From Stomoxys calcitrans (Eukaryota > Arthropoda > Insecta > Diptera > Muscidae), in NCBI RefSeq assembly GCF_963082655.1, contig NC_081553.1, positions 127,501,736 through 127,565,735 on the forward strand: a DNA stretch of 64,000 nucleotides, in the 5' to 3' direction. Below, piece after piece: positions 1-64,000 of this stretch. Made by a program: the position numbers and the translations under genes. The notes under the pieces were generated by a model, which had not been told where the DNA came from, ran no database searches, and saw only the letters and a list, made by a program, of their open reading frames with translations. Every line of letters starts with the position of its first letter. The first letter of the stretch is position 1.

Positions 1-853
1 TAGTTACATTGTTAAGTGTGGCTGTATATGTGTGTGGGAGTGTAAGTGTATTTGTGTGGGTGCCAAAGTAACTAGTCTTCGGACAGGAGGCAGACGAGGG
101 GCGAAACTCATAGTAATACATACAACCACCAGAGACGAGGCTACAAACACATCGGCATTCACACCGATGTCTGCCAGACAAAGGAAGAATAACGGACAGC
201 TCCATGAGCAGTGCTCTTTTTATTAAAACATTACCAAAGGAGCATAAAAGCAAATTTATATTTTTACACCAGAAACTCGTTCCAACACAGATTTCACCGT
301 CTAAGTGAGTTTTTTTTTTTTTGGTTCTCTCTGACGAACTCTAGTCAGTCCTGGGATTCCGTCGCTCGGTTGCCAATGTGGCCAGTGGGTGTTAATGGTT
401 TTATGAAGAGCCACCATTCAAGACCCATGTTTTCAGTCGCTTGCTCGACGGCTCTCGAGAGGCGGACAATAAAGAAACCACTGTAAACGAGAGCAAATTA
501 AAATATGAAGAACGGAAAGCGAAAGTTAAAAGTTTTATTTTAATAAAACGAATAGAAGAACATCAATTACGAGGCAACTAGGAGAAAGGATGCGCAATGG
601 AGGGTGTAAACGCTTAAGAGGCAATAACTGACAAAATTGGATTATTATCAATGGAATGAATGAACCAAATGAAATTTTTGTCACAGATTTGTATAAGCGA
701 TAGTGAAAGGCACAATGGGTGAAGACATTTTCAACATGGTTGTATTTTAGGAAGATGAAAGAGTTGTATGAGCAAAAGCACAGGTCTTACCATTAGTTTT
801 GGAGGTGAATGTATTGGCGATGTAAAATATGGCGTTGCATAGTAAAACATTTT
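1..853. other. AT-rich non-coding stretch, nothing recognised
   Basis: I see no gene, RNA or known repeat here. The first 60 bases are TG-rich, there is a short T-run near 310, and the open frames are under 100 codons with no recognisable domain. Confidence 0.5.
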
Positions 854-1906
854 TATACCCTTCACCATTGGATGGGGGCATATTAATTTCCTCATTCCAT
901 TGGTAACTCATCGAAATATTGATCTGAGACCGCACAAAGTATTTATATAATCTTAATCGTCTTGACATTCGTCCGTCCGTCCGTCTATCTGTCGAAGCCA
1001 CGCTAACTTTTGGTGGAGCAAAGCTAGGCGCTTGCAATTTCGCTTGGTTATATCGCTTGATGTTTCGATATAGCTGCCATTTAAACCGCTTATGGATTTT
1101 GACTTCATGAGGATCTAGAGGGCGCAATTCTTATTCAATTTGCCAAAAACATTTTGTTAGATGTTTTGTTATGACTGTGCCAAGTATGATCAAAATCGGT
1201 TCATAATCTGATATAGCGGTCATATAAACCAATCTAAGATCTTGACTTCTTGACTTATTAGATTTGGCTGAAATTTTGCTTAAAACATTTTGGTTTGCTT
1301 TCAGTAACTGTGTAAGGTATGGTTCGAATCGGTTCAAAACCTGATATAGCTCCCATATAAACCCATATCCCGATAATAATACTTGAACCTCTAGAGGGCA
1401 TAATTCTTATTCGATTTGGTTGAATTTTTGCGGTGGCTTTTTTTTACCATTATCATATGTCTTAAATATGATTTAATTTGGATCATAATCTGATATAGCT
1501 CCCATATAAACCGATCTCCAGATCTTACTTTACTGCGTAAATCGTATCCGATTTGGCTGAAATTTTGCACAGTGACTATTTTTATGACCTGTTACACTTA
1601 TGCCAAATATGGGCTAAATCGATCTATAATCTTACATAGCTCGCATAAAAACCGATTTTCCGATATTATTTTTTGAGCCTCTATGAGGCGCAATTTGTAT
1701 CCAAATTGGAGTGGCATCTAAATATTATGGACTCCAACATCCAAGCCAAGTATGGCTCGAATAGGTTCATAACATTATATAGCTCCAATAGCATAGCAAT
1801 TGTTATCCAATATCTTTTTTGTCCAGAGATGCCGGGTAAAGATTTTGATATATGCGATCCATGGAGAGGGTATAAAGACTCGGCCCTGCCGAACTTAGCT
1901 CGCTTT
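854..1906 (+). repeat. TRE-A repeat, diverged full-length copy
   Basis: The copy starts with a TATACCC end and runs through a GTCC-rich zone (about 969-990) and a 'cgctaacttt...gcaaagctagg' segment. It then has several units of roughly 150 bp, each containing a 'gatatagct.ccatataaacc' core. It closes with an imperfect GCCGAACTTAGC end near 1888-1906. The copy is more diverged than those at 50-56 kb. Open frames inside it are repeat read-through. The biological role of the family is unknown to me. Confidence 0.75.
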
Positions 1907-2029
1907 AAAACTGTATTTAGACATGTGCTTTTAAAAGAAAGACATTCCTCCTCCCAATATCATTTCTAGTACCACCGTCTGGAAGATTGATAAATTGAAT
2001 GAGGATGATGGTAATCGGAGACAAGCAGT

Positions 2030-2535
2030 ATCCGTACTTAACTCCGGCTGTCTCTCAGGGGATGGAAAGTCGTTGACAAGGGACAAGTTCTGTGTGGGTG
2101 AGTCATCCCTTTGAATTTGGTCAGGGTATGCGCCAGCGGGATAGGACAGAACTCAAAAGTTACTTCGACAGCAGCAGCAAGTGAAGCATCTAAGGAGGGA
2201 TCGTCCAGCGCCCTAAGAAGTAGTGGTTCCAATGCTTTCTCAACTACCCTTGCATGCGTAAGGAAACTCATCATAACAAGTTCGAACGAATCTTGTGAGG
2301 ATGAACTCCTGGCGGACTTAAAATACGAGGCAACAGTGGTGAAAATTATGAACCCTGAATCACCATTCGGACCGCTTCGACAGCAATAAAAGTCATTTGG
2401 ATGGCAAAAGAATTTGACGTTGTTCTTACTCAGGAAACATAGGGGTTGAAAAGTGGTTTATGGAGTACGAATTTCTGGATTTAAACTAGAAGAGTATACG
2501 GGAAATGGGAAACACAAAGCCAGTATTCTTACAAA
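2030..2535 (+). pseudogene. Fragment of a LINE-type (I/R1/LOA-like) retrotransposon
   Basis: A 92-codon frame at 2111-2389 is rich in Ser and Ala. After it, the reading continues in another frame with a 'WMAKEFDVVLTQET' stretch around 2398-2440, then a GKHKASILTN-like stretch near 2505-2535. This resembles the N-terminal endonuclease region of I/R1/LOA-type LINEs (the '..QEPW...G..KTRA.IL' pattern, recalled from family knowledge). The frame is broken, so any product is non-functional. The link is weak and rests on short motifs. Confidence 0.35.
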
Positions 2536-3583
2536 TTAACTACTCGAAATATTCGTCTGAGACGCCATAAAGTATATATATTCTTGATCGCCGTGACATT
2601 TATGGCGATCTAGCCATGTCCGTTCGTCTGTCTGTCGAAAGCACGCCAACTTTCGAAGGAGTTAAGCTAGACGCTTGAAATTTTGCACAAATGTAAATGT
2701 AAATGGGATTATAAATGGGCTATATCTGTCCATGTTTTGATATACAACAGCTGCCATATAAGCCGATCTTGGATCTTGACTTCTTCAGCATCAACAGGGC
2801 GCAATTCTCATCCGATTGGAATGAAATTTTGCACGACGTGTTTTGTTATGACATCCATGCCAAGTTTGGTTAAAATCGGTCCATAACCTGATATAGCTGC
2901 CATATAAACCAATCTTGGGTCTTGACTTATTGAGCCTCTAGAGGGCGCAATTTTTATCCGATTTGACTGAAATTTTGCACGTCGTATTTTGGTATCACTT
3001 ATACTGGGCTAAGTATGGTTCAAATCGGTTCATAATCTGGTATAGCTGTCATATAAACCGATCTGGGATCTTGATTTCTTGAGCCAATAGAGCGCGCAAT
3101 TATCATCCGATTTGGCTGAAATCTTGTATGAGGTGTTTTGTTATGTCTTCCAATAATCGTGCTAAGTATGGCGCCAATCGGAATATAACCTGATATAGCT
3201 GCCATATAAACCGATCTTGAGCCTCTAGAGGGCGGAATTCCGATTTGGCAGAAATTTTGTACAACGGCTTCTCTCATGACTTTTAACATACGTGTTTGAT
3301 ATGGTCGGAATCGATCAATAGCTTGATACAGCTCCGATATAAACTTATCTCTCGATTTTGCTTCTTGAGCCCCTAAAATGCGCAAGTCTTATCCGAATGA
3401 ACTGAAATATTACACAGTGACTTCCACAGTGTTCAGCATTCATTTATGGTCCGAATAAGACTACAACTTGATATAGCTCCAATAGCATAACATTTCTTAT
3501 TCAATATTCTATGATTGTCTAAAAAGAGATACCACGCATAGAACTCGACAAATGCCCGACCGAACTTAGCACGCTCTTACTTG
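2536..3583 (+). repeat. TRE-A repeat, 5'-truncated copy
   Basis: The copy lacks the TATACCC end and begins in the 'tactcgaaatattcgtctgagac' region. It carries the GTCC/GTCT zone near 2617-2640 and about five diverged units, and ends with CCGACCGAACTTAGCACGC and ACTTGT at 3583. A further copy in the same orientation starts only 6 bases later. Confidence 0.8.
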
Positions 3584-3588
3584 TTTTT

Positions 3589-4287
3589 TATACCCTCCAC
3601 CATAGGATGGGGGTATACTAATTTCGTCATTCTGTTTCATTTTAAGTCGATCTAGCCATGTCCGTCCGTCTGCCCGTCTGTCTGTCGAAAGCACGCTAAC
3701 TTTCGAAGGAGTAAAGCTGGCCGCTTGAAATTTTGCACAAATACACCAATTAGTGTAGGTCGGTTGGTATTGTAAATGGGCCAAATCGGTCCATGTTTTG
3801 ATATAGCTGCCATACAAACTGATCTTATGTCTTGACTTCTTGAGGGTGTAGAGGGCGCAATTTTTATCCGATTTGGCTGAAATTTGGCACGTCGTGTTTC
3901 GGTAATACTTCCAATAACTGTGCTCGAGCCTCTAGAAGTCGCAATTATCACCAAATTTGGCTGAAATTTTGAACAACGGCTTCTCCCATAACCTCCAACG
4001 TACGTGTCAAATGCGGTCCGAATCGGTCTATAGCCTGATACAGTTCCTATATAAACCGATCTCCGTATTTTACTTCTTCAGCCTCTAGAGGGCGCAATTC
4101 CTATCCGATTTGGCTGAAATTTTGTTCAACGGTTTCTCTCATTCCTTCAACACAAGTGTCAAATATGGTCTGAATCGCTCTATAGCCTGAAACAGCACAA
4201 CAGAGATACCAGGAAAAGAACTTGACAAATGCGATCCATAGTGGAGGGTATGTAAGAATCGGCCGAACTTAGCACGTTTTTACTTGT
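3589..4287 (+). repeat. TRE-A repeat, short copy
   Basis: The copy starts with TATACCCTCCACCAT and has a GTCC/GTCT zone at about 3659-3690. It holds three to four internal units and ends with GGCCGAACTTAGCACG and ACTTGT at 4287. It is shorter than the 1.3-kb copies because internal units are missing. Confidence 0.85.
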
Positions 4288-6052
4288 TTTTTATCAGTTT
4301 TCATTTGGTCATTTTGTCCATTTCGAAGAGTATTTAGGAATTTAGTTTCACAAAAAAATTGTTTAAACAATTATATCTTAAATGCAAATTCTGAATTGAT
4401 CATTTTTGTTCCCATAACAAATTCAAACGAATCTGATAAAGTTTTATAGCTCTCTTAAGGCTGTAGTATGGTCAGACCATGTCCGCTACCATCCCAAGGT
4501 AGGATACGGCTCCAATGCTCTTTGGAACTGTTTCAAGACGAGTTATGGAATTTTCTCAAAGAATCAATCTCAGTAAAGCGAAGATTGTGAGATAGGAAAC
4601 AGTCACATCATGGCTTATAAAATACAGTAAGAAAAAACTGCCTGCCGGGAATGTAAAAAACAGATAAACTAGCCAAAGCTGGATCTTCTTCTTACAAACT
4701 CCAGAAGGCGAAACCCGCAACGCTGCTGGTAGTCGTGTAAAGGGTCAGCGATAAGCCTGAAACATGTCGTTCAAATATCTTCATTACACTAAAACATTTG
4801 GACTCAAATATGTTGCTCTGCACGCACTTAGATCCACCCCAATACGTATCATGCTTACTTTGCGGAAATATAAAGTATTTAAGAAAACTTTCTAAGAAAT
4901 TAGATCTTCTAGTGTTCAAAATCATCATTGAAACAGAAATGTTTACAATAAAATTTTAAAACTTTCCTTGCAATCGCAAACATTCTTTCCCATTCCAGGG
5001 CCACCCCCAGAAAAACAAAGGTAGACATCAGGGTATGAATCAAATAAATCTTACTACTGCTCAAAGAAATGAAAGAAAAACAAAACTCAAATCTACAGGT
5101 GGCCCTGAGGGTATACTGCGCCACTAAATCTTCAACAAAAAGCACTCACTCCACCCACACCTGAGAGATGGGAGAAGGGAGGGAAATCCTCTTAAGAAAA
5201 GGTTAAAATAAATACATTTTCCAAAAGAGCATCTCATATGAAATGCGGGGGGAATTCAAATACTGAAAAGTTTTGCTTTCGCAGCGACCTTGAAGATTGC
5301 ACAACAAACATTCGACTAACTTCATATCATTTGGTTTCTCATGACATGGGTAAGTCAGAGGCAGAGTGGGCTATGCAGGTCGTGGGGCTGGTGGTTTATT
5401 TTACCCCCAACCGCCAGGTAACAAATAACACGATTAGTGGAGTATGAAACAGCATTTAAATATTTACGCATTCATAAATCACAGTAAGGAAAAATGTAAA
5501 CACAATAAAGATTTGCGTAAGACACCGAAGTAAGGAAACAACTTTTTTTGCCACATCCTCATGCGGACAAAGAAGAGTGACGAAATTGGGGCAAATGGCA
5601 AAGTAAAGTTCACGTTCGTTCCGCTGCAAACGTGAACTCATTCAATCACGTTGGCGGCAGGTGTTTTTTTGCATGACTGCTGGTGTGCGGTAAGCGCTGC
5701 TGATGATGACTTAATTCCATCCATGCCAGCAGCAAGGATATCTGCCACGTTTGTTGCAAAGATTAGATTTGTAACAAGCATATCCACAACTTCAAAAATA
5801 ACAAATGTGAATCCTTTACATTTTCATTTCCATGGCAACCACACAAACACACACACATACACTCATATAAATCAAAGATTTAAGCACTTCCTAAGTAAAT
5901 GAAACGTTTGAAAAATTCATGGAAATTGGTTTTGAATGAAATGGTGTTTTGGTTTATGTAATTAAATACGATTTGAAATCTAAAACTAAAACGCTATTCT
6001 ATTTAGATCTGCATTTTAAGCAGAGAATATTCGGAGCGGAGCGGAGCAGTCC
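4288..6052. other. Non-repetitive AT-rich stretch, no gene supported
   Basis: No domain, RNA gene or transposon end is recognised. Open frames (for example at 4692-4928 and 4909-5145 on the minus strand) are short and unremarkable. A small CA-rich microsatellite lies at about 5840-5865. Confidence 0.45.
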
Positions 6053-6132
6053 TATTTTTTGTCGAAGCGGGAATGGAGCGGGAGCGGGCCGGTTTCCAAT
6101 CTAAAAAACCCGCTCCGCTCCGACAAAAAATC
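6053..6132. other. GC-rich imperfect inverted repeat
   Basis: The arm at 6053-6082 (ATTTTTTGTCG followed by GAGCGGG-type repeats) is the approximate reverse complement of 6109-6132 (CCGCTCCGCTCCGACAAAAAA). The loop is about 26 bases. A GGAGC repeat at 6031-6047 precedes it. The purpose is unknown; it may be the end of an unrecognised repeat. Confidence 0.5.
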
Positions 6133-6137
6133 TTTTA

Positions 6138-6220
6138 AATACACACCACCACCGAAAAATGGGGGTATATTCAATTTGTCACTCCATTTGCAACACATCG
6201 AAATATTCATTTATAATGAA
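6138..6220 (+). repeat. TRE-B repeat, left piece (interrupted)
   Basis: This is the TRE-B start (a mutated TATACCCACCACCGAA, then 'gggggtatattcaatttgtca' and 'caacacatcgaaatattcat'). It breaks off exactly at the Helitron end at 6221 and resumes at 7879, so the Helitron inserted into this copy. Confidence 0.7.
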
Positions 6221-7878
6221 CTAGCTGACCCGGGCCCGCTCCACTGCGCCTTCTTTTACTTTATATGAAACAAAAGTTTCCTTGGAATATTTATTTTCGA
6301 CAATTAAAGATCTTTTAATGAAATACCATGCTACGAAAATAGTATATCGCTTGACTAACAGTTTAACAATATAAGTGTCTTTATGAGAATCCCATATGAT
6401 CTTTATTGATCTACGAATTAAGTTTGGATGTAAGGTGTACTCCATTTTGATTTAGTGGTGTTTTCGGGGGAAAGTGGTCCCCCACATACTTGGCCCTGAA
6501 AAAATATCAGCATCGTGCTCTTGTCTCAAATACCATTTATTTAAACCCCATATTGCCATTGGCTGAATAGGATGAGGCGTCCCCCAAACACATGACCCCA
6601 AAATAGGTTATCTAAATCCTTTTCTAATCTCAAATACCTTCCATTTGAGCCACATATTGCCATGTTCGAAAAATTGTTTCCCTTTGGGGGTGTTTTGGGA
6701 AAGGGGTGATGCCCTAAATACATGGTCCTACATTTGGATATCAAATTCGTATTCTACTCCCAAATACCTTTATTTGAGCCCCATATTGCGATGGTCACTA
6801 AAAAATTGCTGTTTGTGGGTATTTTGGGAAAGGGGTAGACCCCCAGAAAATTGGTCCCGAAAATGGGTATCAATTCTTGCTTTACCCCCCAATACCTTTC
6901 ATTTAAGTCCCACATTGACATGGTCGGTAAATATGCTCGATTTAGGGGTGGTTTGGGGATTGGGGTGGTCCCCCAAATTCTAAGCCCTGAAAATATATCA
7001 GCAACGTGCTCTATTCTCATATATCTATATATCATTTATTTAAACCCCATATTGCCATTGCCCTCAAAATTGGATATCAAATTTGTTTTCTAATCTCATT
7101 TAAACTCCTTATTGCAAAAGTTAGCATATATGTCCGGTTTGGGGTATTGGCCCTTAAAACTTTAAATATTTAGTGTCACTCCCTTTAAGACCTAAATTGT
7201 CTTGGTGAGGTGGGACGTCCGGTAGACAGTTGGTCCCTAATGTTGATATCAGATACGTGGTCTACTCCCAAATACATTTAATTTGAGCATCATATTTCGA
7301 TAGTCGGCTAACATGACCGGCTTGGGGGGTGTTTTGTGGGATGGGCGGCCACTCAGTGAGTTGGCCTTAAAAAAAATATACATCGTATTCGTGTTCCACT
7401 TTAAAAACTCTCTTATTCGAGCCTCATATTGCAATAGTCAGAAAATACTTACTATTTGGGTGGTGTTGTGGGGGTGGATCCCTCAATTACATATCAGATT
7501 CGTATTTTACTCACAAGTTCCTTTCATTTGTTTCCCATATTGCCATGGTCGGTAAATTGTTTTGTTTGTTTTAGGGTGGGGCAGCCCCCCTAGGTACCCC
7601 ATCTGAAATTGGATACCAAACTTTTATTTTTAGAGAGCACACAAAATTTCGCTTAAATCGCACCTCCCATCTCCGAGATCTGACGTTTCTGAAAATTAGG
7701 GTAGGTGGGAGGGTCCACCCCCCTTCAGATATCAAAAAATGTAGTACCCTATTTTCACCACGGGGTCAATATGTGCCATCTGTGAAAATTTCAAGAAAAT
7801 CGGTTCAGCCGTTTCTGGGTCTATAAGTAACACACAAACATACAAACAAACACAAATTGATTTTTATATATATAATGA
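6221..7878 (-). mobile_element. Non-autonomous Helitron, copy 1
   Basis: On the minus strand the element starts TC (7878-7877) followed by an A/T-rich stretch and 'aaaaatcaatttg'. It includes an 'acggctgaaccgattttcttg' motif and ends with a GC-rich segment and CTAG at 6224-6221, followed by T. TC start, CTAG end and no target duplication are the Helitron signature. Between the ends are diverged repeats of about 120-130 bp containing 'aatacctttcatttgagccccat' on the plus strand. No Rep/helicase gene is present, so the copy is non-autonomous. The base before TC is T rather than the usual A. Confidence 0.75.
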
Positions 7879-9260
7879 ATATATATTCTTGATCAGAGTA
7901 AAAATCTAAAACGATCTAGCCATGTCGGTATGTCTGTCCGTCCGTCTGTCTGTCCGTCCGTCTGTCCGTCCGTCCGTCCGTCCGTCTGTCCGTCCGTATG
8001 TCCGTCCGTCTGTATGTGCTACAGTTTTGAAAAATGGAGATATTGAGCTTACACTTTGCATAGATTCTGTTTTTGTCCATTAGAAGGTTAAGTTCAAAGA
8101 TAGGCTTTGTCGGACTATATCTTGATTAGCCCTCATATAGACCGATCCGCCGATTTAAGGTCTTAGGCCCATGAAAGCTACATTTATTATCCGATTTTGC
8201 TGAAATTTGGGACAGTGAGTTGCGTTAGGGCCTTCGACATCCTTCGTCAATTTGGCCCAGATCGGCCCAGATTTGGATATAGGACCCATATAGACCGATC
8301 CGCCGATTAAGGGTCTTAAGCCCATGAAAACCACATTTATTATCCAATTTTGCTAAAATTTGGGACAGTGAGTTGTGTTAGATCATTCGACATCATTCTT
8401 CAATTTGGCACAGATCGGTCCAGATTTGGATATAGCTGCCATATAGACCGGTCCTCCGATTTAGGGTCTTAGGTCCATAAAAGCAACATTTATAATACGA
8501 TTTTGCTGAAATTTGGGACAGTGAGTTGTCTTAATCCCTTCGACACCTTTCTTCAATTTTGCTCTGATCGGATCAGATTTGTATATAGCTGCCATATAGA
8601 CCGATCCCTCTAATTAAGGTTTTGGGCCCATAAAGGTGCATTTATTGTACGATGTTGCCGAAATTTGGGTTAGTGAGTTAAGTTTAACCCCTTGACATAC
8701 ATTTGCAATATGGCAGAGATCGGTCCAGATTTGGATATAGCTGCCATATAGACCGATCTCTCGGTTTAAGGTTTTGGGGGCCATAAAAAGCGCTTTTATT
8801 ATCCGATGTCGCCCAAATTTTTGACAGTGAGTTGTGTAGGGCCTTCGACATCCTTTTTTAATTTTACACAGATCGGTCCAGATTTGGATATTGCTGCCAT
8901 ATAGACCGATATCTCGATTTAAAGTCTTGGCCCCATAAAACGTGCATTTATAATCCGATTTCACTGAAATTTGACACAGTGACTTATGTTAGGCTTTTCG
9001 ACATCCTTGTCGCATATGGTTCAGATCGGTTTATTTTTAGATATAGCTACTAAAAAGACCAATATTTTGTTATACACAATTGAACAATGACTTTAACTTA
9101 TAAGTATTGGCTCCAAATCGGAACATATTTCGATATAGCTGCTATGGGGCATAAAGTATGCATTTTTCACCGGATTTTGACAAAAGGTGATTGACATATA
9201 TACCCGAGGTGGTGGGTATCCAAAGTTCGGCCCGACCGAACTTAACGCCTTTTTAATTGT
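7879..9260 (+). repeat. TRE-B repeat, right piece
   Basis: This continues the copy begun at 6138, resuming at 'atatatattcttgatcag'. It contains a long GTCC/GTCT tract and about six units of roughly 145 bp. Each unit has 'gatttggatatagctgccatatagaccgat' and a 'cccataaaagc.acatttatt' core. It ends with GGCCCGACCGAACTTAACGCC and a decayed TTGT at about 9260. Confidence 0.8.
7931..8014 (+). repeat. (GTCC/GTCT)n microsatellite inside TRE-B
   Basis: About 84 bases of alternating GTCC and GTCT tetramers. The same tract sits at the same place in every TRE-A and TRE-B copy and is expanded here. It is responsible for the TDGRTDGR-like peptides in many spurious open frames. Confidence 0.9.
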
Positions 9261-9269
9261 TTTAGTTTT

Positions 9270-10432
9270 CTTGGCGAAGGATAACAAACATTTAAAACAA
9301 TTTGTCGGAAATTCGATAACGATGTCTGCGTGTCTGTCCGTCTGTTGTAATAACGCTTCAGTCTTCAAAAATTGAGATATTGTGCTAAAGTTTGGTGGAG
9401 ATTCGTAGATTGTCTAGGTGAAGTTTTTGAACGAGCAAGATAGCATCATATTTAGATACAGCTTCAATATAGACCCATCTCCCGGTTAAGAGTCTTAAGA
9501 CAATAAAATCAGTATTTGTTATCCGATTTCGTTGAAATTATGAAACGCGAGTTCTACTAAAGCCCCCCATATCCCAAACGAAATAGTCCATATCGGGCCA
9601 TAATTAGATATAGCTACCATATAGATCGACCTACCGATTTAAGGACGCGCTTATCACCAAATTTTGTTGCCATTTAGAACAGTGACATTCTGTCGGCATT
9701 CGCAACGAGTTTGGTCTAGCTGCTATATGTACCTATCTGCCGATTAAGGTTCTTAAAAACATTAAAGCCCCATTTTTTACCCGATTCTCTAAAACTTTTA
9801 ACAGTGAGTTACACTAAGCCTCTTGTTGTCCCACTCGAACATGGTCCAGAACGGACCATATTTACATATAGCTGTCTTATAGACCTATCTGCCAAATTAG
9901 GGTTTTAAGCCAATAAAAGCCCCATTTGTTTCGCGATTTCGCTGAAATTCAAAACAGTGTGTTGCACTAGGCCTCCCATTGTTCAATCTGCATATAATCC
10001 AAATCGGATCAAATTTGAATATAGCTGCCATCTACTGCCCGATCTACTGATTTAGAGTATTAAGCTCATAAAGAAGCCATATTTTCCTATTTTGATAAAA
10101 ATTTTGAAAATAGAGTTGCACTAGGCCACCCGATATCTGTATCGCGTATGGTCCAAATCAGACCAAATTTGGATATATTTGCCATGTGGACCGATCTGCA
10201 GACCTAGCATCATAAGCCATAAAATCCTCATTTATAACCTGATTTCCTTAAAGTTTTAAACTGTGTCTTATATAAACTAATGGCTACCTGAACCGAATAT
10301 GAACCAAATCGGTCCATTCTTGGACATTAATATAGATATAGTAGGTTTTTAATAGTGAAGGATAATAAATATATCTATTGTGATGGATATCCAAAGTTCG
10401 CCGCTACCTAATTCAATACGTTTTTACTCGTT
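9270..10432 (+). repeat. TRE-B-like repeat, diverged copy without left end
   Basis: The copy begins near 'aacaaacatttaaaacaatttgtcg' and has a GTCT tract at about 9330-9345. It has about seven diverged units with 'gatatagct.ccatatagacc' cores and ends with an eroded AATACGTTTTTACTCGTT. A fresh TRE-B copy starts 4 bases later. Confidence 0.65.
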
Positions 10433-10435
10433 TTT

Positions 10436-11372
10436 TATACCCACCACCGAAGGATGGGGTATATTCATTTTGTCATTCTGTTTGCAACACATCGAAATGT
10501 CCATTTCCGACCCTATAAAGTATATATATTCTTTGATCAGCGTAAAAATCTACGACGATCTAGCCATGTCCGTCCGTCTGTTTGTTGAAATCGCGCAACA
10601 GTCTTTAAAAATAGAGATATGGAGCTGAAACTTTGCACAGATTCTTTTTTTTGTCTATAAGCAGGTTAAGTTCGAAGATGGGCTATATCAGACTAAATCT
10701 TGATATAGCCCCCATATAAATCGATCCGATTTAGGGTCTTAGACCTTTAAAAGAAACATTTATTATCCGATTTTACTGAAATTTGGGACAGTGAGTTATG
10801 CTAGGCCCTTCGACATCCTTCGTAAATTTGGCCTAGATCGGTTCAGATTTCGATATAGCTGCCATATAGACGGATCCTCCGGTCTAGCGTCTTAGGCCCA
10901 TAAAAGCCACATTTATTATCAGATTTTGCTAAAATTTGGGACAGTGAGTTGAGTTAGGTCCTTCGACATCTTTCGTCAATTTGGAACAGATCGCTTCAGA
11001 TTTGGATATAGCTGCCGATGGACCGATCCTCCGATGTAGAGTCTTAGGCCCACAAAATTTGGATATTGCTGTCATGTAGACCGATCTCTCGGTTTTAGGT
11101 TTTGGGGCCATAAAGGGCGCATTTATTATCCGAATTCGTCGAAATTTGGGACAGTGCGTTGTGTTAGGCTCTATGACGTCGTTCTGCAAATTGGCCCAGA
11201 TTTGAATATAGCTGCCGTATAGCCCGATCTCTCAATTTTATGTTTTGGGCCCATAAAAGGCGCATATATTGTCCGATTTCGTCGAAATTTGGGACAGTGA
11301 GTTGTGTTAGGCTCTTCGATATTTTCCTTTAACTTGGCCCAAATCGGTCCAGATTTGGATACTTTTACTTGT
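10436..11372 (+). repeat. TRE-B repeat
   Basis: The copy starts TATACCCACCACCGAAGGATGG at 10436. It contains the GTCC zone near 10569 and four to five units. The right end is shortened: a unit breaks off in 'agatttggata' and joins directly to CTTTTACTTGT at 11372, without the GGCCGAACTTAACG palindrome. The second Helitron starts 11 bases later. Confidence 0.8.
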
Positions 11373-11382
11373 TTTATTTCTT

Positions 11383-12001
11383 ATAGCTGAACCCGGCCCG
11401 CTCCGCTGCGCCTTCTTTTACTTTATATAGAACAAAATCAAAAAAAGCGACCCCAAACACTTGGCCCCAACAATTGATTAGGAAATTAGTTTTCCAACCT
11501 CAAATACTTTTAATTTAAGCCACATATTACCATAGTTGGTAAATTTGTTCTCTTTGAAGAAGGGGCGGTGCCCTCAATACATAGTCACACACTTGGATAT
11601 CAGATCCGTATTCTACTCCCAATTACCTTTATTTGAGCCCCATATGTGAAAGGGGTAGACCTCCAGAATATTGGTCCCGAAAGTGGGTATAAATTTTGCG
11701 GAGCTCTTAGCCCTAAAAACTATCAGCATCGTAAAATACTCTCAAATGTCGTTTATTTGAACCCCAAATTGCCATTGGTCTAAAAATTGGATATCAAGTT
11801 CGTTTTCTAATCTCAAATACCTTTCATTTAAGAGGTATGGGCCCTAAAACTGTCAAAAGCGAGCTCCACTCTCTTTAAGACCCATATTGTCATGATGGGA
11901 TAATACGTCCTATTTGGGAGTTGCTATGGTGGTGGGACGTCCCATTGACAGTTGGTCCCTATTGTTGATGTGAGGTTCATGGTCTACTCCCAAATACCTT
12001 T
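11383..12001 (-). mobile_element. Helitron copy 2, part left of the BEL/Pao insertion
   Basis: On the minus strand this is the CTAG end of the Helitron family (here mutated to CTAT at 11386-11383). The same GC-rich 'cgcagcggagcgggcc' segment and 'aatacctttaatttaagcc' repeats follow. The copy is cut at 12001 by the retrotransposon and resumes at 21841. Its last five bases (11997-12001, CCTTT) form one half of the target-site duplication. Confidence 0.75.
11997..12001. other. Target-site duplication (left), CCTTT
   Basis: The five bases before the left LTR are CCTTT, identical to 21841-21845 directly after the right LTR. Five-base duplications are usual for BEL/Pao integrases. The pre-insertion site is restored as the common Helitron motif 'aaatacctttcatttgagcc'. 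Confidence 0.95.
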
Positions 12002-12446
12002 TGTACAAGTCCAGTAGATCCTTCTGTAAGAAAGTGGACTGTATTTAAATGTAGAGTGAATCTCCCAGACAAGTAGCAGCAGAGGAAAAAACCAAGAAAA
12101 GAAAAAGGCCAAGTTTCAGTTTTTTTGGTGTTACAGTGTATTTGGGTGTGTAAGCTCTTACCGCCTTGGATGGTTTTGCACAAGTGTTTTAGGCAGTGTT
12201 AAAGGCAGCATGGACATAATTAATGCCTAAACATAAAATTCTATTTCAGCATATGCAATTGATGGGGAAGTGAGACAGATAGGGGTGCAACTTAAATGAT
12301 TAGGGTAGCCAGGTGTCAGATTGCAATCTGTTATACTAATAATTAATTTCAAATAACAATTCAGGAATTCATTAACTTATATCTAAAGTGGTAGGTATAG
12401 TGGTTGAAGATAGTTGTTGTTGAACCGGGTTGAACTAGGTTCAACA
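12002..12446 (-). repeat. 3' LTR of the BEL/Pao element
   Basis: 445 bp. It matches 21396-21840 except at 12345 (A here, C at 21739). Read in element sense it begins TGTTGAACC and ends GTACA. The first 29 bases contain a 9-bp perfect inverted repeat (12438-12446 against 12418-12426). Confidence 0.97.
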
Positions 12447-12459
12447 TGCCGCCCGCCTT
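12447..12459 (-). other. Candidate polypurine tract
   Basis: Directly upstream of the 3' LTR in element sense the sequence is AAGGCGGGCGGCA, mostly purine with a GGCGGGCGG core. This is the position of the plus-strand primer in LTR elements. It is less pure than many tracts, so the exact limits are uncertain. Confidence 0.6.
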
Positions 12460-12473
12460 GCAAGGATGCAATT

Positions 12474-13377
12474 TCAATATTGACAAGCTCCAGAGATAGT
12501 CCAGCCAAAAATTGTACTCTGCGCAATGGGCATGTTAGAGGAGGTTTGGATCATTCCTGCTCGCAGAATCTTAGGTATATTGTCGTTGGCCAATATGATT
12601 TCCACATTGGAAGGCTTGTAGAAGTGAGGGTCAGCTAGATTGGTGAGGTGGTTATAGATACTTTGTAGTTTTGGCGTATCGGTTATCGATGGTAGAGTTG
12701 TACGAAAACTCTTTTGTACTAAACCAACTATTTGAATTTTGGCTTGAGCGTCATAGTAAGACTCGAGATTTAACGTACAATATTCCTTATTGTCTCTGCG
12801 CGTAGTGCGCAGGTGTAATCGATCCACTAAAGTCTTTAATATCACCGTCTGTGCCTCTCCAGAATTCAGTAGTAGCCTCGCCTTTTCTGGATCGGTTGAG
12901 GTCTGGACCCGGGCAAGAGCCGTTGGTAAAAATATGTGGGCTCGAGCTTTGTTGCTCAGCCGTTCCTTAAAATGCGTTCGAGGTCGACCGAACGTAGAGC
13001 TGGGTTTAGATTGTGCGCGTCGCTGCGTTTGGTTTCTCTCCTTATAATTCTGCGAACGGGAGCCTGAACCATATCGTTCAGTTGGGTCTGGAGATTTTTT
13101 AGATGATTTTAAACGGTGTTGATGTGATGTTTTAGGGGAATCAAGTTTGTCCATATGAACCATGGTATGGTGGTTTAGCCGACAGACCATACATTTATTT
13201 CTGGACGGGCACCAGTTGCGTTTGTGTGCTGTACATAGACAGTTAAAACAAAAACCCTTTTCACGTATGACATCTCTGCGTTCTGATACGGTCATTCTTT
13301 GGAAAGTTGGGCAGTTTTTTAAGAAATGTCGGTCTTTACAGATGCGACATTTTGGGATGCCAGATTTGGTAAATGAG
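12474..13377 (-). CDS. ORF2: zinc-knuckle plus protease-like protein, main exon of a predicted spliced gene
   Basis: This is the main exon of a predicted two-exon gene whose start codon is at 21291-21289 (304 residues after splicing). The frame is uninterrupted. The first Met inside the exon is at 13295 and would give only 273 residues, losing the first zinc knuckle. In spliced numbering there are three knuckles: C14-C17-H21-C26, C47-C50-H55-C60 and C66-C69-H73/74-H78. A basic Ser/Lys/Arg-rich linker (about 80-150) follows. Then comes a domain paralogous to the gag-pol protease region: LPTAL motif, LLNSGE around 172-177, and a C-terminal IFGWTISGA motif. The catalytic position is Asn175 (codon AAT, 12866-12864) where gag-pol has Asp479, so it is probably not an active protease. 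Over the knuckles it shares about 25 of 67 residues with gag-pol, so the split is old. It could be a Gag-interacting or RNA-binding accessory or dominant-negative factor (inference). It is not env-like: no signal peptide or membrane segment is seen. Confidence 0.85.
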
Positions 13378-13400
13378 CTGAAAATGTAAGGGTTATTGGT
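13377..13400 (-). promoter_or_regulatory. 3' splice site for ORF2
   Basis: In element sense the sequence is a pyrimidine-rich CCCTTACATTTTCAG followed by the exon at 13377. The AG occupies 13379-13378. It lies about 50 nt after the pol stop codon (13433-13431) and before the first ORF2 zinc knuckle. Joining it to the donor at 21281/21280 gives one continuous reading frame (AG from exon 1 plus C from exon 2 make a Ser codon). Confidence 0.75.
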
Positions 13401-13430
13401 TATGTGAACAGATTTTGTTGATGCTAATAA

Positions 13431-16400
13431 CTAGATGCAAGGCAGTATACACAGCTTGACTAAGGGGCGTGTCAAGATTCCGTTCTGTGTGCGTATCTCA
13501 GCAACACGAACGTTTGAATCCTGACCGGTGAAAACTTTCACCACCCTCCCCAGACACCATTCAGTGGGGGGGAGGTTGTCATCTTTGACAATGACAAAAT
13601 CGTCTTCGGCTAAGTTCTGTTGAGCGGATTTCCACTTATACCTTCGTTGTAACTCGCACACATACTCATTCTTCCATCTCCTAGCAAACAATAACTGTAT
13701 ATTTTTAAGTCGCTGCCAGCGGTTCATCAATGAAAGGTTATCCGTATATTCCTCAGGAATTGCCATCAAAGGAGCACCTCTGAGTAAATGGCCAGGAGTC
13801 AGAGGAATCAAGTCATTCGGATTCTCACTGATCGGAGAAAGAGGTCTTGAATTCAAAACACTTTCGATTCGGACTAACAGGGTGGAAAACTCTTCAAATG
13901 TAAATTTAAGGTTAGAGGCAACTTTCCTCAAATGAGCCTTCATGCTCTTAACTGCAGCCTCCCACAAACCACCCATGTGTGGAGCGTGAGGAGGTATAAA
14001 ATGCCACGAGAAATTATGCATCCCATACTTTTCGGCAGCGGACTTCTCAGCAACCTTCAAAAATTCTCTATACTGAGCCATAAGCGATCTGCTTGCCCCT
14101 ACAAAGTTAGTCCCATTGTCAGAGAAAATCTTTTTCGGAAATCCACGTCGTCCGACAAAACGATTAAGGGTGGACAAAAACGCCTCAGACGTCAAGTCAG
14201 AACAGACCTCCAGATGAACAGCCCTGGTAGACAAACAAACGAAAATTGCCGCATATCCCTTTTGCAACTTTGCATTCCGCAGTCTAGACGTTTTCAATTC
14301 GAAAGGACCTGCAAAGTCCAGTCCGGTGTTGGTAAAGGGTAGGGAGAATGTGCACCGTTCCGAAGGTAAAGCAGCCATCAACTGATTCCTTACTCTGTGT
14401 TTATACACGGTGCATATCTTGCAGTTTCGGATACAGAAGCGGATAGCACTTTTCACACGAATTATATAAAATTCCTGCCTAATTGCGCGCAGCATTGTCT
14501 GATGTTCAGCATGTAGTAAGATTCTATGAGTATATTCAATGAAAAGTTTGCAAAATCTCGAGTTTTCTGGCAGTATTAAAGGAAATCTTTCATTATAACT
14601 CATATCGGAATTAGCCAAGCGGCCGTTAACCCTGAGCAATTTGTTCTCATCGAGGCAAGGGTTAAGCGTTAGAAGTCTGCTTTTAGAACTTATAGGCTGA
14701 CCAGATTCAAGTGCTCGGTATTCAGCGGGAAAATGTGAAATCTGTGCCAGTTGGATCAGCCTTAACTTGGCGCATGTAATTTCTTGGGGAGTAATAAACC
14801 CTTCTTGTACTTTGGTGTCGTTGATTTTTCGGCAATTTCTAACGAATCTTAATATGAAACAAACAACACGAAGTGCTCGGTCAAGAGAAGAGAACCGATC
14901 CAAAACATCTTCCAGTTGAATCTGTGTCTGACAGACTGTGATTTTCTTCTCTAGGGCTGGTTCCTTGTATGTGGTTTGTTTCGGCCAAAATTCAGCGGAT
15001 TTGAGTAACCAGTGAGGACCTTGCCACCATAGAGAATTTTTTTCGAGTTCAGCAGCGGTGCATCCCCGAGTTCCAATATCAGCCGGATTTTCATTGGTTG
15101 GAACATGCCTCCAATTCACATTCCCCACGTTGTCTAATATCTCCGAAACTTTGTTTGCCACAAAAGTCTTCCAGTGAAATGGCGGCTTCTGCAACCAGGC
15201 CAGCGTTATGGTAGAATCTGACCACAGGTGAATATCAGATACGGTCAAGGGCATATTGCGGCAAACAGACTTCAACAATTTCGAGAGTAAGGCTGCCCCG
15301 CATAACTCTAGTTTCGGCAAGCTTATAGTTTTCAATGGCGCAACCTTGCTTTTTGAAACCAATAAAAACGATGTAGTAACATTCTCAGAAGTAGAAAGGA
15401 CATAAATGCAGGCACAGTATGCTTTTTCCGAGGCATCACAAAATCCATGAATTTGAAATTTGCACTCGGGCGAGTAATGAATCCAACGAGGAACTCTCAG
15501 ATTCTCAATATCAGAAAAATTCGATATAAATGTATTCCATTTTTCGGAAGAATGTTCTTTGACCTCTTCATCCCAGTCTGTCCCGTCTATCCAAAGTTGT
15601 TGCACTAACATTTTTGCCACGACAATAATTGGGGCTAACCAGCCCGCTGGATCGAAAATTTTTGCCACAATGGATAGAATCTTGCGCTTGGTAATAGGTG
15701 TGGAGGGAACAGTTATGCTTGATACTTTATAGAAAAATTGATCTGTCATAGCATTCCAGCGAATGCCCAATGTTTTTGTGTCGCTGGCTTCCTCAAATTT
15801 AAGGAAATCTTCGGTTAGAAGATCCTCGGGGGGCAAATGTTTCAATATTTGCGGATGATTCGCAGTCATCTTTTTGAAAGGAAATCCTGCAGTGGCCAAC
15901 AAATCTATCAGTTCCAGGATGTATGACCTGGCTTCAATTACAGTGTGTCCACCGGAAAGTATGTCGTCTACGTAAATTTGGTTTTGTAAAATAGAAGAAG
16001 CCGCAGGATGAGTATTTTTTCCATCCTCGCTTAATTGTAACAATGTTCGTATGGCCAAATATGGTGCACAGTTCACACCAAATGTAACAGTTTTCAAGCA
16101 ATAATCAGAAATTTCTTCAGTTGGGGAAGTTCGAAACAGTATTTTTTGAAACGATCTGTCATTCGAATGAATATAAATTTGGCGGTACATCTTCTCGATG
16201 TCGCCGTTAAAAACGTATTTGAAAAAACGCCAGCGAAGAATGACATTCATCAAATCATTCTGTAGTGTTGGACCAGTATATAGAATGTCGTTTAAGGAAA
16301 TGCCGGTGGAAGTTTTCTTTGAAGCATTGAATACCACTCTAACCTTAGTGGATACACTTTCAGGTCTAACCACAGCATGATGTGGCAAATAGAAAGAACA

Positions 16401-18644
16401 AAAGCGAGAGTTTTCGCAGATTTCAGTTGGTTGCGTAGGTTCCATATGATCTAATCGTATATATTCAGCTAACACTTTTGTATACTCTGCTTCTAATTCT
16501 GGAAATTTCCTCAAAGTCTTCTCCGTACGTAGATATTGTCCTAATGCTGCACGGCGTGAAGATCCCAGTATCACTTCAGATGAAAGCTCCTGTCGGAAAG
16601 GCAATCTGACTTCATACTTCCCGTCTGGTAGACGCTTCGTTGTCTTTCGGTAGAACTGTTCACAGTAAGCATCCTCTTCCGTAATAGGAATTGAGGTAGG
16701 AACTTCCTCGATTTCCCAGAATCTTCGTAGCTCTTCGTTCAGTGTGTCAGGAGAAGTCACCCAGGTAGCAGACGCGGTTACTGTGCGCGTTCTGAGAGGA
16801 CCACTAATTAACCAGCCAAATGCGGTCTCTTGCGCCAACAGATCCCCTGAAATGTTAGGTTTAACCCCAGGCCTAATAATGGACGGTAACACGTCACTTC
16901 CCAGAAGCATATCTATTGGACCTGGTTTAAAAAATTTCGGATCCGCTAGATCCAGATGGTTCAAACCAGACCAGTCCGAAATTGGTGTAGGAAGACCTGG
17001 CATTAAATGCTTCAAACTCGAAACAACAATAACTGATGTGCTCAGTTTAAAATCAGAAGTGCGAGCCTTTAACGTAAGGGAGCATAGCTTGGAGGAGTTT
17101 TCGAGTACAGTACCTCCCAGTCCTGAAATCCTCGTAAAGGATTTCTTAGTCGGAATAGACAGTTTGTTAACTATTCTGTTTGATACGAAAGATTCCTGTG
17201 ATCCTTGGTCCACAAAAGCTCTGATAGTGAACAGAGTACCCAAATGTTCTATGTCGACCAAGGCAGTGGGCAGGACAGTTTCCTCCCCCGATTCTGTGAA
17301 ATGTGACTGGACATTGTACGTTTCATCATACGCGGCGTCAGATGTCGAAGGCTGGTCCTCGTATTCTGTATCTATATGAAAAGTCTCCGTTCGATATTGA
17401 GTAGTTGCGGTTCCTGCCTTTATTGGTCCAGGATTTCGCTCATGGCTTGATGTATTACCGGAGTCAGGATGCAGCACTGTGTGATGTTTCTGTTTGCACT
17501 TCTGACATACATTCTCACTTTGACAGCTATTGTCAACATGTCCGTAAGAAAGACAATTTGCACAAATCTTATTTGCAGTCACGAATTTCATCTTTTCATT
17601 ATGTGGCCAGGACTTAAATGTAGGACAGCCCCGCACTGCATGGTTGAGGCGACAGACTCTACAAGGACGATAAGTGGCATCGGTCTTAGCGTGGAAACTT
17701 TGAGTTTTCTGTGTACTGGAAGACGCATTGGAAGGTTTTCTCATATCGGAAATCGATTCCAACATACTCAACCGTCTTGATATGAAGTCATCCAATTGAG
17801 ACCAACTGGGCATCTGTTTATGATCGTGAATAGAGTTCTCCCAGGCAGCTAAAGTTTCCTCGGGTAGTTTGGAGGAAACCCAAAAAACAAGAAATGGGTC
17901 CCATGATAAAACGGAGATGTTATACGTCCTTAGGACTGCAAGACAATTATTCATGGTATATTGCAGATTTCTCAAAGCTTTTCCTCTCTCTGAGGAAACA
18001 TTCTCGATTTCAAAGATTCTCCGTAGTTGGTGGTTGATGAGGATGCGTTTATTCTCATAACGCAGGCGCAGAGCCTCCCAGGCCAAGTTAAAATTGTCAT
18101 CGGTTAGAGCGAACTGTTTAACGATCTGATTAGCTTCACCCCGAGTTTTTGCCCTGAGGTGGAACAGCTTCTGAGCAGGGGATAACTTGGGGTGTTTGGT
18201 ATAAATGGCGGTAAACATGTCTCTGAAACTGGGCCACTTATCGTAGCCGCCACTAAAGCATTCGGTATCACACGGTGGAACTTTCAACGCAAAGCCGTTG
18301 TCATTTACTATTCCTGCCTCCGGCATCTCGCGTGGTCTAGCCTTTTCAAGCTTTTGTCGTTCAATCTGAACTAGATCGAGAATCGAAGCTTTACAATTCT
18401 TGTACGATTTACATGATTCCAAAAACTTGGCATGAATTGATGCCCGAATAGTTTCAGTGTCTTCCGGTTTCTCGGAAGTCATTTCCGTCTCATAAATCTG
18501 GACTAGTTGGCGCCAACGACGCTCCAAATCGTCGAGTTCGACTTGTAGACTGGAAGACGTATGGTCCTCAATGGGAATATCAGCAAAATTTGCACAGAAT
18601 GTGACCACTTGGTCCGAAAAAAAAATGAACTTCTGCGAACTCAT
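13431..18644 (-). CDS. gag-pol: BEL/Pao gag-pol polyprotein, 1737 residues
   Basis: A single uninterrupted frame encodes the replication polyprotein, acting in cytoplasmic virus-like particles and then at integration. Domains in order: gag with a DUF1759-type region (about 120-300); three zinc knuckles (C328-C331-H335-C340, C361-C364-H369-C374, C380-C383-H387/388-H392); aspartic protease with D479-Q-G (about 455-620); reverse transcriptase (about 700-950, with D815 and YVDD at 891-894); RNase H (about 1065-1190, D1070, E1113, D1143); integrase with an HHCC zinc region (H1373, H1377, C1408, C1411) and catalytic D1443, D1509, E1562; a DUF5641-type tail (about 1640-1737). No gag/pol frameshift or stop is needed, which is usual for this superfamily. 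The ATG at 18644 is the first Met after an in-frame TGA 12 codons upstream and has G at -3. All key catalytic residues are present. ORF2 lies downstream in the same frame, beyond one TAG. Confidence 0.97.
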
Positions 18645-21280
18645 TTCAATAAATTCAGAAGCGGAATACAGTAAACCTCAATTCACCAAGGAATTAAAAC
18701 GGGGCGAAAGAAAACAACTAGCAATTCAAGTACCCAAATTTCAAGGTAATTCAATGGCCATACAGATAGTATCCTGATTAAGAGAATGCCAATCAGCTAT
18801 CCGACTATCCTCTTAAATGTAGCAATAGATGACAGTCCCACAAATGCCTCTGGTACCTAAGGATTGGTGCACGATTCCTAACACGAATGAGAGAGAAGTC
18901 GCTGAATTGCTCGGGGAAAGGGAATGTGTCTAGAGTTGGAGAAAACAATGGGCCAGACTTGAAACCGACGTAGGCAATTCCCTTACAACAGGAATAAAAG
19001 GGATTCTGAAAATTCCAACTTATTCGTCCGAACCTTTTTCTATATAGGATCCCCACCAAATCCAATGCGACTAAAATCCATATGCGAATCTCGCAATATA
19101 TATCTCACAATTGTATAACTCTATCAAAATTTTAATAAACCAAAATTCCAAAGATAGATATGAATTCAGAATTTAATATTCAACATAAATATTAGATTTA
19201 CAGATGACATAAATCCATGCATACATATATAACTCCACTCTCCCTTTCAATCGCAGGTGAGATGGGCATAGAAAGCAATTCCAAAGATCTTTCCTCTCTT
19301 AAATTCTTAGGAGGGTAGGAACAAATAAGAAGTCCTAATAGGTTCTCTCCTATAGCCTCATAAAATTTTATTCAGTTATGAAAAGGATGCAGTTTTCCTG
19401 GTTTTTCTTCAGATAGAAATTCACAAAATTAATTCCTATAACAGACATTCACGAGCATGCGATACAGTAGGGTAAAATTCCAAAAATATTAAAATTGTAA
19501 CAAAGTATTAAAATTGCAACAAATAATAAAATTCCAAAATAATAGATATTTCCGAATATGAAAAAAAAGGAACTCAGTCTTTGTGTATAATCAGTAGGAA
19601 CGGTTTTCTAGCTCGTCTCTTTTTTAGACACAGAGCTGATATAAACATTCATCAACCTTTCGAATTCCATGCATGAGGTATTTAAGTACAATCAAATAGG
19701 TATGTATTCAAATATAAATCTGGATATAATTTCCAATAAATCTCGATATAGATCAGGAGTCTGTATTCCTTAGATTGTGTGATCCATAAAGCTGAGTATT
19801 CCTATACGAATATCTTAGAGGGTTTTTTTTTTCTTAGCCACCAGAACTAATTCCTCTTTAAACCTACCGCTTTATGTGCATTACTTTTTTTAATTTGGCC
19901 TCTTCTACTTTGTCACAAATACATGCACTCACCATACCAATCGCCTTTTTAGAACAGGTTTCAATCACTCCTCCCAGCCTTCGTCTTCGCACTGAACGCC
20001 TTCAATACCATGTGAACTCCAACGTGCTTCTTTGCACCATTGACTTTAAATCTCTGCCCAGATTTTAATTCGAATTTGTGCACAAATGATACTCGAATTT
20101 TGTTAAAAAATTATCACTTTTTGATAAATCAACTTTCCTTAAACCAAGTGGTCTTAAATCTTATTCGATATTATTAACAAATTCTCCTTCTTTTTTTTTT
20201 TTTTTTAAAAAAATATCACATTCCAATTTCATATTTTCCTCTTATATTCCTGTCATGCCAAATTCATCTTTGTTTAATAACTATTAATATCGTAGAACCA
20301 GTATATTTCAACAATGTTTCCTGTAGAAATTTTTCACTTATTTTCAGTTGTTCGATTCCAAATAATTTAAATTCTTGTTGCTGTAAACAATATGCATTCA
20401 TTACATGCTTCTTCGTACACACTTAGACTAGAATGATGGGTCGATGACAAAATTGCATGTAGCTAACCTGTTCCTCTGATAGTCGAAACAAGTTGTTTGT
20501 TGGTGGAGCCAAGAATTTGGAGAGTCAATGCGTCAAAGCATGCGTGGGTGAATCGAATCGATCTTTATCCCTATAAGCGGATAAAAGAGAGTCTCGTAGA
20601 GTCAACTGCGATGTCCGGGCGCTGCAGCGGCAATGTTGGTATTTGCAGAACTCGTCGATGTGCCTTTGACTGCGGCGTCGTTGAGATAGCAGTCGCGCCG
20701 GTTAGATGAATGTTAGTGATGAGAGCCACTAGATTATGACTCCAAGAGTACATAGAAGTCGATTTTCAAAGAGACAGTTCTGCAGGGAATTTAAGTGCTA
20801 TGAACTTATGCAGAGTATTCTGTTTCAAGAGTACAGACACTCTTTTCTCATAAAATGCATATGCAAAGTAAGTATTTACAACGAACCATAAAGCAAAGAG
20901 AGATGTAAACCAAACTTCGGTCTTCGTCTTTCCCCCTTCCTTCCTTGACGCAATTATTTCAAGGTTATGCCAATAACCATGTAAAATGTAATCATCATGC
21001 TCGTGAAGCAATAACGTTATTGTACTTCTCGATCAAATAGTGTCAAAGCGCTTTCGTGAAAAGCAGATCTTGTACAAATCGAATAGACAACAAAAACTCT
21101 TACTCTTACAGAAGCTGTGCCAGCTCAAGGCATAAATATGGGGATACCGTGGCAAAATTCCCCAGAGTAGAAACAAAATCTATTTCCTTCAAACAGTTCT
21201 CCAAGTAAAAGATTTACTTTCAATCGAAATTCTTACTTAACACAACCCTGTCTGTTCACACACCAAAAACTCTTACATAC
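18645..21280 (-). other. Long leader of the BEL/Pao element, probably intronic in the ORF2 RNA
   Basis: About 2.6 kb between the 5' splice site and the gag ATG. No frame longer than about 90 codons is present in element sense and no domain is recognised, while many short ATG frames would hinder simple scanning to gag. A candidate 3' splice site is GGCATTCTCTTAATCAG with its AG at 18775-18774, 129 nt before the gag ATG and behind a CTGAT branch-like motif. Splicing there would remove most of the leader from a gag-pol RNA. If the MEN start codon in exon 1 is then used, it opens a short frame that stops before the gag ATG. Confidence 0.6.
18774..18796 (-). promoter_or_regulatory. Possible 3' splice site upstream of gag
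   Basis: In element sense GCTGATTGGCATTCTCTTAATCAG ends at 18774: a branch-like CTGAT, a short pyrimidine tract and AG. It could pair with the donor at 21280 to shorten the gag-pol leader. This rests on consensus only. Confidence 0.4.
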
Positions 21281-21284
21281 CTGT
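21271..21284 (-). promoter_or_regulatory. 5' splice site in the retrotransposon leader
   Basis: In element sense the sequence is ACAG/GTATGTAAGA, a near-perfect metazoan donor, cutting between 21281 and 21280. It lies 115 nt downstream of the 5' LTR, the usual place for the shared donor of subgenomic RNAs in retroviruses and env-bearing LTR elements. Confidence 0.8.
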
Positions 21285-21291
21285 TTTCCAT
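21281..21291 (-). CDS. ORF2 exon 1 coding part (start codon and 8 further bases)
   Basis: In element sense the ATG at 21291-21289 is in a strong context (A at -3, G at +4) and encodes Met-Glu-Asn plus two bases before the splice donor. It supplies the start codon for ORF2 when the 7903-nt intron 21280-13378 is removed. The frame is phase-matched to the acceptor at 13377. A further ATG upstream in exon 1 is closed after one codon (ATG AAG TAA at about 21364). Confidence 0.75.
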
Positions 21292-21375
21292 AGTAGTCTT
21301 TTTAGAATATGCGAAAGGTGTTTGTTTTTTTTTTTTGCGGTGGACGTGATCCGAATTACTTCATTCGCTGATTGA

Positions 21376-21395
21376 AAATCCGGTTCGAAGGACCA
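21376..21395 (-). other. Primer binding site for tRNA-Tyr
   Basis: The 20 bases directly abutting the 5' LTR are the complement of a tRNA 3' end. Read on the plus strand they match the fly tRNA-Tyr 3' sequence including CCA, with one mismatch (T at 21384 where I recall C). The tRNA sequence is recalled from family knowledge. There is no spacer between LTR and primer site. Confidence 0.8.
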
Positions 21396-21840
21396 TGTAC
21401 AAGTCCAGTAGATCCTTCTGTAAGAAAGTGGACTGTATTTAAATGTAGAGTGAATCTCCCAGACAAGTAGCAGCAGAGGAAAAAACCAAGAAAAGAAAAA
21501 GGCCAAGTTTCAGTTTTTTTGGTGTTACAGTGTATTTGGGTGTGTAAGCTCTTACCGCCTTGGATGGTTTTGCACAAGTGTTTTAGGCAGTGTTAAAGGC
21601 AGCATGGACATAATTAATGCCTAAACATAAAATTCTATTTCAGCATATGCAATTGATGGGGAAGTGAGACAGATAGGGGTGCAACTTAAATGATTAGGGT
21701 AGCCAGGTGTCAGATTGCAATCTGTTATACTAATAATTCATTTCAAATAACAATTCAGGAATTCATTAACTTATATCTAAAGTGGTAGGTATAGTGGTTG
21801 AAGATAGTTGTTGTTGAACCGGGTTGAACTAGGTTCAACA
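21396..21840 (-). repeat. 5' LTR of the BEL/Pao element
   Basis: 445 bp, the right-hand copy on the plus strand and the 5' one in element sense. It should carry the promoter, but I could not place a convincing TATA box or poly(A) signal. It differs from the other LTR only at 21739. Confidence 0.97.
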
Positions 21841-22697
21841 CCTTTCATTTGAGCCGCATTTTTCCATAGGGGCGGCCACTCAGTGTCTTGGCTTTGAAAA
21901 TATATATCAGATGCGAGTTCTACTCTGAAAAACCTCTTTTTTCAGCCTCAAATTGCAATGGTCAGCAAATACTTCCTGTTTGGGTGGTGTTATGGAGGTG
22001 GGGTGGCCCCATAGACACTTTTCCAGAATATTGATATCAGATTCTTGCTTTACTTCCATAGACCTCCCATTTGAGCCCCATATTGCTATGGTCGAAAATT
22101 TGTCCTCTTTGTTCTCGGGGATGGGCGCCCCCAAACACTTGGTCAAACATCTGGATATCAGATTCGTATTCTACACTCAAGTACCTTTTATTTAAGCCCC
22201 ATATTGCGATGGTCAGTAAATAAGTCCGTTTTGGGGAAGGGGTGGACCCCCAGAAACTTGGTCCCACATTTGAATATCAGATTCGTATTTTACTCGCAAA
22301 TACCCTTCATTTAAGTCTCATATTGCTATGGTCGGTTTATATGTCCGATTTGGGGGTGTTTTAGGGGTTGGGGTGTTTGGGTTTGGGTGTATATATATAT
22401 GTGGTAGGTTTTGGGGGTGGAGCGCCCCCCTAGGTACCCCATCCGAAATTTTGATATCAAATTTTTGTTTGTACGTAACTATAAGAGAGCACCACCCATC
22501 TCCGAGATCTCGCGTTTCTGAAAATTGGGGTTAGGGGAAGGGTCCGCCCCCCTTCAGATATCAAAAAATTTAGTACCCTATTTTCACCACGAGATCTGTT
22601 AAAATTTCAAGAAAATCGGTTCAACCGTTTCTGAGTCTATAAGGAACACACAAAAAAACAAACAAACATACCTACAAACAAACACAAATTGATTTTG
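21841..22697 (-). mobile_element. Helitron copy 2, part right of the BEL/Pao insertion
   Basis: This resumes the Helitron cut at 12001, starting with the duplicated CCTTT. It has several units of about 130 bp with 'ccatattgc.atggtc' cores and the 'cgaaaatcggttca' motif near 22607. It ends in the 'acacaaattgattttg' segment that belongs to the TC end. The last bases of that end are missing and TRE-A follows at once. Without the retrotransposon the copy would be about 1.5 kb. Confidence 0.75.
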
Positions 22698-22698
22698 A

Positions 22699-23607
22699 TA
22701 CCCTCCACCATAGGCATTCTGTTTGTAACACCTCGAAATATGCGTCTGAGGACCCCATTTTAAATCGATCTAGCCATGTCCGTCCGTCCGTCTGTCTGTC
22801 GAAAGCACGCTAACTTTAGAAGGAGTAAAGCTAGCCGCTTGAAATTTTGCACAAATACTTTTATTAGTGTAGGTCGCTTGGGATTGTAAATGGGCCAAAT
22901 CGGTCCATGTTTTGATATAGCTGTCATATAAACCGATCTTGGGTCCTGACTTATTGAGCCTCTGGACGGCGCATTTTGAACGTGGAGTTTTGGTATCACT
23001 TCCAACAACTGTGTTAAGTATGATTCAAATCGGTTCATAATCGTGTATAGCTGCCATATAAACCAATCTGGGATACGGACTTCTTGAGCCCATAGAGTGC
23101 GCAATTCTCATTCAATTTGTCTGAAATTTTGCACTAGGTGTTTTTTTTTTTGTGACTTCCAATAAATGTGCTTAGTATGGCGCAAATCGGTAGATAACCT
23201 GACATAGCTGCCATATTAACCGATCTGGGATCTTGACTTCTTGACCCTCTAAAGGGCGCAATTCTCATCCGATTTGTACAATGGCTTCTCTCATGACCTT
23301 CAACATACGTGTCTAATATGGTCTGAATCGATCAATAGCTTGATACAGCTCCCATATAAACCGATCTGCCGATGTTGCTTCTTACCCGAATGAACTGAAA
23401 TATTACACAGAGACTTCTACAATGTTCAGCATTCATTTATGGTCCGAATCGGACTATAATTTGATATAGCTCCAATAGCATAACAGTTCTTATTCAATAT
23501 TCTTTGTTTGCCTAAAGGAGATACTGCGCATAGAACTCGACAAATGTGATCCATGGTGAAGGGTATACAAGATTCGACCCGGCCGAACTTAGCATGCCTT
23601 TACTTGT
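22699..23607 (+). repeat. TRE-A repeat
   Basis: The copy starts with a mutated GATACCCTCCACCATAGG and has a GTCC/GTCT zone at 22777-22800. It holds four to five units and ends with CGACCCGGCCGAACTTAGCATGCC and ACTTGT at 23607. It abuts the truncated end of Helitron copy 2. Confidence 0.85.
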
Positions 23608-25379
23608 TATATATAAGATAAATATTTACAAACTTTTAAATACATGTTGCCTTATCACATCTTAATGCTTTAAATTCACTTGCCAAAGTTAGACATCAAA
23701 CAAAGAATTATTTCAATTTCACACTGTTTTCAAATGAAAATTTCATTCTGCCATCTCTTTCTCCCTCCAGCATTGAATAATCTCGTCTTGCCTCACCACA
23801 TGCAGGATATCGGACCAAAAGAAAGCCCGCGCTGAAATAACAACATGTTGTCGAAAAAGTTTCCACGAAAAAAACATGGAGAATAAACTCTAAATTAAAT
23901 CAAAATAACAAAACCCCTTAAAAAAGGAAAATATCATATTTTTTATTCATAAGTTAAATATTGCGTAACATGAGAGACACACGAACGATGCCAGAACTGA
24001 AAGCAAAAATCATCTCAACATGAAAATGAAATCTATGCGACCAACTGCCGTGGGAAATTGTTTGTTGAAAGCAAAAACCATCAGCGAAACTGAAGCGTCG
24101 CAAAATTGGAATGACACAAAAAAGGATGACAAACAATTTAACAGAAGTTTCGAGGGAAATATGGAAGGTAAATGACCGTTCTGACTGCAGGCAAACGAAA
24201 ACAACAGAAACAATAACAACAATAGAGATGTCGGTAAAAACAAAAATAAATATCCGGGTAGCAGAGTGCGAACAATTCATGGGGCCTTTTTTTTGGGGAG
24301 AATGTAGTAAACCTTCCGACCATATGACATTCTATGTAGATTTAGCGAAGTCTGACCGTCAGACTATCTCTCTGTTAAAAGAAAACCAACACCAAGACTA
24401 AGATGTTATGGGTTCTTCATTGACCGAAAAACAGATATGTTTATTGGTAGCTTCTAAATAAACAGATCAATCGATTTGGATTCTTGTGAATCTCAAAATG
24501 GGGAATTCCAATATTATTTGGATTAAAGTTGAAAAGCGGTGGTTCTTCCTACATCCATAATAGAAATAAAATAAAAAATAACTAAATAAATACAATGAAC
24601 TGATTTTCCACTTATGAGTAGTTTTGAGCCCCTATTCCTGTCCGATTTGGCTTGAGTTATAGGTTGAGTTATGTTATGACTTTCAAGATCTACGCTTCAA
24701 CCACGTTTCAACATTCACACTTACTATTTTTCCATCGATCACTAACCTTGTTATTTTATACTGATGAAGGTTGGCAATACATATAATACTTTGGTCTCCT
24801 TCTATTCTTTAAATTTTAAAAATGTCAAGGCCTGCCAAATTTCTCCGCTGGTTACATAAACATGAATGTCGGTGCCTTTTTGGGAAATACGAATGGGAGT
24901 TTTTGTGTGGTTGACGCAGTCGAAAAGAGCACATAGCAAACCACCATATTTGTAGGCATTGTTAATGCTTGTCAAATTAAATAAACTCTGAACCGATTAC
25001 GAAAACGTTGTATATGTTCTTCATAAATCATCAATTTAGGAGCCCATTGTATAATTCATGAATTTTCCGCAATCAAGTGTCAAAAATTACGTGTTAGACG
25101 TCTTAAAAATTCAAACAAAAGAAAGGCTCTGGGCAATTCAACTTGCGCTGTAAAGTTATTATATTGTGGGTTGAACATTTTTATGTGAATGAACTTAAAT
25201 GTGCTCAAGAACAATTATATTTCATTTTGTCCCACAGAGAGGGGCCGAGGTCCACGGACTTTACTCATTTTGTAATTTCAGATAATATGAAAGTCAACGA
25301 TTTTTAAAAATGTTTCCAAATTATGATTGTTTAATTGTGAAGATGTTTCTAAATAGTTGCAATTAACTGACGGCTAAAA
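23608..25379. other. AT-rich stretch, nothing recognised
   Basis: Open frames at 23954-24401 overlap on both strands and look accidental. No repeat end or RNA gene is seen. Confidence 0.4.
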
Positions 25380-26150
25380 GAAGGACAAAATACGTATGTT
25401 CAAACTGTAATAACTAAGGTTCACAAATGACAACACTATTGCAAATTATCCAAATTTGATCATGTGGTACTCGTCCAGAAAAGCGTTTTGCAAAATTTTG
25501 GCAAGATTGGTCAAAAAATGCTTTTGCAGTGGCTCTAGACGTGAAAATCGGGTGACATACATATATGACAGCTATATCTAAATCTGGGCCAAATTCTATG
25601 AAATTAACCAGTAAATTAACCCTGCCAAATTTCGAGAGAATCGGTTAACAAATGACCATTTTATTGCAGTATTACTGCAAATCGGACGAACATATATTTG
25701 GGAGCTATATTCAAATCTGAACCGATTTTATCCAATTTCAATAGGCTTCGTCTCTAAGCCGAAAAACTTGCCCATACCAAATTTGAAGACGATCGGACAA
25801 TAATTACGACCTGTAATTTGTGCGCAAATTAACATGGACAGACGGACAGACAGACAGACGGGCAGACGGACAAAGCAAAATTGAATCAGGAAGTGATTCA
25901 GGCCGAAAAACTTGCCCATACCAAATTTGAAGACGATCGGACGACAATTACAACCTGTAGTTTGTGCACAAATTAACATGGACAGACGGACAGACAGACA
26001 GACAGATGGACGTAGCTAAATTGAATCAAAAGGCTATTATTCTGAGTCGATCGGTATACTTATTAATGGGTCTATCTCTCTTCCGTTTGGGTTTTACAAA
26101 TTATTTCATTAAGTTATAATACCCTGTACCACAGTAGTGGTGTAGGGATT
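25380..26150 (+). repeat. TRE-C repeat with an internal duplication
   Basis: The copy shares 'caaactgtaataact', 'tttgcagtggctctaga', 'tatatgacagctat', 'gaatcggttaacaaatgacc' and the closing ACAGTAGTGGTGTAGGG with the fuller copy at 60531-61347. The segment from 'gccgaaaaacttgcccatacc' through the 'acagacggacagac' tract occurs twice, starting at 25758 and 25902 (period 144). Confidence 0.75.
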
Positions 26151-26162
26151 TCATTAAATTTT

Positions 26163-27407
26163 TATACCCACCACCGAATGATGGGGGTATATTCATTTTG
26201 TCATTCCGTTTGCAACACATTGAAATATCCATTTCCGACCCTATAAAGTATATATATTCGTGATCAGCGTAAAAATCTAAGATGATCTAGACATGTCCGT
26301 CCGTCTGTCTGTCTGTTGAAATCACGCTACAGTCTTCAAAAATAGAGATATTGAGCTGAAATTTTGCACAAATTCTTTTTTTGTCGAAAGCAGGTTAAGT
26401 TCTAAGATGGGCTATATCGGAACATATCTTGATATAGCCCGCATATAGACCGATCCGCTGATTAAGGGTCTTAGGCCAATAAAAGCCACATTTATTATCC
26501 GATTTTGCTGAAATTTGAGACAATAAGTTGCGTTTGGCCCCCCAACATCCTCCGTCAATTTGGCTCAGATCGGTCCAGATTTGGATATAGCTGCCATATA
26601 GACCGATCCTCCGATTTATGGTCTTAGGCCCATAAAAGCCACATTTATTATCCGATTTTGCTGAAATTTTGGACAGTGAGTTGCGTTGAGCCTTTCGACA
26701 TCCTTCTTCAATTTGGGCAAGATCTGTCCAAATTTGGATATAGCTGCTATATAGACCGATCTTCCAATTTAGGGTCTTAGGGCCATAAAAGCCACATTTA
26801 TTATCCGATTTTGCTGACATTTTGGACAGTGAGTTGCGTTCGGCCCTTCGACATCCTTCGTCAATTTGGCTCAGATCGGTCCAGATTTGCATATGGCTGC
26901 CATATATACTGATCCTCCTATTTAGGGTCTTGGGCCCATAAAAGCCACATTTATCATCCGATTTTGCTGAAATTTGGGACAGTGAGTTGCCTTAGGCTCT
27001 TTAACATCTTTCTTCTATTTGGCCGTGATCGGTTCAGATTTGGATATAGCTGCCATATAGACCGATCTCTCGATTTAAAGTTTTGGGCCCATAAAAAGCG
27101 CATTTATTGCCCGATATCTCCGAAATTTGGGACAGTGAGTTGTGATGGGCCCTTCGATATTTGTCTTCAGTTTGCCTCAGATCGGTCCAGATTTGGATAT
27201 AGCTGCCATATAGACCGATCTCTCGGTTAAACAATGACTTGTACTTATAAGCATTTGGTCTAAATCGGATGATATGTGTATATAGCTGCTATGGGGCATA
27301 AGGTATGCATTTTTCACTGGATTTTGACGAAAGGTGGTTCACATATATACCTGAGGAGGTGGATATCCAAAGTTCGGCCCGGCCGAACTTAACGCCTTTT
27401 TACTTGT
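26163..27407 (+). repeat. TRE-B repeat, well-preserved full copy
   Basis: The copy runs from TATACCCACCACCGAATGATGG to GGCCCGGCCGAACTTAACGCC and ACTTGT at 27407. It has a GTCC/GTCT zone at 26296-26318 and about six units of about 145 bp. It is a good reference copy for the family. Confidence 0.9.
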
Positions 27408-27459
27408 GTTTTATAAAAACTACAATATATTAAAATCGAAAATTTATTTTTCAACACTT

Positions 27460-28355
27460 TATACCCACCACCGTAGGATAGGGGGTATCTTCATTTAGTC
27501 ATTCCGTTTGCAACACATCAAAATATAAATGTTTAACCCTACAAAGTATATATATTTCGGATCGTCGTAAAATTCTAAGACGATTTAACGATGTCCGTGT
27601 GTCTGTCCGTCTGTCCGTCCGTCTGTCCGTCCGTCTGTTGTAATCACTCTAGAGCCTTCAAAAATTGAGATATTGTGCTGAAATTAGACACAGATACACG
27701 CTGGTTAAGTTCTTGAACGGGCTAAATCGGACCATATTTGGATATAGCTGCTAAATAGACCGATTTTCCGATAAAGGGTCTAATGCCCATAAAAACTTTA
27801 TTTTTCATCCGATTTCGCTGAAATTTGAAACAGTGAATAGTTTAAGGCTTGCCGACAACTGACATAGATATGGTTCATATCGGACTATATTTAGATATAG
27901 CTACCATATAGACCGATTTCCCGATAAAGGGTCTGAAGACTATAAGAGCTTTATTTTTTACCCGTTTTCGCCGAAATTTGCAACAGTGGGTTATTTAAAG
28001 CCTTCCGACATCTGACCTTAATATGGATTAGATCGGTCCATATTAAGATACAGCTGCCATATAGACCGATCTCTCGATAAAAGGTCTGAAGCCCATAAAA
28101 GCTTTATTTTTTATTAGATTTCGCTGAAATTTAAAACAGTGGGTTATTTTGAGCCGACATCCGACGTAAAAATGGTTCAGATCGAACTATATTTAGATAT
28201 AGCTGTCATATAGACCGATCTACCGATAAAGGTTCTGAAGGCCATAACAGCTTTATTTACTACCCGATTTCGTGGAAATTTGAAACAGTGAGTAGGTTAA
28301 CACATCCCAATATTCAACCTAAATATGGTTCTGATAGGACTATATTTAGACGACA
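27460..28355 (+). repeat. TRE-B-like repeat, right-truncated
   Basis: The copy starts TATACCCACCACCGTAGGATAGG and has a GTCC/GTCT tract at 27598-27640. It has about five units with 'gatatagctgccatatagaccgat' cores and 'cataaaagctttattttt' instead of 'acatttattat', placing it in the same subgroup as 9270-10432. It stops without the palindrome end. Confidence 0.8.
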
Positions 28356-28364
28356 TTTTGATAA

Positions 28365-28754
28365 CCTACACCACACAGGCTAATTGTCGAAGTTGAAATT
28401 TGTTTTAATAAGATATGTAGTATTTCGAACAAAATCTATGTGCGGATATTGCGAGTATATAAGTTAATAAATGCGTTTCCAAAGGACCTAAAAGTGATAA
28501 ACGGGTGAAACATATATGTGCGAGCTATATCTTAATCTGAACCGATTTCTATAAAATATATCAGTGATCGTACTTCGTACTTCACAGATTCCGATGAAGC
28601 TTCGCTTTAGATGGGTTTCAATGACCAATTTATTGCAGTGTTAGTCAAAGTCTGACACAAATATATACTGGAGCTATATTTCAATCCGAACTGATTTCAA
28701 CCAAAATCGGCACACATAAGAAAAGACATTGTGTGAAATTTAAAAAAAAAAAAA
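28365..28754 (+). repeat. TRE-C fragment
   Basis: Contains 'aatctgaaccgatttctat', 'caatgaccaatttattgcagt' and 'tggagctatatttcaatccgaac', typical of TRE-C units. It is followed by an A-run and a reversed TRE-A. The sequence after that TRE-A (30105 onward) is again TRE-C, so TRE-A may have inserted into it. Confidence 0.5.
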
Positions 28755-30090
28755 AACAAGTAAAAGCGTGTTAAGTTCGGCCGGGCCGAATCTTATATAC
28801 CCTCCACCATGGATCGCATTTGTCGAGTTCTTTTCCCGGCATCTCTTCTTAGGCAAAACAGGATATTAGAAAAGATTTGCTCTGCTATTAGAGCAATATC
28901 AAGATATGGTCCGGTTTGGACCACAATTAAATTATATGTTGGAGACCTGTGTAAAATGTCAGCCAATTCGAATAAGAATTGCGCTCTTTGTAAGCTCAAA
29001 AAGTAAAATAGAGAGATCGATTTATATGGGAGCTGTATCGGGCTGTGGACCGATTCAGACAATAATAAACACGTTTGTTGATGGTCATGAAAGAATCCGT
29101 CGTACAAAATTACAGGCAAATCGGATAATAATTGCGACCTCTAGAGACTCAAGAAGTCAAGATCCCAGATCGGTTTACATGGCAGCTATATCAGGTTATG
29201 AACCGATTTAAACGATATTTGGCACAGTTGTTGGATATCATAACAAAATACTACGTGCCACAATTCATTCAAATTGGATAAGAATTGCACCCTCTAGAGG
29301 CTCAAGAAGTCAAGACCCAAGATCGGTTTATATGACAGCTATATAAGGTTATGGGCCGATTTGAACCATACTTGGCACAGTTGTTGGATATCGTAACAAA
29401 ACACGTCGTGCAAAATTTCATTCCAATCGGATGAGAATTGCGCACTCTAGAGGCTCAAGAAGTCAAGACCAAAGATCGGTTTATATGGCAGCTATATCAG
29501 GTTATGAACCGATTTAAACCATACTTGGCACAGTTGTTGGATATAATATAGAAACACGTCGTGCTAAATTTCATCCCAATCGGATAAGAATTGCGCACTC
29601 TAGAGGCTCAAGAATTCAAGACCCCAGATCGGTTTATATGGCAGCTATATCAGGTTATGGACCGATTTGAACCATATTTGGCACAGTTGTTGGATATCAT
29701 AACAAAACACGTCGTGCCAAAATTCATTCAAATCGGATAAGAAATGCGCACTCTAGAGGCTCAAGAAGTCAAGACCCAAGATCGGTTTATATGGCAGCTA
29801 TATCAAAACATAGACGGATATGGCCCATTTACAATACCAACAGACCTACACTAATAAGAAGTATTTGTGCAAAATTTCAAGCGGCTAGCTTTACTCCTTC
29901 GGAAGTTAGCGTGCTTTCGACAGACAGACGGACGGACGGACGGACAGACGGACGGACATGGCTAGATCGACATAAAATTTCACGACGATCAAGAATATAT
30001 ATACTTTATGGGGTCTCAGACGAATATTTCGAGTAGTTACAATCAGAATGACGAAATTAGTATACCCCCCATCTTATGGTGGAGGGTATA
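28755..30090 (-). repeat. TRE-A repeat, complete copy in reverse orientation
   Basis: Read on the plus strand it runs from ACAAGTAAAAGCGTG and a GTTCGGCCGGGCCGAA palindrome to GGTGGAGGGTATA at 30090. It contains six or seven clear units of about 150 bp and a GACGGACG tract at 29922-29957. At 1336 bp it is one of the best examples of the family layout. Confidence 0.9.
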
Positions 30091-30104
30091 AAAAAACTGT
30101 TAAG

Positions 30105-30506
30105 AAATACCCTGAAAAGGTGACACATCTAGTGAGACATAAATGGGAGCTACATCTAACTCTGCACCGATTTCTATGAATTTCAACAGTAATTGCGGAT
30201 GTCAAAAGAGAATACCTTGTGCCAAATTTCGTAAGAATCGGTTAGCAAATGACCACATTATTTCAATGTTAGTCCAAATCAGCTATATCCAAATCTGAAC
30301 CGATTTCTTCTTCCTGTACTAAATTTTGACGAGTTGATGAAAATTACGACCTGCACTTTGTTCACAAATTAACATGGACGAAAGGACAGACGGACAGACA
30401 GGCGGAAGGACATGAATAATCGAATTAGAAAATGATTCTAAGTCGATCGGTATGCTTTTCAATGCTTCTATTTCTCTTCCCTGTGCCACAGTAGTGGTGT
30501 ATAAAA
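30105..30506 (+). repeat. TRE-C fragment
   Basis: Contains 'ctgcaccgatttctatgaa', 'gaatcggttagcaaatgacc', a short 'acagacggacagac' tract and the closing CCACAGTAGTGGTGTATAA. Confidence 0.65.
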
Positions 30507-31569
30507 ATATTAAAAACTTCCACCCGTTTTTGGAACAGTTCAGTCTTCGAACAGTTTAAAATTCGGTACCCAAAAAAGTTGTGTGAAATAATTTTAAAAC
30601 TTTAAAAAATTGTTTAAGTATTATAAACTCAAATCAATCTGAACAAAATAGCCCATTTGCAACAGCCCACGACCTATATCAATAAGAAGTGTCTATGAAA
30701 CAAATATGGATAGACTTTAAGTCAGCCTATGTGCAGACGATTGAGAATAAGTACGCTCTGTAAGGCCAGAGATAAATATTTCGGGGTGCTACAAACGAAA
30801 TAGCAAGATATGCAAGATATTATACCCACACCTCCATTCTATGGTGTGGGTATAAAAACATAACATATTTAAGGGTTCGGAGTCGAGACGTTTTATACAA
30901 GTTTATATCGTTTTCGAAGTTAACAACTTTTTGACTGTCGAAAACTTAAAAAAATGGTTTTACGGGCCATCTCTGGTTAAGATCAAATTATATATCCGAC
31001 TGAAACTTTTGAGCTTTTATAAAATAAATATATCAAAGTTCGCCTCTTTCGAGCATAATAACATTTATAATATGACATGATATTTTTGAATTGTTAGCAC
31101 TAATACTCGTATCTGTACACTTTGACAATGCTGATTTCTATTATATTTTGTTATTTTCGAAACGCTACCGTTGTTTTCCCCCATTTATTATTGTATTATT
31201 ATTATTTTCCTTTTACTTCAAGAAGCTTTATTCATTGGGTCCTTCTGTATAATCGGTTTCTCAATAATGCATTGTACTGGCACTTATAGAAAGTATGTTT
31301 ACTCCCTTTATGAAAAAAGGAGAAACATATTTGAAAATGAAAATGTTGCGGTTAAAAAAATTTGTAAGCGACAAAGAATAGGTACACGATGTGTACACTT
31401 AAAAAAATTATTGCTGTTTTTATGAAATTTTCCAGGGAATTACGAAGCCGACAAAGATGGTTAGTTTATGTTACAGATGTTTGGCGTATTTCTTTTTAAT
31501 TTTTGGAAAAAATACACTTTAATTGGGTTTTCTTAAAAATTTTAAGTATTGGAAAACGAGTACACGGAA
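30507..31569. other. AT-rich stretch with one small repeat-end fragment
   Basis: At 30815-30854 an inverted repeat (TATACCCACACC..GGTGTGGGTATA) resembles a TRE terminus preceded by eroded TRE-A-like bases from about 30660. The rest, including an 84-codon frame at 31171-31425, shows nothing recognisable. Confidence 0.4.
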
Positions 31570-32926
31570 AACAAGTAAAGAGGCGTAAAGTTCAGCCGGG
31601 CCGGGATACCCACCACCTCGGGTATATATGTAAACCACCTTCCATCAAAATCCAGTGAAAATGCATATCTTATGCCACATAGCAGCTATATCGAAATATG
31701 TTCCGATTTGGACCAATTACTTAAAAGTAGAAGTCATTGTTTAGTTGTGCATAAAAAAATATTGGTCTTTTAAGTAGCTACGGACGCCACCGTAGCGCAG
31801 AGGTTAGCATGTCCGCCTATGACGCTGAACGCCTGCGTTCGAATCCTGGCGAGATTATCAGAAAAAATTTTCAGCGGTGGCTTTCCCCTCCTAATGCTGG
31901 CAACATTTGTGAGGTAATATGCCATGTAAAACTTCTCTCCAAAGAGGTGTCGCACTGCGGCACGCCGTTCGGACTCGGCTATAAAAAGGAGGCCCCTTAT
32001 TATTGAGCTTAAAGTTGAATCGGACTGCACTCATTGATAGGTGAAAAGTTTGCCCCTGTTCATGGGTAAAATTTGCAATTTGCAATATTTAAAAATAAAC
32101 CGATCTGGACCACATACGACACGGATGTCGAAAAGCCTAACATAAGGCACTGTGTCAAATTTTAGTGAAATCGAATTATAAATACGCCTTTAATGGGGCC
32201 AAGACTTAAAATCGATAAATCGGTCTATATGGCAGCTATAACCAAATATGGACCGATTTGGGAAAAGTTTCAGATGTCGAAGAACCTCACCAACTCACTG
32301 TCTCAAATTTCGATGAAATCGGACAATAAATTCGCCTTTTATGGCCCCAAAACCTTAAACAGAGAGATCGGTCTATATGGCAGCTATATCCAAATCTGGA
32401 CCAATCTGAGCCAAATTGAAGAAGGATGTGGAAGGGCCTAGCACAACTCACTGTCCCAAATTTTGGAAAAATCGGATAATAAATGTGGCTTTTATGGGCC
32501 TTAGACCCTAAATCGGTGGATCGGTCTATATGGCAGCTATATCCAAATCTGGGCCGATCTGAGCCAAATTGAAGATGGATGTCGAAGGGCCCAACATAAC
32601 TCACTGTCCCAAATTTCAGCAAAATCGGATAATAAATGTGCCTTTAATGGGCCTAAGACCCTAAATCGGCGGATCGGTCTATATGGGGGCTATATCAAGA
32701 TATATTCCGATATAGCCCATCTTCGAACTTAACCTGCTTATGGACAAAAAAGAATCTGTGCAAAGTTTCAGCTCAATATCTCTATTTTTAAAGACTGTAT
32801 CGTGATTTCAACAGACAGACGGACGGACATTTATAGATCGTCGTAGATTTTTACGCTGATCAAGAATATATATACTTTATAGGGTCGGAAATGGATATGA
32901 TGTGTTGCAAACGGAATGACAAAATG
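31570..32926 (-). repeat. TRE-B repeat, reverse orientation, interrupted by a SINE
   Basis: On the plus strand it begins ACAAGTAAAGAGGCGTAAAG with an altered palindrome. It has about four units and a GACGGACG tract at 32817-32828, and stops in 'gacaaaatgaa' without the TATACCC end. A tRNA-derived SINE sits inside it at 31783-32088. Confidence 0.8.
31783..32088 (+). mobile_element. tRNA-derived SINE, copy 1
   Basis: The head has RNA polymerase III A-box-like (TAGCGCAGAGGTTAGC, 31794-31809) and B-box (GTTCGAATCC, 31838-31847) sequences. A conserved body follows (CCCCTCCTAATGCTGGCAAC, 'aacttctctccaaagagg', 'cattgagcttaaa...'). The same body recurs at 43755, 61406 and 61895. It encodes no protein. 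It is the best-preserved head of the four. Confidence 0.85.
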
Positions 32927-32979
32927 AAGTTGGACGAAAATTTAAGATTTTTCCTTATTCGTAGGATTTTCATTTCTTG

Positions 32980-33424
32980 AGCAGTTAAAAGCCTCAATTT
33001 TTTTTTGCTTTGGCTAAAATTTTGCATGTTGTTCTGCTATGACTTCCCACTACTGTGCCTAGTATGGTCCAATTCGGTCTATAACCTGATATAGCCCCCA
33101 TATAAACTGATCACCCGATTTGACTTCTTGAGTTTTTACAATTTTTACAAATTTTGTATGATGTGGCTGAAATTTTACATGCGGTCTATAATCTGATATA
33201 ACTCGTATATAAACCGATCTCCTGATTTGACTTCTTGAGCCCCTGGAAGCCGAAATTTTTGTCCGATTTGGCTGAAATTTTGCATGTAGTGTTCTGTTAA
33301 ACACTTCCAAAAACTGTGCCAAGTACGGTCTTAATTGGTCTCTAATCTGATATAGCTCCTATATAAACCGATCTCCCGATTTGACCTCTTGAGTCCTTAC
33401 AAGCCGCAATTTTTGTCCGATGAA
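32980..33424 (+). repeat. TRE-A-like fragment without ends
   Basis: Three units with 'tctgatatagct.c.tatataaaccgatc', 'tgacttcttgagcc' and 'ccgatttggctgaaattttgcatg'. Both terminal palindromes are missing. Confidence 0.65.
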
Positions 33425-33429
33425 GGGCA

Positions 33430-33600
33430 CCCCGTTAGCCGATATGATAGCGTACTTGGATTACCAGTGCAGGGGTCGTGGGTTCGATTTCCGCCAGAAG
33501 CCTTAGTCTGTCGCTACTGTGGTGTCACAATGGACTTAAAATTGTCTAAGTGAGTTTGTTAAGGACAGCCGCTCTTACTTAACCTAAACTAACGGACATG
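33430..33600 (+). repeat. Candidate tRNA-like SINE of a second type
   Basis: A GGGTTCGATTTCC box at 33480-33492 lies about 50 bases after a tRNA-like head ('gttagccgatatgatagcg'). A non-coding tail ending 'aacctaaactaac' follows. Only one copy is in the window, so the family assignment rests on the B-box-like motif alone. Confidence 0.4.
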
Positions 33601-34080
33601 AACCTTCGTTTCAAATTTCGATCGCTGATTGATTCTTGGTTTACTTAACGGAAAACTGTCCAATTATAATTTTTGGGAAAATTCTTTAATTTAAACTTAG
33701 CATCTTAACCCAAAGGGTGACTTGGGGATGTTGGAAACCAAGCAACGGTTCTGATTGGTTTTGACTTGCCAAAGTCCACTCTTATCTTAGTCTTGCTCAT
33801 CTTCAATGCGGACACAAACCTCCCTGCGGTGTCACCTGGTTAGCTACCTTTAACATCCGTTAAAGGTATTGAGCTAAAATGTGCCACGAGTTCACCTAAA
33901 GATCGATACTTTTATCGTTTGGGGCGTGGCGTTAGTAGCCCTTCGGCCAGAAAACCTGAAAAAATTTCTTTGAAAAAACAAAGAAGAATAAAAACGGATA
34001 CCCCTTTGCTGACGACCCCCCAGATGTTTTAAGGACCATGATTTGCGTATCTACATCTAGTATTTCCGCTTTATAGAGAG
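33601..34080. other. Unassigned stretch before the LINE remnant
   Basis: No gene is recognised. It may include the 5' leader of the RTE-like element that follows, but nothing in the sequence proves this. Confidence 0.3.
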
Positions 34081-36345
34081 GTTGCAGTGCGATGACTCGA
34101 GAAGAGCTCCACACAACACCAAGTAGTGACGCTCTATATTATATTTGCCATGAGAAGAGGCATGCATTTGGCTGTGGATATGTGGCTAGTCGGAGAATGA
34201 AACTCCTTGTCGTCAGGTTTACTCTAGTGGATGAGATGCTAGCCACAATCTGCATAAAGGCCAAATTCTTCAACATCAGCCTTATTTTCGCATATGCCCC
34301 GACGGTAGACAACTATATTTTCTACGAGCGCCTAGAAATGGAATATTAACGCTGTCCCAACCGATGATATTAAAATAGTTCTGGGAGATTTTAATAAGAA
34401 AATAAGGAAGGAAAATATCTTTGGCCCAACAGTCGGAAAATTTAGCCTACACGAAAAAAATTCCGATAACGGATTGAGGCTTATAGACTTCGCCGCGGTA
34501 TAAACCATGGTAGTTAGCGGTTTCAGATTCCAACATCGAGGGAATCACACGGCTTCATGGCTGTCACCCGATCAAAACACGAGAAACCAAATAGATCATG
34601 TTGTGATAGATGGAAGGCATTCAACCCGTTATTAGATGTGAGATCGATCCGAGGGGCGAACATCGATTTGGATAATTACCTTGTTGCAGCAAAAGGTTCA
34701 CATACATCTTAGTGTGTCGAGAAAAGTACGACTTGACACTGCACGGAAGCTGCAAGCGCAACAGGTGGCAACGGCATACTCAACTCGGCTGACCCAAGAA
34801 ACTTGAAGATAGACTTGAAAAAAACTATCCCTGGCCTGATTTTTAGCAGCCCAATGGCTTACCATTGCCCACTCCATGCAAAGAGCTGCTACATCCGTAC
34901 TTGAGTACCAAAAGCCTCCCCCAAGGAACCCATGGTACGACCAGGAGTGCCAAAAAAAGCTTCTAAAGCCAAGAACGCGAAATACAAGGCAACGTAACAG
35001 TCAGTAGCAACGCAACAGGTAAAGGAGAAGTGTAGGGAGAAAAGTAGAGAGGAAAAACCATTTTTCTGCGAGAAGAAGAAGGAAATGACAATACTTGAAT
35101 GTGAGCGAATCAATATGTTCAGGGGCCAGAATGATGTCCGAAAATTCTACCAAAGAATAAACCATCAAACCAATGGCTTTATTACAGGCACATTCCTGCA
35201 GAGACAAAGAAGAAAATCTGGTAACTGACACAGATAGTGCGCTAGTGGAAAGAACACTTCCCACTAGCTGGTACCCATTAAGGGTTGCCATGAGTATACC
35301 GCAGAACCAATCCCTGATGATGGTGTACAATACCACCTAGTCTTAATAAGGTCCATGTAGCAGTAACCCGGATGAAAAACAATAAGGCAGCCGGAGCCGT
35401 TGGTTTGCCGGCTGAACTTTGTAAAGCCGGAGCCGATATGCTGATAAGGCGTGTGTATAAGCTCATGTGCGCAATTTGGCTAAAAGAACTTACCCGTACA
35501 CAAGACAGGGGAATAGATGGTATGTGCCAACGACAGAGGAATAAGCCTCCTCTCCATTGCATACAAGATACTATCGACCGTACTTTGTGAAAGATTAAAA
35601 CCTAAAGTAAATAAGTTATTTGGGCCCTATCAATGCGGCTTTAGACACGGTAAATCCACCCTAGACCAGATATTCATACTGCGCTAAATCCTAGAATAGA
35701 CTCGAGAAGGACAAGTCAACACCTACCCTTATTTCGTTGACTACAAAGCTGAATTCGACAGCCCTATACGTTCAAAGGTATTTCAGGCCATGTCCGAGTT
35801 TGGTATCCCTGCAAAACTGACGTTTGCTGATACAAGCTCGCCGAACCGTTCAGTAGCATACGAGATTTCATCTCTCGACAGACAATAATTACACTATTCA
35901 CCGAAGCTCGCCGAACCGTTCAGTAGCAAACGAGATTTCATCTCTCGACAGACAATAATTACACTATCACACCGTTCTGTTATATGTCTCCGAAGCATGG
36001 GTACTTACCAAAGCAGATAAGGCAGTACTTGGAGTGTTAAAGGGAAAAAATCTTCGCAAACTGGAGAATATAGGCGTCGTATGAGCCTCAAGCTGTATGA
36101 CCACGATAGCATAGTTAAACGCATCAAAATAAAACGTTTGCGTAGGCTAGGTCATGTTGTCAGAATGGATGATGAAGATCCAGCAAAGAAGTACCGACCA
36201 TAAAGAAAAACCTTTTGCGTTTGGAAGAGCAAACCTCCGCTGGAATGCCCAAGTGACATCTCGAAACTGGGTGTCAGAAATTGAAGAAGAAGCGCAGAAG
36301 ATGGAGGTGATTGGGCATCTATTCTACGTTCGTCTAGAAGAATAC
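34081..36345 (+). pseudogene. Decayed RTE-like non-LTR retrotransposon
   Basis: The endonuclease region is readable in pieces. The frame at 34092-34349 has HAFGCGYV and KFFNISLIFAYAP. After a stop, a 'DDIKIVLGDFN' catalytic motif is found around 34360-34400, and 'SPDQNTRNQIDHVVIDG' around 34570-34615. The reverse transcriptase region follows with 'KNNKAAGAVGLPAEL' near 35370-35415, 'GPYQCGFRHGKSTLDQIF' near 35620-35680 and 'PYFVDYKAEFDS' near 35725-35760. The C-terminal part has 'KRIKIKRLRRLGHVVRMDDEDP' near 36115-36185. This order and the motifs fit RTE-clade LINEs (family knowledge). Multiple stops, frameshifts and deletions make it inactive. Confidence 0.75.
35834..35973 (+). repeat. 70-bp tandem duplication inside the LINE remnant
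   Basis: 35834-35903 and 35904-35973 are near-identical (about three differences) and start AAGCTCGCCGAACCGTTCAG. The duplication falls where reverse-transcriptase sequence should continue and must be secondary. Confidence 0.9.
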
Positions 36346-37091
36346 ACACTGTTGTCTTGTCCCAAAATCAATTTCCTACCTTTTAACAATATTTTGACAT
36401 TCATTTTAGATTTTTGTCTTTAATAACCAGACGCAAAGTTAAGTATTTATTACCATTTTGAAAAAACAATCCTTAAAATAAAAGAAACAAACGAAAATTG
36501 TGAAATTTAATGATTTTCGGCCTAACAGGCAAAGTAACTTGAAAATGAAAAAAAAATCGGCAGAGCCCAACCGGGATTCGTACCTGGACACACGGAGCAA
36601 CAGCAAGAGCCGTTGTCTAGCGTTCGAAGCCATCTATACAACTTCCTACAGATGCACGGTATCATGCAAGTAGCATGGAAGTAGTGTAATTACTTCAGAC
36701 AAAAAATCTGTCATTGTACGAAAACATATGCATTGGGAAAAGCCAGGATTGTAGAGCAGACCTGATATGGTTGATAAGTCTTCCAACCAACGACGAAACG
36801 CGTCCGATAGTGGTTGGTGTGTGTTGCGATCTCTGGCTTTCCTTTTGCATTTGCAAAGAAAATCTCCGATCATTGAGCTCGTCTCGAAAGGGAAACAAAC
36901 GAAAATATATTTCACTAAACGAAAAGTTTTGTTCAAAATTTGAGAAATTGTTCATCTTTAAATTAAGTTTGCTTATCTTTGGCTACAATCTATGAAATTA
37001 GGACAAACATTTTTTCCATGTAATCTACTTTGAGAATTTTGCAAAGTCATTCCACTGTGCAATAACCAGCACCAACAACTTTGATCCTTTT
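36346..37091. other. Unassigned stretch with a tRNA-like fragment
   Basis: On the minus strand at about 36550-36640 there is a GGTACGAATCCCGG box like a tRNA/SINE B-box, without a foldable tRNA that I could draw. Overlapping open frames of about 90 codons on both strands (36646-36995) show no domain. Confidence 0.35.
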
Positions 37092-38505
37092 AATACCCAC
37101 CACCGAAGGACGGGGGTATATTCAATTTGTCATTCCGTTTGCAGCACGTCGAAATATCTATTTCCGACCATATAAAGTATATATATTCTTGATCAGCATA
37201 CAAATCTAAAACGATCTAGACATGTCCGTCCGTCTGTCCGTCTGTCTGTTGAAATCACGCTACAGTCTTCAAAAATAGAGATATTGATCTGAAACTTTGC
37301 ACAGAGTCTTTTTTGTCCATTAGCAGGTTAAGTTCGAAGATGGACTATATCGGAGTATATCTTGATATAGCCCCCATATAGACCGATCCGCCGATTAAGG
37401 GTCTCAGGCCAATAAAAGCCACATTCATTTTTAGATTTTGCTGAAATTTGGGACAGTGAGTTGTGTTATGCCCTTCGACATCCTTCGCCAATTTGGCCCA
37501 GATCGGTCCAGATTTGGATATAGCTGCCATATAGACCGATCCTCCGATGTAGGGTCTTAGGCCAATAAAAGCCACATTTATTATCCGATGTCGCTGAAAT
37601 TTGGGACAGTGAGTTGCGTTAGGCCCTTGGACATCCTTTGTCAATTTGGCTCAGATCAGTCCCGATTTGGATATAGCTACCATAGAGACCGATCCTCCGA
37701 TTTGAGGTCTTAGGCCCATAAAAGCCACATTTATTATCTGATTTTGCTGAAATTTGAGACAGTGAGTTGTGTTAGGCCCTGCGACATCCTGCGGCAATTT
37801 TGCCCAGATCGGTCCAGACTTGGATATAGCTGCCATATAGACTGATCCTTCGATTTCGGGTCTTAGGCCCATAAAAGCCACATTTATTATCCTTTGCTGA
37901 AATTTGGGACAGTGAATTGTGTTAAGTCCCTTGGCATACTTCTGCATTATGTCACGTATCGGTCCATATTTGGATATAGTTGCCATATAGACCGATCACT
38001 CGGTTTTAGAATTTGGGGCCATAAAAAGCGCATTTATTGTCCGATGTCGCGGCAATTTGGGACTATGAGTTGTGTTAGGCCCATCGATATCCTTTTTCAA
38101 TCCAGATTTGGATATAGCTGCCAGATAGACCATTCTCTCAATTTAATGTTTTGGGCCCATAAAAGGCGCATTTATTGTCCGATGTTGCCGAAGTTTGGGA
38201 CAGAGAGTTAAGGTAAGCCCCTCCACATATTTCTGCAATTTGGTCCACATTGATCAAGATTTGCACATAGCTGCCATATAGACCGATATCTCGATTTAAG
38301 GTCGTGGCCCCAAAAAGGCGCATTTATAATCCGATTTTACTGAATTTTGACATTTTTGAATTTTGTCGGGCATTTCGACATCCATGTTGTATATGGTTCA
38401 GATCGGTTTATTTTTGATATAACTGCAATGGGATATAAGGTATGCAATTTTCACCGGATTTTGATGAAAGGTGGTTTACATATAACGTAACGTCTTTTTA
38501 CTTGT
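37092..38505 (+). repeat. TRE-B repeat, full-length
   Basis: The copy starts AATACCCACCACCGAAGGACGG and has a GTCC/GTCT zone at 37226-37250. It has about eight units of about 145 bp and ends TAACGTCTTTTTACTTGT at 38505. The GGCCGAACT palindrome is deleted. Long apparent frames inside it (37345-38323, both strands) follow the units. Confidence 0.85.
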
Positions 38506-40009
38506 TCAACAATTAAAAAAAATCACATTTGAACTTATTTATCCTGATTCACGGTGACCGCATGGTTTCGGCAATAAAAATAACTTCTTTTTATTGACCA
38601 ACGTAAACTTATATAAGGCTGCTGCCCTTAAAATAGGAGCAGTTTCCTACTGCCTTACTACAATCGTATAAATACATATGTATGTGTCATGTTAAATTCT
38701 GTAAAAATATTTTGAACAAAAAATATAGAAACATTGAATCTCGGGCTCCCACTCTGCCAACCGAAGGAGAACTTAAAATTTTGATTAGAAAAGGTAACAC
38801 TGATCGCTGATAGTCAATGTTCACACCCACTAAATGTATTCTGCTCTTAGTTTAGAACTTAAGTTTGCAGTTCGGCTGTAATACATAGACTTGCCAATTG
38901 CCATTTGGCACTCGAATTTACCCATTCAACTGTGGCAATGTCGTGTCAGGCTTTTAGCCATTTCCCTGTACCGTTTTCTCAGTGTACTTTGTCCTAAGTT
39001 CTCTGAAAGGCTCTTTTCTTGTAAATAAGAAAAAATTAAAAATGCCGCATTCAGCCTGCTTAAGGAAGGAAACGCATTTTGTTTTCCCCTGCAGTGTTAA
39101 GATTTCCTTCTCCCTTTTCACCGGTCACAAATTGTTCAACACAAAATTCACAAGAAACAACAATAGTCGTCGAAATGAAAACATGATGACGGCGATGGCA
39201 AGCCGAAACGGAAGTTATCTTAAGAAAGCAAAAAAAACAATCTGCATTTTTCCTAGCGAGGGGGACCTCTTCCGTAAGGTTGACGCCGTTGTTGTACGCG
39301 TTGTTTGCGAATGCGAAAGTAGGAAACAGATAATAAACGCGACTATTAAAAGAAGATCTACCGCCACAAAATCCCACTTATAACAATGTGAAAAACAGCT
39401 CCAATCCGGGACAGACAACAAAGACAAGAGTGCCACAGAAATGAGAAAATATGAAAGCGTGTGTGTGTGACATCAAAAGTGAAGAATAAAGAAAACACCA
39501 ACGAAAAGGAAAACATTTAGCTTTTTTGCCAGCCAGCCACCACCTAGCCCACCACCGTGTTAATGACAGCAACACTCTGCAGCACTTTAAAGTCATCATC
39601 ACAGTTCAGGGAACTTAAAGTGAGTGAAATGCCATGAATGCTCCAATGGCATACATACGAGTATATTAAATGCATCGTTGGATGTGTTTAGAGCTTCATA
39701 ATCGCTTTACTGTCTCTGGGGAGTTAGAAGAGTTTTATGGCAAACAATTTTTTGTTCTTCTTCTAAAGTTTTTAGAAGAATAATTACAACTAAGTGGAGT
39801 TATCTTTGGGCTACAAAAATTTGTTCTGCTATTAAACACACTGAAGCGTAATATATTAAAGTTGAATATCTCTATGAGTTTTTGGTATCGACTTGATTTC
39901 AATACTTAAAGATGTCCCAAATTCCCCGTTTATAGGCTAGCTGGTCGATAATGATGAACGTTTCCTTATTGTGTATGGCCAACGTATGTAATTACGTTCA
40001 ACCACAAGT
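38506..40009. other. AT-rich stretch, no gene supported
   Basis: The longest frame is 133 codons on the plus strand (38982-39383) and is overlapped by antisense frames of similar length. Its composition (Lys/Ser-rich) gives no domain. Nothing else is recognised. Confidence 0.4.
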
Positions 40010-40442
40010 TTGTGGGCCACGATGGTGCATTAGTAAGCCCGTCCGCCTACAGCGCAGAAAGCATCATGACAAAATGGCATTGCTGAAATCGCCCAATTTC
40101 ATGAAATCCTTTCATCCATGTTGATAAGACATAATGTGAAAAATCTGTATAATGGAAAAGGCTTCTAATGACTCAAGTAATCAAATCGGTGGTTTTGTTT
40201 GTATGGGGACTATATCTACCTAAAGAGCTATCTGGACCGTAGCTGCGAAGCTAGCCTGTCCGCATTTGGCGCTGGACGACTAGGCCGAAATCCCGGCGAT
40301 AACAATAGACATATTCTTCGGGGGTTGTTATCCTCCCTACTGATGGCGTAATCGGTTTGGTTATTCCCTAAGGTTATCAGCCATGTAAACTTCTCTGCTA
40401 ATGTGGTGTCGCTCAACGGCAAGCCTTCCAAACTCAGCAATG
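40010..40442 (+). repeat. Eroded SINE pieces
   Basis: Two stretches (40015-40070 and 40235-40440) resemble the tRNA-like head 'accgtagcgcagaggttagcatgtccgcctatgacgctgaa' and body of the SINE at 31783, with many changes. Neither has a complete B-box. Confidence 0.4.
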
Positions 40443-40804
40443 ACAAGTAAAAGCGTTCGGCCGGGCCGAATCTTGGCAACCAACCACCATTAATTCCGCT
40501 AAAAGTTTACACAAAGGATTGGGACCTTACATGAGACGATTGTTGAGAGTCATAACAGAAAACTAAGTATAAAATTTCAGCCCCATCGGATAAAAATTGA
40601 AGCTTCTAGGGGCTTGAGGCGTCAAATCAGGAGATCGGTTTATATAGAAGCTAAACAGGTTATACACCGATTTGGACCATATTTGTCACTATTGTTGGAA
40701 GTAATGGCAGAACCCTATGTGCAAACTGTCAGCTCAATCGGATAAAAACTGCGGCCTTCAGGAGCTGAAGATATAAATCGGGACATCGGTTTATATGGAA
40801 GCTA
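40443..40804 (-). repeat. TRE-A fragment, reverse orientation
   Basis: On the plus strand it begins ACAAGTAAAAGCGTTCGGCCGGGCCGAATCTT and has two units, then stops at the Helitron at 40805 and does not resume after it. Confidence 0.65.
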
Positions 40805-42823
40805 CTGGCTGACCCGGGCCCGCTCCGCTGCGCCTTCTTTTACTTTATATGGAACAAAAGTTTCCTTGGAATATTTATTTTCGACAGTCAAAAATCTTTT
40901 AGTGAAATACCATGCTACGAAAATAGTATATCGCTTGACTAATTGTTTAACAATATAAGTGCCTTTGTCTAAATCCTATATGATCTTTAATGGTCTACGA
41001 ATTTAATTTTGGATGTAAGGTGTATTCCACTCTTAAAATACTTCATTTCAGACCGATGTCTGATTTGGTGGTGTTTTCGGGGGAGAGGTGGTCCCCCATA
41101 TACTTGGCTCTGAAAAAATATCAGCATCGTGCTCTTCTCTAAAATACCATTTATTTAAACCCCATTTTGTCATTGGCTTAAGAGGAGTTTACAGGATGAG
41201 GCGTCCCCCAAACGCATGGCCCCAAAATAGGTTATCAAATTCGTTTTCTAATCTCAAATACTTTTCAATTGGAAGGGTTGATGCCCTAAATACTTGGCCT
41301 TACATTTGGTTATCAAATTCGTATTATACTCTCAAATACCTTTATTTGTCCCGAAAATGGGTATCAATTCTTGTTCTACCCTCCAATACCTTTCATTTCA
41401 GCTCCACATTGACATAGTCGGTAAATATGCCTGATTTAGGGGTGTTTTGGGGATTGGGGTGGTCCCTCAAACACTAAGCCAGGAAAATATATCAGCAACG
41501 TGCTCTATTCTCATATATCTATATATAATTTTTTTGAACCTCATATTACCAATGCCCTCAAAATTGGATATCAAATTCGTTTTCTAATCTCATTTAAACT
41601 CCTTATTGCAAAAGTCAGCAAATATGTCCGGTTTGGGGTATTAACCCTAAAAACTATGAACATTTAGTTCCACTCTCTTTATGACCCAAATTGTCTTGGT
41701 GAGCAACTACGTCCTATTTGGGGGTTGTTATGTTGGAGGGACGTCCGCTAGACAGTAGGCCCTTAATGTTGATATCAGATACGTGGTCTACTCCCACATA
41801 CCTTTAATTTGAGCCTCATATTTCCGTAGTTGGCAAACATGACTGGCTTGGGGGGTGTTTTGTGGGATGGGCGGCCACTCTGTGAGTTGGCCTTGAAAAT
41901 ATATATCGGATTCGTGTTCCACTTTAAAAACCCTCTTATTTGAGCATCATATTGCAATAGTCAGAAAATATTTACTATTTGGGTGGTGTTGTGGGGTGGC
42001 CCCATAGACACTTTTCCCGAATATTGATATCAAATTCGTGCTTCACTCCCAAAGACCTTTCATTTGAGCCCCATATTGCTATGGTCGTAAATGTGTCCCC
42101 GTTGGGGGATGCTTTTGGTAAGAGGCGGCCCCCCAAACACTTGGTCCCATATTTGGATATCAGATTCAAATTCTACACTCAAATACCTTTTATTTTAGCC
42201 CCATATTCCCATGGTCAGTAAATAAGTCATGTTTGGGGGGTGTTTTGGGGAAGGGGTGGACCCCCTGAAACGTGGTCCCACATTTGGATATCAGATTCGT
42301 ATTCTACCTGCAAATACCTTTCATTTGAGTCCCATATTGCCATGGTCGGTAAATATGTCCGATTTAGGGGTGTTTTGGGGCTTGGGGTGGTCCCGCTAGC
42401 ACTTGGTCTGACAATTGGATATCAGATACGTTTTCTTATCCTAAATACCTTTCATTTGAGTCCCATATTGTCAAGATTGGTCTAAATATATGTTTGGTAG
42501 GTTTTAGGGTGGGGCAGCCCCCCTAGGTACCCCATCCGAAATTTGGATACCAAATTTTTATGTTTAGGGTACTATATGAGACCACACAAAATTTCGCTTA
42601 AATCGCACCACCCATCTCCGAGATTTGGCGTTTCTGAAAATTAGGGTAAGGGGGAGGGTCCCCCCCCCCCCCTTCAGATATCAAAAAATGTAGTACCCTA
42701 CCTCACCACGGGGTCATTGTGCACCATCTGTGAAAATTTCACGAAAATCGTTTCAGCCGTTTCTGAGTCTATAAGGAACACACAAACATACAAACAAACA
42801 CAAATTGATTTTTATATATAAGA
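40805..42823 (-). mobile_element. Non-autonomous Helitron, copy 3
   Basis: On the minus strand it starts A/TCTTATATATAAAAATC (TC at 42823-42822) and ends CCAG/T at 40805, one change from CTAG. It keeps the GC-rich 'cgcagcggagcgggcccggg' segment before that end. About ten internal units with 'aatacctttcatttgag.ccccatattgcc' recur at about 130 bp (for example near 42179, 42308 and 42440). No transposase frame. A/T flanks fit Helitron insertion between A and T. Confidence 0.85.
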
Positions 42824-43694
42824 TGTGAAATCTTTCCCAGAATTTTGGCATCTTTTCCCTTGCTACTTATTGCACGGGGATATATTAAATGTTTCACCAC
42901 TTATTGGCTACTCCATTTCTGTGAAAAAAAAAAAACCAAGCAACAATCATTTGTTATAAATAAAACCGAGGTTTATGTTTATGATAAGTCATTAACGTCC
43001 AATTTGTGTCAAAATCAGACACGCATATGTCCGCCACTGAGTTCATTATTATTAATTTAAATGTAATGAGAGAACCCATACTAAACGCTCGGACTTCGTA
43101 TGAACGGCAATTGAATGCAAGGACACAATGTAAATTTTAAAGTGGCACATTAATAGACCAGAGATTATTTCTGTGAAAAAAAAAACTGAAACAGAATATT
43201 AAATTGCTGCAATCGCTTGAATTTAAACGAAATCGGATAAACATTAAAGACGCCCAGAAGTCAAACAATCAGAATTTGTTGTTGGTGTTTGACATTCATA
43301 CTTAAACTTACTCAAACCAGGCTTAACCTATTTACAGACATATTGGAATCGTTTTTGATTTCAATATTGAGGGTCATGTGTAAGAATAAGTTAGACTATA
43401 GTGGCTTGAGTGATTTCTCACTCACGCTCACGATCCAAAAAAAAATATACACGCACGACTCACGTTCACGCAAAAATTTTACTCACACGAAAAAAACACT
43501 CACGAAAAACTTGCAAATCACAGTTAAAAAATATCTTTCCATGAAATGAATAATTTATTTTTGCAAACGTTGGCGAAAATTGAGAAACAAATTTCGGAAA
43601 AAGTAATAGTACTTCTTATAGTGAGGGAAATGTGCATAAAACATTATATTAGCAACCCTTGAAACCATTTTAGCTACCATTGCCGGTATCTCTT
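42824..43694. other. AT-rich stretch, nothing recognised
   Basis: Short frames only. A stretch of 'ctcacactcacg'-type words around 43418-43508 is low-complexity. Confidence 0.4.
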
Positions 43695-43754
43695 TATACC
43701 AACCGCCATAGAATTGGGGTATACTAATCTAGTCATTCCGTTTGTAAATGCAAA

Positions 43755-44056
43755 TGCAAATTTCGCCCATGAACATTCCACCAAGGAACAGGGGCAAACT
43801 TCCCACATATCAATGAGTGCAGTCCGATTAAAATTGAAGCTCAATGATTGGGAGCCTCTTTTTATAACCGAGTCCGAACGGCGTGCCGCTGTGCGACATC
43901 TCTTTGGAGAGAAGTTTTACATGGCATAGTACCTCACAAATGTTGCCGGCAGGAGGGGAAAACCACGGCTGAAAATTTTTTTTGATGGTCTCGCCAGGAT
44001 TCGAACCCAGGCGTTCAGCGTCATAGGCGTACATGCTAACCTTTGTGCTACAGGGT
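43755..44056 (-). mobile_element. tRNA-derived SINE, copy 2
   Basis: On the minus strand the head has a good B-box (GGGTTCGAATCC, 44008-43997) and a GCACAAAGGTTAGCATG A-box region. The body is collinear with 31783-32088. It lies inside a TRE-A copy just after 'cattccgtttgtaa'. Confidence 0.85.
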
Positions 44057-45283
44057 CTTTGGACGAAATATTCATCTAAGACCCCGAAAAGTATATATAT
44101 TCTTGATCGTCTCGACGTTCTGAGTCGATCTAGCCATGTCCGACCGTCCGTCCTTGTGTTGAAATCACGATAGCGCTCGAACGCGTAAAGCTAGCCGCTT
44201 GAAACTTTGCACAGATACTTCCGATTTATATAGTTCGTTAGGGATTGCAAATGGGCCATATCGGGTCAGATTTAGATATATTATTTTTTTGCAGCTATAT
44301 CCAAATATAGACCGATCTTAACCATATACCATATGGATGTCGAAAAGCCTAACATAAGTCACTGTGAAAAATTTGGGGACAAGACCTGAAATCAAGAGAT
44401 CGGTCTATATGGCAGCTATACCCAAATCTGAACCGATCGGGGCCAAATTGAAGTGGGATGTCGAAGAGCCTAACACAACTCGCCGTTAAAAATTTCGGCG
44501 CAATCGGGCAATAAATGCGCCTTTTATGGACCCTAAACCTTAAATTGAGAGATCGGTCTATATGGGGGCTATATCAGGATATAGTCCGTCCGTCCGTCTG
44601 TCTGTCGAAAGCACGCTAACATTCGAAGAAGTAAAGCTAGCCGCTTGAAATTTTGCGCAAATACTTTTTATAAGTGTAGGTCGGTTGGGATTGTAAATGG
44701 GCCAAATAAGCCTATGTTTTGATATAGCTGCAATATAAACCGATCTTGGGTCTTGACTTCTTGAGCCTCTAGAGGGCGGAATTCTCGTCCGATTTGACTG
44801 AAATTTTACACGTGGTGTTATGATATCACTTCCAACAACTGTGCTAAGTATGGTTTAAATCAGTTCATAATCTGCAATAGCTGTCACACAAACCCATCTT
44901 GGATCTTGACTTCTTGAGCCATTAAAGGGCGCAACTCTTATCCGATTTTGCTGAAATTTTGCATGAGGTGTTTTGTTATGACTTCCAATAACTGTGCTTA
45001 GTACGGTACATAAACTGATATCGTTGCCATATAAACCAATCTGAGATGTTGACTTCTTGAGCTTCTAGAGGGCACAATTCGCATCCGACTTGGCAGAAAT
45101 TTTGTACCACGGCTATTCTCATGACCTTCAACATTCATTCCCAATATGGTCTGAATCGATCTAAAGCTTGATAGAGCTCCCATATAAACCGATCTCCCGA
45201 ATTTGCATCTTGAGCCCCTACAAGGCGCAATTCTTATCCGAATGGACACATTTATGGTCCGAATCGGACTATAGCTTGATATA

Positions 45284-45520
45284 TTGGGTTGCTCAAAAAG
45301 TAATTGCAGATTTTTCATATAGTCGGCGTTGACAAATTTTTTCACAGCTTGTGACTCTGTAATTGCATTCTTTCTTCTGTCAGTTATCAGCTGTTACTTT
45401 TAGCTTGCTTTAGAAAAAAAGTGTAAAAAAAGTATATTTGATTAAAGTTCATTGTAAGTTTTATTAAAAATGCATTTACTTTCTTTTCAAAAATCCGCAA
45501 TTACTTATTGGGCAACCCAA
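45284..45520 (+). mobile_element. Mariner-type MITE, copy 1
   Basis: A 237-bp element with terminal inverted repeats (TTGGGTTGC.CAAAAAGTAAT at one end and its complement at the other), flanked by TA on both sides (45282-45283 and 45521-45522). Removing it with one TA restores a normal TRE-A unit ('cttgatata/gctccaatagc'). It has no coding capacity. It is about 96% identical to the copy at 49579. Confidence 0.92.
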
Positions 45521-45645
45521 TAGCTCCAATAGCATAAAAGTTATTATTCATTATTCTTTGTTTGCCTAAAAAGAGATACCGCGCAAAGAACTCGACAAGT
45601 GCGATCCCTGGTATAGGATATATAAGAACTTAGCACGCTTACTTT

Positions 45646-45885
45646 TAAAAAAAACAAGAATTTTTCAAAAAATAATAATTGGACAGTCATTTTTGAAGTA
45701 AAATGAGAAATAATCAGCGACCAATATTTGAAACGGAGAGTCATGTCCATTAGTAAATAGGAATTTTAATTTAAAGATAACATCTTTATTTTAAAGTTTT
45801 GTTTCTTTGGCTCATTTTCATTGATTAAATCCTACGAATAAGGAAAAATGTTGAATCTTGGGCCAACGTTTTTTTCAGTGTATAA
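45646..45885. other. Short AT-rich spacer
   Basis: No recognised feature between two TRE-A pieces. Confidence 0.3.
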
Positions 45886-46150
45886 TGGGGAGTATACTAA
45901 TCTAGTCCCTCCGTTTCTTTTACCTCGAAATATTTATCTGCGATCCTATAAAGTATATATAAATTGATCGTCTTGAAATTCCAAGTCAACCTAGCCATAT
46001 CCCTATGTCTGTCCCTCTGTCGAAATCACGATAGCGGTCGTACGAATAAAGGTATCTTTAAATATTGTACTTATTAAGTCCTTGGAAGCCGCCATTGTTA
46101 TCCGATTTAGAAAATTTCCACGTAGTGTTCTGTTATGATTGTGCCAAGAA
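45886..46150 (+). repeat. TRE-A left fragment
   Basis: Starts in 'ggggagtatactaatctagtc', includes the 'tataaagtatatata' and GTCTGTCC zones, and ends in a broken unit at about 46150, where a TRE-A in the opposite orientation begins. Confidence 0.65.
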
Positions 46151-47152
46151 TAAATTATATGTTGGAGACCTGTGTAAAATGTCAGCCAATTCGAATAAGA
46201 ATTGCGCCCTTTGGGGGCTCAAGAAGTAAATAGAGAGATCGATTTATATGGGAGCTGTATCGGGCTATAGACCGATTCAGACCATAATAAACACGTATGT
46301 TGATAGTCATGAGAGGATCCGTCGTACAAAATTTCAGGCAAATCGGATAAGAATTGCGCTCTCTAGAGGCCCAAGAAATCAAGACCCAAGATCGGTTTAT
46401 ATGGCAGCTACATCAGGTTATGGACCGATTCGACCCATACTTGGCACAGTTATTGGATATCATAACAAAACACTTGGTGCAAAATTTCACTCTAATCGGA
46501 TAAGAATTGCGCCCTCTAGAGGCTCAAGAAATCAAGACCCAAGAACAGTTTATATGGCAGCTATATCAGGTTATTGATCGATTTGAACCTTATTCAGTAC
46601 AGTTGTTGGAAGTAATAGCAAAACACGTCGTGCAAAAATTCATTCCAATCGGATAAGAACTGCGCCCTCTGGAGGCTCAAGAAATCAAGACCCAAGATCG
46701 TTTATATGGCAGCTATATCAGGTTATTGATCGATTTGAACCATACATGCCACATTTGTTGGATATCATAACAAAACACGAAAATTTGTGAAAAATTTCAT
46801 TTCAATCGGATAAGAATTGCGCCCGCTACAGGCTCAAGATGTCAAAACCCAAGATCGGTTTATATGGCAGCTATATCAAAACATGGACCGATATGGCCCA
46901 TTTACAATCCCAACCGACCTTCACTAATAAGAAGTATTTGTGCCAAATTTCAAGCGGCTAGCTTTACTCCTTCGAAAGTTATCGTGCTTTCGACAGACAG
47001 ACGGACGGACGGACGGACGGACATGGCTAGATCGACATAAAATGTCACGACGATCAAGAATATATATACTCTATGGGGTCAGACAAATATTTCGAGTAGT
47101 TACAAACAGAATGACGAAGTTAGTATAACCTCATCCAAAGGTGGAGGGTATA
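46151..47152 (-). repeat. TRE-A repeat, reverse orientation, lacking the palindrome end
   Basis: On the plus strand it starts in 'taaattatatgttggagacc' (an internal unit) and has six units. It has a GACGGACG tract at 46997-47025 and ends GGTGGAGGGTATA at 47152. The ACAAGTAAAAGCG end is missing at the junction with the previous fragment. Confidence 0.85.
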
Positions 47153-49154
47153 AAAATAAAGAGTAAGCGATATATAACCAATCTGGAATGTATTCGTTGG
47201 AAGTTGTAACAAGTTTCTTATGATAAATTCATGAGGTCGTTTGAAAGAGGTGGATACAATTTTTATACTATCGGTAAAACCATACTTCACCACCCACACC
47301 TGCTAAGATGCAGTACCCTAAAAACTACAATCAAAACATGAACGCCATAGAATCAAAGCTTAACAATTCTAATGAAAATCACATTTTCTTCTTCTTCATG
47401 GGTAAAGGACTTTTAAGAAAATCCATAGAACAGACTTCTTATTATAATGCAAAATCTTTGTCTTATCAAAAATAAAAGCTCACTTTGATACTCTGTTGTC
47501 ACTCCAAAGTCCTGAGAAAACAAACACTGATGTTCTTTTAATTTCCACGTATTTCACAAAAAATGGGTCACAACTTGTCATTGTGTTCTTCTACTGGCAG
47601 CAACAACAATCACAATTCCAAATGACCCCAAAATAAAACGCACCTACCCAGACACACCAACACTTTTTACAGAAGTATTCATAAATAGGCCTTCTTAATT
47701 GGAACATCCCATGGCTTGGATTAAAAAAAAAAAGAACCAAAACTTCTCCGTCTCCGTCTTCCCACAAACGGAAACACACAAATGGTCTCCTCAATTGTTT
47801 TGTCGTCTTGGTGAAGCGCCTGCCGAAGACAAAAGACGACAGCATCGAATGGAAAAGGGGTGAAAAAATAGGAAGAAAAGAAACGTTTTTCTGAGTTTTA
47901 ATGAAAAACATAAACAAAACAAAAATACAACGAAGAAAGAGGATTAAGGCAGAAAAAGGACTGAATGTAACCACATGACACAGTTGCCTTTGTTTGAGCA
48001 ACAAGATAAAATGTCCTTTCTAAGATGTACTCTAGACGACCCTGAAATACCCTTCACGCGCTCTCCTTTGTCTCCTAAAACTATGAAATGAAAATAAATA
48101 TTTTAACTTCTGAGAAAATTAAATAAGGACTGCTGGAGTACAAGGTTCAACGTTAGTGAACATTAGACATCTGCAAATAAAGTAACATAAAACGAATTGA
48201 AACTAATGCCACTGGTCATATCCATTTGTAGCTGCACAACAAATTGATCTGATATGAGATTTAATATTTTACAGTTTTTAATGATGTGGTACTACGAATG
48301 TCCTGTTTTAGTAATGATTCGATATATCCTGGGAAAAGCAGGAGACTTCATATCGAAATCGCCAAAGATCTAAATTATTTGAAAATATCCCTCGGCCATT
48401 TTATTAAGGAAACGAGAGGTATTTCCCCCAAATCAATAAGTACTATCCGATTGAAATTGTACTTAATGACAAGCGACCATCGATCTATAGTCTGCAATGC
48501 GACACCTATTGGTACCGCTAACGAGGAGAAAACCACTGTTGACTAAATTTTCTGATATGCTCTCCAGTTATATAAACCGATCCTCTAACTTGAATAATTT
48601 TATATATATACAAAAGATTTGCAAACAATTTGTTGCAAAGTATTTTCATGTGGAACTTAAATTTCCTCTTAACCTTTGAGTGGAGCGGACGTTTTGCTAT
48701 TTCGCTCCACAAGAAATTTTCTGTAACTCGCAATAAATCATTATTTTTGGAAGAAAAATTAAAGTCACTCAAGGATAGCTACAATTGGCGGTTGATGATC
48801 TGCGTCAGTTTCCAGTGGAGCGGCAGATCTATAGCCCGGGAGTAGGCTTAGAATGAACTCCAAAGACCCAACAGCTGCGGTGGTGGTATCAGGCCGTAGC
48901 ATGTTGTCTGCTACTGAAACCTCGACTGATGGAGCGGCTGCTCCAGGCTTCGCATGCCTATAAATTGCCTAGGCCAATGGCGATCAGCGGCAAACCAACA
49001 TGCTCTTTAAGAGGTTTAAATATAGAAGGCGCATCACTTTCAAACCTAACCTAGGTCCTATAGTAAGAAAATCCTACAAGTTTATATTCAATACTTCAAA
49101 AAGTATGCAAAATTAAAGTCAGACTAGATTTCAACAGACATACCATATATTAGA
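47153..49154. other. AT-rich stretch with weak repeat traces
   Basis: A 137-codon minus-strand frame (47591-48004) is Phe/Leu/Cys-rich and not recognisable. At 48400-48545 there are traces of the SINE body in reverse. At 48838-49055 an unidentified GC-richer segment ends 'aacctaacctagg'. Nothing else is seen. Confidence 0.35.
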
Positions 49155-49220
49155 AGTAGTACGTAGACTCGGTGGTGTAGGGTATTATATAGTCGGCTCC
49201 GCCCGACTTTTGACTCTCTT
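49155..49220 (-). repeat. TRE-C terminal fragment, reverse orientation
   Basis: Contains 'ggtggtgtagggtattatatagtcggc' joined directly to the GGCTCCGCCCGACTTTT palindrome. The two ends of TRE-C are thus fused with the interior deleted. Confidence 0.55.
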
Positions 49221-49409
49221 TACTGGCTTTTATGTAGAAACTTTTTCAAAAAGAAGTGTTGCACTGCGGCACACCATTGAATCGAAGAAAACTTATATAA
49301 ATTCTGCCATTTTTGAGACCTATTGTTTTGGGCTGCATAGTGCTCAAATATCCCTACAAAAAATCCGCAATATCTCTTCTGGTCTCCTGGATATTTGATA
49401 TTTAATTTT

Positions 49410-50275
49410 TATAACCTACACCATAGGATGAGAGTACACTTAATTCATCATTCCGTTTGTACTTCATGGAAATATTTATCTGAGACCCAACAAAGCATAT
49501 ATATTCTTAATCGTTTTAAAATCAAGGCATTGTCGTCTTTCTGTCAAAAGCACGCTTACTCTCTAAAGAGTGCAGCTATTGGGTTGCCCAAAAAGTAATT
49601 GCGGATTTTTTAAAAGAAAGTAAAAGCATTTTTAATAAAACTTAGAATAAACTTTAATCAAATATACTTTTTTTTACACTTTTTTTCTAAAGAAAGCTAA
49701 AAGTAACAGCTGATAACTGACAGAAGAAAGAATGCAATTACAGAGTCACAAGCTGTGAAAAAATTTGTCAACGCCGACTATATGAAAAATCCGCAATTAC
49801 TTTTTGGGCAACCCAATATGTGCTTGAAATTTTGCAAAACTACTTCCAACTAGTTGTAAGTTAAGATTATAAATGAGCCAAATTGGTTAATATTTGGATA
49901 TAGCTCCCATATACACGGATATCCCGATTTGACTTTTCCAGCCTCTAGAGGCCGTATTTGTTATGTGATTTGACTGAAATTGCACGTAATGTTTTGCTGT
50001 GATTTTACAAAACCGTGCCAAGTATGGTTCAAATCGGTTCATTACCAGATATAGCTGCATATATAAACCGTTCGCTCTGATATCTTGTGTCCGATCGCCT
50101 AGTGGATAATACTATACTAGCTATCCTTGAGTGACGAAATAATAAAAAACGTCCGAATAGTTCAATCAAGAATCAAAAAAATTAAAAATTAAATATAATT
50201 GGTTCTTAACTTGATATAGCTTCCAAGTAAACCGATCTTTCGATTTGACTTTTTGAGCCTCTGTATTTTACTTCA
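49410..50275 (+). repeat. TRE-A repeat with nested MITE
   Basis: Starts TATAACCTACACCATAGG and has a much reduced GTCT zone. It is interrupted by the MITE at 49579-49816 and has three further units. A segment at about 50085-50195 is unrelated, and the right palindrome is missing. Confidence 0.7.
49579..49816 (-). mobile_element. Mariner-type MITE, copy 2
   Basis: A 238-bp element with about 31-bp perfect terminal inverted repeats (TTGGGTTGCCCAAAAAGTAA.. at both ends), flanked by TA (49577-49578 and 49817-49818). It is in opposite orientation to copy 1. It sits in the 'gcagcta/tgtgcttgaaat' part of a TRE-A copy, a different position from copy 1. Confidence 0.92.
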
Positions 50276-50327
50276 ACCCTGGACAGTCATTCTTCGACTA
50301 AATTTATTTTCGACAAAAATATGTTTT

Positions 50328-51278
50328 TATACTCTCCACCATGGGAGGGGGTTTATACTAATTTTCCCATTCCGTCCGTAACACCTCGAAATACTCGTCT
50401 AAGACCCAATTAAATATATATATTCTTGAACGTCATGACATTTTAAGTCGATCTAGCCATTTCTATACGTCTGTCCGCCATCCGTCTGTCTGTCGAAAGC
50501 ACGGTAACTCTCGAAAGAGTAAAGGTAGGCGCTTGAAATTTTGCTCAAATACTTCTTATTATCGTATGTTGTTGGGATAGTAAATGGGCCATATTGGTCC
50601 ATGTTTTGATATAGCTAACATATTAACCGATCTGGGATCTTTGCATGAGATGTTTTGTTATGACTTTCAACAACTGGGCAAAGTATGGTCTAAATCGGTG
50701 CATAACTTGATATAACTGCCATATAAACCGATATGGGGTCTTCTTCTTCTTGAGCGTCTAGAGGGCGCAATTAGTACCCGATGTGGCTGAAGTTTTAAAT
50801 AAAGTATTTCGATATGTCTTGCAGCAACTATGGCAATCGGTTCATATCCTTATACAGCTCACATGTAAACCGATCTTCCGATTATAATTCTTAAGCCTCT
50901 AGAGGGAGCAATTCTTATCCGATTTGGCTGAAATTTTGTACAACAGTTTCTCCCATGACCTTCAAAATACGTATCAAATATGGTTTGAAACGGTATATAG
51001 TTTGATACAGCTCCCCTATAAATCGATCTCCCGATTTTACTTTTTGAGCCTCTAAAGAGCGCAGTTCTAACCCGAGTTGGCTGAAATTTTTTCAACATTC
51101 AATTCATTTATAGTCCAAATCGGACCATAACTTGGTATATCTCCAGTAGCAAATCAATCATTTTTTTTATCCTTTATTTGCCGAAAAAGAGCTGCCGGGC
51201 ACAGAACTCGACAAATGCGATCCATGTTGGAGGATATATGAGATTCGGCCTGGCCGAATTTAGCCCGCTTTTACTTGT
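50328..51278 (+). repeat. TRE-A repeat
   Basis: Starts TATACTCTCCACCATGGG, has GTCC/GTCT at 50470-50495 and five units, and ends TGGCCGAATTTAGCCCGC and ACTTGT at 51278. First of the clustered same-orientation copies. Confidence 0.88.
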
Positions 51279-51289
51279 TTAAGATTTTC

Positions 51290-51690
51290 GGGTGCGGGTT
51301 TAGTGGCCCAGCGCTTCAACAGCAAGGCTTATGAGGGATCGCACATGTATCCTTGGATATCGGAGCCACTTGCTTCAAGATTCGACGATCGTTTTTAGCC
51401 TCTCCTAACCTGGGAACAGACACCGATTTGTGCCATTGGTTATTTAAAGACGCCAATATCTCGTGTTGTCACTTCGAGTATCATTGGCACTCGGTATTTA
51501 AGTAAGAGTCTGTGCCCCCTAACCGCTCATTGAGACTCTCCTCTCCAAATCGTTGAATGCCCGCTGACGCATTTGCAGCTACACCGCGAAAATACGAAGC
51601 TTTTCACAATAAGCAACCAATGAACGAACCTGGAAGCTTTCAGCTAAGCTTCCCCAGAAGTCGGAGCTCAAAGTTACATCCTGTGTGGTG
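51290..51690 (+). repeat. Dispersed repeat X, copy 1 (unidentified)
   Basis: Shares 'ggttatttaaa', 'ggcactc.gtatttaag', 'ttgcagctac', 'cagctaagct' and 'tgtgtggtgctcacag' in the same order as 62310-62695, with much divergence between. No coding frame is conserved. It may be part of a LINE tail or an old transposon. Confidence 0.5.
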
Positions 51691-51699
51691 CTCACAGTT

Positions 51700-51873
51700 A
51701 GCACGTTTTGAGCCTCTAGATGACGAAAATTTGGCTGAAATTTTCAACGTGGTATATTTCCACTTAATAAAGCTCCAATATATTTGAAAAAGTAATTTCA
51801 AGAACTTATCCCATGTGATCGGTAAAGGGTAAATAAGATTCCGCCCGGCCGAACCTAACGCACGTTTACTTGT
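51700..51873 (+). repeat. TRE-A right-end fragment
   Basis: One partial unit plus the terminal CGCCCGGCCGAACCTAACGC and ACTTGT at 51873, joined with no gap to the TATACCC start of the next copy. Confidence 0.8.
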
Positions 51874-52723
51874 TATACCCTCCACCATAGGATGGGGGTA
51901 TACTAGCTTCGTCATTCTGTTTGTAACGCCTCGAAATATTCCTCTGAGACTCCATAAAGTATAGATATTCTTGATCGTCATCTCATTTTAAGTCGATATA
52001 GCCATGGCCGTCTGTCTGTCTGTCGATAGCACCCTAACTTTGGAACGAGTAAAGCTAGCCGCTTGAAGTTTTGCCCGAATACTTCTGGTTAGTGTAGATC
52101 AGTTGGGATTGTAAATAGGTCATATCGGTCCATGTTTTGATATAGCTGCCATATAAACCGACCTTGGATCTTGACTTCTTGATTCACTGGACGGCGCAAT
52201 TCATTACCGATTTTGCTGAAATTTTGCAAGAAGTATTTTGTTATGACTTCCAACAATTGTGGCCAAATATGGCTTTAATTGGTCCATAACCTGATATATC
52301 TGCCATATAAGCCGATCTGTGTTCTTGACTTCTTGGGCATCTAGAGGTCGCAACTATTATCCGAATTGGCAGAAATTTTGTAAAACGACTTCTCTCATGA
52401 ATTATGGTCTGAATCGGTCTATAGCCTGACACAGCTCTAATATAAACCGATCTCTCTATTTTCCTTAAAGGGCTCAAGAAGTAAAATTCGAATTGACTGA
52501 AATTTTACACAACGACTTCTACTATGGCCTCCAACATTGAATTCAATTCAATCATCCGAATCGGACGATAACTTGAGATTATGACTCCAATATTATAGTA
52601 ATTATTTTCATTTATTAAATGTTTGCCCAATAAGAGATACCGGGAAAAGAACTCGACATATGCGATCCATGGTGGAGGGTATATAAGATACGGCCCGGCC
52701 GAACATAGCACGCTTTTACTTGT
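51874..52723 (+). repeat. TRE-A repeat, head-to-tail cluster member
   Basis: Begins TATACCCTCCACCATAGG immediately after ACTTGT of the previous copy. It ends CGGCCCGGCCGAACATAGC and ACTTGT at 52723, again joined directly to more TRE-A. Confidence 0.92.
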
Positions 52724-53708
52724 TCGTCCGTCCGTCTGTTCGTCCGTCCGTCGGTCTGTCGAAACTGTGCCAAGTATGGTTCAAATCGGTCCATAACCTA
52801 ATATAGCTGCCATATAAACCGATCTTGGGTCTTGATTTCTTGAGCCTCTAGAGTGCGCAATTCTCATCCGATTTGACTGAAATTGTGCACGACGTGTTTT
52901 GTTGTGATATCCAACAACTGTGTCAAGTATGGTTGAAATCGGTTCATAACCTGATATAGCTGCCATATAAACCGATCTTGGGTCTTGACTTCTTGAGCCT
53001 CTAGAGTGCGCAATTCTTATCCGATTGGAATGAAATTTCGCACGACGTGTTTTGTCATGATTTCCAACATCTGTGCCAAGTATGGTTCAAATCGGTTCAT
53101 AATCTGATATAGCTGTCATATAAATAGATCTGGGGACTTGACTTCTTGAGCTTCTAGAGGGCACAATTCCTTTCCGATTTGGCTGAAATTTTGCAAGACG
53201 TATTCTATTCTTATTTGCAACAACTATGTCAAATAAGGTTCAAATCGTTCATAACCTGATATAGCTGCCATATAAACCGATCTGGGGACTTGACTTCTTA
53301 AGCCCCTAGAGGTCGCAATTATTATCCGATTTGCCTGAAATTTTTTACGACGGATTCTCTCATGACCATCAGCATACGTGTTTATTATGGTCTGAATCGG
53401 TCTATAGCCCGATACAGCTCCCATATAAATCGATCTCTCTATTTTATTTCTTGAGCCCCCAAAGGGCGCAATTCTTATTCGAATTGGCTGACATTTTACA
53501 CAGGTCTCCAACATATAATTAAATTGTGGTCCAAACCGGACCATATCCTGATATCGCTCTAATAGCAGAGCAAATCTTTCCTTATATCCTTTTTATATCC
53601 TAAGAAGAGTTGCCGGGAAAAGAACTCAACAAATGCGATCCATGGTGGTGGTGGTGGTGGTGGGTATATAAGATTCGGCCCGGCCGAACTTAGCACGCTT
53701 TTACTTGT
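52724..53708 (+). repeat. TRE-A repeat, left-truncated cluster member
   Basis: Begins in the GTCCGTCC zone and jumps into 'ctgtgccaagtatggttc', so the left end and first unit are deleted. Five to six well-conserved units follow, then a (TGG)n tract at 53643-53662 in place of the usual single 'tggtggagg', and ACTTGT at 53708. Confidence 0.9.
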
Positions 53709-54548
53709 TATACCCTCCACCATAGGATGGGGGGTATACTAATTTCGTCATTCTGTTTGTAACTACTCGAAATATTCATCTGAGACCCCATAAAGTATAT
53801 ATATTCTTGATCGTCGTGACATTTTATGTCGATCTGGCCATGTGCGTCCGTCTGTCCGTCCGTCCGTCTGCCTGTCGAAAGCACGCTAACTTCCGAAGGA
53901 GTAAAGCTAGCCGCTTGAAATTTTGCACAAATACTTCTTATTGGTGCATGTCGGTTGGTATTGTAAATGGGCCATATCGGTCCATGTTTTGATATAGCTG
54001 CCATATAAACCGATCTTGGGTCTTGATTTCTTGAGCCTCTAGAGTGCGCAATTCTTATCCGATTGGAATGAAATTTTGCACGACGTGTTTTGTTATGATA
54101 TCCAACAACTGTGCAAGTATGGTTCAGATCGGTCCATAACCTGATATAGCTGTCATATAAACCGATCTGGGGTCTTGACTTCTTGAGCCTCTAGAGGGCG
54201 CAATTCTTATTCGATTTGACTGCAATTTTATACATAGTATTTTGTTATGATATTCAATAACTGTGTCTAGTATGGTTCAAATCGGTCCATAACCTGATAT
54301 AGCTACCATATAAACCGATCTTTGGTCTTGACTTCTTGAGTCTCTATAGTGCGCAATTCTTATCCGATTGGAATGAAATTTTGCACGACGTGTTTTGTTA
54401 TAATATACAACAGCTGTGCCAAGTATGATTCAAATCGATCCATAATATTTATTTGTGGTCCAAACCGGACCATATATTGATATCGCAAGAACTCGACAAA
54501 TGCGATCCATGGTGGAGGGTATATAAGATTCGGCCCGGCCGAACTTGT
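53709..54548 (+). repeat. TRE-A repeat, head-to-tail cluster member
   Basis: Begins TATACCCTCCACCATAGG with no gap. Its right end is shortened: GGCCGAAC joins straight to TTGT, losing the 'ttagcacgcttttac' portion, yet the next copy still starts precisely at TATACCC (54549). Confidence 0.92.
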
Positions 54549-55909
54549 TATACCCTCCACCATAAGATGGGGGGTATACTAATTTCGTCATTCTGTTTGT
54601 AACTACTCGAAATATTCGTCTGAGACCCCATAAAGTATATATATTCTTGATCGTCGTGACATTTTATGTCGATCTAGCCATGTCCGTCCGTCTGTCCGTC
54701 CGTCCGTCCGTCCGTCTGTCCGTCCGTCCGTCCGTCCGTCTATCTGTCGAAAGCACGCTAACTTCCGAAGAAGTAAAGCTAGCCGCTTGAAATTTTGCAC
54801 AAATACTTCTTATTAGTGTAGGTCGGTTGGTATTGTAAATGGGCCATATCGGTCCATGTTTTGATATAGCTGCCATATAAACCGATCTTGGGTCTTGAGT
54901 TCTTGAGCCTCTAGAGTGCGCAATTCTTATCCGATTCGAATGAAATTTTGTACGGCGTGTTTTTTTATGATATCCAACAACTGTGCCAAGTATGGTTGAA
55001 ATCGGTCTATAACCTGATATAGCTGCCATATAAACCGATCTTGGGTCTTGACTTCTTGAGCCTCTAGAGGGCGCAATTCTTATCCGATTGAAATGGAATT
55101 TCGCACGACGTGTTTTGTTATGATATCCAACGACTGTGCCAAGTATGGTTCAAATCGGTCCATAACCTGATATAGCTGCCATATAAACCGATCTTGGGTC
55201 TTGACTTCTTGAGCCTCTAGAGTGCGCAATTCCTATCCGATTGAAATGAAATTTTGCACAACATGTTTTGTTATTATATCCAACAACTGTGCCAAGTATG
55301 GTTCAAATCGGTTCATAACCTGATATAGCTGTCATATAAACAGATCTGGGGATTTGACTTCTTGAGCTTCTAGAGGGCGCAATTCCTATCCGATTTGGCT
55401 GAAATTTTGCATGACGTATTTTATTTTTACTTTCTACAACTGTGTCAAATAAGGTTCAAATCGGTTCATAACCTGATATAGCTGCCATATAAACCGATCT
55501 GGGATCTTGACTTCTTGACTCCTAGAGGTCGCAGTTATTATCCGATATGCCTGAAATTTTGTACGACGGATCCTCTCATGACCATCAACAAACGTGTTTA
55601 TTATGGTCTGAATCGGTCTATAGCCCGATACAGATCTCATATAAATCGTTCTCTCTATTTTACTTCGTGAGCCCCAATGGGCGCAATTCTTATACGAATT
55701 GGCTGAAATTTTACACAGGTCTCCAACATATAATTTAATTGTGGTCCGAACCGGACCATATCTTGATATCGTTTTAATAGCAGAGCAACTCTTTTCTTAT
55801 ATCCTTTTTTGCCTAAGAAGAGATGCCGGGAAAAGAACTCGACAAATGCGATCCATGGTGGAGGGTATATAAGATTCGGCCCGGCCGAACTTAGCACGCT
55901 TTTACTTGT
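54549..55909 (+). repeat. TRE-A repeat, complete cluster member
   Basis: 1361 bp from TATACCCTCCACCATAAG to ACTTGT at 55909, with an expanded GTCC/GTCT tract (54683-54747) and seven units. Its sequence closely matches the reversed copy at 28755-30090. Confidence 0.93.
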
Positions 55910-55911
55910 TT

Positions 55912-56530
55912 TAAGATGATCTTGACTTGTCCGTCCGTCCGTCTGTCTGTCGAAAGCACGCTAACTTTCGAAGGAGTAAAGCTAGGCGCTTGAAATTTTG
56001 CACAAATTCTTTTCATTAGGGTATGTCGGTTGGGATTGTAAATGGGCCAAATCAGTCCATGTTTTGATATAGCGGCCATATAAACCGATCTTAGGCCTTG
56101 ACTTCCTGAGCCTCTAGAGGGAGCAACTCTCTTACGATTTGACTGAAATGTTGCACGTAGTGTTTAAGTACCACTTCCAACAACTGTATTAAGTATGTTT
56201 CAAATCGGTTCATAATCTGGTATAGCTGTCATATAAACCGATCTTGGATCTTGATTTCTTGAGTCAATAAAGCGCGCAATTCTCATCCGATTTGGCGCAA
56301 TTCTTATCCGAATGAACTGAAATATTACATAATGACTTCTACAATGTTCAGCATTCATTTATGGTCCGAAACGGACTTTAACTTGATTTAGCTGCAATAG
56401 CCTAACAGTTCTTATTCAATATTGTTTGTTTGCCTAGAAAGAGACACCGCGCATAGAACTCGACAAATGCGATCCATGTTGGAGGGTATATAAGATTCAG
56501 CCCGGCCGAACTTAGCACGCTCTTACTTGT
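55912..56530 (+). repeat. TRE-A repeat, left-truncated
   Basis: Begins near the GTCCGTCC zone ('cttgacttgtccgtccg'), has three units plus a deletion, and ends CAGCCCGGCCGAACTTAGCACGC and ACTTGT at 56530. Confidence 0.85.
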
Positions 56531-56627
56531 TTTAACTTTAGGGAGGGGCTATCTGCTTCGTATTTTGACATTTACGAAGGCATTTGTGATTCGAAGCCTC
56601 TAAAGTGCGCAATTCTTATCCAATTGC

Positions 56628-56722
56628 CTAAGAAGAGATGCCGGAAAAAGAACTCGATAAATGCGATCCATGGTGGAGGGTATATAAGATTCGGCCCGGC
56701 CGAACTTAGCACGCTTTTTTTA
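56628..56722 (+). repeat. TRE-A right-end fragment
   Basis: Only the last 95 bases of the family: 'aagagatgccgg...gaactcg.taaatgcgatcc', 'ggagggtatataagattcggcc' and GGCCGAACTTAGCACGC, then a T-run. Confidence 0.8.
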
Positions 56723-58023
56723 AGTTTATTTCCCACAAATATTGAAAAGAAAAACTATTTGTATCAAGCACTCGGCATCTGCTTCGCAATTCAAACCCGA
56801 AATCAGAAGTGATATCAGTGTCTTGTGGAGGAAACAAGTACTGAGTTGTAGCTAACTTGCACAAGCAAGCTTTACAAAAGGAAGCGTATTTAAATGTTTA
56901 AATTTAAAAGGTAATGATGTTATGGTCTTTTTTGCATTGAATCTTTAATAATTTGTACTCCTCTTTTTTTTTTTGTGTATACCAATGCCAATTATTTGGA
57001 ACAATAACCCTATTAGGAAAATCTATTCAATAATGTAGGTTAATTATACCATTTAAGTTACGGCCTAGTTCCTAAAAAATTTTGCCAATTGCTGTTTATT
57101 TCATGCGACACCCTACCGCATAATCTTCTTAACATTACCCACAATGCTTCAAATTGAATGAATGTACAATCGAAAATGTCCCTTAATCTCGCACAGAGCT
57201 ATAATTTCTTTTTATAAACAAATGTAACAAGTAGCCGACATTTAACAGTCATTTAGAAAGCATTAGGCGTGATTCTCTTCGGCAAAACAATGGCAACAAC
57301 AACGCCAACAACAGCTGAAAGAAGAAACAAAAACACATTATAAGCCATTGTTTGTGACCAGCCTTTGTACGAGCATAACACCAAAATAATTTTCTTTTTA
57401 TGTAGGACGAATATGCCTTCGAAATTACAGGGAAAGAGAAGAGAAAGGCGGACAATGTAATTATTCGGACATAACAACGATAAAGGGTGTATTTACAATA
57501 TAATTAACGAGTTTGTTTTGTTCATACTTATTCAAGGTCAAATGAAATGTGTAGGCTTTTTCTCTGCATGGGAATTTAGATACAAGTCTGATAGTGAAAA
57601 AGCGCTTCAGAACGACTTGTTTGTAAAAATGTTGAAACTTAAAGATTATCCGGACTGGGACTAAGTGATGATTAGAGATAGGAAGCTATCATACAATGTG
57701 ACTAATGAGGCTTGCGCCGTCTATACCTAACATAAGTGTTGTAAATAAAGGATAAACACGCATTAGACATGAGCTAAATTTTAAGGCGTGAGTTCCCAAA
57801 GAACAAAAGTATATATATATTTTTTTTTTTTGAAACCCATACCATCCATTTTTTTCCTTTCCAATAAGATAAGAAGAATTATGGCTATCAGTTAACGATA
57901 ATCTGTGCCCACATTAATTCTAAAGTTGGATGTAGTGCTTTCTAACGAATCAAGTTGAGAGCATTTTATGCCTTAGCATGAAATTGATAAACAAGGTACA
58001 TATTTATATGAAATCTAAATGTA
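56723..58023. other. AT-rich stretch, nothing recognised
   Basis: Short frames on both strands at 57249-57477 overlap each other and show only hydrophobic low-complexity sequence. No repeat end is seen. Confidence 0.4.
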
Positions 58024-58404
58024 GTGCAATCGAATCCGCTTTATTGAAAATAGCAAAATTCAAGAAATTTGTTCCAATAATCCGATATTTTCAATTATGC
58101 GAAGTCCGGATAATTGAAATACGTTTCAATTAACCGAAGTTTCTTGAAATGAGAATGATTTCTATTATCAGAACTTCAGATAAGGTAAAGGCTTTGTAAT
58201 TAAAAGTTTTGTAGTTACAAAAATTATGGGTAATAAATGGTGTGAAGCTCAATAGAAACTAGTTCAATTAGTGAAATCGTAACGCAAAAAATGTATAATG
58301 CATGTTTTCAATTAATGGGAATAGAAATCTTTGAATTGGAAAAAAAATTTATTTCAAATAAGCGATTTTTCAATTATGCGTGTTTTTAATAAAGCGGAGT
58401 GAAA
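58024..58404. mobile_element. Possible pogo/Tigger-like MITE
   Basis: Imperfect terminal inverted repeats: TCCGCTTTATTGAAAA at 58034-58049 and its counterpart TTTTTAATAAAGCGGAGTG at 58383-58401. Internal 'ataatccgatattttcaattatgcg' and 'gtccggataattgaaat' words recall the pogo/Tigger terminal style (family knowledge). No coding capacity and no certain target duplication. Confidence 0.4.
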
Positions 58405-58591
58405 TATGTTAAAAAGTCCTTAAAATCAATTGTTTCAAATGATTTTTTGATTTGATTTTTTCGATTTTTATAAAGACTGTTGACCTTAAGAAAATTTTGC
58501 AATTTTGTATATTTTCAAATTTCTATTGGTTTTTGATCTGTTTTTATTCCAATATTTCGGCTGATGTCGTCTAGGCTTCCGCAAGGACTAA

Positions 58592-60432
58592 TCTTATATA
58601 TAAAAATCAATTTATGTTTGTTTGTAGGTTTGTTTGTTCCGTAAAAATTCAAAAACGGCTGAACCGATTACCTTGAAGTTTTCACAAATTGTGGAGGTTG
58701 GCCTGGAAGGAAACATAGGATATATAATTTTTTGATATCGGGTGGGGGCGGACCCTCCCCCTTATCCCAAAAGTACTACCCAAAAATAAAAGTGGACCAA
58801 TCGAGACAATATGGGATTCAAATGAAAGGTATTCAAGAGTAGAGTACGAGTTTTATAATAAATCTGGCATGCGAATTCATGTCGAAGTATAGGGGGTCAC
58901 CCCACTAACACAAAAATGCCCAAAATAGGCACATTAGCCAATCACGGATATATGGGACTCGGTTTGTTTGACTGAAAAACGACAGAACCGATTTTCTCGA
59001 AATTTTCACATATTGTGTAGGTTGGTCTTGAAGGTAACATAGGCTATATGATTTTTCTGTATCGGTAGGAGGACGGACCCTCCCCCTTATGCCAAAAACA
59101 CAACCCAAAATCAAAAGTGGACCCATCGGGACAATATATGTATCAAATGAAAGGTATTGGAGAGTAGAATATGAATATGGTATTAAAATTTGAGTCTCAG
59201 TATCCATCGGGCCGCCCCAACCCCAAAACTCACCCCAAACAGACATATTGGACGTTCATTTAAATATGGCGCACAAATGAAAGGTATACGGGAGTATATT
59301 TCGAATCTGGCATACAAAATCAGATCGAATTATAGGGAGTTACGCCACTTCTCAGAAACGCAATTAGACCCGACTATATGACTGTATGATATTTGGCTGA
59401 ACCGATTTTCTTAAAATGTTCATAGGAAACATAGGCTATATAATTTTAAGATATCGGGTGGAGGCGGACCCTCTCTATTACCCCAAAAACGCCACCCATA
59501 TCCGAAAGTGGTCCCATGGGCACAATAAGGGTATCAAATGAAAGGTATTGGAGACCAGAAAACGAATATGGTATTAAAATGTGGGTCCAAGTACCCAGCG
59601 GGCCTTCCCCCCAACCCCAAAACTCTAAACAGATGTATTCGAATGTCAATATGGGACTCAAATGAAAAGTATTAGGCAGTAGATTACAAATATGGTATAA
59701 AACATTAGGTCCAAGTAATAGGACGTCGTCCACCCCCTAATACCTCAAAATAGACATATAAGCCGACAATGGCTATATGCGACTCAAATAAAAGGTATTT
59801 GGAAGTAGATTACGAATATGACATTAAAATTTGCGGTCAAGTCTAGGTGGCGCTTTTCTTCCTCAAGATATTTCAAATGGGTGATTTGACCCATTATTAC
59901 AATATGGGATTTAAATGAAAGATATTTGAGAGTAGAAAACGAATTTGATTTCCAATTTTGGAGCCAAGTGTTTTGGGGTACGCCCTAAAGCTTAGGGGGT
60001 GCTTTAACTTCATTTCCGTTGGGAATAAAGGACGAATTTAATATTTAATAATTTTCAGTGCAAAGTACTGGTGGCCGCCCAAAACACCCTCCAAACCTTT
60101 CATATTTACCGGCCGTGGCAATATGGAGCTCAAATTTAATTGATTTATAAGTGCAGTACGAATTCGATATCCACATTTGAGTCAAAATGTCTGAGGTGGC
60201 ATACCACCAAGTACCGAGAAGGGGCAAATTCTCACACATCAATGAGTGCTTTCCGATTCAAGTTTAAACTCAATGGTAAGGGATTTATTTTATAGCCTCT
60301 TCCGAACGGCGGCCCGCAATGCGATAGCTCTTTGGCATGAATTCGATATCTGAATTCAGGGCGAAGTTTCCCCACCCTAAAAAGATATTAAAGAGTAAAG
60401 AAGGCGCAGGGGAGCGGGCCTGGTTCGGCTAG
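58592..60432 (+). mobile_element. Non-autonomous Helitron, copy 4
   Basis: Reads in the canonical direction: A/TCTTATATATAAAAATC at 58592, an 'acggctgaaccgatta' motif near 58651, and the GC-rich 'gcgcaggggagcgggcctgg' segment followed by CTAG at 60429-60432, then T. Internal units carry 'aaatgaaaggtattggagagtag'. A fragment of the SINE body (reverse) lies at about 60200-60345. No Rep/helicase frame. Confidence 0.85.
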
Positions 60433-60530
60433 TAAATAAATAAAATACAAAAGTAAAATTAAATTTTAGTAACAAAATCTTTAAATCTGTCAACATTGAT
60501 AAACGCAAACACAAACCAGTAAGGAAAGGC

Positions 60531-61347
60531 AAAAGTCGGGCGGTGCCGACTTTATAATACCATATAGCTACCCTATAGGTAAAAAATGGGAGCTATGTTT
60601 AATACTGAAAAAAATTGGGGGACCTCGCCGGATGTTTTCAGATGGGTTGTTAGACAATCTGTATCACATTTCGAGCAAATAGGTTCAAACTGTAATAACT
60701 ACATTTCACAAATGACAACATTATTTGCAAAGTACCCAAAATTTTACGAAAATGTATATGGAAGCTATATCTAAATCTAAACCGATTTCGAGTAAACTTC
60801 TCAGATAATGTATACAATATCAAGATCAGATAATGTGTTACAAGATACAAGGTCAAAAAATGTAATTGCAATGGCTCTAGAAATGAAAATCAGGCGATAT
60901 ACATATATGACAGCTATGTCTAAATATGAGCCGATTTCCACGAAATTCACCTGTAATGTCGAAAGTCAAAGGGAACTCTTCCTGCCAAATTTTTAGGGAA
61001 TCGGTTAATATATGACTATTTTATTGCATTATAACTGCAAATCGGACAAACATATATATGGGAGCTGTAACCAAATCTGAACCGATTTTTATGAAATTCG
61101 CCTGTAATATCGAAAATCGTAAGAAAATTCTTCCTGCCAAATTTCGAGAGAATCGGTTAACAAATGACCATTATATTTTAGTATTACTGAAAATCGGACA
61201 AACATATTTATGGGAGCTATATCCAAATCTGAGCCGATTTTTTTCAATTTCAATAAATTTTGCCTCTAGACCGAAAAACATGCCCATACCAAATTTGAAG
61301 ACGATCGGATGAACATTACGACCACAGTAGTGGTGTAGGGTATAAAA
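60531..61347 (+). repeat. TRE-C repeat, most complete copy
   Basis: Starts AAAAGTCGGGCGGTGCCGACTTT (an imperfect palindrome) and has four units with 'atatgggagctat' and 'ctgaaccgattt'. It ends GACCACAGTAGTGGTGTAGGG and TATAAAAA at 61347. The GACGGAC tract found in the other TRE-C copies is deleted between 'gatgaacattacgacc' and 'acagtag'. Confidence 0.8.
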
Positions 61348-61405
61348 AAGTTTTCCTCCACATAGTTAGCAAATTTCCACAAAATTTGACTTTGATATGC
61401 CACAC

Positions 61406-61722
61406 GAGGCCACCGTAGCGCAAAGGTTGGCATGTCCACCTATGACGCTGAACGCCTGGATTCAAACTCTGGCGACACCATCAGAAAAATTTTCAGCGGT
61501 GGTTTTCCCCTCCTAATGCTGGCAACATTTGTGAGGTACTATGCCATGTAAAACTTCTCTCCAAAGAGGTGTCGCACTGCGGCCCGCCGTTCGGACTCGG
61601 CTGTAAAATGGAGGCCCCTTATCATTGAGCTTAAACTTGAATCGGACTACACTCATTGATATGTGAGAAGTTTGCTCCTGTTCTTTAGTGGAATGTTCAT
61701 GGGCAAAATTTGTAAATTTGCA
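61406..61722 (+). mobile_element. tRNA-derived SINE, copy 3
   Basis: Head 'gccaccgtagcgcaaaggttggcatg' and body match copy 1, but the B-box is mutated (GGATTCAAACTC). The 3' part keeps 'ttagtggaatgttcatgggc'. Confidence 0.85.
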
Positions 61723-61894
61723 CGCCATAACTAAGCACCTAAAAGGAGTAGCATCCCATTCAAACATTCATTTTATAGGCTGAACATTTATCTGTCATAT
61801 GCCGTTGAAATTTAAGATAAATATTCGATTATCCTATTCGATTCAAAAGATATGATTTTTGCAATGAATAAACTAAAACCACACCACTGTGCGA

Positions 61895-62205
61895 CTGAGC
61901 TAAATATGGAGTGTGAACATGCGGACGGAAGCCATGTCAGCTGAACGCATGGTTTCAAATCCTGCTGAGAACACAAAAGAAATTCTCCCATCCTAATGCT
62001 GGCGACATTTGTGAGGTACTATGCCATATAAAAACTTCTCTCCAAGGAAGTGTCGCACTGCGGCGCGCCGTTTGGACTTGGCTATAAAAAGGAGGTCCCT
62101 TATCATTGAGCTTAAACTTGAATCGGACAGCATTCATTGATGTGTGAGATGGTTGCCCCTGCTCCTTAATAGAATGTCCATGGGAAAATTTGCCATTATC
62201 AATTT
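61895..62205 (+). mobile_element. tRNA-derived SINE, copy 4
   Basis: The body is conserved from 'cccatcctaatgctggcgacatttg' on. The head is eroded (A-box poor, B-box-like GGTTTCAAATCC). It is in the same orientation as copy 3, 170 bp away. Confidence 0.75.
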
Positions 62206-62309
62206 TAATGCGGTTGATCGGGGATCGGTCTTTATCCAAACATAATGAAATTTGGACGTATTTAGCAAGAATATTGATGATTCTAATACAACTCACTATA
62301 TGTTGTTGT

Positions 62310-62695
62310 TGTTATAGCCACATTTTTATGTGGAGGTGGCGATCCTTGTCAATCTCCCATATGTTAGCAAGCTCGTTACAGTCCAAAGCACCGATCGCCG
62401 CGGGAACAAGGTGGCCTTTGGTTATTTAAAGGCGCCAATGGCTCGCCTTATTAAATCGAGCATCATAGGCACTCAGTATTTATGCAAGAGCCGGTGCCGC
62501 CCGGCATCTCACTGAGCCCCTTCGCTCGCTGATTGTCCTCGACAGCCGTTGCAGCTACTCCGTATGGAGCAGCATTCCACTATACGCAACCTGTTGATGT
62601 GCCCGGTAGCCCTCAGCTAAGCTATTCGTCACCGCAATGAACGCCACACAGATTGGACCTCAATTTTTTAGTCTGTGTGGTGCTCACAGCTATTC
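62310..62695 (+). repeat. Dispersed repeat X, copy 2 (unidentified)
   Basis: Collinear with 51290-51690, including the closing 'tgtgtggtgctcacag'. Preceded by TTGTTGTTGTTATAGCCAC at 62303. Short frames here on both strands are not conserved between the copies. Confidence 0.5.
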
Positions 62696-64000
62696 CGTGC
62701 CGTGCCAACTCACTACAGCTAATCCGCGAACTGCCTCGATGTGTAGCAAACAGAATTATAAAACTGTTATATCCCACATATTTCTGTGGTGGAATAAAAG
62801 GGTTTTCAAACATTCAGATCGTATCATTGTTTTGTTATGGGAACTATAAAAGTTTATGTAAATTCAGATACATAATCGACTACTAGGGCGCTCTTATGTT
62901 TAAAATGTCGTTGAACAAACTGAAAAAGTATGACAAAAGCAAAAAATGTGCACAATGCTTATGGTTAACCATAAGCATTGCCGGAATACTCTGCAAAGTG
63001 AAGCAAACTCATTCATATTTATAAAAGCAAGAACAAACAAATTGATTAAGTTTCCCTTGTTACACCTCAGTTCATCAAAGAACAGAATCTCAACTCTCCA
63101 TCTTAGAAATTAGAAATTTCGTACATTAAAGACATTCTTTTGAGAGGAATTCTAAAGAAGAAAAAACTTGAAATCTTGAACAATGCTTCATCATTCATGC
63201 TCTCTAATGATAATCCTTTAAGATGTCCTTATAATTTATTGAAAACTCAAGCCAAATGAAAACCAAAGAAACATCGCAAACAAAGACTCAAAGAGGGATA
63301 AAATCACAATGTGAGTGTGCAGAACAACAACGAAAAGTCAATAATAAGTGGGCACACAAAAAAAGTAAGACAGCAATGAATAAGAACAAGGACCCTTTCG
63401 AAGGGAGTAATTTCATACAAAAACAAAACTAAACAATTTGTGAAAAGATGAGGGAAACAAACAATGGGAAAAAGCTTTAAAGAAATTGATGACCGGTCAA
63501 CATGGAACAAAAGTAAAATGATGCTGCGAGCTCTCTTAAAAATTGCTCAAAGGTGAATGGCCACATCTAGGGAAAGACGTCAATCGATTTTATTAAGCTC
63601 GGATGATACGCGTAATTTATATTTTAACAATAATGAACTTACGCTTGTGGGTGGGCAGTTGTTTCAACCAAAAATAGTTTAACAAAGGCTTTGTTCTTTG
63701 CATAAGCACAACCTATTCCCAATTAGACATATTAGAGGCTTCCTTGGCGAAGCCCCCCCCCCCCCCCCCCCTGTTCCTTGAAAGAATGTTCGTGGTCTCA
63801 TTTACAATTTTACTTGGAAAATAATGAGAATACGATATCAATTTGGTTTATTAAACATTGCAATGTAAATATTGCGCTGGGCCCTATACAGTATATAAAG
63901 GGTAATTTTTTTGAGGTTAGGATTTTCATGCATTAGTATTTGACAGATCACGTGGGATTTCAGACACGGTGTCAAAGAGAAAGATGCTCAGTATGCTTTG
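62696..64000. other. AT-rich stretch, nothing recognised
   Basis: No gene or repeat end is identified. A run of 19 C lies at 63753-63771. The frame at 63304-63510 on the minus strand is short and hydrophobic without a domain. Confidence 0.4.

What the first reader, a model, noticed from the sequence alone, without database searches (positions are those of the whole stretch)
13377..21291. Predicted spliced subgenomic gene in a BEL/Pao element, with its start codon just before the splice donor
In element sense, a strong-context ATG (21291) is followed 11 nt later by a consensus donor (ACAG/GTATGTAAGA). The next consensus acceptor after pol (CCCTTACATTTTCAG/) opens exon 2 at 13377. The 11 nt of exon 1 and exon 2 are in phase and give one 304-residue frame with no stop. 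Three independent facts agree: donor and acceptor quality, start codon placement, and frame. The first zinc knuckle also lies before the first internal Met, so unspliced initiation would lose it. Env-type splicing is known for retroviruses and gypsy-like elements; its use for a nucleocapsid/protease-like product in BEL/Pao is not something I recall.
Basis: partly seen in the sequence, partly recalled or inferred. Interest (0 to 1): 0.92.

Follow-up and report, generated by a model that had tools for sequence, protein, structure and literature searches.

The report
Spliced third gene in fly retrotransposon
A jumping gene in a biting fly makes an extra protein, a dead copy of its own protease fused to RNA-binding zinc fingers, by splicing out its whole main gene, and the two ends of that giant intron carry matching sequences that can pair with each other.

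Summary
The window holds a young, intact BEL/Pao element (LTRs, TSD, 1737-codon gag-pol) plus a third gene. Support: (1) NCBI's Stomoxys calcitrans model P0001 has exactly the predicted 304 residues, and the joined sequence is absent from the genome DNA, so that model is spliced. (2) In 10 of 10 element families whose leader was found, an ATG lies 97-132 nt after the 5' LTR and begins an 11-20-nt coding exon 1 that ends at a phase-2 GT donor; the acceptor after pol matches. (3) One sister copy is an LTR- and TSD-flanked 1,990-bp insertion with the intron exactly missing: an integrated cDNA of the spliced RNA. New beyond the finding: the intron ends carry complementary arms (11-17 pairs) with compensatory changes (5 of 12 pairs), able to bring the splice sites together or to circularise the genomic RNA. 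The product is a diverged copy of the element's own zinc-knuckle/protease segment, with a basic linker and no catalytic Asp (0 of 57 relatives), apparently under purifying selection. Function is inferred: an RNA-binding regulator. The closest precedent is spliced env of insect errantiviruses. No RNA reads could be inspected.

The parts
21396..21840 (-). 5' LTR (445 nt)
   Evidence: direct repeat, limits read (TG...CA)
12002..12446 (-). 3' LTR (445 nt)
21841..21845 (.). target-site duplication AAAGG (upstream copy)
   Evidence: by eye
11997..12001 (.). target-site duplication AAAGG (downstream copy)
   Evidence: by eye
21378..21395 (-). primer binding site TGGTCCTTCGAACCGGAT (which tRNA: not tested)
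   Evidence: TGGTCC directly after the LTR in the 7 families
21337..21352 (-). conserved leader motif GGATCACGTCCACCGC, role unknown
21281..21291 (-). coding part of exon 1, ATGGAAAACAG
   Evidence: N-terminus MENS of P0001
21271..21280 (-). splice donor GTATGTAAGA
21251..21262 (-). 5' arm of the intron-end helix, TGTGTGAACAGA
13431..18644 (-). gag-pol (1737 codons plus stop), lies inside the intron
13401..13412 (-). 3' arm of the intron-end helix, TCTGTTCACATA
13378..13392 (-). splice acceptor CCCTTACATTTTCAG
12474..13377 (-). exon 2: rest of the third gene (ORF2), with stop
13155..13349 (-). three zinc knuckles (residues 14-78)
   Evidence: motif read by eye
12477..12941 (-). retropepsin-fold pseudoprotease (residues 150-304), NSG in place of D-x-G at 12866
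12447..12460 (-). purine-rich tract before the 3' LTR
   Evidence: by eye

Best explanation
An intact, recently active BEL/Pao retrotransposon carries a third gene downstream of pol. Its protein is made from a singly spliced subgenomic mRNA: transcription starts in the 5' LTR (assumed), a short leader exon supplies the AUG and 3 2/3 codons, and a 7.9-kb intron holding all of gag-pol is removed (shown by comparison and by one integrated cDNA in a sister family; RNA not seen). Complementary arms just inside both intron ends can pair in the unspliced RNA; most likely they hold donor and acceptor together so that a very long intron is spliced, while some RNA stays unspliced as genome and gag-pol mRNA (pairing supported by covariation; role inferred). 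The protein is a diverged copy of NC plus protease with a basic linker and no catalytic Asp; I think it is an RNA-binding regulator, acting on export or packaging of unspliced RNA or joining Gag or protease through the dead protease fold (inferred).
For: NCBI Stomoxys model P0001 = the predicted 304-aa product. The joined sequence has 0 hits in the genome DNA within 3 mismatches; a junction pattern written to fit F1, F4 (first acceptor), F5 and F8 has one hit, the F8 cDNA copy, and none for its reversed control; so P0001, P0016 and P0004 look like spliced models. Exon 1 with a phase-2 donor in 10 of 10 families with a found leader. Integrated cDNA: LTRs 479/480 identical, internal 1,031 bp, TSD ATGCC; 8 other F8 copies hold the same two exons 7.2-8.3 kb apart. 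Arms: 93.3% of 120 cells paired, 5 of 12 pairs with changes on both sides, 0/500 shuffles for paired cells and covariation score; own arms -20.4 against -14.3 kcal/mol for swapped partners, 0 of 20,000 permutations, 4 of 20,000 in the 8 group-I families alone. Catalytic Asp absent in 57 of 57 ORF2 proteins with a residue there, present in 117 of 120 gag-pol rows. Linker basic in 54 measurable of 56 ORF2 proteins. dN/dS 0.05 (NC) and 0.09 (PR) between F1 and F2.
Against: No RNA read was seen, and NCBI's evidence behind its models could not be inspected. Only 21 of 34 NCBI-named relatives have M-x-x-S/G directly before exon 2 (my count); P0002 and P0019 have another upstream exon, P0006, P0037 and P0038 start at an internal Met. 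No leader was found in the pieces fetched for F10 and F14; F3 and F12 were not examined; F15-F17 leaders were not obtained. One spliced cDNA only. The arms were picked as best complements, so the slide control is biased; families are related; shuffles reached the helix in up to 11 of 400 (F2), and in F2 another A/T-rich helix ranks higher when the first intron bases are included. By simple pair count own and swapped arms differ little (12.8 against 11.5 of 15 columns). Shuffles reach the number of doubly changed pairs in 54 of 500. dN/dS could be computed for NC and PR in one pair only (F1-F2); the others are saturated. The protein's function is untested.
Confidence: 0.86

Rival explanations
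1. The splice is real, but the complementary arms serve to join the two ends of the genomic RNA for reverse transcription, like CYC5:CYC3 of yeast Ty1, and lie near the splice sites only because both are at the ends of the element.
For: Ty1 CYC5 lies downstream of the PBS and pairs with a 3' sequence, shown by compensatory mutants (PMC4974528, passages). The arms here lie after the PBS and near the 3' end, and are absent from the spliced RNA.
Against: In the nine families the helix starts 15-36 nt into the intron and ends 20-50 nt before exon 2, close to both splice sites. The cDNA copy shows that RNA without the arms can be reverse transcribed and integrated.
Confidence: 0.3
2. The third gene's product is a self-limiting factor: the dead protease pairs with active protease monomers, or the extra NC enters particles, and lowers transposition.
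For: Retropepsins are dimers with one Asp from each chain (established knowledge); the Asp is lost in 57 of 57 while the fold is kept and dN/dS is low in F1-F2. Self-encoded truncated Gag restricting Ty1 is a known case (recalled, not looked up).
Against: 27% identity to the element's own NC-PR makes a mixed dimer uncertain; no dimer was modelled. The zinc knuckles and basic linker point to RNA.
Confidence: 0.3
3. ORF2 is a decaying recombination remnant, read by chance through a cryptic splice.
For: It is a partial duplicate of gag-pol sequence.
Against: Most listed matches in the genome have no stop inside, in about 17 families by my grouping, down to about 30% identity; one clade (support 1.0); low dN/dS in F1-F2; conserved exon 1 and arms.
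Confidence: 0.02
4. The NCBI models come from intronless genomic copies, not from spliced RNA.
For: One intronless copy exists in family F8.
Against: No such copy for the window family, nor one fitting the exact pattern for F1, F4 and F5; an intronless copy with LTRs and TSD itself requires a spliced RNA.
Confidence: 0.02

Closest known systems
Insect errantiviruses (ZAM and Beagle subclades, Metaviridae): spliced subgenomic env mRNA
   Same: Main exon after pol is spliced to a short peptide-coding exon upstream of gag (PMC12992720, passages).
   Different: Superfamily is BEL/Pao; the product is NC plus dead protease, not an envelope; the passages seen say nothing of intron-end arms.
Belpaoviridae (BEL/Pao) as described by ICTV
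   Same: LTRs, PBS, one gag-pol ORF, Pao-type domains (PMC8742986, whole text).
   Different: ICTV lists gag, pol and in some an env-like gene; the profile mentions neither splicing nor a second NC/protease gene.
Ty1 CYC5:CYC3 genome cyclization
   Same: Complementary sequences after the PBS and near the 3' end (PMC4974528, passages).
   Different: Here they sit just inside an intron and are lost on splicing; pairing rests on covariation only.
Conserved complementary regions in introns (PCCRs)
   Same: Long-range intron pairing linked to pre-mRNA processing (PMC8052449, abstract).
   Different: Human genes; here a mobile element whose whole gag-pol is looped out.
Rev/Rex-type regulators and the RSV env leader exon (recalled, not looked up)
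   Same: Small RNA-binding product from spliced RNA; AUG supplied by the leader exon.
   Different: No homology shown; function not tested.
MDG1-group sORF2 accessory proteins
   Same: Accessory gene in envelope-less insect LTR retrotransposons (PMC11952523, preprint, passages).
   Different: Their transcripts showed no evidence of splicing, and sORF2 is a short membrane protein.

Membership tests
BEL/Pao (Belpaoviridae) | Pao-type Gag and Pol domains (DUF1759, Peptidase_A17, DUF5641) | tested here: met
   above curated cut-offs; RVT_1, rve and Integrase_H2C2 below theirs
BEL/Pao (Belpaoviridae) | LTRs, TSD, PBS after the 5' LTR | tested here: met
BEL/Pao (Belpaoviridae) | PBS complementary to tRNA-Arg or tRNA-Gly (ICTV) | not tested
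   no tRNA comparison was run
Errantivirus-type env gene | third gene after pol expressed by splicing from a leader exon | tested here: met
   RNA itself not seen
Errantivirus-type env gene | third gene encodes an envelope protein | tested here: not met
   it is a homologue of NC-PR with a retropepsin fold; no signal-peptide or membrane predictor was run
Retropepsin fold | retropepsin fold | tested here: met
Active retropepsin | catalytic Asp in D-x-G | tested here: not met
   N 45, S 11, H 1, Asp 0 of 57; one of 58 proteins has a gap
Ty1-like cyclization sequences | conserved complementarity between 5' and 3' RNA regions | tested here: met
Ty1-like cyclization sequences | needed for reverse transcription | not testable with these tools
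   needs experiment
Rev/Rex-type regulator | binds unspliced RNA and promotes its nuclear export | not testable with these tools
   only a basic linker and zinc knuckles are seen

The most novel reading that the evidence does not exclude
A lineage of BEL/Pao elements has evolved a two-state RNA genome: a covarying long-range helix across the gag-pol intron either brings the splice sites together to make a regulatory protein built from a duplicated nucleocapsid and a dead protease, or, in unspliced RNA, circularises the genome; the protein then favours the unspliced state, a Rev-like feedback evolved independently in a retrotransposon.
Probability: 0.2. Interest if true: 0.92.

Novelty: new variant of a known kind. 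Interest (0 to 1): 0.82.

Why it matters
It indicates that the retrovirus-like habit of making a third gene by splicing, with the start codon in the leader exon, also exists in BEL/Pao, and that such a gene can be a pseudoenzyme derived from a BEL/Pao protease. The natural cDNA insertion shows that a spliced RNA of this kind was copied and integrated. The covarying intron-end arms offer a concrete, testable idea of how an LTR element might balance spliced and unspliced RNA.

Tried and rejected
Pfam finds no family above cut-off in ORF2 and no PDB chain matches by sequence; only the fold search places it. IMG/VR gave no relative by tblastn. A spliced gag mRNA using the same donor was considered: close gag-pol models start at MSSQKF-like sequence and no acceptor directly before gag stood out by eye, so this is left open. 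Locus L094 was first misread as an internally deleted F8 copy; its leader lies elsewhere. The sigma-70 scan does not apply to a fly element. Phylogeny: 53 ORF2 proteins and P0081 form one clade (support 1.0) on a long branch; the sister is unresolved (0.19). Absence in print rests, open PMC papers only; two searches listed 15 of 604 and 15 of 641 papers, one search listed 20 of 27. Repbase could not be searched.

Full report
What was claimed and what is there. The finding proposes a spliced subgenomic gene in a BEL/Pao element. The sequence is as stated: ATG at 21291, ATGGAAAACAG to 21281, donor GTATGTAAGA, acceptor ending at 13378, exon 2 from 13377, one frame of 304 residues. The element has 445-nt LTRs, TSD AAAGG, a PBS, a single gag-pol frame (13431-18644) with DUF1759, Peptidase_A17 and DUF5641 above Pfam cut-offs and RT and integrase matches below them, and ends with the third gene (ORF2), 27 nt before the 3' LTR. 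Five further nearly identical copies sit between other flanks, so the family was active recently.

The splice. P0001, an NCBI Stomoxys calcitrans protein of 304 residues, begins MENSSFTKSG and equals the predicted product. Its longest contig has the length of C1 of the genome in which the window lies. The six window-family copies found there all include the end of the intron, and the joined sequence has no hit with up to 3 mismatches; so P0001 is a spliced model. I could not see the evidence NCBI used.

Conservation. All five other copies keep ATGGAAAACAG|GTATGTAAGA. A protein search of the genome (P0016) gave 139 matches, a lower bound, which I group by identity and frame length into about 17 families; most rows show no stop inside. 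In one search I fetched 5' and 3' pieces of nine families; the 5' LTR was placed in seven, and all seven have an ATG 97-132 nt after it followed by 11 nt (17 in F9) and a phase-2 GT donor. F11 has a 20-nt exon, F8 an 11-nt exon. With the window that is 10 of 10 families with a found leader. F10 and F14 gave no leader in the pieces fetched, F3 and F12 were not examined, F15-F17 leaders were not obtained. Acceptors after pol match in phase 2. Exon-1 residues in NCBI models agree with the DNA: MEKS (P0016, F1), MEKS (P0017, F4, with an acceptor 12 nt further on), MGKS (P0004, F5), MNNNNKS (P0042, F11). Of 34 NCBI-named relatives (Stomoxys, Haematobia, Musca), 21 have M-x-x-S/G directly before exon 2 (my count); the other 13 include the longer MNNNNKS form (P0042), two with another upstream exon on the same acceptor (P0002, P0019) and three that start at an internal Met (P0006, P0037, P0038).

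A natural cDNA. One F8 copy (L008, L078) reads LTR, PBS, leader, ATGGAGAAAAG joined directly to CACATCATC..., ORF2, purine tract, LTR: 1,990 bp, LTRs 479/480 identical, TSD ATGCC on both sides. With a 251-nt probe across its junction, 8 other F8 copies hold probe positions 1-158 and 157-251 at places 7.2-8.3 kb apart, a ninth holds 41-158 and 157-251, a tenth only the second part with a short first part; only this copy holds 1-251 unbroken. Two of the others, read directly, have the donor GTATGTAAGT; the full-length F8 loci have the acceptor ...ACATTCTAG|CACATC. A junction pattern written to fit F1, F4 (first acceptor), F5 and F8 hits the genome once, here, with no hit for its reversed control; F2 and F6 were asked for but not answered. 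LTRs plus TSD imply that a spliced RNA was reverse transcribed and integrated by retrotransposon machinery.

Intron-end arms. In nine families the best complementarity between the intron ends starts 15-36 nt into the intron and ends 20-50 nt before exon 2: 12 pairs in the window, 17 Watson-Crick pairs in F5, 11 to 13 elsewhere; F8 was added. Group-I families use TGTGAACGGAT with ATCCGTTCACA; the window has A-U where others have G-C; F9 and F11 use GTGTGAGTTG with CAACTCACAC. On 10 families 93.3% of 120 cells pair, 5 of 12 pairs change on both sides, and no shuffle of 500 reaches the paired share, the doubly changed cells or the covariation score; but shuffles reach the number of doubly changed pairs in 54 and the pair types in 41 of 500. 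Predicted duplex energy is -20.4 kcal/mol for own partners and -14.3 for swapped; 0 of 20,000 partner permutations do as well, 4 of 20,000 within the 8 group-I families. By simple pair count the contrast is small (12.8 against 11.5 of 15 columns, nine families). Single-family shuffles reach the helix in 0 to 11 of 400, and in F2 another A/T-rich helix ranks higher if the first intron bases are included. In the 64-kb window TCTGTTCACA, on either strand, occurs only at these two places. The arms were picked as best complements and the families are related, so the tests are strong but not independent.

How it works, most likely. Shown: the spliced arrangement and, in F8, a spliced RNA that was copied into DNA. 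Inferred: pairing of the arms brings the splice sites of a 7-9-kb intron together; some RNA stays unspliced as genome and gag-pol mRNA; the ORF2 protein binds RNA through knuckles and linker and acts on that RNA or on Gag/protease. Rivals are genome cyclization for the arms and self-limitation for the protein. The unspliced leader has 23-54 upstream ATGs before gag in the six families measured, so gag translation is itself a puzzle.

What is known. Spliced env from a short peptide-coding exon upstream of gag is documented for ZAM and Beagle errantiviruses (PMC12992720, passages). The ICTV Belpaoviridae profile (whole text) does not mention splicing; the 2011 BEL/Pao survey (PMC3118150) and the Achilles paper (PMC4580426) hold no word beginning 'splic' by text search. 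I found no report of this gene in the searches listed under Tried and rejected. I rate it a new variant of a known kind.

Noticed in passing
L088, L090, L092 (families F15-F17): In distant families (30-35% identity to P0016) an in-frame ATG lies a few nt after an acceptor-like TAG before ORF2, so the start codon seems to be in exon 2 there: a possible switch of start-codon placement.
   Followed up: partly
window 21352-21337 and the leaders of F1, F2, F4-F8: GGATCACGTCCAC (GGATCGCGTCCAC in F2) lies between PBS and exon-1 ATG in eight families where much of the leader differs; candidate packaging or dimer signal.
   Followed up: no
window 21395-18645 and five other families: gag ATG lies 2.0-3.9 kb after the 5' LTR with 23-54 upstream ATGs; how gag-pol is translated is unclear.
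   Followed up: partly
protein P0050 (Haematobia irritans): An NCBI model with a trypsin domain runs into sequence ending IIMDKS and ORF2; a possible chimeric transcript.
   Followed up: no
ORF2 residue 32: The first internal Met is conserved in 90% or more of relatives, which would allow a second, shorter product by leaky scanning.
   Followed up: no
window 9850-11361: Five copies of a 172-nt direct repeat, 64-76% alike, next to the element.
   Followed up: no
window 25758-26000: Two 99-nt direct repeats, 95% alike, ending in GGACAGACGGACAGACAGACA.
   Followed up: no
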